From Candidatus Nitrospira kreftii (GTDB lineage: Bacteria > Nitrospirota > Nitrospiria > Nitrospirales > Nitrospiraceae), in NCBI GenBank assembly GCA_014058405.1, contig CP047423.1:744001-808000 (forward strand): a stretch of 64,000 nucleotides of DNA, written 5' to 3'. Under the pieces are notes generated by a model. It ran no database searches and was not told where the DNA came from. It saw only the letters and a list, made by a program, of their open reading frames with translations. Positions within the stretch are counted from its first letter, which is position 1. Every line of letters starts with the position of its first letter. Shown here in pieces: positions 1 through 64,000 of this stretch. The translations under genes and the position numbers were made by a program.

Positions 1-2048
1 GGCGCGCCGATATCGAAGCCTTCGATCGAGTCGTGGAGAAAGTCACGACTGAGGGTGGGAGAGCAGAGACGTTGACGACGAACTTTCGAAGCGATGGAGC
101 GGTCTTGGAGGCGGTGAACGAAGTCTTCGATCGACTCTTTGAACGGCGGCCGCTGGTCCAGCCGGCGAACGTGCGGTTGGAGGTTCGCCCTCAACGGAGG
201 CCTCCTTCGATCGAGCCGGGGGTTCGTCTCTGCGTGACGACGCCGGATGACGAGGACGAAGTGTTCGATGCGGCTGCGGCGACGAGAGCGGAAAGCGAAG
301 TGCTGGCTCGTTGGCTGAGGGAGGAGGTGCTCAGTCGTTCAACCGTGAAGCCGGGTCATGTGGCACTGCTGTTCAGAAAGCTCACTCAGGCTGATGCGTA
401 CCTTGATGCGTTGCGGCGACATGACATTCACTACGTCGTCGAGGGCGAGAAGCATTTCTATCGACGCCAAGAAGTCATCGATTTCGTCAATCTCTTACGT
501 GTCTTGGATCATCCGCACGATGAGATCGCTTTGACCGGTCTCCTTCGTTCGTCGCTCGGAGGGCTGACGGATCGTGAACTGTATGATCTTAAGCAGGCCG
601 GGCACTTCAATTATCTCCATGCATCACACCTCGGGACATGGCTCCATGTCCGGGCCGATGCCGTACGGCGGCTGTATGAGCATTTAGCATGGCTCCACCG
701 CGCTATCCCAGTTCTGCCGTTGGCCGAGGCTCTCGAGCTGATTTTTGACCGATTACCGATCCTCGAGATCGCCGCTGCGTCGCTCCACGGCGAACAAGCT
801 GTGGCCAACCTCATGAAGGTGAAGCACACGGCTGCTTCATTGGCTGACCGGCCTCACATGACTCTGAGTGGGTTTGTGGATCTCATGATCGCTCGGCTTG
901 AAGAACAGCCCGATGAGTCCGAGAGTCTTCTTGCCGAGGAGTCGCTCGAAGCCGTGCATGTATTGACGATCCATAAGGCCAAAGGGTTGGAGTTTCCCAT
1001 TGTTGTGCTACCGGGCCTCCATCAGGGGAGTGGACGTGAACGGAGTGCGCCGCAGGTCTCCTACGATTGGTCGAGCGGAACCTATGGGCTCTCCTTGGAG
1101 CACCATCGATCGCTTGGCTCATTGCTGGTCCAATATAAACTACGGTTGCGAGAAGACGCGGAACGGCGCCGAGTGCTGTATGTGGGGATGACCAGGGCCA
1201 AAGAGCTGCTGCTGTTGTCCGGCGGGATCACCGCCCGTTCGGTCGGAGAAACAGTGTTCGAGCTGTTACGGAATATCGGGACAGGAGAGATCGGAGACGC
1301 CTCAACGGAGGCGTTGGCAATCGGAGCCAGTAGCATCCCTCAGCGGGTCGTCCAGGCATTGGAGCGAAAACGGCCACGGCGACGAGGGGAACGAGCAACG
1401 GGGGTGGCATCGATCAATCCACAGGAAATGGCTGCACTGTGGGAGGCACGGACTGCTCGATGGAGCGAGGCTCGTGAGACCCCACACCACCTGACACCGA
1501 GTGGCTTAGGCAAGCGGGCGGGGTCGGCTCGAAGTGAAACAACCTCAGTTCGACAGGATGCGGCGATTGGACGATTGGTCGGTGTGATTGCGCATCGCGT
1601 GCTGGAGCGATGGGACTTTGCGCTGGACCCCTCCGGGTTATGTGCTCAGGTTGGCTCAACCCTTCGGTCTGTCCTTGGGCCTGAGGAACAATCTTACGTC
1701 GGAGCGGTCGAAGATTCCGCGAACGATCTTCTGGCGACCTTCGGTCGATCCGAAGCGTATGCACGTCTGCGGTCGTCTCAGATCATTGGTCGTGAAGTTC
1801 CGTTCATCATCCCGTGGGGGAACCGGCAGGTCATGGAAGGAATCATCGATCTCATGTACCGGTTTGATGGAGAGCTCTGGATCGCCGACTACAAGACGGA
1901 TAGCGTATCGGCCGATCAGGCGGCCGCGCGGGCCGAACACTACCGAACGCAAAGCGAGATATACAAAGTCGCTGTGAAACAGAGTTTGGGAATCCAGCCA
2001 CGATTCCATTGCCTTTTTCTACGGTGTGGCGTCGCCATAGAATTGTAA
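1..2048 (+). CDS. UvrD/AddA-type helicase-nuclease, C-terminal part (5' end outside window)
   Basis: The open frame enters from the left edge (first whole codon at base 3), so the true start and the Walker A part lie upstream. About 681 residues are visible. The start of the visible part (RADIEAFDRV, then TTNFRSD) matches superfamily 1A helicase motifs III-IV, VLTIHKAKGLEFP matches motif V and RRVLYVGMTRAKE motif VI. The last 130 residues carry a PD-(D/E)XK nuclease of the RecB/AddA type, with GIIDLMY and ADYKTD as the catalytic acid and lysine motif. The family unwinds and trims double-strand breaks for recombination. An AddB-like partner would be expected just upstream. The exact subtype (AddA versus another UvrD-nuclease fusion) is inference. 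Confidence 0.85.
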   Translation, partial: RADIEAFDRVVEKVTTEGGRAETLTTNFRSDGAVLEAVNEVFDRLFERRPLVQPANVRLEVRPQRRPPSIEPGVRLCVTTPDDEDEVFDAAAATRAESEVLARWLREEVLSRSTVKPGHVALLFRKLTQADAYLDALRRHDIHYVVEGEKHFYRRQEVIDFVNLLRVLDHPHDEIALTGLLRSSLGGLTDRELYDLKQAGHFNYLHASHLGTWLHVRADAVRRLYEHLAWLHRAIPVLPLAEALELIFDRLPILEIAAASLHGEQAVANLMKVKHTAASLADRPHMTLSGFVDLMIARLEEQPDESESLLAEESLEAVHVLTIHKAKGLEFPIVVLPGLHQGSGRERSAPQVSYDWSSGTYGLSLEHHRSLGSLLVQYKLRLREDAERRRVLYVGMTRAKELLLLSGGITARSVGETVFELLRNIGTGEIGDASTEALAIGASSIPQRVVQALERKRPRRRGERATGVASINPQEMAALWEARTARWSEARETPHHLTPSGLGKRAGSARSETTSVRQDAAIGRLVGVIAHRVLERWDFALDPSGLCAQVGSTLRSVLGPEEQSYVGAVEDSANDLLATFGRSEAYARLRSSQIIGREVPFIIPWGNRQVMEGIIDLMYRFDGELWIADYKTDSVSADQAAARAEHYRTQSEIYKVAVKQSLGIQPRFHCLFLRCGVAIEL

Positions 2049-2059
2049 ATCGGTGGACT

Positions 2060-2443
2060 ATGGAAATGGCTAGGCGAGAACCCATTTCTTCCGAAGCTTT
2101 TGCGGAGCTGGTCCAGCAGGCAATCGGGGATCTCCCGCCCCCCTATGCGAAGCTCATGGAGTCCGTTGCCGTAGTCGTAGAGGAAGAGCCGCCGGATGAC
2201 GTCTTACGAGATTTGGAGTTGGATGAGAAGGACGACTTGCTCGGGCTCTATCAAGGCCAGTCGTTGGCGGACGATTCATTCTTCCGATCGGGTGGTGAAC
2301 CCCCACCACGGATTTCCATCTATCGCGGGCCGATCCTTCGCCTCTGCGAAAGTCCAGAAGAAGTCGTGCAGGAAGTCTACGATACGGTCGTCCATGAACT
2401 GGGTCATCATGTCGGCCTGGATGATGACGAAATGCCGTACTGA
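2060..2443 (+). CDS. Zincin-like metallopeptidase family protein
   Basis: 127 residues starting at an ATG 12 bases after the helicase stop. A longer frame from 2009 overlaps the helicase and is less likely. The protein has the zinc-peptidase motif HELGHHVGLDDDE near the C-terminus (H112, E113, H116, then an acidic cluster), as in the small family PF06262 of minimal zincins found in many bacteria. No signal peptide or membrane segment is visible, so it should be cytoplasmic. The close spacing to the upstream helicase suggests co-transcription. Its substrate is not known. Confidence 0.8.
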   Translation: MEMARREPISSEAFAELVQQAIGDLPPPYAKLMESVAVVVEEEPPDDVLRDLELDEKDDLLGLYQGQSLADDSFFRSGGEPPPRISIYRGPILRLCESPEEVVQEVYDTVVHELGHHVGLDDDEMPY

Positions 2444-2490
2444 AGAACCAGTGCAGAGCGGAAATGCTACGTGCTGAATTGAAAACACCG

Positions 2491-2506
2491 TGAGCGCTAT
2501 CGCTCA
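2491..2506 (-). terminator. Hairpin downstream of lgt
   Basis: The bases TGAGCG-CTAT-CGCTCA form a six-pair stem with a four-base loop in the gap between two convergent genes. On the minus strand it is followed by CGGTGTTTTC, a short T-rich tract, so it could end the lgt transcript. The T tract is imperfect, hence moderate confidence. Confidence 0.4.
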
Positions 2507-2512
2507 GAACAT

Positions 2513-3325
2513 TCAAGAGTAGGCAGGCTTTTGGCCGGATCGTTGGTAGCCCAAGACGAGCATAACAATTCCAATGAGCACCATGGGCAGAGAGAGAATC
2601 TGGCCCATAGTAATCGGGCCTAGAATGAAGCCAAGATGTTGATCTGGCTCACGGAAGAGTTCGATGATGAGTCGGCTGATGCCGTAGCCGGTAACGAACG
2701 TCCAAAAGATTGTGCCGGGAGGAGTCGGGCGCCGATCGATCCACCACAAAGCTGTGAACAACACGAGGCCTTCCAGAGTTGCCTCGTATAATTGTGAGGG
2801 GTGGCGGCAAACTGGGCCGCCGGTCGGGAAGACGATGCACCATGCCACGTCGGTTGACCGGCCAAAGAGCTCTCCGTTGATGAAGTTTCCGAGTCGACCG
2901 AACCCTAATCCGATCGGTGTCACAGAAGCCGCCAAGTCCGCAATCGTATAGGCAGGAATTCCGTGCCTACGGCTGAACCAGATCAGCGCGATAATAGTTC
3001 CAATGAGCCCGCCATGGAAAGACATGCCACCTTCCCATACTGCGAGGAGTTTCAGGGGGTTCTGAATATAATAGGAAAAGTTGTAGAAGAGCGTGTAACC
3101 GATCCGTCCACCAAGAAACACACCGAAGGCCGCGTAGACGACCATGTCGTAGATCTGGTCCTTCCTAATTGCCAGCTCCTTGCGGGCCACCTTGTGCTGA
3201 ATGAGGAAGTAGGCTGCGGTGAGGCCGATTAAATACATCAGCCCATACCAGCGCAACTGAATAGGGCCTAGAGCGACAATGACGGGATCAATGTTTGGAT
3301 ATGGAATTGCGGCTAGGGAACCCAT
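2513..3325 (-). CDS. lgt: Prolipoprotein diacylglyceryl transferase
   Basis: 270 residues, the usual length of Lgt. It transfers a diacylglyceryl group from phosphatidylglycerol to the lipobox cysteine of prolipoproteins in the inner membrane, the first step of lipoprotein maturation. About seven hydrophobic segments are visible. The Lgt signature is present as GRLGNFINGELFGR, along with HGGLIG and the conserved HPSQLYE. A GAGGAG sequence lies just before the ATG. It serves the many lipoproteins encoded elsewhere in the window (for example the five repeat proteins at 41-50 kb). Confidence 0.96.
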   Translation of the reverse strand: MGSLAAIPYPNIDPVIVALGPIQLRWYGLMYLIGLTAAYFLIQHKVARKELAIRKDQIYDMVVYAAFGVFLGGRIGYTLFYNFSYYIQNPLKLLAVWEGGMSFHGGLIGTIIALIWFSRRHGIPAYTIADLAASVTPIGLGFGRLGNFINGELFGRSTDVAWCIVFPTGGPVCRHPSQLYEATLEGLVLFTALWWIDRRPTPPGTIFWTFVTGYGISRLIIELFREPDQHLGFILGPITMGQILSLPMVLIGIVMLVLGYQRSGQKPAYS

Positions 3326-3773
3326 GTCTCCTCTGTCATGATTCTCTCCTTGAGAGATGTTGTTCGTATTCTGAACAGCTCACAAGTCTGCGATGATCCG
3401 CGCGTTTCCTACAAGCCACGAGCCAGATTTTCCAACGGATCATACGGGGGCCTCCTTGTCAATGCAAGCGTATCTAGGATTAAAGAATGATTAGATCATG
3501 GTCCTTGGAAAGCGTTGTCTAGAGCCGCTTCACAGGAATGAAAGGCGAGCAAGTGTTGGATTTCTGAAACGCCTGTGTCGTCTTCTGTCGAGAAAAAGAG
3601 ACCCAATATTTGTCACTTCTCATCTTGGCCGGTCGCCCCCTTGAATTTCCGATGAAATTGGTCCCTGTTCGCCCGCTCTCATGCTGGCACAAAGCATGCT
3701 GATACGTGCCTAATAGGAAGAACGATCAGGCAGTCTTCCGGCAACATCACCAACATTACGAGGGAGGTTCGCC
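3326..3773. other. Intergenic region, lgt to ytxH-like gene
   Basis: A 448-base gap between divergently transcribed genes. The right part carries a sigma-54-type promoter at 3684-3700 and the ribosome-binding site of the ytxH-like gene (GGGAGG just before 3774). I see no convincing gene or RNA in 3326-3683. Confidence 0.5.
3684..3700 (+). promoter_or_regulatory. Sigma-54 (RpoN)-type promoter
   Basis: The sequence CTGGCAC-AAAGC-ATGCT places GG (3686-3687) and GC (3698-3699) exactly ten bases apart, as the -24/-12 promoter requires. It fits the consensus TGGCAC-N5-TTGCW with one mismatch in the -12 block. It lies 74 bases upstream of the ytxH-like start codon, in a true intergenic region and in the right direction. 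Confidence 0.65.
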
Positions 3774-4043
3774 ATGTCGGAGCAGGGGAAGCACGTCGCC
3801 AAGGCAGCTGCATTCATCGCTGGTGGAGCCGTCATCGGAGCGGGATTGGGGCTCCTCTTCGCTCCACAGACCGGGCTTGAAACGCGTCGGAGCATTAGCC
3901 GCTATGCTCGGAAGGCACAGGCACAAACCAATCGCTGGGGGCGAGCCGTCAAGTCTGGCATGAAGGTCGCGTTCGACCAACAGTCACCGATGGTGAAGAG
4001 TTGCGAGGAACATAAACCGCAGCTCACTGCAGTGTTGAACTAG
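3774..4043 (+). CDS. YtxH domain-containing small membrane protein
   Basis: 89 residues. The N-terminal half has one hydrophobic, glycine-rich segment (AAAFIAGGAVIGAGLGLLFA) followed by P-Q-T-G and a basic RRSISRYARKA stretch. This is the usual YtxH pattern (membrane anchor, then an amphipathic helix). YtxH proteins are general-stress or envelope-associated proteins of unclear function. The start is supported by GGGAGG seven bases upstream. A sigma-54-type promoter precedes it, which suggests induction by a specific enhancer-binding activator rather than constitutive expression. Confidence 0.75.
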   Translation: MSEQGKHVAKAAAFIAGGAVIGAGLGLLFAPQTGLETRRSISRYARKAQAQTNRWGRAVKSGMKVAFDQQSPMVKSCEEHKPQLTAVLN

Positions 4044-4065
4044 TTCCACCGAAGATCATCGGTGG
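4044..4065. terminator. Hairpin between convergent genes
   Basis: CCACCGA and TCGGTGG pair around a six-base loop directly after the ytxH-like stop codon. No T-run follows on either strand, so intrinsic termination is uncertain. A second, larger inverted repeat (GCAGATCCA and TGGATCTGC) overlaps the rest of the gap. Confidence 0.3.
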
Positions 4066-4109
4066 CAGATCCACCCGTAAGGGTCCTTTCTTCGTCGCGG
4101 CTGGATCTG

Positions 4110-4856
4110 CTATCGATGGTCCACGGGGATCTGAATGCTGATGGCACCGGCTAATTCCCCTACCTGAGCGCCTTCTCGTGGATAGCCGGAGATATCGAGG
4201 ATCCCTTTGGGGCTTCCGTGACAAGTCAGGCAATCTTCTGAATAATAAATCGGCATCATGGCTCTGAGTAACTGTCCACCGTTGAGCCATTCGATGATAG
4301 CGGTGGTCGAGGCCGGTTGGTGGGCAAGTCGCCTCAGGGCCGTTTCTTCGTAGGCGTCGGGCGCATTCTGTACGTTTCGTGGATCGAGGGTTGTCTGTTT
4401 GATGGTCACTTTCGATTGTTTCGAAAACCTCCGCGCAGCCTGACTGCCGAAGGTGGCTGGGATAAAATTTTTGTACCCAATCCCTCGCTGATTGATCACG
4501 AATTGCGCATCCGCCACGACATCTTTGCTCGCGAGGAGAAGTCGCATCAATAGATCTTTCGCGCGGGGAGGCAACGAAGAGCCAGGCTTGTTCAAGTCGA
4601 TCTGCGACTGGCGGAGGAACTCATCGAGAACCAGCTTCTCAAAGACATCCGGTGAGAAGCCCTTGTCCCCCCTTCGCGAATCATTGATCAACGGCTGGTT
4701 GCGCTCGATGACGACACGTCCGGCATCTAGAAGGGTCGCCAGCAGTTCGGCTGTCCGTTCGGTCTCGTTCTGAGTTGGTTGCGCCCAACCGCTCTGGGGC
4801 GAGAGGAGTATCGCCGTCAAACTGAGCGGGAGGAATATGATCGAGTGCGCAAGCAT
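4110..4856 (-). CDS. Tll0287-like (DUF3365) haem-binding periplasmic protein
   Basis: 248 residues from the ATG at 4856, chosen because GGAGGT lies six bases upstream. The longer frame to 4982 overlaps the preceding gene and lacks this support. The N-terminus is a signal peptide ending near GWAQ. The C-terminal half matches the Tll0287-like/DUF3365 domain, with a c-type haem motif C209-L-T-C212-H213 followed by the typical G-Y-P-R-E-G. In other bacteria this domain is a haem-based sensor module fused to kinases or cyclases. Here it stands alone behind a substrate-binding-like lipoprotein gene (13 bases between genes), so the two may work together in the periplasm. That is inference. Confidence 0.75.
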   Translation of the reverse strand: MLAHSIIFLPLSLTAILLSPQSGWAQPTQNETERTAELLATLLDAGRVVIERNQPLINDSRRGDKGFSPDVFEKLVLDEFLRQSQIDLNKPGSSLPPRAKDLLMRLLLASKDVVADAQFVINQRGIGYKNFIPATFGSQAARRFSKQSKVTIKQTTLDPRNVQNAPDAYEETALRRLAHQPASTTAIIEWLNGGQLLRAMMPIYYSEDCLTCHGSPKGILDISGYPREGAQVGELAGAISIQIPVDHR

Positions 4857-4869
4857 GCTACCTCCGTTC

Positions 4870-5901
4870 TCATGATCCTTCAGCCAAGCGGCACTGTCCC
4901 TGATCATAATGGTCGGGCACCTGTGTGACTTCAAGCGGCAATCCTTCTGCGGCAGCTCGCCGAGTGGGTGCGTATTCTGCATCGATCCAGCGTCTGCGCA
5001 TCTGGGTCAATCGTCCCGATTCCTCCAAATGAAAGAGCAGGTTGTTCAGAAACCATTGTAATGGTCTGTGCTCATCGCTTGTCACGATGGACAAATCTGC
5101 GTGGGTCAGCATCAATGGAGCACCGTCGGTACGCGTCAGAAGATACCAGTGTTGCCAAACCCGCTTCGTCACATACTCTAGAATGGAATGTTCGGAAAGA
5201 ATGACATCGATCGTGGGATCTTTGGTTTCAATCGCCGCCGGAAGCGAATCACAGATGACCAGGCGGACGTGCTTGAGGGAGGCTTGGGCATAGAGATGAG
5301 CCGGGCGTCCTTTCTGGACCGCCACGGTCAATCCGGCAAAGCCTTCTTGAACGGCCGCGAGCGCATTCCATTCTCCGCTCTGCGCTCGAAATTGCGCCCA
5401 AACACGTTCGGCCACGTCCGGCCTTTGGATGATGGCGGCGATACCGTCGTCTCGGAAATAAGGAGTCGAAAACCACAAACCCGTCGGCTTCGTCCCAGGC
5501 ACGGTCCCGCTCACGGACGAGACAAATAAATCGAGCTGGCCTTCGTTCATTTTGATGAACAAATCGGGAAAGCGAGTGACGTGCAAGGTGGGAACGATGG
5601 GATGTGAGCCGTTACAGTGTTCGGTGAGCGCATCGGCGATCTCTCGGATCAGTTCAATATCCAAGCCTGTGACTCGAATGCCTGAGTCCGTGTACACCGC
5701 ATGAAAGACAAACGGGCGAAATGGTTCCACTGAAATGCCGACGCGCAATCGTCCCCGCGCACAGATCGATGATAATTCATCGCGCGTCAGCGGGTGGATC
5801 AGCTCAACGGCATCATAGAGAAGACCGCATCCTGCCGGAAGAATGCAGAGCGTCGTCAAGACAAACGAACCAAGAAATCTCTTGATGGCGCGAAGGGTCA
5901 C
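4870..5901 (-). CDS. Solute-binding-protein-like lipoprotein (family 3, PBPb)
   Basis: 343 residues. The N-terminus has a lipoprotein signal with lipobox LPAGC. The body matches family-3 periplasmic binding proteins: GRLRVGISVEPFRPF near the start, then G-L-D-I-E-L-I-R-E-I, and a second lobe around AVQKGRPAH and VILSEHSI. Such proteins bind amino acids or similar small molecules. No permease or ATPase gene lies beside it, so it may be a sensor component rather than part of a transporter. It is followed at 13 bases by the haem-binding Tll0287-like gene, suggesting one operon. Confidence 0.75.
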   Translation of the reverse strand: MTLRAIKRFLGSFVLTTLCILPAGCGLLYDAVELIHPLTRDELSSICARGRLRVGISVEPFRPFVFHAVYTDSGIRVTGLDIELIREIADALTEHCNGSHPIVPTLHVTRFPDLFIKMNEGQLDLFVSSVSGTVPGTKPTGLWFSTPYFRDDGIAAIIQRPDVAERVWAQFRAQSGEWNALAAVQEGFAGLTVAVQKGRPAHLYAQASLKHVRLVICDSLPAAIETKDPTIDVILSEHSILEYVTKRVWQHWYLLTRTDGAPLMLTHADLSIVTSDEHRPLQWFLNNLLFHLEESGRLTQMRRRWIDAEYAPTRRAAAEGLPLEVTQVPDHYDQGQCRLAEGS

Positions 5902-5952
5902 CTCCCATATCCTCCCGGTCTTGAGCTCTCGTAAGGATGACTCGCCATCGGC

Positions 5953-6534
5953 TTAAAATCGAACACCGATAGTGAAGAGCCATTGCCGTGACAAGTCGGA
6001 CTTGCCTTGGAAATCAATCTCGAATCGTGTGTACTGAAGTCCCATGTCGACGGAAAATCCTTGGGCGACAGGAAATCGTACGCCGATCTGTCCTCCGTAC
6101 AAAAAGCCAGGGGAAAAAGCTCCTCGCCCCGGAATGGTTCCTCCCAGGATCGCTCCGACATATGGGACTGCCCGGTGCTCCAGTGGTCCGAACAAAACAT
6201 GTCGAAGCATGCGACTGATTGGCTTGCCGCTGGGGAAATCCAGCAAATCGATGAAATTATTCCAGCGAGGGTTCGCATACAGTGAATGTTGATCGGTGAT
6301 AAACGTCGGCGTATGGTGACTGTAATATTGGTAGATGCCTCTCAGTTCGAGGGGGCCATAGCGAAGCGCAGTGATTCCAGCCTGAACGGAGATGACTCTA
6401 CGAGTGGGCGCAAAGGTGCGATCGTTGAATGACACGTCGAAACTGAACGGGCGGAGCGGGAGAATATCGAGAACCGCCTCTTGGCCAGCCGCACGGGGTG
6501 GCAGTACCGTTCCTAGCACAAACATCCCGACCAA
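5953..6534 (-). CDS. Outer-membrane beta-barrel protein
   Basis: 193 residues from the TTG at 6534. A CTG at 6558, seven bases after a GAGG, would give a better signal peptide (MRIHVYW...) and may be the real start. The mature part ends in phenylalanine (FTIGVRF) with alternating hydrophobic residues, as outer-membrane barrels do. Its size and pattern (GGQIGVRFPV, YTRFEIDF) recall the acyloxyacyl hydrolase/PagL barrel group, but I cannot place the catalytic residues, so no enzyme activity is claimed. It lies 51 bases upstream of the solute-binding-like lipoprotein gene on the same strand. Confidence 0.6.
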   Translation of the reverse strand: MVGMFVLGTVLPPRAAGQEAVLDILPLRPFSFDVSFNDRTFAPTRRVISVQAGITALRYGPLELRGIYQYYSHHTPTFITDQHSLYANPRWNNFIDLLDFPSGKPISRMLRHVLFGPLEHRAVPYVGAILGGTIPGRGAFSPGFLYGGQIGVRFPVAQGFSVDMGLQYTRFEIDFQGKSDLSRQWLFTIGVRF

Positions 6535-6718
6535 GACCCAGTAAACATGTATCCTCAGCGGGCTACCTCACAATCTTGATCGCTCCACTCATGCCCTGCC
6601 ACCTCTCTTGGCATTGTAGCCCAACCTCATCCTCTTTTGCATGGTAAGCGGGTAGGGGAGTGGGCGACAAGAAAAGTGGCTGTGGTCCAGGATTCGCTAT
6701 GCTAAAATCCGCCGTCTT

Positions 6719-6808
6719 GCCGGAGTGGCGGAATAGGCAGACGCAAGGGACTTAAAATCCCTCGGGCTCATAAGGCCCGTACCGGTTCGATCCCGGTCTC
6801 CGGCACCA
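6719..6808 (+). tRNA. tRNA-Leu (anticodon UAA)
   Basis: The acceptor arms GCCGGAG and CTCCGGC pair perfectly and a CCA end is encoded. The anticodon loop is CTTAAAA inside a GGGA/TCCC stem, giving UAA, which reads leucine codons UUA/UUG. A long variable arm (CGGGCTCATAAGGCCCG) marks a class II tRNA, and the T arm is CCGGTTCGATCCCGG. The flanking genes are on different strands, so it is probably a single-gene transcript. Confidence 0.97.
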
Positions 6809-6857
6809 GTCGCATGAGAATCAGGTATGACTCACAGACGAACCTATAGAGGGATTC

Positions 6858-7103
6858 ATGGATACAAAAGCAATCGTGATGTTCGTTGCCGGCGTAACGC
6901 TCTTTCTTTTGATTATTGGGATCGGGGCCTGGATCATGACGGCGCCTCTGGAAGCCGGAGAGGTGGAGACGAAGCGTTGTAATGAATACGTGAAGGAATT
7001 GGATATGTTGAACAAATACAAATGGTTTTGGACGCCGTATCATCAGCGGATGGCGTTCAATGACTGTTTGACAAGGAAATTGGGCGATACCACGCAACCA
7101 TAA
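6858..7103 (+). CDS. Small single-span membrane protein, unknown function
   Basis: 81 residues with one membrane helix at about residues 5-28 (VMFVAGVTLFLLIIGIGAWIM) and a hydrophilic tail containing two cysteines. GAGGG lies five bases before the ATG. I do not recognise a family. It sits between the tRNA and a secreted adhesin-E-like protein on the same strand, with 38 bases to the latter, so the two may share a transcript. Confidence 0.6.
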   Translation: MDTKAIVMFVAGVTLFLLIIGIGAWIMTAPLEAGEVETKRCNEYVKELDMLNKYKWFWTPYHQRMAFNDCLTRKLGDTTQP

Positions 7104-7141
7104 GCAGTCTTTCCCTAGCTCCCACCGAACATAGAGGAGCG

Positions 7142-7603
7142 ATGAACTCCGGTTCTGATGGTCGTCGGATCATACGCGCTATGTTGCCCGTTCTCGGTTT
7201 CTTCCCCAGATTTTCTTGTCTCCTCTTCGCATGCATGGTTCAGGTGTCGACCACTGCCCCCGCGTCCGCCGAGTGGCTGTTGGTCGGTGGCAATGGCAAG
7301 GCGAATGTCTATGTTGAAGAAGAGACCATCAGTCGTCCTGGCGAGTGGGTGAGAGTTTGGGTCATGGATGATCTGAAGATCGCTCAGCCCCGTGGGTTGA
7401 GAAAATACCTATCCACGCGTGCCCAGGAGGAGCACGACTGTCTCAAAGAGCGCTTTCGATTGCTGGGGTTGGAGTACTTCTCGGGGAATATGGGAACAGG
7501 AGACGTACTGTATAAGACCTCAGGCGAATCCGATTGGGCGCCTATTCCACGAGGGAGCTTAGCCCAATCCGTCTGGAAATTTGTGTGTGGGACCAAGAAG
7601 TGA
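7142..7603 (+). CDS. Secreted protein with surface-adhesin-E-like domain
   Basis: 153 residues. A signal peptide spans about the first 43 residues (basic start, hydrophobic core, cut near SAEW). The mature part has the pattern of the adhesin-E-like domain: an opening W-L-L-V-G, then VYVEEETI, VRVWVMDDL, a central cysteine, and W-K-F-V-C near the end. Two cysteines (EEHDCLKERF and FVCGTKK) could form a disulphide. GAGGAG lies just before the start. Many environmental bacteria carry such small periplasmic or surface proteins of unknown role. Confidence 0.6.
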   Translation: MNSGSDGRRIIRAMLPVLGFFPRFSCLLFACMVQVSTTAPASAEWLLVGGNGKANVYVEEETISRPGEWVRVWVMDDLKIAQPRGLRKYLSTRAQEEHDCLKERFRLLGLEYFSGNMGTGDVLYKTSGESDWAPIPRGSLAQSVWKFVCGTKK

Positions 7604-7633
7604 TCGTGATCAGGCAGGAGAACATAGTGAGAA

Positions 7634-7948
7634 TCACGACGACCGCACATGCCCACACTTCCAGCATTCCGCAAATTGACTCTCATGATGTTCACCGCAT
7701 GCGGCGCACGCCCAAGTCTCTTGGTTCGATGGCAGCACGTCTAGACCTTCATCAAGCACTTGCCGTGCCCGATAGGCATCCTCGTCCTGAATGACCCATA
7801 GTTCAGGGAAAATCTCTACAAATGGAATCTCTCCCGCAAGGCCAGCAGAGCGTTGGTTCTTGATCATGCATCGGATGCCGGCCTGCTCCAGCCATTCCTT
7901 GCGCATCTCGACTTCGATCAAGTTCTGGGAGACGAAGACTTTTCTCAT
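7634..7948 (-). CDS. DUF2007-like protein with C-terminal zinc ribbon
   Basis: 104 residues. The first 70 follow the DUF2007 (putative signal-transducing protein) pattern: residues near the start run FVSQNLIEVEMRKEWLEQAGI, shortened here to the key words EVEM, GI and N-Q, then ELWV and DAYRARQVLDE. The C-terminus carries a zinc ribbon, C-A-A-C and C-W-K-C. No signal peptide or membrane helix. Function unknown, probably a cytoplasmic binding protein. Confidence 0.7.
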   Translation of the reverse strand: MRKVFVSQNLIEVEMRKEWLEQAGIRCMIKNQRSAGLAGEIPFVEIFPELWVIQDEDAYRARQVLDEGLDVLPSNQETWACAACGEHHESQFAECWKCGHVRSS

Positions 7949-8154
7949 CGTGACGATCCTCTGATGAAATCCTCTTCTATTAAAGTCAATACCATCGCAG
8001 AGGGATGTTGTCTATTCTAATGAAAACACCGCAAAGACAGTGATTTTACAAAACCAAACTGTAAAGGATCAGCGTCCCCGTCTTCTTGTCTTGAGCGCTA
8101 AGAATCCTGCTGATTAAGTGTCGGCTGCAATCGGTTCTCAGTCAACCAGGCTGA

Positions 8155-8412
8155 CTACTTCTTAAAAATCAACCTCGGTTCTGTCATGTCCCCCATCGAC
8201 ACCGAGACGAGTTCCCATCCGGCTGCTCCAAATTCGTTCAACTTGGTTTGCATGTTCTGAGTGTCGGGAAGCACCTCAACGATTCTGTACTGAAACCGTT
8301 TAGGCTCTTGCGCTTTGGCCATGAACGGTTGGCCAAGGAGAAACAGAAGCCCGATGGCCCCAAGACTGACGACTACTATCGTCCACACGACCGAAATTCG
8401 TATGGTCACCAT
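8155..8412 (-). CDS. Small membrane-anchored DUF4177-like protein
   Basis: 85 residues: one N-terminal membrane helix (about residues 8-30), then a 50-residue domain with FQYRIVEV, LNEFGAAGWELVSV and a closing LIFKK. The G-A-A-G-W-E-L-V core is characteristic of DUF4177. It starts 24 bases after the polA stop on the same strand, so it may be the last gene of a polA transcript. Function unknown. Confidence 0.65.
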   Translation of the reverse strand: MVTIRISVVWTIVVVSLGAIGLLFLLGQPFMAKAQEPKRFQYRIVEVLPDTQNMQTKLNEFGAAGWELVSVSMGDMTEPRLIFKK

Positions 8413-8436
8413 GTATCACCTCGCAGTGGTTATGGG

Positions 8437-11094
8437 TTAAGGATGTGCCACCCGCCAGTTTTTGCCGACGCCTAAGTCCACTTTAAGCGGCACCGATAAG
8501 CCCAATTGTTTTCCGACATCTTCCATCTCTTGTTTCACCAGTCGCTTCGCTTCCTCCAAGTCATGATCCGGCACCTCAAAGATGAGTTCGTCATGGACTT
8601 GGAGGATCATCTTCACATGCGGCAGCTCCTCGTGGAGTTTTTTATGGACATTGATCATAGCGACTTTAATCAAGTCGGCTGCCGAGCCTTGGATGGGGCT
8701 GTTGACCGCCATACGTTCGCCGAAGCCACGTTGGGCCGGATCGCCACTTTGTAACTCAGGAATAGGACGACGTCGGCCGAGGATGGTCGTGGTGTAGCCC
8801 CTTTCTCGTCCTTCGGCGATGTTCTGATCCATGAGGGCCCGGACAGCTGAGAATCGCTCAAAGAAGGTGTCGATGTATTTCTTCGCTTCTGGTTGAGGTA
8901 CGCCTAAGTTTTGCGAGAGTCCGAACGGACTGATGCCGTACACAATACCGAAGACGACGGTTTTGGCGGCGCGGCGCATGTCCCTCGTGATCTGACTTGA
9001 CGGCAGGCTGAAAATCTCCATGGCCGTCGCCATGTGGATGTCCTCGCCTTTGGAAAAGACGGAGAGCAAGCGCGGATCTTGCGAGAGATGGGCGAGGATG
9101 CGCGGCTCGATCTGGCTGTAGTCGGCGCAGAGGAGTTCATGGCCTTTAGGAACGATAAATGCTTCGCGAATACGCAGCCCGTAATCGCCTTTGACGGGAA
9201 TATTTTGGAGATTTGGATCGGTGGACGAGAGCCGTCCGGTGGCGGCGACGGTCTGGTTCAATGAAGTATGGAGCCGTTTCGTCTCCGGTCGCACCAATTC
9301 AGGGAGTGCATCCACGTAGGTCGATTTGAGTTTGCTGAGGCTTCGGTAGTTGAGAATCTGGGCCGGTAGCTCGTGTTGCGTTGCGAGCTGTGTCAACGTG
9401 TCTTCGTCGGTGGAATAGCCGGTCTTGGTCTTGCGCAGTGGCTTCAATCCGAGTTTGTCGAATAAAACAGTCGCCAACTGTTTCGGCGAGTTGATATTGA
9501 ACGCTTCGCCTGCCGAACGAGTGATGCTTTCCAGCATGCGGTCAAGTTCCCGCTCGAGTTCCTGACTCAGTTCGTGGAGCCCTTCGACATCCAACAGGAA
9601 CCCATTTCGTTCGATCTCGGCGAGGATAGGGACGAGCGGCATCTCAACATCGGCAAACAGTTTTGAGCTTCCTTGCTCAACTAACTGGCCTCTCAGGATC
9701 GGCTCGAGCTTGGCCAGGGTGGTGGCAGCCTCCGCTGCAGCTTCTCGCGAACCAGTGTCAATTTCGAAGAGCGACTGGGGTTGTGCCTTCTCATGCGTTC
9801 CCGAGCCAAGCCGTTTGCCTAACCGTTCCAACGCAATCGTTTCGAGGCCATGGTCCCGGCGGTTCGGATTGAGCAAATAGTCCCCGATCATCGTGTCCAG
9901 ATATGGTGGAGCCAAAGTGATACCGATTCGATGGAAGGCCAGCAGGGTGGCCTTGAGGTCGTGCACGACTTTTGTCCTGTGCGTGTCGTGCAGAAGCGGC
10001 ATGATCGGCCGCATGAATGTATGCACGTCGATCGGAATGAAAGCCGTGTGCTCACCGGTGGAGACGCCTATACCGAGCACGTCGGTATGGATACCTGGTT
10101 GGCCGGCTAACAGACAGTGCAGGCCGAGGGGCGTGTCCTTCGGCAAACTGTCGACGAATCGTTGCGCCGCTGCTTCGTCTTCGATAGTGGTGATATCTTG
10201 AGTCTTCAATTCCTGCTGTTTCGGCGATGACTGAAGGCTCTTGAGGAGGGAGGTGAATTCCAACTCGCGGAGTAAGTCAGTCAATTGGTCGTCGTGCGGT
10301 GGCTTGATCCGATAAGACTCGGGATGAAATTCCACAGGGCTCTCTATATCGATGGTCGCCAGTTTCCGGCTGAGACGCGCATTCTCCGCCTGTTCGGTGA
10401 GGAGGGCTTTGATGCGGGCGGGGGTGACCTCGTCGAGGCGGCGTAGTAGTTCTTCGATCGTCCCGAACTGCGCGATGAGTTTGATTGCGGTTTTTTCACC
10501 GATGCCTTTGACTCCGGGAATGTTGTCGCTGGTATCTCCCATGAGTCCCATGACCTCCACCACCCGCCCCGGCTCGACCCCGAACTTCGCCACACATTCT
10601 TGAACCCCCGACCACTTGTCCTTCACCGGGTCGTAGATGCGCACCTGTGGGGTCAGTAACTGCAACATGTCTTTGTCGCCTGTGACAATCACGACGTCGT
10701 ACCCGGCTTGCTCTGCCTGTCTGGCCAACGTGCCGATCAGATCGTCCGCTTCATATCCGACCTGCTTGACGGCGGGAATGTTCAGCGCCTGCACTGCCCG
10801 ATGAATGTATGGGATCTGTCCTTTCATGCCGTCCGGCATCGGCGGCCGCTGTGCCTTATACTCTTTGAATTCCGCGTGTCGGGCGGTCGGCCCTTTCTCA
10901 TCGAAGGCGACCGCAAGACCGTCTGGCTTGTGCTCGCGGATGATTTTCAGCAGGGTGGTCATGAATCCATAGACCGCGTTGGTCTGGAGACCTTTTGAAT
11001 TGTTCAACGCCGGCAGGGCGAAAAAGGCGCGATAGATGTAGGCGCTGCCGTCAATCAGGTAGAGTATCTTCTTCGCGTTCGTTGAGTCAGGCAT
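8437..11094 (-). CDS. polA: DNA polymerase I
   Basis: 885 residues from the ATG at 11094 (a TTG four codons upstream is possible). The N-terminal 290 residues are the 5' nuclease (YLIDGSAYIYRAFFA, VTGDKDMLQLL, GDTSDNIPGVKGIG). The C-terminal 400 are the family A polymerase: DPNLQNIP, ADYSQIEPRI, the O helix RRAAKTVVFGIVYG and the motif C VHDELIFEV. The middle 3'-5' exonuclease domain is kept in outline but the four metal-binding acids of the E. coli enzyme are replaced (see findings), as in Taq polymerase. The role is gap filling, removal of RNA primers and repair. Confidence 0.97.
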   Translation of the reverse strand: MPDSTNAKKILYLIDGSAYIYRAFFALPALNNSKGLQTNAVYGFMTTLLKIIREHKPDGLAVAFDEKGPTARHAEFKEYKAQRPPMPDGMKGQIPYIHRAVQALNIPAVKQVGYEADDLIGTLARQAEQAGYDVVIVTGDKDMLQLLTPQVRIYDPVKDKWSGVQECVAKFGVEPGRVVEVMGLMGDTSDNIPGVKGIGEKTAIKLIAQFGTIEELLRRLDEVTPARIKALLTEQAENARLSRKLATIDIESPVEFHPESYRIKPPHDDQLTDLLRELEFTSLLKSLQSSPKQQELKTQDITTIEDEAAAQRFVDSLPKDTPLGLHCLLAGQPGIHTDVLGIGVSTGEHTAFIPIDVHTFMRPIMPLLHDTHRTKVVHDLKATLLAFHRIGITLAPPYLDTMIGDYLLNPNRRDHGLETIALERLGKRLGSGTHEKAQPQSLFEIDTGSREAAAEAATTLAKLEPILRGQLVEQGSSKLFADVEMPLVPILAEIERNGFLLDVEGLHELSQELERELDRMLESITRSAGEAFNINSPKQLATVLFDKLGLKPLRKTKTGYSTDEDTLTQLATQHELPAQILNYRSLSKLKSTYVDALPELVRPETKRLHTSLNQTVAATGRLSSTDPNLQNIPVKGDYGLRIREAFIVPKGHELLCADYSQIEPRILAHLSQDPRLLSVFSKGEDIHMATAMEIFSLPSSQITRDMRRAAKTVVFGIVYGISPFGLSQNLGVPQPEAKKYIDTFFERFSAVRALMDQNIAEGRERGYTTTILGRRRPIPELQSGDPAQRGFGERMAVNSPIQGSAADLIKVAMINVHKKLHEELPHVKMILQVHDELIFEVPDHDLEEAKRLVKQEMEDVGKQLGLSVPLKVDLGVGKNWRVAHP

Positions 11095-11187
11095 CGATGG
11101 AGCCAATCATGCTGTGAAATGAATAATCTGAAGTCGCCTTCTCAACACGTTCGACGGCCGATCGGGACGAGTGAGTGGAGCGCGCGT

Positions 11188-11637
11188 TCACGGTTGCGGC
11201 GCGATCGTGAGAGGCGGTTTCCCGAACTTCTGGCGCATATTGTTGATGGTGTTCAAGACAGCTGGTTGGCCGATCATTCTCGCTTCCAATTTTCGCTTCC
11301 CGGGAAAGTCCAGCATGGTTACACCGATCAACATTGTGAGAATGCCCTGGCCAGGTAAGAACAGCATCAAGAAACCGGCGAACAGAAAAATGGCTCCGAC
11401 CACGTTTTTCACCACGTGGCCCAATAGCCGAAGCACCGGGTGATGGTCTTCCATCCAGCGGCGCGGAACACGAGTGTCAAAGAAATCGGTCGGAAGCCGG
11501 ACGAGGATGAACGGGATGGCAATCAACGATCCGACAAAAAAGACAACCGAGAGCGCCGTCAGGGCTACGAGGGTTTCGGTTGAGACATACTGCTGAACCA
11601 ACGAAAGCAGCCAATCCATCGGGGGGCATCCTAGCAT
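11188..11637 (-). CDS. PGPGW-type membrane protein
   Basis: 149 residues with three hydrophobic segments (about 17-40, 82-105, 107-122). The motif FLPGQGILTMLIGVTMLDFPGK, here given by its key parts LPGQG and LDFPGKR, matches the short PGPGW family of putative membrane proteins. A second possible ATG lies at residue 7 (11619). Function unknown. It is downstream of no clear partner and faces the gene at 11731 divergently. Confidence 0.65.
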   Translation of the reverse strand: MLGCPPMDWLLSLVQQYVSTETLVALTALSVVFFVGSLIAIPFILVRLPTDFFDTRVPRRWMEDHHPVLRLLGHVVKNVVGAIFLFAGFLMLFLPGQGILTMLIGVTMLDFPGKRKLEARMIGQPAVLNTINNMRQKFGKPPLTIAPQP

Positions 11638-11680
11638 GGGCTTTCGCGCCCCTCAAGGCGATGCTTGGCGAAGTCTCGTG

Positions 11681-11709
11681 TTTACGCCGTTGAGGCCGGT
11701 CGCTATAAT
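11681..11709 (+). promoter_or_regulatory. Sigma-70-type promoter
   Basis: TTTACG (-35), 17-base spacer, TATAAT (-10, perfect consensus) at 11704-11709. The predicted transcript start is near 11716, which argues for the downstream gene starting at 11731 rather than at the upstream in-frame codon 11665. Confidence 0.65.
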
Positions 11710-11730
11710 TACCAAGCATGGAGCCGCAAC

Positions 11731-12090
11731 ATGGGTTTTCACCGGCCTTATTTCGTGGGGTTATTGCTCCTTTTTGAGGTGATGTCGGTGGTCTGTGGAT
11801 CATTTGCAGGCGCCGCAGACCACAACAGTGAGGTTGAAAACGATCTTCAGATCGAGGTGACGAGAAAAGGAGTCGGGAAACAGGTCGTCCTTGCACAAGG
11901 GGTGAAAGAATGGTTCATGCTGATCGATGTGACTCCTGAGAACGCGGTCGTCATCAGACAGGAGAAGGAACACGATCGATATCTTGTCGATGAAAGTGAG
12001 ACCCATGATCGTCCGATGACTGCTGCGGAAGTCGACGAGGCCATTTCTGCCTACGTGAACAGCGTGAAAGCCCTCGCACGGAAGAAGTAA
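11731..12090 (+). CDS. Secreted protein of unknown function
   Basis: 119 residues from the ATG at 11731, chosen because GGAG lies seven bases upstream and a promoter ends just before it. A signal peptide of about 30 residues ends near FAGAADH. The mature part is charged and has no cysteine. I do not recognise a domain. It ends two bases before the start of the DsrE-like gene, so the two are very probably translated from one message. That couples a periplasmic protein to a cytoplasmic DsrE-like one. Confidence 0.6.
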   Translation: MGFHRPYFVGLLLLFEVMSVVCGSFAGAADHNSEVENDLQIEVTRKGVGKQVVLAQGVKEWFMLIDVTPENAVVIRQEKEHDRYLVDESETHDRPMTAAEVDEAISAYVNSVKALARKK

Positions 12091-12092
12091 AT

Positions 12093-12512
12093 ATGTCGAT
12101 ACCACCAAAGTTTGTCATCTTCGCTCACAACGCCACGTACGATAAGCTGCACCAAGTCGCGACGCTCGGAATGACGGCTGCGGCAATGGGTAAAGACGTG
12201 ATCGTCGTCTTGTTATTCTGGACGATCAAAAAACTCGCTGAAGGCAAGATCGATCAGATTGATTTTCCACCGGAATATGCTGAATCGGCCGAAGAGGTTG
12301 CTCGGTTGCTCAAAGAGAAGAAGGTACCGAAGATCTCAGAAATGTTTCAGGATGCCAAGCATGTCGGGAAGCTTCGGCTCATCGCCTGCAGCGCCGGATT
12401 GGAATATATGGGCGTGGATGCGGGTGCGGTCGAAAAGAATGTTGATGAGGTCCTTGGCTTGCCGGCCATCCTTTCACTGACCGCTGAAGCCGAAACGAAA
12501 TTGTTTATTTGA
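12093..12512 (+). CDS. DsrE/DsrF-like family protein
   Basis: 139 residues with the DsrE-like fold pattern: an opening beta strand KFVIFAHNATYDKLHQ, then T-A-A-A-M-G-K-D-V-I-V-V-L-L-F-W, and a late RLIACSAGLEYMG. The cysteine in I-A-C-S-A-G is at the position of the active cysteine in sulfur-trafficking members. Such proteins relay persulfide sulfur or act in peroxide and sulfur metabolism, and the precise role here is unknown. Start two bases after the preceding gene. Confidence 0.75.
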   Translation: MSIPPKFVIFAHNATYDKLHQVATLGMTAAAMGKDVIVVLLFWTIKKLAEGKIDQIDFPPEYAESAEEVARLLKEKKVPKISEMFQDAKHVGKLRLIACSAGLEYMGVDAGAVEKNVDEVLGLPAILSLTAEAETKLFI

Positions 12513-12540
12513 CCGCTCGCCTGCGCCGTACTCCTCACCG

Positions 12541-13200
12541 TCAACGAGATTTCTTGACCCCTACGCGATCGCATAGGTCGGCCAGCTTGCAGGTGCTACA
12601 CCATGGCGAAATCGGGAGGCACAGATTCTGTCCATAGGGCACAAGGAGATCGTTATAGGTGATCCAGTACTGTTTGGGTAGTTTGCGCCTGAGAGCCTGT
12701 TCCGATTCTTCCGGCGTCTTCGTTTTGATATAGCCCCACCGATTACTGATGCGATGGACATGCACATCGACACAGATCCCCGGCTTCTGAAATCCGACGG
12801 TAACAACCAGATTTGCGGTCTTTCTTCCAACCCCCGGGAGAGTCACGAGCTCGTCAATAGAATCGGGTACCGTTCCTTCATATGTCTCTATCAACCGGCG
12901 GCAAATCTGATGAATGGATTTGGCCTTGGTTCGGTAGAATCCGACTGGATAAATCGCCCGTTCGATCTTTTTGAGGGGCAGTTTCAGCATGGAAGCCGGG
13001 TTGCGCGCCATTGCGAACAGCCTATCACTGGCTTCTCTGGTTGTTTTGTCTTTGGTGCGAAGGCTCAGGAGACAGGAGATGAGGATCAGAAAAGGATTCC
13101 GGTCGGATTGCTTGGCGACAACTCCAAGGACCGGCTCTTGCCACCGGTTCACCTCTTGCCTGACCAGTTGGACAGCCGCATGGATTTGATCCCGGCGCAT
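12541..13200 (-). CDS. nth: Endonuclease III-like DNA glycosylase/AP lyase
   Basis: 219 residues. The helix-hairpin-helix LPGVGRKTA supplies the catalytic lysine and VDVHVHR the catalytic aspartate. The C-terminus carries the [4Fe-4S] motif C-x6-C-x2-C-x5-C (CLPISPWCSTCKLADLC). This is the full set of endonuclease III, which removes oxidised pyrimidines and nicks the abasic site in base-excision repair. Some relatives are annotated only as endonuclease III domain proteins, but all key residues are here. Confidence 0.88.
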   Translation of the reverse strand: MRRDQIHAAVQLVRQEVNRWQEPVLGVVAKQSDRNPFLILISCLLSLRTKDKTTREASDRLFAMARNPASMLKLPLKKIERAIYPVGFYRTKAKSIHQICRRLIETYEGTVPDSIDELVTLPGVGRKTANLVVTVGFQKPGICVDVHVHRISNRWGYIKTKTPEESEQALRRKLPKQYWITYNDLLVPYGQNLCLPISPWCSTCKLADLCDRVGVKKSR

Positions 13201-13266
13201 CAGGCTTGCAGGAGAGCGAGGGGAAGGATGAGACCTAGTGGGATTATGAAATCTGTACGGATATGT

Positions 13267-13461
13267 TTATTCCGGTCTCCGCTTGGAGAGCCACTTTTGT
13301 CGACGTCTCTGCGCTTCGCGTTGTTTGGCCTTCTTCCTGACGCTGGGCTTCTCATAGAAACGACGGCGCTTTAGCTCGCGGAACAAACCCTCTCCCGCCA
13401 ATTTCTTTTTGGCAACCTTGAGGGCTTTTTCAACGTTGTTGTTAAAAACCTTGATTTCCAT
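13267..13461 (-). CDS. rpsU: 30S ribosomal protein S21
   Basis: 64 residues, very basic, beginning MEIKVFNNNVEKALKV and containing RELKRRRFYEKPSVRKK, the S21 signature. S21 joins the small subunit late and is needed for translation initiation. A TATAAG sequence about 60 bases upstream could be its -10 box, but the -35 is weak. Confidence 0.95.
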   Translation of the reverse strand: MEIKVFNNNVEKALKVAKKKLAGEGLFRELKRRRFYEKPSVRKKAKQREAQRRRQKWLSKRRPE

Positions 13462-13533
13462 TCGGTTGGCTTTCGACTTTCTCAGGCCAAGTCAGCCTGC
13501 GGCTTATAGTTTTCACGAATTCGGCGTCGGAGT

Positions 13534-15000
13534 CTAGCATAACCCCTTCAGTTCATCAAGATTAGCGGTGGCTTTTGCCATTTTGGCTTGGAAAGTATTC
13601 ATAACTTTATGATTTATAAGAGCATTAATGTTTGTATTGGCTGTGGAGAGACCGGCCTGCGATGCCGCAATGGCCATGGTGAGACCTACGGTGAGATCTG
13701 AACGGACAGCAGGCTTCACCTTCTCGCGCAACGCATGAAGATACCGTCCCACCTCGCAAGCCACCTCCGCGATTTCCAAGGGTATCTCTGTGGCCCGTTG
13801 CAGCGCCATAGAAATTGCGCGAGGCCAGTCAGGATGAGGTCTAGGGATTTTGTAGGCATCACTGAGTCTACTGTAAGCGTCACTATCTTCCTGGATAAGC
13901 CGATGAAGTTGCCGACTCAATTCAAGGAGGCGGACGGTGCTGTCCGATTGCTGGCTTAGGCGGGCGCCCATCACTCCCAATGAGGCAGCCAAGGCCCCGA
14001 CGAGCGCGGCTACGCTGCCGCCGGCTGGTGTTGGTTTGGCTTCCGCTATTGCGGCGAGAAAGCCCGATAAGGTTGGTTCGGCCTCGGCTTTTCTCAGCAT
14101 CGTTTCAGCTATCCGTGTTTCCAGTATCTGTCTGGAATCGAATCGGTCCAGCTTCAAGGAAGCAGCTGCAGCTTGGTCCAACGCTATCTGGGGGACCAAT
14201 CCGACCAGTTCACTTCCAGTCACCTCTATGCCACGCTTTTCGGCTTCGGTCTTGACTGCCTGAAATGCGGTGTGGATCGGAGTGACTTGGTAATCGGTCA
14301 AATTCATCGCAATTTGGACCATGCCGCGGCTGGTTAACTCGACGCCGATCGCCTTCAGATGGAGCAATCCTCCACTTGAATGTCGGATGACCCGAGCAAT
14401 GGACAGGGCTGTATCAACATCTCTGGAGCACAGGTTCACATTGTAGGCAATCAGGGGAGGACGCGCGCCGATTGCCATCGCTCCCGCACTCTGATGGAGT
14501 CGAGGCGGGCCGAAGTCCGGTTTCCAATCTGGGTCGGAAGCCATGCGGAAAGCCACACCTTCAAGTCCGCCTCGTCTGATCGTTTCCAGCCTGGCATGGT
14601 CGGGATGAGCTGCCGCATGCTCGTACAAGAAAACGGGGATTTCGAGCTCGCGTCCGACTCTTTCCCCCAGCTGCTTCGCGAGCTGGACGCAGTCCTGCAT
14701 GGTTGTGCCTCTGATCGGGATAAACGGCACCACGTCGGTTGCTCCTACTCGGGGATGCACACCGACATGTTTTCGCAGATCAATGAGATCAGTCGCGACC
14801 CGAGTGGCACGAAAAGCGGCCTCGACGATTGCCTCGGGGGTTCCGCAGAACGTCAACACCGCGCGGTGGTGGTCCGGGTCCATCGAGTGGTCCAACAGCG
14901 CGACACCCGCTGTTGACGTGACGGCTTCGATCAGGGCCTGAATCGTCGCTCGATTCCGACCTTCACTGAAGTTGGGGACACACTCGATGATTTGATCCAT
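13534..15000 (-). CDS. ftcD: Bifunctional glutamate formimidoyltransferase / formimidoyltetrahydrofolate cyclodeaminase
   Basis: 488 residues. The N-terminal two thirds are the formimidoyltransferase (CVPNFSEGRN at the start, HPRVGATDVVPF, VQIAMNLTDY). From about residue 300 there is the cyclodeaminase domain (AAIAEAKPTPAGGSVAALVGALAASLG, key part PAGGSVAAL). The enzyme moves the formimino group from formiminoglutamate to tetrahydrofolate and releases ammonia, giving 5,10-methenyl-THF. It is the last step of one histidine-degradation route. No hut genes are seen nearby, so here it may mainly serve one-carbon metabolism (inference). Confidence 0.93.
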   Translation of the reverse strand: MDQIIECVPNFSEGRNRATIQALIEAVTSTAGVALLDHSMDPDHHRAVLTFCGTPEAIVEAAFRATRVATDLIDLRKHVGVHPRVGATDVVPFIPIRGTTMQDCVQLAKQLGERVGRELEIPVFLYEHAAAHPDHARLETIRRGGLEGVAFRMASDPDWKPDFGPPRLHQSAGAMAIGARPPLIAYNVNLCSRDVDTALSIARVIRHSSGGLLHLKAIGVELTSRGMVQIAMNLTDYQVTPIHTAFQAVKTEAEKRGIEVTGSELVGLVPQIALDQAAAASLKLDRFDSRQILETRIAETMLRKAEAEPTLSGFLAAIAEAKPTPAGGSVAALVGALAASLGVMGARLSQQSDSTVRLLELSRQLHRLIQEDSDAYSRLSDAYKIPRPHPDWPRAISMALQRATEIPLEIAEVACEVGRYLHALREKVKPAVRSDLTVGLTMAIAASQAGLSTANTNINALINHKVMNTFQAKMAKATANLDELKGLC

Positions 15001-15021
15001 GCCGACGTCTCAGTCCAAACG

Positions 15022-15055
15022 AAAAAGCCGGAGGACTGCGTATGGTCCGTCCGGC
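15022..15055 (-). terminator. Intrinsic terminator of the tusA-dsrE unit
   Basis: On the minus strand the arms GCCGGA-C-GGAC and GTCCTCCGGC pair around a seven-base loop with one bulge and are followed by TTTTTC. The position, 32 bases after the tusA-like stop codon and before ftcD, fits an end of that transcript. Confidence 0.75.
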
Positions 15056-15086
15056 TTCTTGCCTTGTTCGGTTTTCGAAAATCCGA

Positions 15087-15335
15087 CTATTTTGTCTTTT
15101 TAACGAACGCCTTGTAGATCCGGCCTGACTTCGCCTGTTCCTCTTCCATTCCCATCATTTGATGACCCGTGGTTTCACACCATGCAGGCATGTCTTTCTT
15201 GATGCCTTCATCATCGGAAATGACTTCCAACACTTGCCCTAGTGCCAGCTCCTTTATTTTTTTGGACGTCAGGATGATCGGCATTGGGCAGAAGTACCCC
15301 AAGGTATCGAGTTTGATATCGGCTTGCATCATCAA
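15087..15335 (-). CDS. tusA: TusA/SirA-like sulfur carrier protein
   Basis: 82 residues. The family signature is present as G-Y-F-C-P-M-P-I with the active cysteine at residue 16, followed by TSKKIKELALGQVLEVISDD. TusA proteins carry persulfide sulfur for tRNA thiolation, molybdenum cofactor synthesis or dissimilatory sulfur reactions. The gene lies 24 bases after a DsrE2-like gene on the same strand, the usual pairing of a sulfur carrier with its membrane-associated partner. Confidence 0.88.
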   Translation of the reverse strand: MMMQADIKLDTLGYFCPMPIILTSKKIKELALGQVLEVISDDEGIKKDMPAWCETTGHQMMGMEEEQAKSGRIYKAFVKKTK

Positions 15336-15359
15336 CGTCCCCTCACTTCAGGTGATGGT

Positions 15360-15890
15360 TCAGATGAACAGGTTGACACTGCCGTGTTTGGCTTCCGCCA
15401 GATACGTCGTCACGCCGGCGAATTGATCGATCCCGTCGATCAGCGTGTCTTTGGTGATACCCATGAGCCCCATCGTCGTGGTGCAGGCGATAAACCGCAC
15501 GCCCAAATCGAGGGCTGTTTGCATCAACTCGGGCACGCCGGGCATCCGATTTTGCTTCATCACCTTCTGCATCATCTTGGTGCCCAGCCCACCGAAGTGG
15601 AAGCGGGACAATGGGAGCATGTCGGCACCGCCCTTATTGAGCAGGCCAAACATCCGTCGGAGCCAATCTTTTGCCGAGCTTGGTGCACCCCTTTTTCGGA
15701 TGGCGTTCAGTCCCCAAAATGTAAAAAATACCGTCACACGCATGCCCATGGCGGCAGCGCCCGTGGCGATGATAAACGCCGCCATCGCGCGATCCAGGTC
15801 ACCGCTCAGCAATACAATCGTCACTCGGTCAGGTTTTGATTCTTGCAGCTGTGCTAATGTCGTGGTCGGTTCTATTTGCGTCGCAATCAT
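15360..15890 (-). CDS. DsrE/DsrF/DrsH-like (DsrE2-type) protein
   Basis: 176 residues with the DsrE2 pattern: VTIVLLSGDLDRAMAAFIIATGAAAMG (key part SGDLDRA), VTVFFTFWGLNAIRK, then GVRFIACTTTMGLMGI with the conserved cysteine, and KHGSVNLFI at the end. DsrE2 proteins are often encoded with TusA and a rhodanese in sulfur-oxidising or sulfur-handling bacteria and transfer persulfide sulfur. Here only TusA follows. A good promoter lies upstream (15944-15973). Confidence 0.85.
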   Translation of the reverse strand: MIATQIEPTTTLAQLQESKPDRVTIVLLSGDLDRAMAAFIIATGAAAMGMRVTVFFTFWGLNAIRKRGAPSSAKDWLRRMFGLLNKGGADMLPLSRFHFGGLGTKMMQKVMKQNRMPGVPELMQTALDLGVRFIACTTTMGLMGITKDTLIDGIDQFAGVTTYLAEAKHGSVNLFI

Positions 15891-15943
15891 TGTCTCACCT
15901 CATTACGCATGACACCCATACTTCGACGCTACCGCATAGAAAC

Positions 15944-15973
15944 AGAATAGTATGTGGCCCTTTAGGGTGTCAA
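15944..15973 (-). promoter_or_regulatory. Sigma-70-type promoter of the dsrE2-tusA unit
   Basis: On the minus strand TTGACA (perfect -35, 15968-15973), an 18-base spacer and TATTCT (15944-15949). It lies about 55 bases upstream of the dsrE2-like start codon, back to back with the promoter of the Rieske gene. Confidence 0.65.
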
Positions 15974-16008
15974 GGAACCGGACAACCACGTGTACGACGG
16001 CACATTGC

Positions 16009-16037
16009 TTGACCTAGCCCTATGCCCCAGTTATAGT
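16009..16037 (+). promoter_or_regulatory. Sigma-70-type promoter of the Rieske oxygenase gene
   Basis: TTGACC (-35), a 17-base spacer and TATAGT (-10, 16032-16037). Both boxes match at five of six positions. It is 47 bases upstream of the start codon at 16084. Confidence 0.7.
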
Positions 16038-16083
16038 CCAAATCCATTGTTGGGTACCTCTCTTACGAGTTCCCTGCCGATCA

Positions 16084-17175
16084 ATGATTCAACACCCATC
16101 ACCGGCATCGCCTGAAGTCATCGCGTCTAGGAGCGCTCCCCTCTTTGGGTTTTGGTATCCGGCTGTGCCGAGCCATACCCTGCGTTCCGGGACGATGAAG
16201 GGGCTTCAGATGTTGGGGCTACCGATCGTGCTGTGCCGCGATCGGGCAGGGAGGCTGGCGGCTATGCGTGACATCTGCCCGCATCGAGGCATGCCGTTAT
16301 CGTTCGGCCGATTCGACGGCGATCGAGTGGAATGTCCCTATCATGGATGGCAGTTCGATACGAAGGGGCGTTGTCAGCGCATTCCTGCTCTACCAGATGA
16401 GCCCATTTTGAAGACCGACAAAATCGGGGTTGTTTCCTATCCGGCCGAGGAAACCGATGGCATGATTTGGTTATATCTCGCGGATGAACGGGGGAACATC
16501 GATCCATTGCCTCCGGCTCCGCGCATGCCGTTCCCGTCTGAACCTCGACAATCGTTCCACATTTCGTTGATGTACACCTGTACGGCCGACGATGGCATCA
16601 TCGGTCTGATCGATCCGGTCCATGGCCCCTACGTCCATTCCTGGTGGCGTAGCGATGCGCAAATGCACGAGAAGACGAAAATCTTCGAGCCGATCCCAAA
16701 CGGTTTTCGGATGACCGCTCACCGGCCGGCGAAGAACAGCGGCCCGTTTCATTGGATGGAGCGCATCTATGGCGGTCCCTTAACCACAACCATCGATTTC
16801 TTACTGCCGAATCAACGGGTGGAGTTCATGCAATGTGGAACGGCATGGCTAGCCAACCGATTGATGGCTACGCCTGTGTCAGAGATGGAATGTCGCATCG
16901 ATTTTTCTGCCTATTGGCGTGGCCTGCATTGGTTGCCGTTTGGGAATCTGATCTTTCGAACGTTGACGAAAATGTTTCTGGGGCAGGACGAACGAGCGAT
17001 GAAACACCTTGCGGTGGGGCTGCGTCACAAGCCCTCTTCGATGTTTCTCGGCGATGCCGACATGCCGGCCAAATGGTACTACAAACTCAAGGCAGCCCAT
17101 CTCGAATCGGTTCAGACCGGACGACCCTTTGAGCATCCGCTCAAAGAACGAGTGACGCTCCGGTGGCGTAGCTGA
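16084..17175 (+). CDS. Rieske [2Fe-2S] aromatic-ring-hydroxylating oxygenase, alpha-subunit-like
   Basis: 363 residues. The Rieske cluster motif is C65-P-H67 ... C84-P-Y-H87 (CPHRG and CPYHGW). The catalytic domain follows with the mononuclear-iron motif D-P-V-H-G-P-Y-V-H near residue 180. The N-terminal FGFWYPAVPS and the length resemble the group that includes vanillate demethylase-like and chlorophyllide/pheophorbide oxygenase-like enzymes. A reductase partner is not encoded next to it. The substrate cannot be told from the sequence. Confidence 0.85.
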   Translation: MIQHPSPASPEVIASRSAPLFGFWYPAVPSHTLRSGTMKGLQMLGLPIVLCRDRAGRLAAMRDICPHRGMPLSFGRFDGDRVECPYHGWQFDTKGRCQRIPALPDEPILKTDKIGVVSYPAEETDGMIWLYLADERGNIDPLPPAPRMPFPSEPRQSFHISLMYTCTADDGIIGLIDPVHGPYVHSWWRSDAQMHEKTKIFEPIPNGFRMTAHRPAKNSGPFHWMERIYGGPLTTTIDFLLPNQRVEFMQCGTAWLANRLMATPVSEMECRIDFSAYWRGLHWLPFGNLIFRTLTKMFLGQDERAMKHLAVGLRHKPSSMFLGDADMPAKWYYKLKAAHLESVQTGRPFEHPLKERVTLRWRS

Positions 17176-17204
17176 ACCACACGTTGAAAACTCGGCACGG
17201 GTCG

Positions 17205-19214
17205 CTACACTTCCGGTTCACTAGCAAGGATAAACCCCATTGCGCGCTGGATCTCATCGCGGGATCCAAGCAGGACGACGATATCGCCGACCAGGAGTTT
17301 GGTTTTTTCCGATGGATTGGATTCCGTCACGCCGCCTCTGGTCAAGGCAATAATGGATGCACCTGTCCTCGGGCGTAGCGCGAGTTGGAGGAGCGTCTTG
17401 CCGGCCGCTGGGGAATGTTCTTCAATCCGACACGTTTCGACTTCCACATCAGCCAAGGTGCCACCGCGAAGGTGGTGCGCCAGTTCGGGGAGCTCGCTTC
17501 GGCGGAGGAGCGCGTATCCCTCCCGACGTACCTGCTCAGCCTTACGCATGACGAAGTCCTGCGGCATGTTGTAGGTACGTAATACCAGCGCAAAGATCTC
17601 GATTGATGTCTCAAATTCTTCAGGTACCACATCGTCGGCTCCAAGCTGGTGCAGTTCTTCCAATTCCCGCAAGTAGCGGGTTCGTACGACGATATGGACC
17701 TTGGGGCTCAGACTTCGCGCGACCTGTACCGCCCGCCGAGCCATAAAGGGGTCGGAGATCGCGACGACCAGAACCCGTGCATCTTCGATCTTCACGTGCC
17801 TCAAAACATTCGGGTTGGTGGCATCGCCATAGTAGAGCGGAAGGCCGTGCGCGGCTTCCCGGCGTACGGTATCGCCGTCCAAATCTAATGCGATGTAAGG
17901 GACCTCCGTCTCTCCCAAGACCCGAGCCAGATTGCGCCCGTTTAACCCATACCCCACGATAATGACATGGTCTTTGATCCGGAGATGCCGCCCTTCTGCT
18001 TCCAGTACATGCGCCGTCGTTTGTCCAGGAAACCAATGGAGGAGTCGTTGCATGGCCTCGACTCGACGACCGAGATGCGGCGATAGCTGCATGAGGAACG
18101 GCGTGATGATCATCGAGCATACCGAGACGGCCAGAAAGATCTGGTAGGGCGCTCCGGACAGGAGGTTGTTATCCTGACCCACCTGAGCCAGGATAAAACT
18201 GAATTCACCCACCTGTGCCAGGGCGATACCGGTCATCACGGCGGCGCGTGGGGGTAAGGATGCAGCCAGCACAGCTCCGACCCCGGCGACGAACTTCACG
18301 AGAAGGACAAGAATCAAGAGGCCGACTACCAGAATGGGGTATTCCAACAAGATACGCCAATCCATCAGGATGCCGATTGAGACGAAGAAGAGGCTATTGA
18401 AACTATCCCGAAAGGGCAGCACTTCGGCGATGGCTTGATGGCTGTACTCGGACTCGGAAATCACGAGTCCGGCGATGAAGGCACCTAGGGCCAGGGAAAG
18501 CCCTCCGAGTGATGTGAGCCAGGCAATGCCGAGGCACAAGACAATGATCGTCAAGAGGAAGAGCTCGCGGCTTCTGCTGCGAACAATATGCTCTAGGAGC
18601 TTCGGAACAGCGAACCATGCGCCTGCGACAATGCAACCGACGACTAGGATGGATTTGCCCAACGTGAGTAACACAGAACTCAAGGCACCATCGTTGGGGC
18701 TGGCTAGAATGGGTGTGAGCAAGATCATGGGAACCACGGCCAAATCTTGGAACACCAGAATGCCGATGGTGGCCCGTCCATGCGGTGAATCACTCTCTCC
18801 GCTGGCCGCCAACGCTTTCAATACGATGGCGGTGCTGCTGAGCGAGAGCAGAAATCCCCAGAAGATTGCTTGTGGGGCCGGCAAACCAGCTACTAACCCA
18901 CCTAGTAAGGCTATGGCAATGACGCCTCCGACTTGTATCGGAGCGGCGATGAGGAGTAGCCGGCGAAGCGAAGCCAAGTGTTTCAGCGAGAATTCGATGC
19001 CGATCGTGAAGAGCAGTAAGACAATCCCAATTTCCGCTAGGACTTGCACGGTCTCAATATCGGAAATGAGGTTCAGCCCGTGTGGACCGATCAATGCTCC
19101 GGCAACAAGAAATCCAGCGATCGAAGGCAGCCGAAATTGGTGAAAGACAAAGACAACGGCAATAGACACCGTGTAAATAAAGAGTAAATTTCCCAGGACA
19201 CCATAGTCGGTCAT
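17205..19214 (-). CDS. Kef-type monovalent cation:proton antiporter (CPA2) with TrkA-N and TrkA-C domains
   Basis: 669 residues. About twelve membrane segments fill residues 5-380 (for example GIVLLLFTIGIEFSLKHL, key part GIEFSL, and F-Q-D-L-A-V-V-P). A TrkA-N Rossmann domain follows with V-I-I-V-G-Y-G-L-N-G-R-N-L and then a TrkA-C domain (HSPAAGKTLLQLALR). This is the KefB/KefC architecture: potassium or sodium efflux in exchange for protons, gated by nucleotide binding to the cytoplasmic domain. The intergenic region upstream is shared with the secreted-protein gene at 19635. Confidence 0.9.
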   Translation of the reverse strand: MTDYGVLGNLLFIYTVSIAVVFVFHQFRLPSIAGFLVAGALIGPHGLNLISDIETVQVLAEIGIVLLLFTIGIEFSLKHLASLRRLLLIAAPIQVGGVIAIALLGGLVAGLPAPQAIFWGFLLSLSSTAIVLKALAASGESDSPHGRATIGILVFQDLAVVPMILLTPILASPNDGALSSVLLTLGKSILVVGCIVAGAWFAVPKLLEHIVRSRSRELFLLTIIVLCLGIAWLTSLGGLSLALGAFIAGLVISESEYSHQAIAEVLPFRDSFNSLFFVSIGILMDWRILLEYPILVVGLLILVLLVKFVAGVGAVLAASLPPRAAVMTGIALAQVGEFSFILAQVGQDNNLLSGAPYQIFLAVSVCSMIITPFLMQLSPHLGRRVEAMQRLLHWFPGQTTAHVLEAEGRHLRIKDHVIIVGYGLNGRNLARVLGETEVPYIALDLDGDTVRREAAHGLPLYYGDATNPNVLRHVKIEDARVLVVAISDPFMARRAVQVARSLSPKVHIVVRTRYLRELEELHQLGADDVVPEEFETSIEIFALVLRTYNMPQDFVMRKAEQVRREGYALLRRSELPELAHHLRGGTLADVEVETCRIEEHSPAAGKTLLQLALRPRTGASIIALTRGGVTESNPSEKTKLLVGDIVVLLGSRDEIQRAMGFILASEPEV

Positions 19215-19634
19215 ATTGTTTGTCTATCTCACCTCTCGTGCCTGAACAGTGCTGCCATTGGTTGCTCTGCGGAGTTGATACTCAACCCAAAGTATTTTCA
19301 CGATCGACCGGCCATCACGGAAGTGAACCGCAGGATACCTGAGCTCTCCATGCGGGACAAGGCAAAGCTACATCTGTGGGTGTGAAATGCGTGTGAAGAG
19401 AGGAACGGTCTCATCTCTTAGGCCCGTTCCTTTGGCGAACACTGGCTCTGTGATGACGGCTTGCAGCAACCGGTACCGATCGTATCTCGGGTGTCGCGGC
19501 TCGCTTAAAAGCCGCTTTAGATCTCATTTCCCCCTCCAAAGGGGCATAGACGAAAAAAGAAGGGATTGCGTAGGGTGTGGGCACCACGGGCTTGGGCCAT
19601 CACTGTTTCTTGCTCCGTGACCTGGAGGTGCCAC
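19215..19634. other. Intergenic region with possible structured leader RNA
   Basis: A 420-base gap between divergent genes. On the plus strand it has a GGAACGG/CCGTTCC hairpin (around 19402-19431), then a segment at about 19440-19540 whose order of motifs (ACTGG, CAGCAACC, GGT, GGTGTC, and a GCGGCT/AGCCGC hairpin) recalls the core of the SAM-I riboswitch, and a CCCCTCC-AAAGGGG hairpin. No gene is seen. The riboswitch resemblance is partial and discussed under findings. Confidence 0.35.
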
Positions 19635-20198
19635 ATGCGACTGATCAAAACCGTGTATCTTTCAGCAGCGATCTTCGCGGTTGCCTCCACAGCCTCGGCC
19701 TTCGATGACTCGTCACCCGGAAGCGCTACTACCTGGGAATGTCACCAAGCAGACGGTACCGATCTGTATACGAACAAAGAAAAGGATGGTTGTTCTGTTT
19801 TGGCCCTCAAGCCGATTTCTGTTGTGCCTGATTTGGAGAACATGCCAACGGCTCCTCGCTCCATCACCGCCAGTACACCCCACTACCAGGCATCTCCCTA
19901 TCGGGACCGTACCGCTGGGGAGGGAGGGAATACGGTTCCGGATTGGGCGCGTGACTGGCACGCAGGTATTGCGCCATCCGGCTCTGTTCAGCAGGAAGCT
20001 TGCTCACTCTACTCCGAATGGATGCATCTTGTGCAGAAGACCCGCGGAGGCTTTTACTTTGGGTCTGATCTGTCCTATGGGGGAGACATTACCGGGCGTA
20101 ACCAACGCGGGCCAAGCTACTCCTTCTACGATAATGCTCGTTACATTGCCTTGTCGAGGCTCTTCGGTACGGGATTTGTGCCGGTAGGGTGTTTCTAA
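19635..20198 (+). CDS. Secreted protein of unknown function
   Basis: 187 residues from the ATG at 19635, chosen because GGAGG lies six bases upstream. A clear signal peptide ends at TASAFDD. The next 50 residues (TTWECHQADGTDLYTNKEKDGC, key parts W-E-C and Y-T-N-K) resemble the DUF4124-type opening found in many periplasmic proteins. The rest is rich in glycine, serine and tyrosine, with four or five cysteines that could form disulphides. Function unknown. It may be controlled by the long upstream leader. Confidence 0.65.
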   Translation: MRLIKTVYLSAAIFAVASTASAFDDSSPGSATTWECHQADGTDLYTNKEKDGCSVLALKPISVVPDLENMPTAPRSITASTPHYQASPYRDRTAGEGGNTVPDWARDWHAGIAPSGSVQQEACSLYSEWMHLVQKTRGGFYFGSDLSYGGDITGRNQRGPSYSFYDNARYIALSRLFGTGFVPVGCF

Positions 20199-20222
20199 CG
20201 AGATACGGTACGGTCAAATTTT

Positions 20223-21245
20223 TCATATTCTATAGAACTCGCGATACCACTTCACAAAACGGGGAATACCTACTTCGATCGGGGTGGTCGGCTTAAATCC
20301 GACATCCCTGGTCAAATCATCAATATCGGCATAAGTGGCGGGCACATCTCCAGGTTGCATCGGCATCAGCTTCTTCTCCGCTTTTCTCCCCAGTGCATTC
20401 TCCAGGACTTCGATGAAGCGCAGTAGTTCAACCGGCTGGTGATTGCCGATATTATAGATTCTCGCCGGAGCCAGGCTGGTTCCTGGATCTGGTTTATCGC
20501 CTGACCATGCCGCGTTGGTTGTTGCTGGATGATCGAGTGTCCGAATAATGCCGTCGACGATGTCGTCCACATAGGTGAAATCGCGTTTCATCTTTCCTTC
20601 ATTGAAGACCTCAATGGGTTTCCCTTCCAAGATGGCTTTCGTAAAGATGTACAGGGCCATATCGGGTCTGCCCCAAGGCCCATAGACGGTAAAAAACCGA
20701 AGGCCCGTGCAGGGTAGTCGATATAGATGTGCATAACAGTGGGCCATCAGCTCGTTGGCTTTTTTGCTGGCGGCATAGAGCGAGACGGGATGATCGACAT
20801 TGTCATGAATGGAAAACGGCATGTGGGTATTGCCGCCGTAAACGGAACTGGAGGACGCATAGACGAGATGATCCATCTCGGCATGCCGACAGCCTTCCAA
20901 AATGTTCAAGAATCCTTCGATGTTGCTTTCCGTATAGGCGTGAGGGTTCTCGAGAGAATAGCGGACGCCCGCTTGAGCTGCGAGATGAACGACGCGCCGT
21001 ATCGTTCTGTCAGCGAAGAGGTCACGCATGCCTTGTCGGTTGGCTAGGTCGAGCTTGACGAAGTTGAATTGGTCTCGCGTCCTCAACTGCGCAAGGCGCG
21101 CCTCTTTTAATCGGACATCATAATAGTCATTAAGATTATCAAGGCCGATGACATGCTCTCCTCTGTCCAGCAGGCGATTGGCCACGTGAAATCCAATAAA
21201 GCCCGCGGTGCCTGTGACAAGAATGGGAGACTGATTCTCGCTCAT
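20223..21245 (-). CDS. UDP-glucuronate 4-epimerase-like NAD-dependent epimerase
   Basis: 340 residues of the extended short-chain dehydrogenase type. The NAD-binding motif is G-T-A-G-F-I-G near the N-terminus, the active-site pair is S-S-S-S-V-Y-G and Y-A-A-S-K. Stretches such as [18 protein letters not shown] (key part LNDYYD) and [16 protein letters not shown] are typical of UDP-glucuronate 4-epimerases, which make UDP-galacturonate for surface polysaccharides. Other polysaccharide genes are not visible in the window. Confidence 0.9.
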
Positions 21246-21256
21246 GATTGATTCTC

Positions 21257-22894
21257 CTACGATACGGAACTTCTGTTGTTCTTTTTGGGCTTCATGAATG
21301 GCGGATCGCCGTGGCCTGAGCGATACAAATTTAACGGGGCGAGGACATCTGAAGCCGATATGACTTGGATCTTCCCTTCGTCTGTTGCTCGATAGAGATC
21401 AAGGGCTTGGGCACGATGATACCGACATCCCTGCGAAATAAGAAGGTCTTTTAACTTCTCGGGAGGTTCCCAGTGAGCCGTCAAAAGGGCCGTTCTGGCT
21501 GGATTGCGACGACTAAACATAAAGGATAGGTGATCCGGATACCAGTCAGCTCCTCCTGTCGCGTACGAAACAAATAATCCCGCATGGGCGGCGGCGCAGA
21601 CTTCGGCAAGGTACGCATTCGTGAGGTAGCCGTTCTCGCCGATATCCAACCATTTACCGGGATGGGACAGCGGAGCATGGGTGGCATGGCTTCGGATTTC
21701 AAGCAGCTGTTGCTGCGAGGCCAGCACCAGTGGAATCGATCCGTACTTTCCGACTAATTGTTGAATGATATTGTCCTTGAGCGCCGATTGTCCATCGTTG
21801 GTCGGACCGCTGTCTGCATGAATCAGGACATTGTGCCCACGATCAGAGATCAGATAGCAATTCCTTGGCATGCCTAAGTCACAAGGATCTTCTCCGTAAA
21901 AGGGGACGGAAATGACTGCGCCACCCTCAAACGCCCAACTTTCACCATGTGCCAGCTCGATGACTTGATCAAATCCCAATTCCGTGAGGAGCGCGCGATA
22001 GTCAAAGAACAGCTGCTTCCGGTTCCGACGGCTGGGGACGATGATTGGTATATCTTTAGAGAGGTGGAGCAAGGTGCGGGGATCGACGTGATCGTCGTGA
22101 TCGTGAGTGAGGAACACCGCAGCAGGCTTGGGTAAAAGCCCACTCCAGAGCGACGGCAATGGCGATTCGGCAAACCAGGGCAGCAGCCATGGGTCGAATA
22201 AAAACACGGTCTCACGTTGCCGATAGAGCAAGGCAGCATGCCCCAGATGGACCGTGTCCTGATCACGGACGACATCGAACCAATGCCGACGGACCGACGC
22301 GGTGGGCGAAGCGGCCAAGCATCCATGCCGCTGCAACGACTCTAACAATTTCATGAGCAGGCCTTGTGAATCGCGAGGCATAGCTGTGATGGCGGATCGC
22401 AGTTCATCAGTCGTATGAGTTCCGTCGAGTCGTCCGAGTAATTTCCCAACGGATGGGCCGAGCGGGCGGTCATTGAACCCTATCGAGAGCGCTTGACGGT
22501 TGACTGCATGAAAAATGCGCAAACCGCCATTCGTCACTGTCGAGAACTTGGCCGGATCGATCGGAAAATCCCAATGGAATTTCCTATCCGGTCCACGACC
22601 GCAGCGAATATGCTGCGTAAGGTAGGGCCGCGCGTTCACCAGTTCGGCATAGGCATCTTCCAGTCGGCGTTGCCGATCGGCGTCGTCGAGCGGCGCCCGT
22701 TTGGAAAAGACGTCGCTAATCGCCGTATCGATCGCGCTGGACATGAGACTATGGGCTTCCTGAAGGCTGGCGACGACTTCAGGGGCCACACCACTTACGA
22801 ACGGGAAGGGCCCCGGCGGTTCCGCACTTTCCAGCTGTACCCAACACCAGGGGACGAGGCTCACATAATGATTGTGCGGAATACTGGTCCACAT
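21257..22894 (-). CDS. Metallo-beta-lactamase-fold hydrolase with N-terminal PqqD-like winged domain
   Basis: 545 residues. The second half is a metallo-beta-lactamase fold with T-H264-D-H266-D-D268-H269 as the metal motif and later H-A-D-S-G and S-H. Residues about 115-205 ([24 protein letters not shown], key part [10 protein letters not shown], then [11 protein letters not shown]) look like a small PqqD-type winged helix, the same fold used for peptide recognition in RiPP enzymes. The first 100 residues are unassigned. The start is five bases after the VOC gene stop (TAA-GCTCG-ATG), suggesting translational coupling. The substrate is unknown. Confidence 0.7.
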
Positions 22895-22899
22895 CGAGC

Positions 22900-23337
22900 T
22901 TATGGTGTGGCACTGAACTTCAGCTTGCTGATCGTCGGTTCATATAGAGCTTGGATCGCGTTGCCATCGGGATCTGAAAAGTAAAATGAGTAGCTCCCAT
23001 CACGGTGTTGTTTCGGCTCTTTGACAATACGTCCGCCCATTGCCTCGATCTTGGGACCGATGCTCTGGTACATCTGATCGACGGCTTGCGGGCTGTCGCA
23101 AATCACCCCCACGTGATCGAGGAGTTGGGTCTTCGAAGAATCGTAGGCGTCTAATTCCGTCCTCGAGATCTGGTGGAGGGCTAGATTGTCGACTCCGGAG
23201 CTGAAATAGATGTTCTCAGGGTCTGGCTCCCAGACTGCCTGGAAGCCGAGAAGTTGTTCATAGAATCGACGCGATCGTGGAAGGTCCGTCACACGCAGCG
23301 CCAAATGCCGAAGACCTCTATGAAATGGAGCCGTCAT
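22900..23337 (-). CDS. VOC-family (glyoxalase/dioxygenase fold) protein
   Basis: 145 residues with both halves of the vicinal-oxygen-chelate fold: G-L-R-H-L-A-L-R-V-T-D-L and FYEQLLGF in the first, L-L-D-H-V-G-V-I-C and FYFSDPDGNAIQALYE in the second. Two histidines and the final glutamate are at metal-ligand positions. VOC members include glyoxalase I, extradiol dioxygenases and fosfomycin-resistance enzymes. The reaction here is not known. It is the first gene of a pair with the metallo-beta-lactamase-fold protein. Confidence 0.85.
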   Translation of the reverse strand: MTAPFHRGLRHLALRVTDLPRSRRFYEQLLGFQAVWEPDPENIYFSSGVDNLALHQISRTELDAYDSSKTQLLDHVGVICDSPQAVDQMYQSIGPKIEAMGGRIVKEPKQHRDGSYSFYFSDPDGNAIQALYEPTISKLKFSATP

Positions 23338-23520
23338 ACGAGCGTAACTTGGTCGTCGATCAAGTTAAAAGTTGTATAGTAGGGAGACCGACGGCAAGGC
23401 GTCAATGGCAAAACCGGCGCCCGCCTCAGGCTCGACGGCTATGGTGCGATCACGCGGCCCGGCGTGAAGGAAAGAATCTAGGGATCTGATGATCTGTTGA
23501 TTATGAAAAATCTGGATTGA

Positions 23521-23911
23521 ATGTAGGATTTAGCCAAGAAAACTAAGGAGTTTGCGCTCGCCATCCTTTAAACTTTCAGGAGGTCTACCATAGGCATCAG
23601 AGACTCATGTGCTTGGGCAGCAAATTGTTCGATCTGGGACATCAGTCGCTGCGAACTATCGAGCCGTCTGTCGAGCCCGTTCGCGTGCGGAATTTATCGC
23701 AAAGTTTGGAACGGTCGTCGAAAAAGCGGATGAGACCATGTTTTGGCTAGAACTGATTATCGAGTCAGGCCTTGCTCAGGGAAACAAGACGACAGTTCTC
23801 CCACAAGAAGCCAAGCTGCTTGCCATCTTTTCAGCATCCAGGCGAACGGCAAAGTCTGGTCGACGCTCAACAGATCGACAGATCATCAGATTAACAAATG
23901 ACGAACGTTGA
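23521..23911 (+). pseudogene. Broken four-helix-bundle protein (23S rRNA intervening-sequence protein family)
   Basis: From the GTG at 23609 the frame reads VLGQQIVRSGTSVAANYRA, R-A-R-S-R-A-E-F, and EKADETMFWLELI, the core of the four-helix-bundle/intervening-sequence protein family. The missing N-terminal helix is found upstream in another frame (about 23524-23566: DLAKKTKEFALAI). A one-base insertion in CTTTAAA shifts the frame, a TAG at 23591-23593 interrupts it, and the second codon after the ATG at 23521 is also TAG. At least three lesions separate the halves, so the gene is probably dead although a 100-residue fragment could still be translated. The function of the family is unknown. 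Confidence 0.75.
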
Positions 23912-24734
23912 TTTCCAAGGACTGACCGTTGCTACGTTCGAAAGCCGAATGGCTACCGAGATCACTCGGCTGATCGAGCGCTATGGGGGCCGGCCACTCG
24001 TCGCGCCAGCCCTGCGCGAAGTTCCACTGGAGGATAATCAGGCGGCGCAAGAGTTCGGGCTTCGCCTCTTAGATGGGCAGGTCGATCTTCTTATCCTCCT
24101 GACCGGCGTGGGCACAACCGCGCTGTTTGACCTGCTCAAAACTCACCATCCCTCGTCATCGATCATGACTGTTCTCCAACAGACCGTCATCGTGACGCGC
24201 GGCCCCAAGTCGGTCGCAGCACTCAAAACCGTCGGTCTGCAAGCGACACTCACAGCGCCGGAACCCAACACCTGGACCGAGCTGATTGCCGTGCTGGATC
24301 AGCATCGGCCTGTGAGAGGCCTGCGGGTTGCCGTGCAGGAGTATGGAATCTCCAACCCTGATTTGCTCAATGCATTGGAGGAGCGAGGGGCAGAGGTGTT
24401 TCCGGTTCCAATCTATAAATGGACACTGCCGGAGAATCTCGGTCCCATTCGCCAGGTATGTGATGAGATCATTGCCGAGCGAGTCCAGGTGATCCTGATC
24501 ACCAACGCCATTCAAATCGATCATGTTATGGAGGTGTTGGAACAGGACGGAAAAGTGGAACGATTTCGAGCGGCGCTGAACAAGATAGTCGTCGCCTCGA
24601 TCGGCCCCACCGCAAGTGAACGGTTGCGCCACCATGACTGGCCGGTTGATTTCGAACCGTCTCATCCGAAGATGGGAACTTTAGTGAAAGAAATGTCTGA
24701 GAAGATCTCGAGCATGCTGAACCGAAAGCGGTAG
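23898..24734 (+). CDS. hemD: Uroporphyrinogen-III synthase
   Basis: 278 residues. Features of the poorly conserved HemD family are visible: an opening LTVATFESRMATEITRLIERYGG (key parts E-S-R-M and R-Y-G-G), LILLTGVGT, TRGPKSVAALKTVG, YGISNPDLL, and near the end IGPTASERLRHH and F-E-P-S-H-P-K-M-G-T-L. It closes and rearranges hydroxymethylbilane to uroporphyrinogen III, the branch point to haem, sirohaem and cobalamin. No other haem gene is beside it. The start overlaps the broken upstream gene by 14 bases. Confidence 0.9.
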   Translation: MTNVDFQGLTVATFESRMATEITRLIERYGGRPLVAPALREVPLEDNQAAQEFGLRLLDGQVDLLILLTGVGTTALFDLLKTHHPSSSIMTVLQQTVIVTRGPKSVAALKTVGLQATLTAPEPNTWTELIAVLDQHRPVRGLRVAVQEYGISNPDLLNALEERGAEVFPVPIYKWTLPENLGPIRQVCDEIIAERVQVILITNAIQIDHVMEVLEQDGKVERFRAALNKIVVASIGPTASERLRHHDWPVDFEPSHPKMGTLVKEMSEKISSMLNRKR

Positions 24735-24982
24735 AGGCCGTGAACTGCTTCCGCAAGGAGGCCACCGCGATCACCCACGCTGTTACCTGCAAAGGCTTCA
24801 CGTCGAAGAGAAAATGTGATTCGTACGACCCGCGCATACTTGTCTTCAATTGGAGCAGCGAACACCGATGTGTTATCAGTGTATAGAACGAAACGTGTGG
24901 CGGCCGCGGGCCACGTCCTGCTATCGCCACATCATGAAACTGCCCTCTCAAGACCTTATACCAATATCGGGGAGACATCGCG

Positions 24983-25153
24983 ATGCCCAAAGCCCGCAGT
25001 GCTGGCCAGTGTGATCGATGCGAAGCCGAAGATCGAGTCAGGATGACCTTCATGACATGCATCCGGTGCCGCCGGTATTTCTGTAGTGAGCACGGCACTT
25101 CGGAATTGGACCAGTGTGAAGTGTGCATTGAAGGCGGTGAAGAGACGGAATAG
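24983..25153 (+). CDS. Small cysteine-rich zinc protein, AN1-like cross-brace
   Basis: A 56-residue protein short enough to be missed by a 60-residue cut-off. GGGGAG lies eight bases before the ATG. It has C10-x2-C13-x12-C26-x2-C29-x4-C34-x2-H37-x7-C45-x2-C48, eight possible zinc ligands. The spacing C-x2-C ... C-x2-C-x4-C-x2-H is that of AN1-type zinc fingers, which bind two zincs in a cross-brace. The ordered ligands and a proper ribosome-binding site make a real gene likely. It precedes a small membrane protein gene by 108 bases on the same strand. Function unknown. Confidence 0.6.
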   Translation: MPKARSAGQCDRCEAEDRVRMTFMTCIRCRRYFCSEHGTSELDQCEVCIEGGEETE

Positions 25154-25261
25154 TAAAAGATTCATGAATCGGATCGAGTGGTGAAACAAGCCCAGTAGAG
25201 CTCGACGCCCTCGTAGGGATGAAGAGGTAAGGTCTATCACAAAGGTTCGAGGAGGCACGCT

Positions 25262-25573
25262 GTGCCCTGGTTAATCCTTGCTCTGATAACACCGGTTTTG
25301 GTGGCCTGGAAAGACGGTAGCACGTATGGGATGGCATTTGGCCTAACTGGGGTTGGCGGGGCCCTCTCTATTGGTAACATTGCGTTGATTTATTTCTACA
25401 TCAACCAACGCGCACCATCCACCCTTGCCGACGACACTTGGGAAGATACCGCAGGTAAAGGGATCGTACCGCAATGGGTTTCCGCTCTAGGCTTGGTCGG
25501 TGCGGGGCTTATTGTGTCTGGGCTGATCGTAGCGTTTCTTCTTTTCATGGGGTATTTCGTCTTCCGTTCGTAG
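25262..25573 (+). CDS. Small integral membrane protein, unknown function
   Basis: 103 residues, GTG start with GAGGAGG six bases upstream. Three hydrophobic segments are visible: about 2-15, 26-48 and 73-100, the last ending VAFLLFMGYFVFRS. I do not recognise a family. It follows the small zinc protein gene on the same strand. Confidence 0.6.
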   Translation: MPWLILALITPVLVAWKDGSTYGMAFGLTGVGGALSIGNIALIYFYINQRAPSTLADDTWEDTAGKGIVPQWVSALGLVGAGLIVSGLIVAFLLFMGYFVFRS

Positions 25574-25797
25574 ATGCACATTACGATTCTGCTCCGTACG
25601 GTAGCCGAGAAAGAGTGGGTGTTAGTTGAAGGACTCAAAGGGGGCCGGAAATATTTTTTGACGGTATCGACCCACTCGCCATCATGATGGGTGTCCATGC
25701 GTCTGGTCACCAGCGGCAACCTCACGCAGGAAGCGGCAGAGACATGGCTTCGGCTCGAAAATGTTATGGTTGAATGCTCAACAGGAGTTGTAAGTCC

Positions 25798-26166
25798 ATG
25801 ACCGCACACAATCAAGTCACGTATAATAAGGCCAAACAACGCTATGAAATGCCGTTCGGCAACCTGGTGGTGTACGCCAGTGTCCGCAAGGATAAGGATA
25901 CGCTTTATATAGATTACGTTTTCGCGCCGCAGGATCTGCGCGGCAAGGGTTCGGCCGGGGAGTTCATGAGTAAATTGATGGATGTTGTGCGCACGGAAAA
26001 TCTGAAGGTGGTGCCCATATGCACCTACGCAGCCAGGTGGCTCGGGCAGCATAGCAAGTATCAGGATCTGATTTCTGGTGAGTACCGGTCATGTTCTTCT
26101 TGGACAATCCGGTCGCCTGCCAGGCACAAGGGGTCCACGAACCCACCATATCGAGCAATCGGCTAG
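25798..26166 (+). CDS. GNAT-like N-acetyltransferase (YjdJ/PF14542 type)
   Basis: 122 residues from the ATG at 25798 (AGGAG ten bases upstream). The domain is the short GNAT form: YEMPFGNLVVYASVR, D-Y-V-F-A-P-Q-D-L-R-G-K-G-S-A (acetyl-CoA loop R-G-K-G), then VVPICTYAARWLGQH and Y-Q-D-L-I. The family acetylates unknown small molecules or proteins. The last 30 residues after Y-Q-D-L-I-S do not look like the family and overlap the end of a degenerate SDR gene on the other strand, so the native C-terminus may have been altered. Confidence 0.75.
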   Translation: MTAHNQVTYNKAKQRYEMPFGNLVVYASVRKDKDTLYIDYVFAPQDLRGKGSAGEFMSKLMDVVRTENLKVVPICTYAARWLGQHSKYQDLISGEYRSCSSWTIRSPARHKGSTNPPYRAIG

Positions 26167-26318
26167 AATACCGTTCTCACCAAACCGCCTTCCGCTCGGA
26201 TGCACGCTCCATTGATGATGGCCGCTCGTGGGCTACACAGGAAGGCCACAATATCTCCGATTTCGTGCGGGTTAGTGAAACGGCGGGTCACGCATTCTTT
26301 ATCAAACAGATGCTCCCA
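26163..26318 (-). pseudogene. Remnant of a short-chain dehydrogenase (C-terminus only)
   Basis: On the minus strand 51 codons run from 26318 to a TAG at 26163 and read C-V-T-R-R-F-T-N-P-H-E-I-G-D-I-V-A-F-L-C-S-P-R, then I-N-G-A-C-I-R-A-E-G-G-L-V-R. This is the C-terminal signature of SDR enzymes (P-E-E-I-A ... V-A-F-L-A-S-P ... I-N-G ... D-G-G). The frame is closed by TGA directly upstream and no start or Rossmann motif exists, so only a fragment remains. Confidence 0.7.
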
Positions 26319-26343
26319 TCACCTTGGGTTGGGTGGGCAGTGC

Positions 26344-26373
26344 TTACATTCGTGCACATAGGTACGATAGAAT
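26344..26373 (+). promoter_or_regulatory. Possible sigma-70-type promoter of the hybrid kinase gene
   Basis: TTACAT, an 18-base spacer and TAGAAT (26368-26373), about 65 bases upstream of the kinase start at 26440. The -10 matches five of six positions. Confidence 0.4.
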
Positions 26374-26439
26374 CATGCCGGTTTTCCGGCACATATTCTG
26401 TATCCATAACTCACTGATTCCTCGTTTAGAGTCGCTCTC

Positions 26440-29046
26440 ATGAATACCACGACATCTCTCGCTTCTCCGACGAGGAGCGCGAAGCCCATGTACTATCGTG
26501 TACCCGTATTAATCGGGGCCATTGCGGTGGTGATCGTCATGACCTGGCTGGCGGCCTGGCAGTATGTCCAACAGTCGCTGATTAGGACAGCGGGGGAAGC
26601 GCTCAGCTTGGGCGCAGCCGAAATCGCCTCGAAATTTGATCGGATGATGTTTGAGCGTGATGATGATCTCCGAGTGATGGCGGTCGCCATTTCGAGCCGT
26701 CTGAAAGATGATCCGGTATTCGTTGACCGGTACCTCCAGACAGTGCGGGACGCCTACGAGATGTATCATTGGGTTGCGGTGGCAGACCGAGAGGGACGCT
26801 TAGTGGGTTCGACGTCCGCGGAATCGCCCAGGGGCTCTGACGTCAGCCACACTCCATGGTTTCAGGAGGTCCGCGCACGGGCGATGGCAGGGCCGGAGGG
26901 CATGCTGCTAGGAGAAGTGGATGCCTTTCTGACCGAGGAAGGCGCTCCTGATGCAATTGCCATCTCGCGAGCCCTCTACGACGCACACGGAATTTTTGCC
27001 GGCGTGATAACAAGCCGCATCACCCTCTCAGTTTTGGAAACCATTGCCGTGGGAGCACTCCCCAGTTTGCGTACCAAGAATTCCATGTTGACTGACATCG
27101 AGTACCAGATCATCGCCGATGACGGGGTGGCCTATGTCGACAGTGACTTGGCTCATAAGGGCCGATCGAACTTTTCTAGCTTGAAGCTGCGGTCGCTCGA
27201 ACTGGCCCGTCAAGGTCAGACGGGATATCTTGAAGAACGAAATCTGCGGCGGAATATTTCCGTCATCTCCGGGTACAGTTTCACCAAGGGATGGGGCCAG
27301 CCCCATGCCTTCCGGTGGACGGTTCTGCTGCGTCTCCCAACGGCGTCACTCGTGGAGCCCGTCTATAATTTTCATCTCAAGGTGGCATCAGCGGGAGTCG
27401 CCATCGTGGGGCCAATCTTCTATCTGCTTATCTGGATGTATGGACGACTGCAGAAGGAATGGCAACTCGCCCAGACGGAACGGCTACGCGCGACAGCGGC
27501 CGAGGTGCAGCATCATCTGTTGTTGCAGACCACGGATCAGGGCATTTTTGGAGTAGACCGCAAGGGCCATTGCACCTTCATCAACCGAGCTGCGGCCAAG
27601 ATGCTAGGCGTGATGCCCGAGGACCTGCTCGGTCATGGCATCCACGACCGTGTGCATCCAGAAGGGGGCGAACTTTGTAACGACCAGTGCGTGCTCGTGC
27701 GGGCCCTCTCGCAAGGGCTCTCTACACGACTCGTGGAGCAGGCGTTCCGACGCAAGGATGGGACTGTGCTGGCAATCGAATGCTCATCCTTTCCCCTCAC
27801 GGACAGTAACCACCGTACCGAGTTCGTGTTCACATTTATGGATCTGACCGAACGGAAGCAGCGGACCAACGAGCTTCTGCAGTACCAACAACGACTGCAG
27901 GCCCTCGCCACTCAGTTACGCAAGGCGGATGAGCTAGTTCGCCAACGCCTCGCGACCGAACTGCACGACAACCTTGCGCAGACGCTCGCCCTCTGTCGGA
28001 TGAAGCTGGTGGCGTTGTCTCGCGCCACGCCACCTTCGCTGGTGGACGGTATCGCCCCAGTCGGGGAACTGCTCACGGAAGCATTGACGGTCACGCGACA
28101 ATTGATGAGCGATTTGCGACCGCCGACGCTCGGCGATGATCGGGATCTGGTGGCAGCAGTCCAGTGGGTGACGGCTAAACTACAGCGGCATGGCCTCAAC
28201 GTCCGTGTGATGGACGACGGAAAGCAAAAACTGTTAGATCCCGAGGTATTGCGCGTCGCGTATCAGTCGCTCCATGAACTGCTCTTTAATGTGCTCAAAC
28301 ACGCCCAGGTCAGTGACGCGACGGTGCGGCTGCGCCGAACGGGCAATCATCTTGCCATTCAAGTCAGGGATCGCGGTGCCGGATTTCGCGTGGAGGACAC
28401 GCCGACACACACCCGGGATGGTGGATTCGGTTTGTTCAATCTGCGCGAGCAGATGAGTGCAATCGGTGGACATCTCCGCATCTGCTCCGTCGCAGGCCGT
28501 GGCTCCCAGGTCACGATGCTGTTGCCATTGCAGACCCGCTCGTCCGTCACGGCGCTGACCGGGCCTCAGCACGTTCAACCTGCCGCGGCAGCCGATGTCG
28601 GGAGCACGGAAAACCGTCCGATTCGAATTCTCGTGGCGGACGATCATCAGATCATGCGGCAGGGGCTGCGTACTATGCTGGAAGGCGAACCGGGATTTGA
28701 GGTCGCCGCCGAAGCGATGAATGGTGAAATCGCAGTCGAGCTCGCTGAGTCCCTGCATCCGGACGTCATCCTTATGGACATCAATATGCCGAAACTCAAC
28801 GGCGTGGAGGCCACCCGCCGCATCAAGCACCGGTTCCCGGATATCGCTGTCATCGGATTATCGATGCACGAGGATCCGAAGCTGGAGCAGCTGATGTGCG
28901 AGGCTGGCGCATCCGCCTACCTGTCAAAGGGCACGGCATTTACTATTGTATGCGACACCATTCGAAGGTTACAGAACCAGAGACCCTCGGGAGAAGCCCT
29001 ATTGAGCAAGCTGACGCTGGTTTCGAAGGATCTGGAAGGCAGATGA
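26440..29046 (+). CDS. Hybrid sensor histidine kinase (Cache-PAS-HisKA_3-HATPase) with C-terminal receiver
   Basis: 868 residues. Order: membrane helix at about 24-46, a periplasmic double-Cache-like domain (50-305), a second helix at about 312-335, a PAS domain (about 355-455), a NarX-type dimerisation domain with the phosphorylated H509 (ATELHDNLAQTLAL, key part E-L-H-D-N), an ATPase domain (G-F-R-V-E-D and G-G-F-G-L-F-N-L), and a receiver domain from about 727 with D780 (LMDINMP). The receiver is of the NarL type but no DNA-binding domain follows, so the signal must pass to another protein. The ligand is unknown. It lies in the accessory region just before an insertion sequence. Confidence 0.88.
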   Translation: MNTTTSLASPTRSAKPMYYRVPVLIGAIAVVIVMTWLAAWQYVQQSLIRTAGEALSLGAAEIASKFDRMMFERDDDLRVMAVAISSRLKDDPVFVDRYLQTVRDAYEMYHWVAVADREGRLVGSTSAESPRGSDVSHTPWFQEVRARAMAGPEGMLLGEVDAFLTEEGAPDAIAISRALYDAHGIFAGVITSRITLSVLETIAVGALPSLRTKNSMLTDIEYQIIADDGVAYVDSDLAHKGRSNFSSLKLRSLELARQGQTGYLEERNLRRNISVISGYSFTKGWGQPHAFRWTVLLRLPTASLVEPVYNFHLKVASAGVAIVGPIFYLLIWMYGRLQKEWQLAQTERLRATAAEVQHHLLLQTTDQGIFGVDRKGHCTFINRAAAKMLGVMPEDLLGHGIHDRVHPEGGELCNDQCVLVRALSQGLSTRLVEQAFRRKDGTVLAIECSSFPLTDSNHRTEFVFTFMDLTERKQRTNELLQYQQRLQALATQLRKADELVRQRLATELHDNLAQTLALCRMKLVALSRATPPSLVDGIAPVGELLTEALTVTRQLMSDLRPPTLGDDRDLVAAVQWVTAKLQRHGLNVRVMDDGKQKLLDPEVLRVAYQSLHELLFNVLKHAQVSDATVRLRRTGNHLAIQVRDRGAGFRVEDTPTHTRDGGFGLFNLREQMSAIGGHLRICSVAGRGSQVTMLLPLQTRSSVTALTGPQHVQPAAAADVGSTENRPIRILVADDHQIMRQGLRTMLEGEPGFEVAAEAMNGEIAVELAESLHPDVILMDINMPKLNGVEATRRIKHRFPDIAVIGLSMHEDPKLEQLMCEAGASAYLSKGTAFTIVCDTIRRLQNQRPSGEALLSKLTLVSKDLEGR

Positions 29047-29283
29047 TGGCAACCTGTTCGGCGAGCCGTCACTCATAGGCCTTATACAGGGTCATCGAAC
29101 TTAGCGGTTATGTTCACATCATTCCGAGACGCACTGCTGTATAACCGGTGATTCCACGCTGGCCTTCATGAAATAGAGAATCCACTGCGCCTCCTGTTCC
29201 CTCCGTGACGTGTGCAATGCTTCTCTTCCTCCCGTGAGAAGACGTAGCGTGAGATCACACAAGAAGGAAACAATATGGCGACC

Positions 29284-30602
29284 CACTAGTGTCCGACAGA
29301 ATTCATAGCAAAGTCAGTTGGTTACCGTCGACCAACGGATCGGTGGGTGGTTCGGTGTCGGTAAGCAGTTGAAGTAGCGACACTTTCTCGAATGGGGTGA
29401 CGCTCAAGATCTGGAGCCTGGAGTGCAACGACCTATCGAGATCCAGTCGCTTTCGAATGATGGCAACGAGCACGTACACGGACACCGCGATCCATACTTG
29501 CGTTTTCACCGCGTTCTCAGAAGTGCCGAAGAAACGTTTGATGCGCAAGTGCTGCTTGATCCACTTGAAGAACAGTTCGACCTGCCAGCGCAGGCGGTAC
29601 AGTTCGCACACCGTCAAAGCGGGCAACGTCATATGATTGGTCAAGAACACGAGGTCTCTGCCCTCGGCATCGCGATAGCGTATGCGACGCAAACGTGTGG
29701 GATAGCTTTGTTGGGAGTAGAACACCGTCAACGCGACGTCCTGATCGCAGAGCAATCCGGTGCTGCGATCGACAGGGCGGGAGTAGAGGCGCTTGCACTT
29801 GAAGTTGGACTTGGCGCGGGTGACGAAGAAACTGCCAGCCTGATGCAGGCGATACAACCGTTCAAAGTCGAGGTAGCCGCGGTCCATCACATAGAAGGCG
29901 CCGGGCTCGGGGATAAGCAGGTCGAGCACATTGACGTCGTGCAGTTTCCCGTCGCTGATATGGATAAACGCGGGAATCGCACCGCGTACATCGAGCAAGG
30001 TGTGCAGTTTGACGGCTGCTTTGGTGGCACGAAACGATGCCCACGGAAACAGTGTCAGGCACAAGTCGATGGTGGTGGCATCCAGCGCATAGACCGTTTC
30101 TTTCAGCTCCACACTGAGCGGCTCCTTGGCATACAGAGCGCGGGCGATACGAATAAGGGCTTGGGCGAACTCGAAGTGGATGCGCCAGTTGCGAGACTCG
30201 TTGGCATCGGCCAGCGCGCTGCGACTGACCTTGCCGCGCAAACCCAGGTGAAAGAGCTTGGTCGGCTGTGCGCGTAGACACGCGTCGATATCGCGCAGAC
30301 TCTCCCGGTAGGTCAACTGCGCGAATGCCATGCACAGGAATTGGTCCAGACAACTGAACGTGCGGATGTTGAAATCGCCACGATATTTCAGGACCAGACG
30401 CCGAAAGGTATGCCAGGGCGCGCACTCCATGACTTGAGCGAACACAAGTTTGCCAGCGTGCATCAGTACCTCCCGGGAAAATCCCGGCAGACTGGCAAAT
30501 CGCGCATTTGGAATTCAAATCGGTAACACCTTGAATGCTCATGAACCCCTTGATAGCCCTGCTGTTTAGCTCAAGCCCCCTCAAACCTGTCGGACACTAC
30601 TG
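29284..30602 (-). mobile_element. IS4-family insertion sequence, complete, with 9-bp target duplication
   Basis: The element is 1319 bases long. Its ends are 16-base inverted repeats with one mismatch (CACTAGTGTCCGACAG at 29284-29299; CAGTAGTGTCCGACAG as the complement of 30587-30602). It is flanked by perfect direct repeats ATGGCGACC at 29275-29283 and 30603-30611, the mark of a recent insertion. One intact transposase gene lies inside. Confidence 0.92.
29303..30463 (-). CDS. IS4-family transposase
   Basis: 386 residues. The DDE residues are seen in Y-A-L-D-A-T-T, Y-V-M-D-R-G-Y-L-D-F and W-Q-V-E-L-F-F. The IS4 YREK signature Y-x2-R-x3-E-x6-K is complete in YRLRWQVELFFKWIK. The N-terminus has the DUF4372-like opening with FSCLDQFLCMAFAQLTYRESLRDI, key part Y-R-E-S-L-R-D-I. 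No frameshift is visible, so the element may be active. Confidence 0.93.
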   Translation of the reverse strand: MHAGKLVFAQVMECAPWHTFRRLVLKYRGDFNIRTFSCLDQFLCMAFAQLTYRESLRDIDACLRAQPTKLFHLGLRGKVSRSALADANESRNWRIHFEFAQALIRIARALYAKEPLSVELKETVYALDATTIDLCLTLFPWASFRATKAAVKLHTLLDVRGAIPAFIHISDGKLHDVNVLDLLIPEPGAFYVMDRGYLDFERLYRLHQAGSFFVTRAKSNFKCKRLYSRPVDRSTGLLCDQDVALTVFYSQQSYPTRLRRIRYRDAEGRDLVFLTNHMTLPALTVCELYRLRWQVELFFKWIKQHLRIKRFFGTSENAVKTQVWIAVSVYVLVAIIRKRLDLDRSLHSRLQILSVTPFEKVSLLQLLTDTEPPTDPLVDGNQLTLL

Positions 30603-30778
30603 ATGGCGACCAACAATTTATTAAACGCCCAGCGACGACTCTGCGATATGGCAACATCGAGGCCACGATCTGGAAGAACGGCAGTAAGAAGGGACTGTTT
30701 TTCGCGACGACCGTCCGGTCGTGGCCCATCACTCGAGTCAGCCACCCGGGTTCCAGACGCATTCAGATTGTGAGGTGA
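30603..30778 (+). pseudogene. Degenerate small gene cut at its start by the IS element
   Basis: Right of the IS the plus strand reads R-P-A-T-T-L-R-Y-G-N-I-E-A-T-I-W-K-N then G-L-F-F-A-T-T, which matches the N-terminal half of a short conserved hypothetical family (R-x-G-N-I-x-A-T-I-W ... F-F-A-T-T). The target-site ATG at 29275 with AAGGA six bases upstream would be its start, but a one-base loss shifts the frame between the ATG and this region, and the usual C-terminus is absent (stop at 30776). Function of the family unknown. Confidence 0.6.
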
Positions 30779-30856
30779 GGACTCACGCAGAAGATGAGAT
30801 AGCTCTCCGTAGACACAGACATCTGTGAGGTTCTTGAAAGAGACATGGCTGCTTCA

Positions 30857-30886
30857 TTGGTGATGCGTTCACTGCAATGCCATAAT
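30857..30886 (+). promoter_or_regulatory. Possible sigma-70-type promoter
   Basis: TTGGTG, an 18-base spacer and CATAAT (30881-30886), placing the transcript start near 30893. This favours translation of the next gene from 30924 over the in-frame ATG at 30885, which would overlap the -10 box. Confidence 0.4.
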
Positions 30887-30923
30887 GGGGCAAGCACCGG
30901 AAGGTTGTGCGCTTCACGCAACG

Positions 30924-31538
30924 ATGAATACCTTGTCTCTCTTTGCGATCATCTTTGTACTTAATAGCCTGCCTGCATTCGCGCCACCGACGTGGCTCGT
31001 GTTGTCTGCGATTGGACTGTCCAGACCGGATGCGAATCCCTGGCTCACCGCGTTCGTGGCTGCAACAGCGGCCACCGCCGGGAGACTGGTGCTCGCGAAG
31101 CTGGCGTTTGTCATTGTCAGGCAACGCTGGTTGAGCGCGCGCACCAAAGAGAACATTGATCTTGTGAAAGACCGTCTGAGAACACAACGCGCGATGACTT
31201 TCGGGGCCTTCCTCGCCTACACCTGTAGCCCCTTGCCATCGAACTCACTGTTTATCGCCTATGGGCTCACGTCTTTGCCGCTGGCACCGGTGGCTGCTGC
31301 ATCCTTCATAGGCCGGTTTCTGACCTATAGTTTTTGGGTGGTCGTGGCCATGGAGGTTGCGCATAACGTGGTTCTCGATGACGGATCGGTCTTTGCCTAT
31401 CTCGGGGGATATTTTGTTTTGACGCAAGCCTTCCTGCTTGCGCTGGTCGTTCTATTCGCGAAACTGGACTGGAGGGCGTGGTTTGCCACCAAGACACTCA
31501 AACTCATGAACCAGACAGAAAACTCTCATCAGAAATGA
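30924..31538 (+). CDS. Integral membrane protein, unknown function
   Basis: 204 residues with about five hydrophobic segments (residues 3-20, 38-60, 95-112, 125-150, 165-185). Motif-like parts are F-A-P-P-T-W near the start and C-S-P-L-P-S-N-S-L-F-I-A-Y-G-L in the middle, which recall the half-membrane loops of DedA/VTT-type proteins, but the match is not firm. No clear ribosome-binding site is seen. It stands alone between the IS region and a convergent alcohol dehydrogenase. Confidence 0.65.
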   Translation: MNTLSLFAIIFVLNSLPAFAPPTWLVLSAIGLSRPDANPWLTAFVAATAATAGRLVLAKLAFVIVRQRWLSARTKENIDLVKDRLRTQRAMTFGAFLAYTCSPLPSNSLFIAYGLTSLPLAPVAAASFIGRFLTYSFWVVVAMEVAHNVVLDDGSVFAYLGGYFVLTQAFLLALVVLFAKLDWRAWFATKTLKLMNQTENSHQK

Positions 31539-31667
31539 CTCAGCATCGGTGCGGAGTCGATCTTGGCTTTCCCCCACGAATAACCTGAGGGCTGCCTTGG
31601 AGCCTCCGGCCACCCAGTGGCTTCATTCGGCCTATGCAATCGCCGGTCTGGCATTGCACATCCACAT

Positions 31668-32666
31668 TTACATCGTGAGCACCGCTGCCCCTTGAAAGGT
31701 CCCGGCCTTCAATTCTTGCAGGGCTCGATTCGCCTCTTCCAAACGAAAACGGACTGTGTGTGGCTTGATGGGGATCGCTGCCGCTTCGCGCAACAAACCA
31801 ACACCATCCTGCCTGGTGTTGGCTGTGACACTACGGATGACTCGCTCACCGAAGACGTCACGATTGTAGTCGAGTGAGGGAATCGGCGACATGTGGATAC
31901 CGGCCAAGGCTAAGGTGCCTCCTCGGTCGAGGGCTCTCAAGGCTGGAGGGACGAGTTCACCGGCTGGAGCAAAGATGATGGACCCGTGCAACTTCTCAGG
32001 CGGCATCTCCGTCGCTCCACCGACCCAGACGGCTCCGAGCTGTCGAGCCAACTTCTGATGCTCCGGCTTGAGCGAACTGACATAGACCTGACAGCCCCAG
32101 TGGCGTGCAATCTGAATGGCGATATGGGCGGAGGCACCGAATCCATAGAGCCCGAGGCGCTGGCCCGGCTTGATGCCGCTGAGCCGCAAGGCTCGATAGC
32201 CGATAATCCCGGCACAGAGCAATGGGGCGGCTTCATCATCGGAAAAGATCGGTGGGATGGGATATGCAAATCGTGCAGGGACGACCGCATATTCAGCATA
32301 CCCACCGTCGACCTGATAGCCGGTAAACTTCGCCTGCAAGCAAAGATTTTCCCGCCCGCTCATACAGAATTCGCACTGTCCGCATGTGCCTTGCAGCCAG
32401 GCGATTCCGACACGATCACCTTCCCCGATCTCCGAGACCTCAGAACCGATCCGCATCACGGTGCCGACTGTTTGATGGCCTGGGATCAACGGCAAGGCAG
32501 GGTCGGGAAGCTCACCTTCGATGACGTGGAGATCTGTCCGACAGACGCCGCACACATGGACCTTGATGAGGACCTGACCAGGCTGTGGAGTAGGGACAGG
32601 CTGATCTCGGAGCTGTAAGGGATAGCTGGAGACATCGCCGGTATGGTCGAGCACCATTGCCTTCAT
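31668..32666 (-). CDS. Zinc-dependent alcohol dehydrogenase-family protein
   Basis: 332 residues of the medium-chain dehydrogenase family. The catalytic zinc site is C-G-V-C-R-T-D with G-H-Q-T-V-G. The structural zinc site has four cysteines in CGQCEFCMSGRENLC. A nucleotide-binding G-L-Y-G-F-G-A-S-A-H follows at about residue 170. The A-W-L-Q-G-T-C-G-x2-C and Y-A-E-Y-A-V-V pattern is close to AdhA-type alcohol dehydrogenases. The substrate is not determined. Confidence 0.88.
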   Translation of the reverse strand: MKAMVLDHTGDVSSYPLQLRDQPVPTPQPGQVLIKVHVCGVCRTDLHVIEGELPDPALPLIPGHQTVGTVMRIGSEVSEIGEGDRVGIAWLQGTCGQCEFCMSGRENLCLQAKFTGYQVDGGYAEYAVVPARFAYPIPPIFSDDEAAPLLCAGIIGYRALRLSGIKPGQRLGLYGFGASAHIAIQIARHWGCQVYVSSLKPEHQKLARQLGAVWVGGATEMPPEKLHGSIIFAPAGELVPPALRALDRGGTLALAGIHMSPIPSLDYNRDVFGERVIRSVTANTRQDGVGLLREAAAIPIKPHTVRFRLEEANRALQELKAGTFQGAAVLTM

Positions 32667-32718
32667 CGATCATCTCGTCATGCGACGGGCGTGTCCCTTG
32701 TGGCGCCGCCAAGTGGAG

Positions 32719-33363
32719 TTATGAGAGATTCTTGGCCTTGATGCACTCGATGTCTAAGTGGATCTGTACCTCATCTCCCACGACGAGCCCACCACTATCG
32801 AGGACTTTGTTCCAAATCATACCGAAGTCCTTGCGGTTCAGTTTGCCGTCGGCGCTGAATCCGGCTCTGGTATTGCCCCAAGGATCTTTGGTGACCCCGT
32901 TGAACGTTCCGATGAGTGTGACCTCTTTGGTCAGGCCACGCAGAGTGAGGTTCCCGACAAATGTGTAGGTCGCTCCCTCTTTCTGAGTGGATTTCAACTT
33001 GTAGGTGATCGTTGGAAACTGTTTGATGTCCAAGAAGTCGGGATTGCGGAGATGTGCATCGCGCTTTTCGTGGTTGGTGTTGATCGACTCGGCGTTGATC
33101 GTGGCCTCAATCGATTTCAACGTTTTTGCATCCGCGTCCATCTCGATAAATCCGCGGTAGTCCGTGAATCGTCCCGACGTTTTGGACACGACCATGTGCG
33201 CGACGCGAAACTCAATCGCTGAGTGATCCGGATCGATGTCCCAGCGAGTTGTTTCCGCTGCGGCGCTGATTGGGAAGAGGAAGAGAGTGAAGAGTCCCAC
33301 CATCACTATGCTTAACGGCCAGCTCGATCTGAGCTGTGCTCCTGTGCGATGTGATTCCTTCAT
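32719..33363 (-). CDS. YceI-family periplasmic lipid-binding protein
   Basis: 214 residues from the ATG at 33363, supported by GGAGG five bases upstream. An ATG at 33390 overlapping the upstream stop (ATGA) is an alternative. Signal peptide ends near SAAAE. The mature part shows the YceI lipocalin-like pattern: WDIDPDHSAIEFRVAHM, key part D-H-S-A-I-E-F, S-G-R-F-T-D-Y-R-G, HLRNPDFLDIKQFP, and V-G-N-L-T-L-R-G. YceI proteins bind polyisoprenoids or similar lipids in the periplasm. It follows a TonB-like gene closely. Confidence 0.92.
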   Translation of the reverse strand: MKESHRTGAQLRSSWPLSIVMVGLFTLFLFPISAAAETTRWDIDPDHSAIEFRVAHMVVSKTSGRFTDYRGFIEMDADAKTLKSIEATINAESINTNHEKRDAHLRNPDFLDIKQFPTITYKLKSTQKEGATYTFVGNLTLRGLTKEVTLIGTFNGVTKDPWGNTRAGFSADGKLNRKDFGMIWNKVLDSGGLVVGDEVQIHLDIECIKAKNLS

Positions 33364-33386
33364 GCACGCCTCCATACGCGGCTGGC

Positions 33387-34397
33387 TCATTGCTTCGGTG
33401 CGTTGACTGTTTGTTCGGGCTTCGGGGGGGGGCCGGTGCGGAAGTCACGAACCCCTGCCTTGCCGGTCTGCAATTGCACCTGGATCTCGATAGGCTCGTT
33501 TCCGACGCCCATGGGGAACGGTGGGAAGGGTTGCGCATCGGCGATCGCCTGGATGCCGGCTTGATCAATCTCGGAGACGCCTGACCCATCCGCAACTTGC
33601 ATCAACTGGGCACGTCCGTCGGGATAGAGCCGAAATTGCACATGCACGGTTGGTTGGGGTGAGGACTGTGGCATGGTCAGGGCGGTACGGTTCCAGCTCC
33701 GATTCAGGCGGTCACGGACCTGGCGCCAATAGGCTGGTGTCGGTTGTACGGAACGAGGCGGTAGGAGGTCTTCCTCCATGAGCTGATCGTTGCCCAGCGG
33801 GATGGCATCAAGCGTAGGCTCGGCTTGATCCGCGGCCAAATCTCTTTCACTGGGTTGGGCTGGATTGGCTGTGGGCAAGACGTGGTTATCGCCGGCAACC
33901 ATGGGGTGGTCTATCGTGAGATACACAATCCGAGTCATCACTCGTTCGAATTTCGTTTCGGTTGACCTCGCGAACGTCACGTGAAGTCGGAAAAAGTTTG
34001 GGCCAGAAGGGAGCTGATCTTGCGTGACGGGCACAAGGGTGGTGGTCGCCTGCATGACAGGTGAAGTCGGATCTGGTTTCAGGGTCACGATCTGTGATTC
34101 AAAGTGAGCCGATTCACAGATGGCCACAAACGGCATGGCCTCCGGGGCAACTCCGCCAACGGTAATCGATAGCTCAAGTGGTTGACCGAGTTTGAGATTT
34201 CCAAAGCCAGTCGAACCAGCGAAATCGAACGTTACCCATGGTTTCTCAGAAGCAAAGTTTTGAAACAGTACAGGGCGTATCTCTGCTTGTGCGTTCGCGT
34301 AAACGGGGGTTTGATACGATGTCACGCTCAACAGGCCGACAACGACAATCAGACGTCTCGCAGTAGGATGGACCATCATTCGGAGCATCCTACCCAT
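33387..34397 (-). CDS. Periplasmic protein with TonB/TolA-type C-terminal domain
   Basis: 336 residues with a signal peptide of about 35 residues. Residues about 45-170 form a beta-rich domain. The C-terminal 100 residues match a TonB/TolA-like end: Y-W-R-Q-V-R-D-R-L-N-R-S-W-N, V-H-V-Q-F-R-L-Y-P-D-G-R, S-G-V-S-E-I-D-Q-A-G-I-Q-A-I and F-P-P-F-P. No membrane anchor remains after signal cleavage, unlike classical TonB, so energy transduction is uncertain. The YceI gene follows within a few bases. Confidence 0.7.
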   Translation of the reverse strand: MGRMLRMMVHPTARRLIVVVGLLSVTSYQTPVYANAQAEIRPVLFQNFASEKPWVTFDFAGSTGFGNLKLGQPLELSITVGGVAPEAMPFVAICESAHFESQIVTLKPDPTSPVMQATTTLVPVTQDQLPSGPNFFRLHVTFARSTETKFERVMTRIVYLTIDHPMVAGDNHVLPTANPAQPSERDLAADQAEPTLDAIPLGNDQLMEEDLLPPRSVQPTPAYWRQVRDRLNRSWNRTALTMPQSSPQPTVHVQFRLYPDGRAQLMQVADGSGVSEIDQAGIQAIADAQPFPPFPMGVGNEPIEIQVQLQTGKAGVRDFRTGPPPKPEQTVNAPKQ

Positions 34398-34457
34398 CGC
34401 TGAGACCGCGGCGCAACTCGTTTCTTTCCCTGAACCATAGGGTCCAACGGTTGAACG

Positions 34458-34468
34458 TGGTATACAAT
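34458..34468 (+). promoter_or_regulatory. Extended -10 promoter upstream of tdh
   Basis: TG-G-TATACAAT, an extended -10 element. No -35 box is seen. The predicted transcript start falls on or near the ATG at 34475, so the message may be leaderless. No Shine-Dalgarno sequence precedes that ATG. Confidence 0.4.
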
Positions 34469-34474
34469 GAATAC

Positions 34475-35509
34475 ATGGAAGCCCTCGTCAAAAGTACCGC
34501 AGGGCCAGGCTTAACCCTCACCACGTTGGCCGACCCCAGGCCAGGTCCCCATGATGCTGTTGTGAAGATTGCTGCCACCTCACTGTGTGGAACAGACGTC
34601 CATATTTATCGCTGGGACGAATGGGCGCAGCAGCGGATTCATCCCCCGCGGATTATCGGCCATGAATTGTGCGGCCACGTGGTAGAGGTGGGGCGCGACG
34701 TCTCCCTCGTCAAGGTTGGTGAGTATGTCGCTGCCGAATCGCATCTGACGTGCGGAGCCTGCTTTCAATGCCGCACGGGTCAGGCGCACGTGTGCAAGAA
34801 TTACAAAATTCTGGGGATCGATCGAGACGGGTCATACGCGCAGTATGTGACATTGCCTGAAAATGTGTTGTGGCGGACAGATCCACAGATCCCACCCGAG
34901 CTAGCCTGTGTGCAAGAGCCGCTCGGCAATGCCGTTGACGCCGCGCTGGCTGAAGATCTGACTGGACATACGGTGTTGATTACGGGGTGTGGGCCAACGG
35001 GGCTGTTTGCCGCTGCCGTGGCACGAACGGCTGGGGCGGCCACCATCATTGCGTCAGATGTCAGTGACTTTCGGCTTAGTTTGGCGAAGCAGGTTGGGGT
35101 AGACCATGTCTTCAATGCGAAGGTCGACTCGCCTGAACACATTGCGGCCGCGATCCTCGATATCACAGCCGGGGAAGGAGTCGATGCCGCGCTGGAGATG
35201 TCAGGAAATCCCACAGCCCTCCACCAGGTCTTTCAAGCCGTCAAGAATGGCGGGCGTGTGACGCTATTCGGCATTCCCACGGGGCCTGTCTGCTTTGACT
35301 TGCCGAATGAGATGATTTTTAAAGGCATCCGCGTCTATGGGATCACCGGTCGGCGCCTCTTTGAGACCTGGTATCGGTTGGCAGGCCTCTTCAAAGCAGG
35401 CCTCAATATTCGGCCGGTCATCACGCATTCATTTCCACTGAGTGAGTTTGCCACCGGGTTTGAGTTGATTCAATCGGGGCAGTGCGGCAAAGTGGTGTTG
35501 TTTCCGTGA
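34475..35509 (+). CDS. tdh: L-threonine 3-dehydrogenase
   Basis: 344 residues from the ATG at 34475 (a TTG at 34451 is the only upstream alternative). Zinc-type medium-chain dehydrogenase with the catalytic site S-L-C-G-T-D-V-H-I-Y-x-W-D-E-W, diagnostic of Tdh, G-H-E-L-C-G-H-V, and four structural cysteines in C-G-A-C-F-Q-C-x6-C. GCGPTGLFAAAVARTAGA binds NAD, key part G-C-G-P-T-G. It oxidises threonine to 2-amino-3-ketobutyrate, which the next gene product (Kbl) cleaves. The two genes are adjacent and co-oriented. Confidence 0.95.
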   Translation: MEALVKSTAGPGLTLTTLADPRPGPHDAVVKIAATSLCGTDVHIYRWDEWAQQRIHPPRIIGHELCGHVVEVGRDVSLVKVGEYVAAESHLTCGACFQCRTGQAHVCKNYKILGIDRDGSYAQYVTLPENVLWRTDPQIPPELACVQEPLGNAVDAALAEDLTGHTVLITGCGPTGLFAAAVARTAGAATIIASDVSDFRLSLAKQVGVDHVFNAKVDSPEHIAAAILDITAGEGVDAALEMSGNPTALHQVFQAVKNGGRVTLFGIPTGPVCFDLPNEMIFKGIRVYGITGRRLFETWYRLAGLFKAGLNIRPVITHSFPLSEFATGFELIQSGQCGKVVLFP

Positions 35510-35607
35510 GTGAAGCATCCGCTGACTTGTTGACCTGACGATCGATTGAGTTCTCGGAAATTTACCAGATCGACAGATCTACAGATTCCGAACGACATCT
35601 TTTTACG

Positions 35608-36801
35608 ATGGCCTACGACTCCCTCAAGCAGGTGCTCACGACTCACCTTGCCGAGATCCGCGCCCAAGGGCTCTACAAATCTGAGCGCCGCATTCTAGGC
35701 CCACAAGGTGGAGACATCCGTGTGGCGCAAGGTCAGGTCCTCAATCTCTGCGCCAACAATTATCTGGGCCTCTCGAATCATCCATCCATTGTGCAGGCTG
35801 CAAAAAATGGGTTGGACACACACGGCTATGGCATGGCCTCAGTGCGGTTTATTTGCGGCACGCAGGATCTGCACAAGCAGCTCGAACAGGCCGTCAGTGA
35901 GTTTCTCGGTACCGATGACACCATCCTCTACAGTTCCTGCTTCGACGCGAATGGCGGATTGTTCGAAGTGTTGTTGGATGAGCGTGATGCCGTCATCAGC
36001 GATGCGTTGAACCATGCCAGCCTGATCGACGGCATCAGGCTGTGCAAGGCCAAGCGATTTCGGTATGCCCATTCCAACATGGAGGAGCTGGAAGCTCGAC
36101 TCAAGGAAGCGAGTGGGTGCCGCCTGCGCCTGATTGTCACGGACGGGGTGTTTTCGATGGATGGTGATCTGGCCAAACTCGACCGGATTGTGAAGCTGGC
36201 GGAACGGTACGATGCGGCGGTGGTGGTTGATGACAGCCATGCCACTGGAGTTCTTGGTCCAGCGGGGAGGGGGACACCAGCGTATTACGGGGTGACGGAG
36301 AACGTCGACATTGTCACAAGCACATTGGGGAAAACGCTGGGCGGTGCAACCGGTGGATTTACATCGGGCAAGGCCGAGGTGATCGAACTGTTGCGTCAGC
36401 GATCGAGGCCCTATCTGTTTTCTAACTCCCTTCCGCCTCCTATTGCAGCCGGGGCGTTAAGTGCGCTTGCTCTTGTGGCACAAGGCGATCATCTCAGGGA
36501 ACAGCTTCGAGCCAACGCTGCGTACTTCAGAATGGAGCTGACTGCGCTTGGTTTTCGGCTCGTTCCTGGCGAACATCCGATCATTCCCGTGATGTTAGGC
36601 GATGCTGCTGTTGCGACATCGATGGCCGAGGCTTTGCTCAAAGAGAGGGTCTACGTGGTCGGGTTCAGCTATCCGGTGGTTCCGCAAGGGCAGGCGAGAA
36701 TCAGGACTCAAATGTCGGCAGCCCATACGACCTCGCAGCTGAAACAAGCCGTGGACGCGTTTGCGAAGGTGGGACGTGCGCTTGGCATAATCCACGACTA
36801 G
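35608..36801 (+). CDS. kbl: Glycine C-acetyltransferase (2-amino-3-ketobutyrate CoA ligase)
   Basis: 397 residues, the usual length. PLP enzyme of the alpha-oxoamine synthase family: [32 protein letters not shown], and the PLP lysine in [10 protein letters not shown]. It splits 2-amino-3-ketobutyrate with CoA into glycine and acetyl-CoA. It forms the threonine-to-glycine route with the preceding tdh gene. Confidence 0.96.
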
Positions 36802-36823
36802 CCCTCAAGGCTCCCCTTCAGAA

Positions 36824-36852
36824 TTGACATTTCGCAATCAGGTCAGTATCCT
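36824..36852 (+). promoter_or_regulatory. Sigma-70-type promoter of rplI-glyA-nrdR
   Basis: TTGACA (perfect -35), a 17-base spacer and TATCCT (36847-36852), 32 bases upstream of the rplI start, which is preceded by AAGGAG. Confidence 0.7.
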
Positions 36853-36883
36853 CGAGCACTTTATCATGTGAAGGAGTAGGGGT

Positions 36884-37351
36884 ATGAAAGTCATTCTACA
36901 AGAGACTCTGGAAGGGGTAGGGCATCTCGGTGATCTCATTAACGTCGCCGATGGGTTTGCACGGAACTATTTGTTACCGCGGCGCAAGGCCGTCGAGGCG
37001 GACGGTCGGAGCATCAAGGCGTTCGAGCATGTCAAGCGAGTGGCGGCCGAGAAAGCCAAGAAGGAAAAACTGGAAATTGAGACACATGCGAAGAAGGTGT
37101 CGGCGGTCTCGCTGACGATCGAGATGCAAGTGGGCAAAGACGACAAACTGTTCGGCTCCGTTACCACCAAAGACATTGCCGAAGGACTCGCGGCACAGGG
37201 CGTGACCGTGGATCGGCGAAAAATCCAGTTGGCACAACCGATCAAGGAACTTGGCACGGTGGCTGTGCCCATCAAGATGCCCAGGGATGTGGTGGCCACG
37301 GTGAACGTCCATGTGGTGAAGAAGCAAGAAGTGGAAGAGCCATCAGCGTAG
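36884..37351 (+). CDS. rplI: 50S ribosomal protein L9
   Basis: 155 residues. The N-terminal L9 domain is clear: [19 protein letters not shown], key parts M-K-V-I-L and G-x-L-G-D-L, then [14 protein letters not shown] central charged helix and the C-terminal domain with [11 protein letters not shown] follow. L9 binds 23S rRNA and helps keep the reading frame. First gene of an rplI-glyA-nrdR run. Confidence 0.97.
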
Positions 37352-37362
37352 GATATTCGACG

Positions 37363-38637
37363 ATGGACACGATAAACAGCTATGCAATTGGTTCGTGGGA
37401 CGCTCTGAAGGCAGCAGATCCGGAGGTCTGTGCCGCGATTGACGCGGAGGAAATCCGGCAACGTGAGAAATTACTGTTGATTGCGTCGGAAAATTTTGCC
37501 AGCCCCGCGGTCTTAGCGGCGCAAGGCTCTTTGCTCACCAATAAGTACGCGGAAGGGTATCCCGGCAAGCGCTACTATGGTGGGTGTCAGCATGCTGATG
37601 CGGTCGAGGACTTGGCGATTCAGCGGTGTAAGGAGATCTTCGGGGCCGAGCATGTCAATGTGCAACCCCATTCAGGCTCGCAGGCCAATATGGCCGCGTA
37701 TTTGTCGGTGTTGAAGCCGGGAGACACCATTTTAGGAATGGACCTCGCTCAGGGCGGACATCTGACACACGGGAGCAAGGTCAACTTCTCCGGTATCCTC
37801 TTCCGAGTCTTCTCCTATGGAGTCGATCGCCAGACGGAAACCATCGACTATGATGCTGTTCAAAAGGTGGCCGAAGAATGCCGTCCTCGCATGATCGTCG
37901 TCGGTGCCAGCGCCTATGCTCGCGTGCTGGATTTCCCACGATTTCAACAGATCGCCAAGTCGGTCGGAGCCTATCTGTTAATAGATATCGCTCACATTGC
38001 GGGGCTTATTGCAGCCGGGCTTCATCCGAATCCTGTCCCTTACGCCGACTTCGTGACGACCACGACCCATAAGACCCTGCGCGGTCCGCGTGGTGGTGTC
38101 ACGATGTGTAAAGCCGAGCATGCGAAGGGAGTCGACAAGCTCGTGTTTCCGGGTCTACAGGGCGGACCGTTGATGCATGTGATCGCCGCCAAGGCGGTGG
38201 CCTTCAAGGAGGCCTTGTCTCCGTCGTTTAAGCGCTATCAACAGCAAGTCCTGGCTAATGCGAGGGCATTAGCCAAAGAATTCGTGGATCGCGGCTACAA
38301 GATCGTCTCCGGCGGTACCGATACGCATTTGATGCTCCTGAATCTCACAAACAAAGGGATTACGGGGAAAGAAGCTGATGCGGCGCTTGATGCGGCCGGA
38401 ATTATCGTCAATAAGAACGCCGTGCCCTATGACGAAAAGCCACCAGCCGTCGCGAGCGGCATTCGGCTGGGGTCGCCGATCGTGTCCACTCGCGGGATGC
38501 GTGAACCTGAGATGAAACAGATCGTTAGCCTAGTTGACCGTGTTCTCCAGCATCGGCAGGAAGCAGATGTGCTCGAAGAAGTTCGTATGCAAGCGAAGGC
38601 GTTGTGTGCGCAGTTCCCGATCTTTCATCCCTACTAG
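37363..38637 (+). CDS. glyA: Serine hydroxymethyltransferase
   Basis: 424 residues. Family marks: [33 protein letters not shown], and the PLP lysine in [13 protein letters not shown]. It converts serine and tetrahydrofolate into glycine and methylene-THF, and back. It begins 11 bases after rplI and near the threonine-cleavage genes that produce glycine. Confidence 0.98.
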
Positions 38638-38672
38638 CAGTCAGCCGATAGTGAGAGAGCAGGTCGCCTCCA

Positions 38673-39137
38673 GTGAAATGCCCCTTCTGTGATGAACTCG
38701 AAGACAAGGTGGTCGATTCTCGCATGGCCAAGGAAGGCGAGGTCATCCGTCGACGCCGTGAATGCCTGAGTTGTAAGCGTCGCTATACCACGTATGAGCG
38801 AGTTGAAGAAATTTTGCCGGTCGTGGTGAAGAAGGACGGTCGCCGGGAGTCTTTCGACCGCACCAAAATTCTTCTCGGGATGAAAAAAGCCTGTGAAAAA
38901 CGGCCCATCAGCACCGGAACGATCGAAGCCGTGACGGACCGGATCGAGAAGCGGATTCAAGAAATGGGCGAAACGGAGATCGAAAGCCGGGTGGTGGGAG
39001 AGGAAGTCATGCGAGAGCTGCATCAACTGGACCAAGTTGCATATGTCCGGTTTGCATCCGTCTATCGAGAGTTCAAGGACATCGAGCAATTTATGGATGA
39101 GTTGAAGACGTTGGCTCAACAAGGACGCGAACGTTAA
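38673..39137 (+). CDS. nrdR: Transcriptional repressor NrdR
   Basis: 154 residues. N-terminal zinc ribbon M-K-C-P-F-C and [12 protein letters not shown], followed by an ATP-cone domain ([16 protein letters not shown], key part K-K-D-G-R-R-E-x-F-D). NrdR senses ATP/dATP and represses ribonucleotide reductase genes through paired NrdR boxes. The glyA-nrdR neighbourhood is common in bacteria. Confidence 0.97.
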
Positions 39138-39247
39138 CCTCAGGCCCGCACTGTTCTCAGGTTTTCCCCCGCTTCGTTCGCACTCTTCTCTTTCAACGTC
39201 CTGCTGTTCAGGTCGTTGATGAGCTGAGCGAGGGAAGTTTCAATCCA

Positions 39248-40351
39248 ATGATCAAACCACTTCCTCAGCGTGGGAGACGAAGCACGCCAATTCCGGTGGC
39301 GACGAGCGTCGCCATTATCGGCGCCGGCCGAGGTGGCACGGCGTTGATGGAGATTTTCGCGAACGATCCTCTTGTTCAGATCGTCGGCGTGGCTGAGAGT
39401 AATCCGGATGCGCCCGGTCTGGACCTGGCCAAACAACTGAAGATTCCGATCACCCCCGACTATCGGCAGTTGTTGACGATGGAACGTGTCGACTTGATCA
39501 TTGATGTGTCTGGTGATGCGGAAGTCTGGCAGTTCCTCCAAGATTTCCACCGCATGGGGGTGACCATCATCGGCGGTGCCAGCGCAAAATTCATGTGGGA
39601 GTTGATTGAGGCTCGTATTCGCGCGACGGCGGAGATCGAGAAGACATTGAACAAATATCAATCTCTTTACCGACTCTACGTCAAAGAAACGGGCGCGGCC
39701 GTGACGGACGAACGGACCAGAATCGCCTGCGAGATCCACGACGGATTCGTGCAGATTTTGGCGGGTGTGAACTTCAAGCTGGATCTCTGCCAGCAGCTGA
39801 TCAAGAAAAATCCGCGAGCGAGTTTGGCCACTATCAAGGAGAGTAAGGCCCAACTCAAGCTGGCGATTCAGGAAGCCCGCCAGGTGATCTTTAATCTTCG
39901 TCCGCTGCACTATGAAAAAATGGATCTCATTCCGGGTCTCACGAATTATTTTGCGTCGTACCAGACTCAGACGCACATTGTCACAAAGTTTACCGTGACG
40001 GGGGATGAGCAGACGCTTTTCCCGCGAACCAAGATCTTTCTCTTCCGAATCATCCAGGAAGCTTTGAGCAACGTCGAGAAACATGCGAAAGCCGACAAGG
40101 TATCGATCAAGCTGGAGATGGATACCGACTTGTTACGAGTCATTATTACAGATAACGGTGTGGGCTTTGATATGGAAAAGGTTCTCCGCGACCCCGAAAA
40201 ATGGGACCATTTTGGGATCAAGGGTATCTTGGAGCGAGCGCGATTAGTCGGCGGGGAAGGCCGTGTGGAATCCAAGCCGGGGAAAGGCACCAAACTCATC
40301 GTTGAAGTGCCGTTGGGCAATAAGGAGGAAATAGGCAATGGAGAAAATTAA
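39248..40351 (+). CDS. NarL-partner histidine kinase with N-terminal NAD(P)-binding Rossmann domain
   Basis: 367 residues, no membrane helix. Residues about 18-125 form a dehydrogenase-like Rossmann domain with V-A-I-I-G25-A-G27-R-G-G30, an acidic E50 at the end of the second strand, and V-D-L-I-I-D-V-S-G-D. From about 155 there is a HisKA_3 domain with H164 (RIACEIHDGFVQILAGV, key part E-I-H-D-G), then an ATPase domain with N-V-E-K-H-A and D-N-G-V-G-F-D. The first domain would let the kinase read NAD(H), NADP(H) or a related metabolite in the cytoplasm (inference). Its 3' end overlaps the response-regulator gene by 14 bases. Confidence 0.85.
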   Translation: MIKPLPQRGRRSTPIPVATSVAIIGAGRGGTALMEIFANDPLVQIVGVAESNPDAPGLDLAKQLKIPITPDYRQLLTMERVDLIIDVSGDAEVWQFLQDFHRMGVTIIGGASAKFMWELIEARIRATAEIEKTLNKYQSLYRLYVKETGAAVTDERTRIACEIHDGFVQILAGVNFKLDLCQQLIKKNPRASLATIKESKAQLKLAIQEARQVIFNLRPLHYEKMDLIPGLTNYFASYQTQTHIVTKFTVTGDEQTLFPRTKIFLFRIIQEALSNVEKHAKADKVSIKLEMDTDLLRVIITDNGVGFDMEKVLRDPEKWDHFGIKGILERARLVGGEGRVESKPGKGTKLIVEVPLGNKEEIGNGEN

Positions 40352-41009
40352 AGTCCTCATCGCCGACGACCATCGGGTGGTCCGAGAAGGATTGGCGGCC
40401 ATTCTCAAAACGAAAGAGGACATTCACGTCATCGGCGAAGCCCAGGATGGGATGGAGGCCGTTGAGAAAGCCCGTACGCTGCTTCCCGATGTGATTCTCA
40501 TGGATGTGAGCATGCCAAGAATGGGGGGAGTCGAGGCCACGAGACAAATCAAACGCGAGCTTCCGCACATCGGGATCGTGGCGTTAACCATGTACGAAGA
40601 ACAACAATACATCTTCGACCTCGTGCGAGCGGGAGCGACGGGGTACTTGCTGAAAGACTCAGAATCGTCTCAAATCGTTGCGGCCATTCGTGCGATCTAT
40701 CGCGGTGAATCGCTGATCCATCCTTCTGTCGCCAGTAAAATTTTGGCTGAATTTTCGCTGATGGCTCAAAAAAAAGGGAAGAAGTCGGCGTGGGCCGAAC
40801 ATGATTTGACTGAGCGTGAAATCACCGTCTTACGATTAGTGGCGGATGGGAAAACCAACAAAGAGATCGCCAATAGCCTTGATTTAAGCGAAAAGACCGT
40901 CAAGAACCATGTCCGGAACATCTTCCACAAGCTGCAAGTCTACGATCGCACACAAGCCGCCATCACCGCCATCCGCAAAGGGCTGATCGAGCTGGATCCG
41001 AAGCGGTAA
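40338..41009 (+). CDS. NarL/FixJ-family response regulator
   Basis: 223 residues. Receiver domain with the D-D pair in V-L-I-A-D-D-H, phosphorylated D56 (LMDVSMP) and K in L-L-K-D. LuxR-type helix-turn-helix at about 155-215 (LTEREITVLRLVADGKTNKEIA, key parts L-T-E-R-E and T-N-K-E-I-A, then K-T-V-K-N-H). It should be the DNA-binding partner of the overlapping cytoplasmic kinase. Target genes are unknown. Confidence 0.93.
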   Translation: MEKIKVLIADDHRVVREGLAAILKTKEDIHVIGEAQDGMEAVEKARTLLPDVILMDVSMPRMGGVEATRQIKRELPHIGIVALTMYEEQQYIFDLVRAGATGYLLKDSESSQIVAAIRAIYRGESLIHPSVASKILAEFSLMAQKKGKKSAWAEHDLTEREITVLRLVADGKTNKEIANSLDLSEKTVKNHVRNIFHKLQVYDRTQAAITAIRKGLIELDPKR

Positions 41010-41076
41010 AATCTTGTGCCGCTACGAGCCTGTGTTCCGGACCATAGCTACCAGCCGTAGAAGATCACGCGTTCTG

Positions 41077-42072
41077 TTAGCGACTCGGCCGGAATACGTC
41101 TATGGTATATGTTTTTGGACTTCCATTCGGTGCCGTGACAGTGATCGAGACAGCTGTGGTTGTCCCTAACCCCAGCGAAGTGGACGCTTGGCCTGTTGGC
41201 ACTCCTGCCGCAGCGATGACTGAGCCGAAAGCGGACATCACGGCTTGTGGATCAGACTTGGTTGCCGAAACGATTATACGGTCAACGCCGCTCGCAACGT
41301 TCACCGTGTAGTTCCGAATACCTGCCGCAAATGCTGGATCTAAAGTACCGGCGTTCACAGTCAAACCAGACAGATTATTGTTGTCCATGGGTGCCGCTCG
41401 TTTGATGGTGATGCGGTAGGTCTTTGCGGAGCCATTCTGTGCGGTGACGGTAATCAGCACGTCTTTGGTCGTTCCTGGCCCACCGAGCGGGATCACGGCT
41501 TGACCATCATTGGGTACATCACCAGAAAGCACGGCATTCGGATCGGACTTGGTTGCAGCCATAATTACCGAGGTGACATCGGTCGCCACGTCCAAGGTGT
41601 AGTTTTGCTCGCTCGATGCGAACGCGGGGGACAATCCGGCTGGGATGACCAGCAATTTCGACAAGTCGTTGTTGCCCGCTAAGGAGACCTTGTTGAGAAC
41701 AACCGTATAGGTTCTCGACTTGGTCGTGGATTCGGACACCACAATGCTGACGATCGTGGGGGGGCCTCCTACCGGTCCTACGGTAATAGACCGACTCGTC
41801 GTCGTTTGGCCATCGATCGTCACCGTGTCGCCGGCCACTCGCGGTTGCGCGGAGATAGCCACACTCGTGACGCTGGTGGAGAGATCAACGCTGTATCGGA
41901 TTGTTGTGCTCGCAAAGGCTGGCTGGAGTGTCCCGGGGTTTATAGTCAGGCTAGCAAGTTCTACTTCTGGGTTAATCGATGCTGAGTCCCCACAGCCGGA
42001 AACGATTATGCCAAATGCTACAAGTAGCAGGGCAGTGAAGGATCTGTGTGCGATGGTCGGTGCGTGTTTCAT
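41077..42072 (-). CDS. Lipoprotein with three cadherin-like beta-sandwich repeats (paralogue A)
   Basis: 331 residues from the ATG at 42072, which gives a lipoprotein signal with lipobox V-S-G-C. A longer frame to 42126 adds an unlikely leader. Three repeats of about 95 residues follow, each with N-N-x-L-x-x-L-x-V-x-x-G-x-L-x-P-x-F at the start, Y-x-V-x-V at strand three, a V-x-V-x-A-T-K-S-D-P block and K-T-Y-x-I at the end. This is the cadherin-like beta-sandwich domain (PF12733 type) of bacterial surface proteins. It ends V-F-R-P-S-R. Probably outer-membrane anchored; the ligand is unknown. Confidence 0.85.
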   Translation of the reverse strand: MKHAPTIAHRSFTALLLVAFGIIVSGCGDSASINPEVELASLTINPGTLQPAFASTTIRYSVDLSTSVTSVAISAQPRVAGDTVTIDGQTTTSRSITVGPVGGPPTIVSIVVSESTTKSRTYTVVLNKVSLAGNNDLSKLLVIPAGLSPAFASSEQNYTLDVATDVTSVIMAATKSDPNAVLSGDVPNDGQAVIPLGGPGTTKDVLITVTAQNGSAKTYRITIKRAAPMDNNNLSGLTVNAGTLDPAFAAGIRNYTVNVASGVDRIIVSATKSDPQAVMSAFGSVIAAAGVPTGQASTSLGLGTTTAVSITVTAPNGSPKTYTIDVFRPSR

Positions 42073-42430
42073 GCAGGGGGTTCTCTTTCTGGCAATTGAT
42101 AAACCATTTTGCTCTGGTAAACCCAAACAAGAGGTGTCGAGGTGATAAAAGTGTTCGACACCGACCGGTCACGATTTACGCTAAGTCGAGCAGCGCTTTG
42201 TTCTATAACTGATCTGACCAGTTGGGTCAACAGACTGAATTGAGAGAAATGGGAGATCAGGGGTCAGTCGAACGAGAGGAGATAACACGATCTTAACGGT
42301 GAACCATCTTACTTATTACAGGGACTGATTGTGGCGCTGTGGGAAACTACCAGGGATGCCGAACTTCAGAAGCCGGAAGGTATCGGAACGTGAGGGGAGA
42401 TCAGCGGCAGTTCTGCCTATGGACCTCTGC
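42073..42430. other. Intergenic region between repeat lipoprotein genes A and B
   Basis: A 358-base gap containing the promoter of gene A at 42202-42230. I see nothing else that can be supported. Confidence 0.5.
42202..42230 (-). promoter_or_regulatory. Sigma-70-type promoter of repeat lipoprotein gene A
   Basis: On the minus strand TTGACC, a 17-base spacer and TATAGA (42202-42207), 130 bases upstream of the start codon. The box and spacer sequence is nearly repeated before paralogue C (45525-45553). Confidence 0.65.
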
Positions 42431-43438
42431 CTATCGACGAGATCGGATGAATGTTATGGTGTAGGATCTTCGGCTTACGCCATCCTGTGCGGTAACGGCC
42501 ATCTCGACTTCGGTGCGTCGCCCCTGTATTTGGACCTGTATTTGTCCTGTCGGCGTTCCTGCTGCAGCAATCACTGAACCGAATGCCGACAGCACTGCGT
42601 TCGGATCAGATTTTGTTGCAGAGACGATCACACTGTCCACATCATTGGTAATGTTCGTTCTATAGTCCAGGGTTCCTGAAGCAAAATCAGGCTCCAAGAA
42701 TCCTGGGCTCACCGTCAAGTTAGATAAGCGATTGTCGCTCGAGGGACTCGCTCGAGCAATGGTAATGGAGTATGTTTTTGAGGTCCCATTCGGTGCGGTA
42801 ACGACAATCGAGACCACCTTCGTTGTTCCCGGCCCATCAAGCTTGAGGGTCACTTGTCCTTCATTGGGGACATCGCCCGATATTACAGCATTGGGATCAG
42901 ATTTGGTTGCCGAGACGGTCACTGTATCGACTGAGGTACTCACGTCCAGAGTGTAGTCGAAGATTCCTGCAGAAAAGGCAGGAGACAAGATGCCTGGCGA
43001 GAGGGTCAAACTCTTGAGCGTGTTGTCCCCGCCAAGGGTTATTGCCCTGAGGGTAACGGTGTAGATCTTCGATCTTCCATCCGAGGAAGTGACGGTCAGT
43101 GAAACATCTTTGCTGGACCCCGCTCCTGGTGAGGAAATCGTGGTCTGACCGGTGGCTTGCCCTGCAGGGGCTATCACTGCACCAGACAACACATCATTCG
43201 GGTCGGATTTTGTTGCCGAGACAGTTACCTCGGAAATGTTGCTGGGAAGGTCCACGCCGTAGGTGGTTGTTTCGCTGGCGAACCGTGGTTGGAGGGATAG
43301 ACCGGAGACCGTAAGGTTCGTGAGTTGAGGCCCAGGATCAATCGACCCATTGTCGCTGCAGCCACCAACTGCTAGGCTGTTTGCGACGATAAGAGTGATG
43401 GCGAGATAGCGTGCAACGATGGTGATGAAGGCTCTCAT
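42431..43438 (-). CDS. Lipoprotein with three cadherin-like beta-sandwich repeats (paralogue B)
   Basis: 335 residues from the ATG at 43438. The frame runs upstream to 43585, but the signal peptide and lipobox V-G-G-C only make sense from 43438. Three repeats of about 100 residues follow, with L-T-N-L-T-V-S-G-L-S-L-Q-P-R-F, N-T-L-K-S-L-T-L-S-P-G-I-L-S-P-A-F and N-R-L-S-N-L-T-V-S-P-G-F-L-E-P-D-F as openings. The end F-I-R-S-R-R resembles those of paralogues A and C (R-P-S-R), so the set shares one design. Role unknown, probably cell-surface. Confidence 0.85.
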   Translation of the reverse strand: MRAFITIVARYLAITLIVANSLAVGGCSDNGSIDPGPQLTNLTVSGLSLQPRFASETTTYGVDLPSNISEVTVSATKSDPNDVLSGAVIAPAGQATGQTTISSPGAGSSKDVSLTVTSSDGRSKIYTVTLRAITLGGDNTLKSLTLSPGILSPAFSAGIFDYTLDVSTSVDTVTVSATKSDPNAVISGDVPNEGQVTLKLDGPGTTKVVSIVVTAPNGTSKTYSITIARASPSSDNRLSNLTVSPGFLEPDFASGTLDYRTNITNDVDSVIVSATKSDPNAVLSAFGSVIAAAGTPTGQIQVQIQGRRTEVEMAVTAQDGVSRRSYTITFIRSRR

Positions 43439-43802
43439 GATGGATCCAATTTCGTTCTCTTCTCTTCCTGGATAATCTGTTGGAGTCAGCCACCCGTGTG
43501 AACCATAAGGGTAGATGCAGATGTTACGAAAGGGCTCCTGAATGGGTCTATCCCTACTTGCGTATAGGTGAGCAAGTGCCCGCATGGCTCATCCTAATCC
43601 GATGGGTGAACAGATCGGATGTGGATCCGTCAGCATCGCGAGTGGTGCGAGGCGAAATGGACATCAGTAACGATGAGCATTCCCACGCGGGCTCTCCCTG
43701 GGTACTGTAGGATGAGTGAGTTGTGATGAGCTTTTGAAGGGAGAACTGAGGCGAAGACACAAGCCTCAACAACTCGTTGGGCTTTGAATTATCGAGGACG
43801 AT
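43439..43802. other. Intergenic region between repeat lipoprotein genes B and C
   Basis: A 364-base gap. At about 43600-43625 there is a sequence (minus strand TCTGTTCACCC) resembling the -35 part of the promoters of genes A and C, but the matching -10 is poor, so I do not call a promoter. Nothing else is seen. Confidence 0.4.
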
Positions 43803-45389
43803 TTAACGGGACGGTCGATTCACATTAATCGTGTATGTCCTCGTGCTCACCTGATCTTCTGCGATCACAGAGATCGTGATAGACGTGCTTGTTCCCAGAC
43901 CAAGCGGCACCGTTACACTACCGGTTGGGTTCCCCGGATTGGCGATCGTTCTTCCCAATGCGGACATCCTGGCGTCGGGGTCAGATTTAGTCGCAAAGAC
44001 GATGATGCTGTCCACGCCACTTGCAACATCGACCGTGTAGTTCTGCTCACCAGAGCTAAATCCTGGATTCAAGGTGCCGGAATTGACCCGCAAGTTAGAT
44101 AGGTTGGCGTCCGTTGAGGGTGCCAATCGTTTCACAGTGATGTTGTACGTCTTGGAGGTTCCATTCGGAGCAGCGACGGTGATTGATACGGTCTTAGTGG
44201 TCCCAGGTCCGTCGAGCTGAATATTCGCTTGCCCTCCGTTGGGTACATCCCCAGAGATCACGGCATTTGGGTCGGACTTGGTGGCGGTCACATCGACATT
44301 GGTGACACCGGTTGCCACCTCGACGCTGTACTGCGTGGTGCCGGCAGAAAAGACAGGAGTCAAGGTGCCTGATGACACGCTGAGGCCGTCCAAGTTGTTA
44401 TCTGCCGAAAGCGCCTCGCGGTTTACGGTGATGAAGTATGTTTTGGGGATTCCATTCGGAGCGGTCACAACCACTTCGACCTCGCTAGTCGATGGCCCTG
44501 GTGGCAGAGAGATGGACCGCGACCCCGTATTTTGTCCTTCGATCGTTAGGCTTGCATTCGTATCCTCCGGTGCTGCGGTGACGGTAATGCTCTCAACCCT
44601 TCCACCGACACTGACAGAGTAGCTGGTTCTACTTGGGCTAAACGAGGGGGACAGGGGTCCTGGCGACACACTCAACCTCTGGAGATTATTGTTCCCGCCG
44701 AGGGCTGCGCGAGAGACGACCAGGGTGTACTGTTTCGGCGTACCGTTTTGGGCTGTCACAACGATGCTGACGACGGTGCTCTGCCCAGGGTCGTTCAGTG
44801 GAATGGTTTGGGCTTGCCCTGAGGTCGCGGTTTGCCCGTTCACCGTCATCGTTGCAGCAGGGTCGTCCAAGGTGGGTGTTACCCTCATACTGTTGACGTT
44901 GCTCGCGACAGAGACTTCATAGCTCAGGGTATTGGCATTAAATGGGGAGTCTAAAGGGCCCGGCGAAATCGACAAATTCCGTAACGAATTATTTCCCGTT
45001 AAACTCGCCTTCGTAAGGAGGACCGTATAAGTCCTCGAATTGGTGCCTGATTCTGACACGACGATATTCACGGGAGTCGTTGTTCCAGCCGCGTCTAGGG
45101 CGATGGGGCGGCTTGTCGTTGCCTCGCCATTAATCGTCACGCTGTCGCCGGCGACTGCCGGTTGTGCGGTGACGGTGACACTTGTGATGTTGTTGGCAAG
45201 ATCCGCTTTGTACTGGGTCCTTGCTCCATTAAAGGACGGTTGAAGTGTTCCGGGGGTGACCGCCAGACTGCGGAGCTCTACCACTGGGTTCACTGACGCT
45301 GAGTCACCGCAACCGTAGATGCTCAATGCAGTGGCAATGAGAAGACCGGTGGCTAGAGATGGTCCCACGACGATGGAGAAGCGTTTCAT
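43803..45389 (-). CDS. Lipoprotein with five cadherin-like beta-sandwich repeats (paralogue C)
   Basis: 528 residues from the ATG at 45389 (a GTG ten codons upstream is possible). Lipobox is I-Y-G-C-G-D. Five repeats follow, starting at L-R-S-L-A-V-T-P-G-T-L-Q-P-S-F, N-S-L-R-N-L-S-I-S-P-G-P-L, N-N-L-Q-R-L-S-V-S-P-G-P-L, N-N-L-D-G-L-S-V-S-S-G-T-L and A-N-L-S-N-L-R-V-N-S-G-T-L. The end is N-V-N-R-P-S-R. Its promoter (45525-45553) resembles that of paralogue A. Confidence 0.85.
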   Translation of the reverse strand: MKRFSIVVGPSLATGLLIATALSIYGCGDSASVNPVVELRSLAVTPGTLQPSFNGARTQYKADLANNITSVTVTAQPAVAGDSVTINGEATTSRPIALDAAGTTTPVNIVVSESGTNSRTYTVLLTKASLTGNNSLRNLSISPGPLDSPFNANTLSYEVSVASNVNSMRVTPTLDDPAATMTVNGQTATSGQAQTIPLNDPGQSTVVSIVVTAQNGTPKQYTLVVSRAALGGNNNLQRLSVSPGPLSPSFSPSRTSYSVSVGGRVESITVTAAPEDTNASLTIEGQNTGSRSISLPPGPSTSEVEVVVTAPNGIPKTYFITVNREALSADNNLDGLSVSSGTLTPVFSAGTTQYSVEVATGVTNVDVTATKSDPNAVISGDVPNGGQANIQLDGPGTTKTVSITVAAPNGTSKTYNITVKRLAPSTDANLSNLRVNSGTLNPGFSSGEQNYTVDVASGVDSIIVFATKSDPDARMSALGRTIANPGNPTGSVTVPLGLGTSTSITISVIAEDQVSTRTYTINVNRPSR

Positions 45390-45728
45390 GAAGGCTGCCG
45401 ATTTTTCTGTTTGTTTCACGTGACGGGCCCGCCGGTTTTTGATGATTACGCTGCGTAGTCAGTGGGTCAAGAGAGGACTCCATACCGAACTGTCATGACC
45501 AATGTCGTAGACTACGCAATCAAACGTATAACGAATCTGATCGGTCGGGTCAACAGAGCGACTGAGGAGTCGTGAGGGTTGCGAATGGTGGGATGTCCGC
45601 AAGGCGGCGGAAATGCTACCTAAGTTCGGTCTTTCTTCGTTTGGCACCCAGTCCACAGAGCAAGACGGCTGTGGGGAATATCGTGAACGTTAAGGCGGTC
45701 GCGCCGTTGGTATTGCCCGCCAGGCTAC
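45390..45728. other. Region between repeat lipoprotein genes C and D
   Basis: A 339-base stretch. It holds the promoter of gene C at 45525-45553 and, at 45616-45740 on the minus strand, an open frame that looks like a lost C-terminal anchor of gene D (see findings). Confidence 0.5.
45525..45553 (-). promoter_or_regulatory. Sigma-70-type promoter of repeat lipoprotein gene C
   Basis: On the minus strand TTGACC, a 17-base spacer and TATACG (45525-45530), 136 bases upstream of the start codon. It shares the -35 box, the flanking TCTG and most of the spacer with the promoter at 42202-42230. Confidence 0.65.
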
Positions 45729-48002
45729 TTATGGTAATGGTGTCCCAGGGGCTCCGGTATCGATCGTCACACTTAAAGTTGGGCTCTGGCCAGACTCGCT
45801 CCCTCCGTTGGATACTGTACTGGTAATCGAGTGGACCCCATCGCTCAGCGATGACGGCGGAGTAAGGGTGGTGGCTCCCTGATCAAATCCGTCTTTGACC
45901 TTCGTCCCGTCAACATAGAGGTGTGGTGTTTCTCCGGCCCCTGGTTGAGGTATTGTGAAGCTTGGTGTATTGACGTTGGTAATATTGTCTTCCCGACTAG
46001 TGCCAGGCGCGCACTGGTTGGGATCCAGAGGATCGGGAGGTTCAAGAAGGGGGCACGAGTCAGACTGCGGTATTAGATCTGGTGCGCTCGCCGGCGCTGG
46101 TGGTGCCGCTGGCGCTGGTTGGTTAACGGTAATGAGATACGTCTTATCAGTGCCATTCGGTGCAATCACGCGAACTTCTATTTCGGTGTTGGCTGGACCA
46201 CCTGGTAGCGGGATGGAAAGGGAATTCCCCCCTTGGCTATTGATCGTCAAGGTTGCACTTGAGTCCTGGGGAGCGGCCTCCACGAGAATGGAAGTAGCGC
46301 TGCTACTGACGCTTACGGTGTAGGCAGTTCTGGCTGCAGTAAACGCAGGGCTCAAGGTACCCGGCGATACAGTTAAACTCTGCAAGTTGGTGTTTCCGCC
46401 AAGTGCAGCCCGATCTACCGTCACGGAATATGTCCTCGGCGTGCCGTTAGGCGCGGTCACCACGGTATTGATCACCGTGCTCAAACCAGCAGCGCGTAAC
46501 GCAATAGTTCTGGCCTGCCCAGAGGTGGTGGACTGCCCGTTCACCGTCATGGTCGCCCCGGTATCTTGCAGCGTGGGTGTGACCGTGACGCTGCTCACGG
46601 TGCTCGCCACGTCCACCGTATAGTTTGTCGTGGCTGCGGTAAACGCAGGAGCGAGCGGGCCTGGCGAGACGGTCAAGCCAGACAGGTTGTTGTTCCCGCC
46701 AAGGGCGGCACGACTCACGGCAACCAGGTAGGTTTTCTGGCTCCCGTTCTGAGCCGTCACGGTAATCGTGATGGGCGTGCTTTGGCCGGGGCCGTTGAGT
46801 GTTATGGTGCGCGCCTGTCCGGAGGTCGCGGCTTGCCCATTCACGGAGATCGTGGCGTTGGAATCTTGCCGAGTGGGCGTGACCGAGACACTTCCAACGG
46901 TGCTTGCCACAGTCGCCGTATAGCTTAGGATGCTGGCGTTAAAGGCTGGAGACAACGTGCCCGGCGAAACGGTCAGGCTCTGCAAGTTGTTATTAGCCGC
47001 AACCCCTCGACTCACGGTAATCAGGTAGCCTTTCTGGGTCCCGTTCTGGGCCGTTACGAGAATCGTGATGGGCGTGCTTTGGCCGGGGCCATTGAGTGTT
47101 ATGGTGCGCGCCTGTCCAGAGGTCGCGGCTTGCCCATTCACGGAGATCGTGGCGTTGGAATCTTGCCGACCGGGGGTGACCGAGACACTTCCAACATTAT
47201 TAGCCACATTGACTGAGTAGCTAAGTAGGTTGGCGTTGAATGTGGGGGCTAAGGTCCCTGGCGACACAGTCAAGCTTTGGAGGCTGTTATTGCTAGATAA
47301 CCCACCGCGATTCACGAAAATCGTATAGGTTTTCACGGTGTTGTTCTGCGCGGTCACAACTATATCAATGCGGGTGTTCGAATCCGGATCTCCCAGCGTG
47401 ACAGCACTAGGCTGCCCAGAGATTGCGGCTTGCCCGTTCACAGTCATGGTCGCTGCTGGATCTGAAGGTGTGGGGGTTACAGTGACACTTCCGACGTTGC
47501 TGGCAACATCGACAGAATAGCTCAGCGTTTCTGAATTGAATCCAGGGGGAGGCAGTGTCCCTGGCGACACGGTCAGGCTCTGCAATGAGTTGTTCCCGGC
47601 TAAACCTGCCCTAACCAGTCTGACTGTATAAGTTCTGGAGTTGGTGGTTGATTCTGAAACCACAATATCGACGACGGTGGTTGATCCTGGTGGGTCTAGT
47701 GTAATGGGTCGGCTCGTTGTCGTCTGGCCATCAATAGTTACGGAATCGCCGGACACCGCTGGTTGAGCGGAGACGGTTACGCTCTGGATATTGCTGGATA
47801 GATCGACTCTATATTGAGTGGTTCCGCCATTGAAGGCTGGTTGGAGTGTTGCAGATCCGTTCGTTAGCGCGACCTCCAGGCCTGCGAGTTCCACCACTGG
47901 GTTCACTGTTCCTGTGTCGCCACAGCCGTAGGTAGCCAAGCCGATAGCAGAGAAAAGAAGAGCGCCGATACAACGTCCAGCGAGTGGGAAGGCTTGTCTC
48001 AT
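45729..48002 (-). CDS. Lipoprotein with six cadherin-like beta-sandwich repeats and an Ig-like C-terminal domain (paralogue D)
   Basis: 757 residues from the ATG at 48002. Lipobox is T-Y-G-C-G-D. Six repeats follow, several opening with N-N-x-L-Q-S-L-T-V-S-P-G-T-L. Repeats three and four are nearly identical in DNA (unit of 297 bases, about 46770-46900 against 47068-47200). After a proline-rich linker (P-A-A-P-P-A-P) come a D-N-I-T-N-V-N-T-P-S-F motif and V-T-I-D-T-G-A-P, the mark of bacterial Ig-like repeats of Bap-type adhesins. The frame stops abruptly there. A shifted frame downstream continues with a hydrophobic, basic-tailed end. Confidence 0.85.
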   Translation of the reverse strand: MRQAFPLAGRCIGALLFSAIGLATYGCGDTGTVNPVVELAGLEVALTNGSATLQPAFNGGTTQYRVDLSSNIQSVTVSAQPAVSGDSVTIDGQTTTSRPITLDPPGSTTVVDIVVSESTTNSRTYTVRLVRAGLAGNNSLQSLTVSPGTLPPPGFNSETLSYSVDVASNVGSVTVTPTPSDPAATMTVNGQAAISGQPSAVTLGDPDSNTRIDIVVTAQNNTVKTYTIFVNRGGLSSNNSLQSLTVSPGTLAPTFNANLLSYSVNVANNVGSVSVTPGRQDSNATISVNGQAATSGQARTITLNGPGQSTPITILVTAQNGTQKGYLITVSRGVAANNNLQSLTVSPGTLSPAFNASILSYTATVASTVGSVSVTPTRQDSNATISVNGQAATSGQARTITLNGPGQSTPITITVTAQNGSQKTYLVAVSRAALGGNNNLSGLTVSPGPLAPAFTAATTNYTVDVASTVSSVTVTPTLQDTGATMTVNGQSTTSGQARTIALRAAGLSTVINTVVTAPNGTPRTYSVTVDRAALGGNTNLQSLTVSPGTLSPAFTAARTAYTVSVSSSATSILVEAAPQDSSATLTINSQGGNSLSIPLPGGPANTEIEVRVIAPNGTDKTYLITVNQPAPAAPPAPASAPDLIPQSDSCPLLEPPDPLDPNQCAPGTSREDNITNVNTPSFTIPQPGAGETPHLYVDGTKVKDGFDQGATTLTPPSSLSDGVHSITSTVSNGGSESGQSPTLSVTIDTGAPGTPLP

Positions 48003-48050
48003 TTTAAACCTAATCACTTTCTCGAATGTCGGAAGTTAGTGAAGTGGGCG

Positions 48051-48079
48051 ATTCTATGAACTCGGATGAGTAGTTTTAA
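48051..48079 (-). promoter_or_regulatory. Possible promoter of repeat lipoprotein gene D
   Basis: On the minus strand TTAAAA, a 17-base spacer and TAGAAT (48051-48056), about 50 bases upstream of the start codon. The -10 matches five of six positions, the -35 four. Confidence 0.4.
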
Positions 48080-48228
48080 CGGCAGGCACTGGCATAGGGT
48101 AAATCTATCCATATTACCTATATTGGAAGCCGGGAATGTACGTATAGCTGAATCGTAGGGGTCAGGTCAAGAGTCCAAATGGCCCTGTGGTGGGTGCATA
48201 CCGAGGCAATACGGACGATACAGTATCT

Positions 48229-49818
48229 TTAGAATAATGCCCGGGTGATCGTAAGGGAGTAGATCTTAAAGTCTCCATTCGGTGCCATGACGGTGATCGT
48301 CACCGGCGTGGGTAGTAGTGGTATGGGGAGATCAATGGTCGCTTGGCCCGTTGCTTGTCCTGATCCGGCGTTCAGGGAACCCGACATCACGGCATTCGCG
48401 TCGGATTTCGTTGCCGAGACTATTACACTATCGACGCTGAACGGAACGGCAACCGTATAGTCGGTTGTGCTTGGAGCAAAGTCAGGAACTAAGAGGCCTC
48501 CCGTTACAGTTAATACAGCCAGGTTGTTGTCGCTTGCTGGTGCTGCTCGGGTAACGGTGATGGTATAGGTCTTAGAAACGCCATTCGGAGCGGTCACGAT
48601 AATCGATATGACTTTGCTGGTTCCGGGTCCATCGAGCGGGATCGTCGCTTGTCCTTGGTTGGGCACATCACCCGATATCACCGCATTTGGATCGGACTTC
48701 GTTGCTGTGACGGTCACTTCAGTCACAGTGGTTGCTACATCCACCGTGTAATCCAAGGTGGCTGCGGCAAAAGGAGGATTCAGAGAGCCAGGTGTGATCG
48801 TCAAGGCCGACAGGTTGTTGTCGCTGGATAGAAGACGGTTGATGGTGATGGTATAAGTTTTCGAGTCGCCATTCGGAGCGGTCACGATAATCGATATGAC
48901 TTTGCTGGTTCCTGGTCCATCGAGCGGGATCGTCGCTTGTCCTTGGTTGGGCACATCACCCGATATCACCGCATTTGGATCGGACTTCGTTGCTGTGACG
49001 GTCACTTCAGTCACAGTGGTTGCTACATCTACCGTGTAATCCAAGGTGGCTGCGGCAAAAGGAGGATTCAGAGAGCCAGGTGTGATCGTCAAGGCCGACA
49101 GGTTGTTATCACCGGAGAGACGATTCACGGTGATGGTATAAGTCTTCGAGTCGCCATTCGGAGCGGTCACGATAATCGATACGACTTTGCTAGTTCCTGG
49201 TCCATCGAGCGGGATGGTTGCTTGTCCTGTTTTGACTCCTGCTCCAGCAGTTACCGAACCGGACATCACGGCATTCGAGTCCGACTTGGTTGCGGAAACC
49301 GTCACGCTGGTGACGTTGGTGGCAACATTTACGGTGTAGTCCAAGCTGCTCGAGGCAAAAGCGGGAACCAAGCTTCCTGGCGTTACGCTCAAGGCCGACA
49401 GGTTGTCGTCGTTCGATAGGAGTCGCGTGACCGTGATGGTATAGGTGGTCTCACCGCCGGTCTGCGATAACAGTTCGATGAGGATTGTGGTGGTCGATCC
49501 TGGCACGCCCAGCAAGATGGTGCGTCCCTGCCCTGCAGCGGTGACAACCCCGTTGATCGTCATGGTTACCGTGCTGCTCTTGGGGCTAGCCGTCACAGTC
49601 ACGCTGGTGGCAGAATTCGGCGCATTGACTTTATAGTTCGTCGTATTGCTGAAAAACGCCGGTTGAAGTGCACCGGGGGTGACCGTCAAGCTGGAGAGCG
49701 GTACTGCTACGTCATCCGAAATCGACACGGTATCCTTGCAGCCATAGAAACTCGGGCCGAGGGCGAGGAGAAGGACGGCGACAAACCGTTGTCCTGCCTT
49801 GACCAGATTCCGTCTCAT
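48229..49818 (-). CDS. Lipoprotein with five cadherin-like beta-sandwich repeats (paralogue E)
   Basis: 529 residues from the ATG at 49818. The upstream extension to 49971 is out of character with the family. Lipobox is F-Y-G-C-K-D. Five repeats follow. The third and fourth (openings N-N-L-S-A-L-T-I-T-P-G-S-L-N-P-P-F) are almost identical in protein and DNA, a tandem duplication of 288 bases. It ends S-L-T-I-T-R-A-L-F. First of the five tandem genes in transcription order, each apparently with its own promoter. Confidence 0.85.
   Translation of the reverse strand: MRRNLVKAGQRFVAVLLLALGPSFYGCKDTVSISDDVAVPLSSLTVTPGALQPAFFSNTTNYKVNAPNSATSVTVTASPKSSTVTMTINGVVTAAGQGRTILLGVPGSTTTILIELLSQTGGETTYTITVTRLLSNDDNLSALSVTPGSLVPAFASSSLDYTVNVATNVTSVTVSATKSDSNAVMSGSVTAGAGVKTGQATIPLDGPGTSKVVSIIVTAPNGDSKTYTITVNRLSGDNNLSALTITPGSLNPPFAAATLDYTVDVATTVTEVTVTATKSDPNAVISGDVPNQGQATIPLDGPGTSKVISIIVTAPNGDSKTYTITINRLLSSDNNLSALTITPGSLNPPFAAATLDYTVDVATTVTEVTVTATKSDPNAVISGDVPNQGQATIPLDGPGTSKVISIIVTAPNGVSKTYTITVTRAAPASDNNLAVLTVTGGLLVPDFAPSTTDYTVAVPFSVDSVIVSATKSDANAVMSGSLNAGSGQATGQATIDLPIPLLPTPVTITVMAPNGDFKIYSLTITRALF
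48592..49155 (-). repeat. Tandem 288-bp near-identical repeat inside paralogue E
   Basis: The same 288-base (96-codon) unit occurs twice, for example ATCGATATGACTTTGCTGG at 48602 and 48890. Over most of the unit only a few bases differ. The low divergence, compared with the other repeats, points to recent duplication or gene conversion. Confidence 0.8.
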
Positions 49819-50053
49819 GTAGATCCGATTACTTTCTTTTGAATGTTGTGAAAGAGGGAACCATTCGCGCTTATGTATCTTAACCGGAGATGCCGATGCT
49901 ACGAGCGGGTTCGAAATCGGTCTAGCCCTACGTAGGTAAGGGTTTCCAGGGATTGAAGGTGCGACAGACAAGAGCGTGCCGGCACGTTCTTAGCGCCCCG
50001 GGGACATGGAACGTCCTATGGCACACGAATATTGAGCATCCGCGTGTAGACGG

Positions 50054-51433
50054 TCAGTGCTTGGTTTCTGAACTGTCCTTCGACCGGGCAAGGAGCTCTG
50101 TCTTAGTGGGAATCTGAGTGAGTAGGTCCGGGCGCACTTGAAACACCCCGTTCAGTCGTTGACCGGTGGCATAGAGCAGATCGCCTGCCCGGTTTCCGAG
50201 CGTCAGTTTCCCAATCGTTCTGCCGTCTTTGCTGGTGGCAACAAATTCAGCAGCTGGTGCCAGTAGCCCATAGGGAGCAAGGGGTGCGGATTGTTTCATC
50301 ACACGTTCTTCTGCAGGATGGTTCGCCACACGGCTGACAAACAGATCAGCGGCTTCCTGACCGACCTTCATCATGGGCTGATCTTCAAGGACCCACTCGC
50401 CGCTTTGATTGATCAACACATACTGCTTATCTCTCGTCTTCACTGACAACATGGCCACGTCCGTAGAGTCGAGACCGAGGAGTCGCTTATCCTGAAAGTT
50501 GAACAGATCTCGTGTCAGGTCCTTGATCAAAACTGGGTTAATGCGATAGAGCGGCCCATCCGGTGTGGTCTCTGCAATCGCCTCACCACTCTGAGGGTCG
50601 GGTTGATACAGACGGACTGACTGGTCGCCTACCGCGGTAGACAGCGCCACCTTCACTTTTTGCGTGGTCAGGGTCGTTGCGACGGTATCTCGCTCTGGTC
50701 CTGGGTCGATGATGCTCAGGGCTTTCAGATCTTCCAACCGAAACATCAATGACCGAACCTCATTCTGGTCGGCTTCTGCTTCGATAGGATAGATGATTTT
50801 CCACGAGGGTCGAGGCTTGTTTTTTGCTGTGTTGTCGATCACGATTTCGGTGGTCGGGTACGTCAGGCGGACTCGTTCGACATCGTTTTGCGCAAATCGC
50901 AAGAGATCCTTCCGGCGGAAGGTCATCAAGGATTTATTGATGAAGTCCTTTGGCGCGAGGGTCGTCAGCAACACGCGCCGATCCGATCCACGAAGGACGT
51001 ACAGGGTATTGGAGAGGGGTCCGCTGTCGCCGATAGAAATTGTTTCCTGCTGCGTCCCCGCCGTGACAGTCAGGGTGGTGACCGGCTGTTCGAGTCCGAA
51101 TGGTGCCAAGGTGGTGGTTTGCTCTTCGAGGGTCCGGGTAATGGTTCCTGTTACCAGCGCCCGAATCAGCGATTGCACTTCGCGATTGTCGGCGTCTGTT
51201 TGAAGCGGAGCCACGATCGACCATTTCCCCGGTGCGTCCAGCTTGAACCTGATCGGTCCTTGAGCGGAGGTGATCGAAAGCCCGGTAATCGCGGTCTCCG
51301 GGAACGGTAGAAGTTGCTTCTGCGCAGTCTCTTGTTTCTCTTCCTGTTCTTTGGTGGGAAGCTCCACGAGATAGAGATAGCCGCCTAGACCAGCGAGAAT
51401 CAGTAGCATCAGGAGTGTAGGCCGGTAATGCAT
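50054..51433 (-). CDS. DUF4340 domain-containing protein of a Gld-type ABC system
   Basis: 459 residues. One N-terminal membrane helix (L-L-M-L-L-I-L-A-G-L-G-G-Y-L-Y-L) and a large periplasmic part with repeated W-x-I-x-x-P-x-x-x-x-A-D patterns (KWSIVAPLQTDADNREVQSL, key parts P-L-Q-T-D-A-D and I-Y-P-I-E-A-E-A-D). This is the DUF4340 repeat protein that is regularly encoded after GldG-like genes. It is the last gene of the ABC operon here. Role in transport unknown. Confidence 0.85.
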   Translation of the reverse strand: MHYRPTLLMLLILAGLGGYLYLVELPTKEQEEKQETAQKQLLPFPETAITGLSITSAQGPIRFKLDAPGKWSIVAPLQTDADNREVQSLIRALVTGTITRTLEEQTTTLAPFGLEQPVTTLTVTAGTQQETISIGDSGPLSNTLYVLRGSDRRVLLTTLAPKDFINKSLMTFRRKDLLRFAQNDVERVRLTYPTTEIVIDNTAKNKPRPSWKIIYPIEAEADQNEVRSLMFRLEDLKALSIIDPGPERDTVATTLTTQKVKVALSTAVGDQSVRLYQPDPQSGEAIAETTPDGPLYRINPVLIKDLTRDLFNFQDKRLLGLDSTDVAMLSVKTRDKQYVLINQSGEWVLEDQPMMKVGQEAADLFVSRVANHPAEERVMKQSAPLAPYGLLAPAAEFVATSKDGRTIGKLTLGNRAGDLLYATGQRLNGVFQVRPDLLTQIPTKTELLARSKDSSETKH

Positions 51434-51435
51434 AT

Positions 51436-51559
51436 CAGGATGGTGAAAATCGCCGCCAGCTGCGTTCTCGCATCGTTCGGACCCTCAACGTACTCCAGAG
51501 AGTACGCCTCGGCCCCGTACTTGCTGCGGCCTTGCTGGACAGCAATTTTGACCATCCTG
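51436..51559. repeat. Palindromic intergenic element (REP/MITE-like)
   Basis: The ends CAGGATGGTGAAAATCGCC (51436 on) and GCAATTTTGACCATCCTG (to 51559) are inverted repeats of about 25 bases with a few mismatches. The centre has CGTACTC-CAGA-GAGTACG, a seven-pair hairpin. No reading frame of worth is inside. The whole 124 bases can fold into one long imperfect hairpin. It sits between two genes of one operon. Only one copy occurs in this window. Confidence 0.6.
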
Positions 51560-51583
51560 CAAGAGATAGGTAAAGAAGGCCCA

Positions 51584-53107
51584 TCATAATCGTCTGCGCT
51601 TTCTCCACACGATGATGCCGGTGAGCAATGTCAGGAGGGGAAGGAAGACAACCTGAATATAGATCAGCGCCCGTTCCTGGGTGGGGTTGGGTGTGAATGG
51701 CCGCAACGCAGGCTCTTTCGGTGCGATGGAGATCAAGTCTCGTTCCTCGGCCAGCCACCCCATCGTATGGAGAAAGAAGTCGCTGTTGCCGGGAAAATTA
51801 AAGAAGGCATTGGATACGAAGGTAGAGTTGCCGATGACTGCGATGGCCGGGCGAGGTTTGCCTTCTTCGGGGGCCTTCTTTGGTGACAATGCAGCGGCCA
51901 TGGGGAGCGGTCCTTTCACATCTTCCTTTTCGCTTAAGCTCACGACGCGCCCTTGCATGTTGGTTTCGGCCCAACTGTTCGGCGAGGTGCGAGCCAGCGG
52001 CACGAAATCCCAGTCTTTCCCGACTTGTTCGTCGAAGGTCACATGCCGGGAGAGCGGTAACAATACGGCGGACGTGAGGTCCTGCGTAATCTCATGCTCG
52101 GTAAACGTTCTGACCAACAATGCGGTGAGATCGCCTTGGGCCAACCGATCCTGCAGATCCACTAATACGCCTGAGCCCAGACCGAGACCCCAATGGGCAA
52201 GTAATGATTCCAAGCCGGTCTGGGTATCGGGATCGGCCAACACCAAGAGGTGGCCACCTTTCTCCACGTATACCCGAATACGGTCCTGCTCGTCTTTCGT
52301 CACGGAGCGGCGTGGACCGGCTAGCACCAACACCGATGTGTTGTCGGGCACGGCGGACTCCTTGAGGAGTGAAAGAGTGCCGACGTCGTATCCCTGTCGA
52401 ATCAGGGCTTCTTTGGCGATCGAAAGACCGTTGCGTTCCTTGTCCTCGACATTCAATTCGCTGTGGCCTTCGAGAAAGACGAGCCGTTTTTTGGAATCCT
52501 TGGAGATACGAATCAAGGCACCGGTCAACTCGACCTCAGACGGTGATGTGACACGGATGGTCTGTCCATCGCTCTCAAAAATAGCCGTATCGGTTCGGAA
52601 GATCCCGTAGTTCTGGGCTATCTTGGGCTGTTTCTCGGGATCAATGAACTCCACGCTGAGCTTGCCCGAAGCTTGTCGATAACTCTCCAGTCGTTCTTTA
52701 AATGCTTGATAGCCAGGATCCTTTTCCCGAGTGAACACAGTGATTTTGACGTCGCGCGGCAACGTTCTGAGGACGCGATAGGTTTGCGGCGCAAGCGTGA
52801 AATTCTGATTCTCCGAGAGATCCCACCGCACGGAGTGGCGGGACGCGAGAAAGTTCACGATGATCAGAATGCCCGAAAAGAGTAGGATCATCAGGACGCT
52901 GTTCAATCCCATCTTGGTGGAGCGTCGACCGGAGAACGCCTTCACGGTCTCGAAATGCAAGACGAAGAAGAGCACCAAAGAGATGAGCGCTGCCCCCTCT
53001 GCAATGGTGACACCCCACAGCCAGTCCGGTCGAAGGCTGTACACAATCATGCCGCCGATTGCGAGTACGACTCCGATCAGACCGAGCGGAAGAGATTTGA
53101 GGTTCAT
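51584..53107 (-). CDS. GldG-like ABC-associated protein
   Basis: 507 residues. Two membrane helices near the N-terminus (about 8-28 and 35-52), one at about 70-90, and one at the C-terminal end (V-V-F-L-P-L-L-T-L-L-T-G-I-I-V-W). The middle is the GldG/ABC-type uncharacterised transport domain: FLASRHSVRWDLSENQNFTLAPQT, key parts R-W-D-L-S-E-N and F-T-L-A-P-Q-T, then V-E-F-I-D-P-E-K-Q. It follows the permease gene with a four-base overlap. Confidence 0.88.
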   Translation of the reverse strand: MNLKSLPLGLIGVVLAIGGMIVYSLRPDWLWGVTIAEGAALISLVLFFVLHFETVKAFSGRRSTKMGLNSVLMILLFSGILIIVNFLASRHSVRWDLSENQNFTLAPQTYRVLRTLPRDVKITVFTREKDPGYQAFKERLESYRQASGKLSVEFIDPEKQPKIAQNYGIFRTDTAIFESDGQTIRVTSPSEVELTGALIRISKDSKKRLVFLEGHSELNVEDKERNGLSIAKEALIRQGYDVGTLSLLKESAVPDNTSVLVLAGPRRSVTKDEQDRIRVYVEKGGHLLVLADPDTQTGLESLLAHWGLGLGSGVLVDLQDRLAQGDLTALLVRTFTEHEITQDLTSAVLLPLSRHVTFDEQVGKDWDFVPLARTSPNSWAETNMQGRVVSLSEKEDVKGPLPMAAALSPKKAPEEGKPRPAIAVIGNSTFVSNAFFNFPGNSDFFLHTMGWLAEERDLISIAPKEPALRPFTPNPTQERALIYIQVVFLPLLTLLTGIIVWRKRRRL

Positions 53108-53874
53108 TTCCAGCGTGTCGATTCCACAATGCGATGTGTAAGAAACAGCATGAGTACGAGTCCGCTTCCGAAGTACACGAGATCGCTCGTGTCGATCAAT
53201 CCTCGAACCAATCGGTCGTAGTGCTCCATGTAGGACACATAAGAGATAATCCGGCCTGCCGCGGTGTCACCGAGGAGACTGCCCAATCCGGCGATCAACC
53301 ACATGGACAACAGTGTGCCGAAGCTCACAAAGGCGGCGACAATCTGATTTTCCGTCAGCGCCGATGCACATACTCCGACGGAGAGAAACAGCGCTCCCAG
53401 CAGCACCATTCCCAGGTACCCGGTCCAGATTGGATTCCAATCAAAGTCGCTGAACAGCATCAATACGGTCGGGACCAGCACCGTGAACCCCAAGAGACCG
53501 AGATAAATCAGCAGCACACTCACGAATTTGCCGATGATAATGTCATTGATCCTGATGGGGGACGTCAGCAGGAACTCAAATGTTCGCAATTTGCGCTCTT
53601 CTGCGAACAGGCGCATGGTCAGGATAGGCAAGATGATCAGGAGCACGATCCGCACACTAGCAAAAAGATTACGGAAGACCAGGTCGTTCAGGTTGATTTG
53701 AGCCACCCCTCCTTGCATTTGCATCAGCTGGATGGCTTGCGCTCCGGCAAATCCGACATAGAGGTAGGAGAGTAGTCCGAAGATAAGCAGAAAGACCGCT
53801 CCGACCACGTAGACAATGGGAGAGACGAAGTACCCGCGGAGTTCTTTGGCGATGACAGCTTGAACAGGAGACAT
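53104..53874 (-). CDS. ABC-2-type permease of a Gld-type system
   Basis: 256 residues from the ATG at 53874, giving the typical start M-S-P-V-Q-A-V-I-A-K-E-L-R-G-Y-F. Six hydrophobic segments are visible. R-L-F-A-E-E-R-K-x-x-T-F-E-F-L-L-T-S-P is the conserved GldF-type motif. It should form the membrane channel with the ATPase encoded just upstream (7 bases apart). Confidence 0.9.
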   Translation of the reverse strand: MSPVQAVIAKELRGYFVSPIVYVVGAVFLLIFGLLSYLYVGFAGAQAIQLMQMQGGVAQINLNDLVFRNLFASVRIVLLIILPILTMRLFAEERKLRTFEFLLTSPIRINDIIIGKFVSVLLIYLGLLGFTVLVPTVLMLFSDFDWNPIWTGYLGMVLLGALFLSVGVCASALTENQIVAAFVSFGTLLSMWLIAGLGSLLGDTAAGRIISYVSYMEHYDRLVRGLIDTSDLVYFGSGLVLMLFLTHRIVESTRWK

Positions 53875-53881
53875 ACGATTC

Positions 53882-54865
53882 CTACGCGTCCGTTCGTTCA
53901 GCAGGGGCGCTGACCATGGCCTCCACCGGCTCCGCGAGATGATCCTCATGGCGTGTGAGCTGAAGGAACACGTCTTCCAATGTCATGGATATCGTACGGA
54001 GTTCGAGCAAACCCCAGTGGGACGACACAACCAGACGCGCGATCTCATCGCGCAGATCCCGACCCAGCTCACATTCGAGAAGAAAGGTCCTTCCTGCCTG
54101 CCCTGGCAGAACATTGAGAATGCCTGGGATCGCCCGAAGTTTCATCTCGCAGTCCGAAGGGACGGCCTTGAGGGTGATGGACACCTTCTCTGATTGACGT
54201 AAGCGAGCCGACAATTGTTCCGGTGTGTCTTCCGCAACGATACGACCCTTGTTGATAATGACCACCCGCTGGCAGACCGCGGTGGCCTCCGGGAGGATGT
54301 GCGTACTGAGGATCACCGAATGGGATCCGGCCAGGCTCTTGATGAGCTCTCGGATCTCAATGATCTGCTTTGGGTCGAGTCCGACCGTCGGTTCATCGAG
54401 AATGAGGATCGGAGGATCGTGCAGTAGGGCTTGCGCCAGTCCGACGCGCTGGCGATACCCACGGGAGAGGTTTCCGATCAGCCGATGACGGACCGAACCC
54501 AGCTCAAGTTTTCCGATGGTTTGGTCGAGCGCTGCCGTGAGCTTTTGTCCCGTCATGCCTCGGAGTCGGCCGACGAACGTCAGATACTCGGTGACGGTCA
54601 GTTCCTGATACACCGGCGGAGTTTCCGGCAGATAGCCGATTTGCCGCTTCACGTCCAATGGCTGATCGGTGCAATCAAATCCCGCTACGCGGGCCTGGCC
54701 TTCAGTCGCCGGCATGAAGCACGTGAGGATCCGCATCGTGGTCGTTTTGCCCGCGCCGTTAGGGCCAAGGAATGCCAACACCTCTCCTTTGGCCACCGAG
54801 AAGGTGACGCGATCAATAGCCGTATGATGGCCGTACCGCTTTGTAATGTTTTGAACGTCGATCAC
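53882..54865 (-). CDS. ABC transporter ATP-binding protein (GldA-type)
   Basis: 327 residues from the GTG at 54865, which gives the family's usual start (M-I-D-V-Q-N). A TTG at 54889 is the alternative. Walker A is G-P-N-G-A-G-K-T-T, the signature L-S-R-G-Y-R-Q-R-V-G, Walker B I-L-I-L-D-E-P-T, with H-I-L-P-E-A as the switch. It drives the ABC-2 permease. In Bacteroidetes the related GldAFG complex is needed for gliding; outside them the substrate is unknown. Confidence 0.93.
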   Translation of the reverse strand: MIDVQNITKRYGHHTAIDRVTFSVAKGEVLAFLGPNGAGKTTTMRILTCFMPATEGQARVAGFDCTDQPLDVKRQIGYLPETPPVYQELTVTEYLTFVGRLRGMTGQKLTAALDQTIGKLELGSVRHRLIGNLSRGYRQRVGLAQALLHDPPILILDEPTVGLDPKQIIEIRELIKSLAGSHSVILSTHILPEATAVCQRVVIINKGRIVAEDTPEQLSARLRQSEKVSITLKAVPSDCEMKLRAIPGILNVLPGQAGRTFLLECELGRDLRDEIARLVVSSHWGLLELRTISMTLEDVFLQLTRHEDHLAEPVEAMVSAPAERTDA

Positions 54866-55343
54866 GAAAGTGATTATCGGTGCGAACAACTGAGGTGACT
54901 GAAGTGGTCTCGCTCTCGAAACGACAACTTCGCGGACACCACGGGGATCTTACTCACAACCTCTCAGGCAGTCAATACGGCCGTATGGATCAAGAATGAT
55001 GGGTCACTGCATCGATACGACTGGTGAGGCAAAATGTTTGTCGTAACGGGAGGAATTGATCGCGGCGCGGCGCGATTCTTTGGCGAGCTTGGATCCTCTC
55101 GCCGACTGCGCGCTAACTTCTGCTGTTGAATTTAAATCCTATCTCATCTATATGTGGACCACGACGAAGCCGACCTTCTTCATTTTTGGATGGTCATTCT
55201 CTTCACCGATCGACCGATGATTCCATACGGAGGTGGGGGAAACAGGTACTCCCGTCGGTGTTGTCGAAATCCTATCCCTTTCATACTCTGATCACACGTG
55301 TCTCGGGCGTGAACGATGTCAACAGAGGGAGGCGGCTCATAGC
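54866..55343. other. Intergenic region between ABC operon and rlpA-like gene
   Basis: A 478-base gap between divergent genes. The ribosome-binding region of the rlpA-like gene (AGGGAGG) is at its right edge. The stretch 55190-55340 is G/C-structured (for example GGAGGTGGGGG then CTCCC) and might be a leader RNA, but no known riboswitch core can be read with confidence. Confidence 0.35.
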
Positions 55344-55979
55344 ATGGACACCTACTCTCATTACAATCGGCTCTCATCCTCAGGTTCTCTCGCCCTCATT
55401 TTTTGCCTTTCATTGGGGGCATGCTCGTGGGTTCCCAAAGGGGATGTGCAACTCGATGTCGGTATCAAGGATCGAGGAGTGGCTTCCTGGTATGGCGAGC
55501 AGTTCCACGGTAGGAAAGCGGCGAACGGTGAGCTGTTCGATATGGAGGCGTTGACCGCCGCTCATCGAACTATGCCGCTCGGGAGCGTGGTTCGTGTCAT
55601 CAATCTGACCAATGGCAGACATCTCCATGTGCGGATTACGGATCGAGGTCCCTATGAGAAAGGACGAATCATCGATCTTTCGCGTCGTGCGGCTCTGCAA
55701 TTGGGCATGGAGCACAAGGGATTAGCATACGTGCAAGTTGAGATTGTCGGCGAGCGTCGCCCCGATCTCACGTGGCTTTCAGAAACGTTCACCGGGCGAG
55801 TCGCGTCGGTTCTTGCTGATGCCAAATATCTGTCTGACCGGACGTCATCCGGTATGGCGTCTCATTCTCGAAATCTTCAGGGCGACCTCTGGATAGCACG
55901 GCGAAATCGCTGGGCTCTGGCGATGCTCTCTGTCGATCATTGGGCAGGAACATCGGTGGCTACGTTAGGGCTCGCCTAA
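55344..55979 (+). CDS. rlpA: RlpA-like septal ring lytic transglycosylase-type lipoprotein
   Basis: 211 residues from the ATG at 55344 (AGGGAGG eleven bases upstream). Lipobox L-G-A-C. The double-psi beta-barrel domain is clear: G-V-A-S-W-Y-G-x-x-F-H-G-R-K-A-A-N-G-E, T-A-A-H-R-T-M-P-L-G and R-I-T-D-R-G-P-Y with the catalytic-type aspartate. There is no SPOR domain, unlike the E. coli protein. RlpA cleaves denuded peptidoglycan strands during division in some species. Outer-membrane lipoprotein. Confidence 0.9.
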   Translation: MDTYSHYNRLSSSGSLALIFCLSLGACSWVPKGDVQLDVGIKDRGVASWYGEQFHGRKAANGELFDMEALTAAHRTMPLGSVVRVINLTNGRHLHVRITDRGPYEKGRIIDLSRRAALQLGMEHKGLAYVQVEIVGERRPDLTWLSETFTGRVASVLADAKYLSDRTSSGMASHSRNLQGDLWIARRNRWALAMLSVDHWAGTSVATLGLA

Positions 55980-56094
55980 TCGCACTCCCGTTCATTCCCT
56001 CCAGGTTGACAGTACGCAAAGGTCTCCACTAGACTGCTTCCTCTTCTTATTGAAACTGACAGGGCATAAGTTATCGAACGGGAGGCACAGATCG

Positions 56095-56304
56095 ATGGCC
56101 AAAAAGCGGGCAGCGGAGCCGGAGGAAGTACAACTCAAGAAGAAGATTGTCGCGAAGCGTACCATCCATGATAATCCAAAAGGAGACAGTGCCCTCCGAT
56201 CGCTCAGGAAGCGATTGAAGCGGGAGCAGCGCAAGCGGAGGGCTCTGGCACAGCGGAAAAAACAAGCGGCTGGAAGCAAGGCGGCTGCCACGGCATCGAG
56301 TTAA
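56095..56304 (+). CDS. Small highly basic protein, unknown function
   Basis: 69 residues from the ATG at 56095, with GGAGG nine bases upstream. About a third of the residues are lysine or arginine (for example L-R-K-R-L-K-R-E-Q-R-K-R-R), with an alanine-rich end. The composition resembles nucleic-acid-binding tails or small ribosome-associated proteins, but no family is recognised. It precedes the HEAT-repeat gene by 36 bases. Confidence 0.6.
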   Translation: MAKKRAAEPEEVQLKKKIVAKRTIHDNPKGDSALRSLRKRLKREQRKRRALAQRKKQAAGSKAAATASS

Positions 56305-56340
56305 TGAGTTCGTGCCGGTATTTTCGTCCGGTATTCCTCT

Positions 56341-57171
56341 ATGGAGCAACAACCCAAACATTCATCGCCGGGTACGAACCCTCTCAGTCTTCCGGCCGGT
56401 GATGGTCCTATGAGTGACGTCACCGATTCGACGCAGGCTGAGTCGCTTGCCTCTGCCGAATCCGTTGCTGTTGGACAGGAGGCGGTCGCTCTCGAGGAAG
56501 AGCAAATCAAAGACGAGATCGATATTCAAATCGATCTCCTCAATGATCCTGATTGGGTCGTCCGTCGAGAGGCCGTCATCACGCTCGGTGAAATGGCTGA
56601 TGAGCGGTGTGTGGAGCCATTGGCCCGCGCGTTACGGGATGGAGATTGGCAGGTTCGAGAAGTTGCGATCGAAGCGATGGGGCAGGTTGGCTCCCCCGCT
56701 GTCGAAATGCTCCTGAAACTGCTACGCGACTGGGAAGTGCGCAAATACGCCATTCTGGCGCTCGGAAGAATTCGCGACGAACGGGTGCTTGATCCCTTGA
56801 TGCTTCAACTGCGGAACGACGAGTTTAAGGATGACGCCATCCATGCCTTGGTTGAACTCGGTGAGCCTTCCGTCGAGAAGTTGATCGGCGCGCTTCGGGA
56901 CAAAGACGAAAATGTTCGCAAGAGCGCAGTGCTGGCCTTGGGACGGATCAAGAGCAGCGATGCCATCACACCGCTCATCGATATGCTCAGTGATAAAGAC
57001 TGGTTCACTCGGCTGACGGCAGCGGCGGCGTTGGAGTCGATCGGCGACGAACGGGGACGTGAGGCCATCAAACCATTGTTGAAAGATCCGGACATGGTGG
57101 TCAAGATGCGCGTCGAGCGCATTCTTGCGAAGTGGAAGAAGCAGTCTATTACCCAACCGGCTAATGCCTGA
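56341..57171 (+). CDS. HEAT-repeat protein
   Basis: 276 residues (an ATG at 56410 is an alternative start). After an acidic, disordered 60-residue opening there are six or more HEAT/PBS-lyase-type repeats: D-P-D-W-V-V-R-R-E-A-V-I-T-L-G-E-M, D-G-D-W-Q-V-R-E-V-A-I-E-A-M-G-Q-V and similar. These right-handed helical scaffolds mediate protein contacts. It has no signal peptide, so it is cytoplasmic. Partner unknown. Confidence 0.82.
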   Translation: MEQQPKHSSPGTNPLSLPAGDGPMSDVTDSTQAESLASAESVAVGQEAVALEEEQIKDEIDIQIDLLNDPDWVVRREAVITLGEMADERCVEPLARALRDGDWQVREVAIEAMGQVGSPAVEMLLKLLRDWEVRKYAILALGRIRDERVLDPLMLQLRNDEFKDDAIHALVELGEPSVEKLIGALRDKDENVRKSAVLALGRIKSSDAITPLIDMLSDKDWFTRLTAAAALESIGDERGREAIKPLLKDPDMVVKMRVERILAKWKKQSITQPANA

Positions 57172-57172
57172 A

Positions 57173-57628
57173 CTACTTGCTCAGTAACTGATCCATCTTC
57201 AGCTGCAGTTCATCCAACTTCTTCAACGTCACCGATTTCCCCATCGCCAGTTCCAGTTTCACCTCGCGCAGTGATCCGGCGAGATCGCGCAGAGCAGTCG
57301 TCATGGGATCGACTTTGGCTCCCTTGGTGATGGCTTCAACCGAATCGATGGCTTCGGTTAACTCCTTTGCCGCGTCGCCGTAATTTCGGTCGACCATGTG
57401 GGCTTTGGTCTGTACCAATCGAGACTTGGCCTCCACGAGTCCTTGGCGCCGGCGGAGATCTCGCTCGATCCCGAGTGTGGTGTCCAACACGTTTCTGGAC
57501 ACATCCTTTAAGGACTGCTGCAGCTCAGCGACGGTTCGCTGGAGCGTGCCGACGGGTCGTTGTCCAAGATAATAACCAGCTCCGAATGCGCCGAAGAGCA
57601 GTACAAGCACACCGAAAAATTTCACCAT
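57173..57628 (-). CDS. Membrane-anchored coiled-coil protein, unknown function
   Basis: 151 residues. One N-terminal helix (F-F-G-V-L-V-L-L-F-G-A-F-G-A-G-Y-Y-L-G), then a long helical region of heptads up to the end (TLQRTVAELQQSL, key part V-A-E-L-Q-Q-S-L, and L-K-K-L-D-E-L-Q-L-K-M-D-Q-L-L). It is probably inner-membrane bound with the coil on one side. It lies 12 bases downstream of the exported HEAT-repeat gene on the same strand. Confidence 0.6.
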   Translation of the reverse strand: MVKFFGVLVLLFGAFGAGYYLGQRPVGTLQRTVAELQQSLKDVSRNVLDTTLGIERDLRRRQGLVEAKSRLVQTKAHMVDRNYGDAAKELTEAIDSVEAITKGAKVDPMTTALRDLAGSLREVKLELAMGKSVTLKKLDELQLKMDQLLSK

Positions 57629-57640
57629 AGCAGTCCCTCG

Positions 57641-59047
57641 TTAACGGCGACGTTTCCCTGAACTCTGTTGAGTGATCTGATGGAGCAGACTATGCGCCGA
57701 CGCGATGCGCACCGCTTCATCAGAGTCTTGTAGGCCTTCGACCAGTACCGGGACAGCCTCGACATGGCTCTTCCTCAACGACCTGGCGGCCATCAGTCGA
57801 GGGATGGGTTGTTGGTCTCGTAGCAGATTTTGCAGGAGCGTCAGCGCTTGTTTGTCCGAAGATGCGCTCAGTGCTTGGGCGGCTGCACTCCGAATGGAAG
57901 GATCCGGATGTCGCGCCAGATCGCCGGCAAGGGAAAGCGCTGAAGCATCTCCGAGGCGGAGTAACCCTTCAACGGCGCTGGCACGGACGTGTGGATTCGG
58001 ATCCCGGGTGAGTCCCAGCAGGAGAGGCCGGTTCTCCTTGATACCAAGCCGCCCTAAACTTGTGGCGGCGACGCCCCGAACCATTCCCACTTCATCTCCG
58101 ATGGCATGCGTTAAGGGGGCCACACCGCCTGGGGAGCCGAATTCGCCCAGCGCCCCTGCGGCGAAGGCTCGTACGGATGGATCGGGATCATACACCGCTT
58201 GGGATAAGACTGCCAGGCTTCCTGGGTGCTTGAGGCGTCCTAATGCGCCCAACGCCGCCATTCTCGACTCAGTATCCGGCAAGGTCGCGGCGCTCTTAAT
58301 ATCGTCCAGTTTCTCAAGGCGCCCCAATTTCACCAACGCCGCGTATGCGAAGACGGCTTCAGGCCCGTCTTCGGTACGGGCGACGTCCAGGAGCCGTTGT
58401 CGAACATCATTCGCATTCGCGTCGGCCAACGCAGTCATGGCGGCAATGCGGACGGTCGGCATCTCATCTCTCAGTGCGCGACGCAATGCCCCGGATTTTG
58501 CCGCGAGTCCGGCTTTCCCGATCGCCTCCGCGGCGCGCGCGCGGACGACGACCGAGGTATCCAGCAACCCGTCATCCAGTAACGCGGCAGTCTCCGGGAG
58601 GCCCAAATCCGCAAGAGCCGAGTAGGCGGCTATCCGAACCTGTTCGTGGCGGTCCCGGACGTGGCTGGTGATCATACCGAGGGCCAATGGGCGCAGAAGC
58701 GAATACTCGTGTGGCCCAGACTGGTGCAGCGTTGAGTAGATTGTGAGCGCCTCGTCTGTTCGTCCGAGCCGGACGTAGCTCAGGAAGGCCTGGCGGAGGA
58801 AGGCTTTGGACGGTGTTGCATCGGATGGCAGTTCTCGGAACAGATTTGCCACCGCCGGATAATCACCCGCTTTGAAAAGAGCTGCGGCCTTCGACTCAAC
58901 AGTTGAGGTCGAGCCTCTTGATGCGGCAAACGTGGGCTCCGTGATGAGACCCAGCAAGAGCGCTCCCCATACCACCACGGTGGCCATGTTGTTCTGCCGT
59001 CGATAGAGCAGGGGATGTCGATTCGTTGTATTGCGCTGCACTACCAT
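57641..59047 (-). CDS. Exported HEAT-repeat protein
   Basis: 468 residues from the ATG at 59047, which overlaps the end of the glucan phosphorylase gene by seven bases. The frame further upstream lies inside that gene. A signal peptide ends near F-A-A-S-R. A short TPR-like helical part (A-A-A-L-F-K-A-G-D-Y-P-A-V-A) leads into about ten HEAT/PBS-type repeats such as D-P-D-P-S-V-R-A-F-A-A-G-A-L-G-E-F. A periplasmic scaffold by inference. Translation is probably coupled to the upstream gene. Confidence 0.82.
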   Translation of the reverse strand: MVVQRNTTNRHPLLYRRQNNMATVVVWGALLLGLITEPTFAASRGSTSTVESKAAALFKAGDYPAVANLFRELPSDATPSKAFLRQAFLSYVRLGRTDEALTIYSTLHQSGPHEYSLLRPLALGMITSHVRDRHEQVRIAAYSALADLGLPETAALLDDGLLDTSVVVRARAAEAIGKAGLAAKSGALRRALRDEMPTVRIAAMTALADANANDVRQRLLDVARTEDGPEAVFAYAALVKLGRLEKLDDIKSAATLPDTESRMAALGALGRLKHPGSLAVLSQAVYDPDPSVRAFAAGALGEFGSPGGVAPLTHAIGDEVGMVRGVAATSLGRLGIKENRPLLLGLTRDPNPHVRASAVEGLLRLGDASALSLAGDLARHPDPSIRSAAAQALSASSDKQALTLLQNLLRDQQPIPRLMAARSLRKSHVEAVPVLVEGLQDSDEAVRIASAHSLLHQITQQSSGKRRR

Positions 59048-61209
59048 GTTGTCGGTAGACGCACCGTCGCAGGATGGTACATCAGACTGACATAATCCTT
59101 GAGCATGCGCGTGGTACAGAACTGTGGTGCGACGGTGCGTATGCATTCTTTGACCATTTGGAGCCAACCTCGGGGAATATCGTCTCGATCGCGCTGGTAG
59201 AATAACGGGACGACCTCTTGTTCCAACAGGCGATAGAGCTGCTCCGCATCGTGATGATCTTGAGTCTGCGCGTCAGCGGGCTCACTTAGCGGTTGGATTC
59301 CCCACCCATTGGCCCCATTGTAGCCCTCGACCCACCACCCATCGAGAACGCTCAGATTCAGCACGCCGTTCAGAGCGGCTTTCATCCCGCTGGTGCCGCT
59401 GGCCTCCATGGGGAATCGTGGGGTGTTCAGCCAAATGTCGACCCCTTGGACAAGATACTTCGCCATATGCATCTCGTAATCTTCAAGGAAGGCGATACGG
59501 CCTCCAAGTTTATGGTCATGGCAGAAATTCAGCACTTCGTGAATGAAGTACCGACCCGGCTCATCAGCTGGATGGGCCTTGCCCGCAAACACGAGCTGGA
59601 CCGGTCGCCAACGGTCTTGGAGCAGAGCCTTCAATCGTTCCAAATCTCGAAAGAGCAAGGTGGCCCGTTTGTATGTTGCGAACCGTCGGGCGAACCCGAT
59701 CGTCAACGCTTCGGGGTCCAAGAGGGTTCCACGGGTGATCACTTGCGATGGTTGGAGGTGCCCGTGCATCCACCCGTTTCTGGCGCGTTCACGGATGAAG
59801 CCCATCAGTTTCCGCTTCATCGCCTGTCGAACCGCCCACAGTTCATGGTCGGGCACATCCATCACACGCTGCCACATGGCCGGATCGTCGCAGGTCTGGG
59901 TCCAGGTTGGGCTCAGGGACTTGCCGTACAAGTGATGGAGTTCCGGTGAGATCCACGTCGGCACGTGAATGCCGTTGGTCACGCTCCGGATAGGGATCTG
60001 GTCGGTCGGTAGTCCCGGCCAGAAGTGTTGCCACATCTCTCGTGACACACGGCCATGTTCGCGGCTGACGCCGTTGACGTGGGCCGACAAGCGCATGACG
60101 AGCGCCGTCATATTGAAACCATGTCCGCCTGATTCGGGAGTGTCGCCGAGGCGGAGAAACTCGTCGCGCGAGAGCCCCAGTTGTTCCCAATATCCGGTAA
60201 AGTAACGATCCATGAGATGATGAGGGAACACGTCGTGTCCGGCCGGCACGGGTGTGTGCGTAGTGAACACCGTGCTTTGGCGGACCAGCTCGCTGGCTTC
60301 CGCGTGAGAGGAGCCCTTTTGAACATATTCCCGCACCCGTTCCAATGTCAGAAACGCGGAGTGCCCTTCATTGGCATGCCATACCGACGGCGAGATGCCG
60401 AGGGAGCGCAACATGCGCACTCCACCGATCCCCAACAAGATTTCCTGACAGAGCCGCATTTCCTGATCGCCGCCATACAGCCGTGCAGAGAGGGCACGGT
60501 CCTCCGGACTGTTTTCCGGCACATCTGTATCGATCAAATACAGCGGAATGCGACCAGCCAACACCTTCCAGACCGCCGCAGTCACGCGACGGCCACCCAT
60601 GTCGACGACGAATTGGTACGGTTCCCCCGATGGAGTACGGGCTAAATGGACCGGAGACTCGTCGCGATTGAATGGCGCATAGGCCGCTTCTTGCCATCCC
60701 TCAGGTGTGATTCGTTGGCGGAAATATCCTTGCGGGTACATGAACCCGATTCCGACAAGCGGGAGCCCGAGGTCGCTCGCCTCTTTACAATGATCTCCGG
60801 CCAAAATGCCGAGGCCGCCGCTGTAGATGGGCACGGAGGCATGTAACCCGAATTCGGCTGAGAAATAGGCGATCGTCGTTTTGGCCAGATCGGCCTGGTG
60901 TGTCCTAGCCCAACTCTTCTTGTTGCTCAAGTATTCGTCGAACAACCGAAACACCGCTGAGTATTGACGGAGGAACGACGGATCCTCGGCCAAGCGCGTC
61001 AATCGGTCCGGTTTCACATCCGCCAACAGCTTGACCGGGTTGTGATGAGTGAGAAACCAGAGAGTCGGATCGATTGTTTCAAACAGTTGGCGAGCCTCCA
61101 GCGTCCAGCTCCACCACAGATTCTGGGCAAGTTCGGGTAAACGACTAAGATTCTGGGGGAGAGAACTGTGTATGCCATTGGGAGAATCCACAAGCACTCC
61201 TTTGGTCAA
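59041..61209 (-). CDS. glgP: Alpha-glucan phosphorylase
   Basis: 722 residues, the short DUF3417-carrying form (N-L-W-W-S-W near the start). Phosphorylase marks: A-E-F-G-L-H, H-A-N-E-G-H-S-A-F, F-T-T-H-T-P-V-P-A-G-H-D, T-N-G-I-H, R-R-F-A-T-Y-K-R and the PLP lysine in E-A-S-G-T-S-G-M-K-A. It releases glucose 1-phosphate from glycogen or maltodextrin. It overlaps the exported HEAT-repeat gene. Confidence 0.94.
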   Translation of the reverse strand: MTKGVLVDSPNGIHSSLPQNLSRLPELAQNLWWSWTLEARQLFETIDPTLWFLTHHNPVKLLADVKPDRLTRLAEDPSFLRQYSAVFRLFDEYLSNKKSWARTHQADLAKTTIAYFSAEFGLHASVPIYSGGLGILAGDHCKEASDLGLPLVGIGFMYPQGYFRQRITPEGWQEAAYAPFNRDESPVHLARTPSGEPYQFVVDMGGRRVTAAVWKVLAGRIPLYLIDTDVPENSPEDRALSARLYGGDQEMRLCQEILLGIGGVRMLRSLGISPSVWHANEGHSAFLTLERVREYVQKGSSHAEASELVRQSTVFTTHTPVPAGHDVFPHHLMDRYFTGYWEQLGLSRDEFLRLGDTPESGGHGFNMTALVMRLSAHVNGVSREHGRVSREMWQHFWPGLPTDQIPIRSVTNGIHVPTWISPELHHLYGKSLSPTWTQTCDDPAMWQRVMDVPDHELWAVRQAMKRKLMGFIRERARNGWMHGHLQPSQVITRGTLLDPEALTIGFARRFATYKRATLLFRDLERLKALLQDRWRPVQLVFAGKAHPADEPGRYFIHEVLNFCHDHKLGGRIAFLEDYEMHMAKYLVQGVDIWLNTPRFPMEASGTSGMKAALNGVLNLSVLDGWWVEGYNGANGWGIQPLSEPADAQTQDHHDAEQLYRLLEQEVVPLFYQRDRDDIPRGWLQMVKECIRTVAPQFCTTRMLKDYVSLMYHPATVRLPTTW

Positions 61210-61254
61210 GATAAAGAACCGAGTATCGGCAGTGACGGGTGATCACTGGCGGGA

Positions 61255-62091
61255 TCAGGCGTGTCCGGCTTTATGCCACGAGGCCCACTCTTTGGAGAAT
61301 GCCACGGCGGCGTACCGTTCGCCAAGGATTTTCGCGACCTGGTTGAGCAGTTTTGTGAGTTGCTGCAGTTCGGACGGTGTGAGATCTTCGCGAAACCGTG
61401 GGTGCAGCCCCCAACGGGTTTCGACTTCTTCGCCCAATACGCTCGACATCAAGCTAATGAGCTTAATCTCCTGACCGGTCATTTTAGCGTGCTCGGCAGC
61501 GCTCTCGACAACGGTGGGCACAGCCTGCGGCACGTCCTGTGAGGGTGGGGCTTGCCCTTGCAGTACGGCACTGAGAGCGGGAACCACCGCACTGATACAG
61601 AGCGTCGCGGCTGAGCTGAGTTGCGCATTGCCGGGTGCGCCGACCGCGTCAGCCACTTTCTCTCCGAACTCGTGGAACATCTTGTTCTTGGTTTTTGAGT
61701 CTTCGGAGATCAGGAACTTGTAGTGCTCATAGGTCTGCCGACTTTCGGCTACGGTCGTGCCAATGGTCATGACGATTTCCATCTGATCCGCATTGTTTCC
61801 GAAGGCCGGTTCCAGGGCGCGCTTCAACTGTTGCGTTACGGCGTCTTCCAGCCCGTTCATAAACTCCATCTGGTCCTTCATCGGGATATGCAGGGCCACC
61901 AGTCGATCCGTGAGATTGAACATGATCTTTAGAAATTCCAGGTAGATGCCCCACTCATCCTGTCGCTTGAGTTTCAGCGCCTGCTCGGGGGCATTGCGCT
62001 TCATCATCGTGACCGATTCGCCCGACACGGCAAGCATCAGTTCCGCCAGCTGGCGAAGGCGTTCTTTGTATTCAGTCGTGGCAGTAGTCAT
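61255..62091 (-). CDS. Hypothetical protein, unknown function
   Basis: 278 residues, mostly helical, no signal peptide or membrane segment. It has an alanine- and proline-rich middle (QGQAPPSQDVPQAVP) and no cysteine cluster or known motif that I can see. It lies 45 bases upstream of the glucan phosphorylase and 48 bases downstream of the hsdR gene, on the same strand. I do not recognise it. Confidence 0.55.
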   Translation of the reverse strand: MTTATTEYKERLRQLAELMLAVSGESVTMMKRNAPEQALKLKRQDEWGIYLEFLKIMFNLTDRLVALHIPMKDQMEFMNGLEDAVTQQLKRALEPAFGNNADQMEIVMTIGTTVAESRQTYEHYKFLISEDSKTKNKMFHEFGEKVADAVGAPGNAQLSSAATLCISAVVPALSAVLQGQAPPSQDVPQAVPTVVESAAEHAKMTGQEIKLISLMSSVLGEEVETRWGLHPRFREDLTPSELQQLTKLLNQVAKILGERYAAVAFSKEWASWHKAGHA

Positions 62092-62139
62092 GACTCTCCT
62101 CTTAGCAAGCGAGGATTATAGCGGAGAGGTGCGCGGTAT

Positions 62140-64000
62140 TTAAAGCGAGGAGGAGAGGGATGAGCTTTCCGGGTACGAGCGGTACGGACTCGCTCCTTTC
62201 TCGCCGTACATTTCATAGACATGCTCGAATACCGCTGAGCATTTCTGTTTGTACAAATCAGGATTGTAGGCTCGTGGAAGGCCTTGATCCAGCAGATCTT
62301 CAATGGCCAGCTTCACGCGTGAACGAGCGGAGACGGTCTGTCGCCAATTCAGCACGAGCAGCTGTTTCAGTTTATCCAGTAGGTCTTTGGCCACCTTCTT
62401 GAGTTCGGCTCGCTCGGCAGCACTCAATTCCGGGGCAGGACGAGTGAGGATATCAAAGATTACCAATTCCTCTTCAGTGAGGTTCTCCCGGACATGCCGT
62501 TCATGCTCGTCGTTCAAACTACGGCTGAGCGCCAGGAGCTCCCTGAAGAGTTCGTCAATATTCCGACTGCCGGCGTTGTAGGATTCAATCAGTTCTTCGA
62601 ACTTGCTGAGGTAGTCGGCTCTGGTCCGGTTCAGGCGAACGAGCTTGTTCAGTTGAGCGCGGATCGCCGCTTTGAGTTGTTCCAGGTCGATATTCTTAGT
62701 CCTGGACTTCCCAAAGCGTTTTGCCAACGCCTCGAAGTCGATCTTCGTCAGATCGATGATTCCATGGCCGGTTCTTTCCTGAGGAATGTGAAACCCATCC
62801 GCAGCGACGGACGCATCCAAAATCGTATTAAGATCGACCATCACGGCTGAAATATCTGCCGGTCCCTCGCCCGTTCGTTCACGAATGCTTTCGGCAATAG
62901 TCGCCAGGCAGGCCACGCGGGACGTGAATTCCAACACAGATGGATCGGGCTTCACAGCCTGAAAGAGCACTCGCACCCATCCCTCCTGGCCCAGAAAGTC
63001 TTTGCGGAGAGGGTCGGGAGAGATCAGGCATTCAACCGCCTCGGCAATCTTCGTCAGCCGGTCAAGACTCCCCGCCGGAGTCTGCTCAATTTCTCTGAGA
63101 TTGACGCCATGAGCCAGGCAGAAGGCTTCGGTCTCCGTGATCGCCTGGCGCAGGTTTTCCACGAGCTTTTGCTTGTCCCGGATAGGCTGCTCCCCGCCGC
63201 GGCCTTTGGCATAGATCGCCAGCGCCTTCTCCAACGAGGCAAAGACGTTCGCATAATCCACAATAAGGCCGCTGTGCTTGCCGGGAAACACACGATTGGC
63301 TCGGGCAATCGTCTGCATCAACGTGTGATTCCGCATCGGTTTGTCGAGATACACTGTCGAGCAGCTCGGGGCATCAAAGCCCGTCAGCCACATGGCACAG
63401 ACGAAGACCAGCCGCAATGGATCGTCCGGGTTCTTAAAATCCTCATCCAAAGTCTCGTCATTCATGCGCTTCCGATGCGGTGCGATATCGAGCCCCAGCT
63501 TCTGCATATCTGCAATTTCATTTTGGGTAGACGACACAATCAACGCCATCTCGGTGGTGCGGATCACAGCCAGCCGTGCCTTCAGTTCCAGGATGCGATC
63601 AGGGTCGGCGGCCGTCGTTCCATAAGTCCTGAGCGTAGCCAATTCCTGTTCAACTCGTTGCTCTTCCCTCTTCCAGTGCACTCGGACTTTGTTATGCATT
63701 CGAAGGGCTGTGGCCTTATCGATGGAAATGACCATGGCCTTGCCCTGAAAGCCACGTCCGAGGAAGTGCTGGACAATATCTTTGGCGATCGTCTCCAACC
63801 TGTCCTCTCGAGTGAGCAATTGATATTGCCGGCCCAGCTCACGATCCAGCCGTTTCTCCTGCTCCTCATCCAACCCCGCCGCTTCGATCAGATTGTAGAT
63901 ATCGTCATTGAGGTTCGGATTCTCCAAGCGGAGTTCCGGCGCCCGGTTTTCATAGAACAACGGGACTGTCGCGCCGTCCTCAACCGACTGCTGGAAGTCA
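62140..64000 (-). CDS. hsdR: Type I restriction endonuclease subunit R (3' part; 5' end outside window)
   Basis: About 619 residues are visible, with the frame open to the right edge, so the nuclease and first helicase motifs lie outside. The opening D-F-Q-Q-S-V-E-D-G-A-T-V-P matches HsdR just before the second RecA-like lobe. V-F-V-C-A-M-W-L-T-G-F-D-A-P and Q-T-I-A-R-A-N-R are helicase motifs V and VI. The C-terminal 300 residues bind the HsdM/HsdS complex. The subunit drives ATP-dependent DNA translocation and cleaves unmodified DNA. Partners must lie outside. Confidence 0.9.
   Translation of the reverse strand, partial: DFQQSVEDGATVPLFYENRAPELRLENPNLNDDIYNLIEAAGLDEEQEKRLDRELGRQYQLLTREDRLETIAKDIVQHFLGRGFQGKAMVISIDKATALRMHNKVRVHWKREEQRVEQELATLRTYGTTAADPDRILELKARLAVIRTTEMALIVSSTQNEIADMQKLGLDIAPHRKRMNDETLDEDFKNPDDPLRLVFVCAMWLTGFDAPSCSTVYLDKPMRNHTLMQTIARANRVFPGKHSGLIVDYANVFASLEKALAIYAKGRGGEQPIRDKQKLVENLRQAITETEAFCLAHGVNLREIEQTPAGSLDRLTKIAEAVECLISPDPLRKDFLGQEGWVRVLFQAVKPDPSVLEFTSRVACLATIAESIRERTGEGPADISAVMVDLNTILDASVAADGFHIPQERTGHGIIDLTKIDFEALAKRFGKSRTKNIDLEQLKAAIRAQLNKLVRLNRTRADYLSKFEELIESYNAGSRNIDELFRELLALSRSLNDEHERHVRENLTEEELVIFDILTRPAPELSAAERAELKKVAKDLLDKLKQLLVLNWRQTVSARSRVKLAIEDLLDQGLPRAYNPDLYKQKCSAVFEHVYEMYGEKGASPYRSYPESSSLSSSL

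Follow-up and report, generated by a model that had tools for sequence, protein, structure and literature searches.

Gene organization and domain content

The DNA analysed here, referred to as the window, is a stretch of 64 000 nucleotides from Candidatus Nitrospira kreftii. In the list of its open reading frames, positions 41077–49818 of the minus strand are filled by five genes, here called A to E. An hmmscan search against Pfam found 3, 3, 5, 6 and 5 copies of PF12733, the Cadherin-like β-sandwich domain, in genes A to E, respectively (22 in total), all of them above the curated cut-off of 24.2 bits. The E-values per protein range from 1.4e-33 to 2.5e-98 and therefore exclude chance matches. 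The features of the array are as follows.

41077–42072, minus strand: gene A, lipoprotein; likely start ATG at 42072; lipobox VSGC with its Cys codon at 41994
41692–41958, 41398–41631 and 41089–41367, minus strand: the three PF12733 repeats of gene A (Pfam)
42431–43438, minus strand: gene B, lipoprotein with a 'SIDPGPQ' start; likely start ATG at 43438; lipobox VGGC
43049–43324, 42752–43018 and 42443–42727, minus strand: the three PF12733 repeats of gene B (Pfam)
43803–45389, minus strand: gene C, lipoprotein; likely start ATG at 45389; lipobox IYGC
45012–45275, 44709–44984, 44415–44681, 44127–44366 and 43812–44102, minus strand: the five PF12733 repeats of gene C
45729–48002, minus strand: gene D, lipoprotein; likely start ATG at 48002; lipobox TYGC
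47610–47852, 47307–47585, 47007–47282, 46710–46985, 46410–46682 and 46122–46385, minus strand: the six PF12733 repeats of gene D
45756–46004, minus strand: Big_13 (PF19077), the Ig-like C-terminal end of gene D, E = 5.1e-10
48229–49818, minus strand: gene E, lipoprotein; likely start ATG at 49818; lipobox FYGC
49423–49698, 49120–49401, 48835–49101, 48547–48813 and 48241–48513, minus strand: the five PF12733 repeats of gene E

The reading frames, repeat counts and lipoboxes bear out the original prediction of five tandem lipoprotein genes with about 22 cadherin-like repeats. The additional Ig-like end foreseen for gene D proved to be a Big_13 domain, which follows the repeats after a Pro/Ala linker containing a Cys pair. 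A frameshift at the end of gene D, with a tail containing a hydrophobic stretch in another frame, was considered and ruled out because the stop codon after Big_13 lies at the same place in relatives. None of the five proteins has a match in NCBIfam, and no known adhesive domain was recognised in them by the Pfam search. Cadherin_3 (PF16184) gave no match in the genome in a search whose control gave no signal either.

Across the single-contig 4.13 Mb genome PF12733 occurs 29 times. Outside the array, six copies lie in one gene at C1:452949–454724 and one in a gene at C1:3640222. The gene with six repeats is a sixth member of the family (L077 4839–6944; about 452.8–454.9 kb of the contig) and appears to lie on an integrated element, since integrase, Rep_trans, RadC and HTH genes accompany it near a tRNA-His gene. 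Two further architectures were observed: a lipoprotein-like gene (L078 3983–5896) in which seven FG-GAP_2 repeats come after a single PF12733 domain, and a gene in genome G007 (L061 3898–5895) that lacks a lipoprotein signal and encodes a TIR_2 domain at the N-terminus as well as four PF12733 repeats.

Predicted fold of the repeats

An AlphaFold model of gene A, computed with 28 homologues, has a pLDDT of 91 and about seven strands per repeat; its pTM is only 0.55, which would be in keeping with flexible joints between the domains. Among solved structures, the best match is to a domain of AgaBb, a galactosidase of Bifidobacterium (8yk1; Z = 12.9, 1.5 Å, 91 residues, 22% identity). This match came from the fold only, the sequence search having returned no solved relative, and the VIA structure comparison covered only the chains ranked by Foldseek. 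From these models the PF12733 repeat is predicted to be a seven-strand β-sandwich, in agreement with the β-sandwich named in the original prediction. The model of gene D shows six of these domains, followed by a tail predicted with less certainty; its repeats and tail align with SiiE (2yn5, Z = 10.2; 2yn3, Z = 9.7), with an r.m.s.d. above 12 Å over several domains.

The description of the repeats as cadherin-like holds for the general fold but does not extend to the calcium motifs of true cadherins. The array repeats share the general Greek-key β-sandwich arrangement with eukaryotic cadherins, and Foldseek lists cadherin ectodomains; however, the VIA matches to these are weak (Z about 7, r.m.s.d. 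above 15 Å), and no paired interdomain calcium motif (DxD, DxNDN) was found in 330 repeats, across which one column is conserved and strongly acidic (Asp in 84%).

Lipoprotein signals and predicted location

Each of genes A to E begins with a short basic segment and a hydrophobic stretch, followed by a lipobox with Cys at +1 (from a pattern search, so that processing is predicted), as had been proposed. Among the repeat-bearing frames in relatives, 88 of 107 passed the automated lipobox pattern; of the remaining 19, inspection by eye showed a lipobox deviating slightly from the pattern in nine, and the other ten are truncated, are broken or encode a TIR protein. Asp occupies position +2 in none of the 88 frames and is almost invariant at +3. 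Because Asp is absent from +2, the outer membrane is the favoured location by the rule of Escherichia coli, which may not be that of Nitrospira.

A lipobox alone does not confer surface exposure, and no Slam, LES or other export signal has been established for the array proteins. They might be anchored in the inner leaflet of the outer membrane and face the periplasm as structural spacers or binders of envelope glycans, with none exposed outside. It fits such a role that PF12733 is also an accessory domain of glycoside hydrolases and that the closest solved domain belongs to a galactosidase. Nevertheless, members of three to eight domains side by side, an Ig-like tail and the mosaic turnover of alleles described below are more usual for exposed proteins, and we consider a wholly periplasmic role rather doubtful.

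Promoter-like elements and leaders

A motif search located three promoter-like elements in the array.

42204–42230, minus strand: promoter-like element before gene A, TTGACC-N17-TATAGA
45527–45553, minus strand: promoter-like element before gene C
48143–48170, minus strand: promoter-like element before gene D

Genes B and E are preceded only by degenerate forms of the element. The general form TTGAC-N16–20-TATANN precedes 43 of 94 array genes, in almost every case 195–257 bases before the lipobox Cys codon, and matches 50 times overall when about 1 Mb of strand sequence is searched. A tighter pattern, itself derived from the array copies, matches three times in the whole 4.1 Mb genome (before A, C and D), the reversed control giving no match. 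Some TTGACC-N17/18-TATA copies contain a GACC/GGTC inverted repeat near the −35 box, a possible operator candidate. When the 5′ leaders of the array genes are aligned, a conserved TGAACCCTCTCGT...GTTTGGGTTCACC box is seen, which may be a DNA site. A conserved RNA hairpin in the leader (GAACCC/GGGTTC) was also considered and was rejected, as RNAalifold gave no structure.

Chromosomal site and distribution

The array is bordered by two conserved gene groups.

39248–41009, plus strand: left border, HisKA_3 sensor kinase and LuxR-type response regulator; conserved, not array-specific
50054–53107, minus strand: right border, DUF4340 protein and GldG-like ABC auxiliary protein; conserved

In every locus for which both flanks are available (n = 23; two pairs are the same contigs, leaving 21 independent arrays), the array lies between the LuxR-type regulator and the DUF4340/GldG/ABC locus. 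The regulator protein of relatives is 95–98% identical to the window copy. A two-component system specific to the array was ruled out: each of the 15 relatives searched has the kinase, and at least ten of them have no repeat match. The sensor kinase (39248–40351), very conserved in the genus, has a Rossmann-type N-terminal part, with a weak DapB_N/GFO_IDH match, before HisKA_3.

In a tree built from five flanking proteins, all arrays fall in a single Nitrospira clade, and in a sample of the phylum a match was found in 22 of 245 genomes and three of 115 genera. Outside the clade, the site is empty in genome G021, whose flanking genes lie about 0.2 kb apart, genome G017 has a hybrid PAS sensor kinase in the array site (L122 4303–7503), and in several other genomes the flanks are far apart or on different contigs. 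The comparison collection holds one genome per species, so the variation described below is between species. Many of its genomes are MAGs assembled from short reads, a method that can collapse near-identical repeats; the window genome and G024 each consist of one contig.

Repeat number, allele exchange and selection

The 21 independent arrays contain three to six genes, with eight frames in G007, where genes are broken. In that genome (L060 7711–12052) two array genes are split by frame shifts beside near-identical repeats, representing either an assembly error or truly broken genes. Three repeats are found in the regulator-side gene of 20 of 21 arrays and in the SIDPGPQ gene of 12 of 12; the other internal genes have five in 24 of 33. 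The Ig-tailed gene, usually one per array, ranges across species from two to eight repeats (mostly five to eight when intact) and the DUF4340-side gene from one to seven (mostly three to six). Repeat gain and loss is therefore real but limited to certain members, mainly the Ig-tailed and DUF4340-side genes. The proposal of a family growing by repeat gain and loss, with numbers differing among related genomes, stands for these two slots, where the counts across species and near-identical adjacent repeats support it; it does not stand for the short slots or the middle gene, the regulator-side and SIDPGPQ genes staying at three repeats and the middle gene usually at five.

Of 254 adjacent repeat pairs, 16 share at least 80% DNA identity, 12 at least 85%, eight at least 95% and two 100%. 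Within the window, only D r3/r4 (84.2% of nucleotides) and E r3/r4 (96.2%) look recently duplicated, and repeats from different genes share only about 45–75% protein identity. The repeats fall into position-specific types (first, middle and last) and are thus not interchangeable copies.

Alleles are mosaic between close species. None of the seven repeats of the Ig-tailed gene of CG24B has a close DNA match in its sister SFBin53, and the DUF4340 genes of the two are 94.8% identical. The regulator and gene 1 are 100% identical in DNA between G012 and G018, and glyA differs by 7%. The array genes with measurable divergence have dN/dS values of 0.15–0.31, compared with 0–0.18 for the flanking genes; they are under weaker constraint and, with dN/dS below 1 when averaged over the gene, give no indication of positive selection.

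That last result would suit a repetitive locus drifting neutrally, in which copy-number change is a by-product of recombination with no adaptive role, and recent duplications are common in any tandem repeat. Yet slots A, B and C are constant in repeat number over the whole clade, the lipoboxes and the tail end are conserved and a promoter-like element is shared, which makes pure drift very improbable. The pattern of exchange raises another alternative, a recognition or defence-escape locus encoding a phage receptor, decoy or kin-recognition surface, whose alleles would be exchanged to escape phage or to mark self, with adhesion secondary. Complete replacement of an allele between sister species at a fixed site, 100% identical blocks common to otherwise diverged genomes and the homologue adjoining an integrase, a Rep_trans gene and tRNA-His in the same genome all speak for it, but one scan found no viral relative, the array has no toxin, immunity or partner gene and the short slots are constant. 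We regard this alternative as unlikely.

Proposed function

Gene exchange among related species at a conserved site and a repeat number that changes in only some of the genes suggest a fast-evolving cell-surface coat, probably for sticking together. In the explanation that we prefer, with confidence evenly balanced, the array is a clade-specific Nitrospira locus at a fixed site for outer-membrane stalk lipoproteins that form a surface coat for adhesion or recognition; location, exposure, adhesion and the type of selection are what we infer. The lipidated N-terminus would sit in the outer membrane, followed by a rod of three to eight seven-strand β-sandwich domains, and one member per array would usually end in a SiiE-type Ig-like domain at the end far from the membrane. 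The locus evolves by gene duplication, by tandem duplication and loss of repeats in the longer genes and by recombination between paralogues and between species; the short members hold a constant length. In flocs and biofilms, the resulting coat of mixed lengths would most likely serve recognition and the adhesion of cells to one another or to the matrix, and its exposed alleles may be turned over by selection from phage, grazers or partner specificity. A bolder version, which we put forward only tentatively, is a hypervariable recombining surface repertoire, each species having its own stalk set of constant short and variable long members with exchange in blocks; this repertoire would encode the specificity of aggregation or allow the surface to escape phage.

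Flocs and biofilms are home to Nitrospira, which are important both as nitrite oxidisers and as complete ammonia oxidisers. To our knowledge, their adhesion molecules are largely unknown, and in a literature search that covered few subscription papers, none of the results listed dealt with cadherin-like proteins of Nitrospira. The array offers a concrete set of adhesion candidates, testable owing to its fixed address, conserved flanks and a relative with an empty site. The presence of constant- and variable-length members in one repeat family also makes it a natural experiment on the control of repeat number.

Comparison with known systems

The Lig proteins of Leptospira are lipoproteins. LigA and LigB resemble the array proteins in architecture, being tandem Ig-like β-sandwich surface proteins from related genes, and are experimentally adhesive (PMC7821625; PMC3133549). 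Unlike the array proteins, they are built of bacterial Ig (Big) domains rather than PF12733 and act on hosts (PMC7821625; PMC3133549), and they do not form a set of three to six genes occupying one fixed site of an environmental autotroph. Fibrillar adhesins likewise combine repeated stalk domains with anchoring, but their definition needs an adhesive domain (PMC8286594), whereas no known one was recognised in the array proteins; the main text of that study makes no mention of cadherin-like domains. Giant adhesins of the Bap/SiiE type share the Big_13 end of gene D and the fold match to SiiE (2yn5/2yn3) over repeats and tail. Gene D, however, has fewer than 762 amino acids, a single Big_13 and a predicted lipid anchor, and is not a giant secreted protein.

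Periscope Proteins are rods of tandem folded domains whose number is changed by recombination, which is expected to alter projection length, and Big_13 is among the stalk domains shown in a review of them (PMC8201768; PMC9704523). The Ig-tailed gene of the array similarly varies in repeat number among relatives, mostly from five to eight across species. Periscope repeats were sought as tandem repeats exceeding 50 residues at 80% identity or more, whereas in the arrays 80% DNA identity is reached by only 16 of 254 adjacent pairs, including single pairs in D and E. The anchors described for Periscope Proteins are cell-wall or β-barrel anchors, while the array proteins are predicted to be lipid-anchored and form a multigene family with constant and variable members. 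On this comparison, in which the array appears to share part of the features of each group, Leptospira Lig would be the closest functional analogue and the Periscope Proteins the closest concept for length variation.
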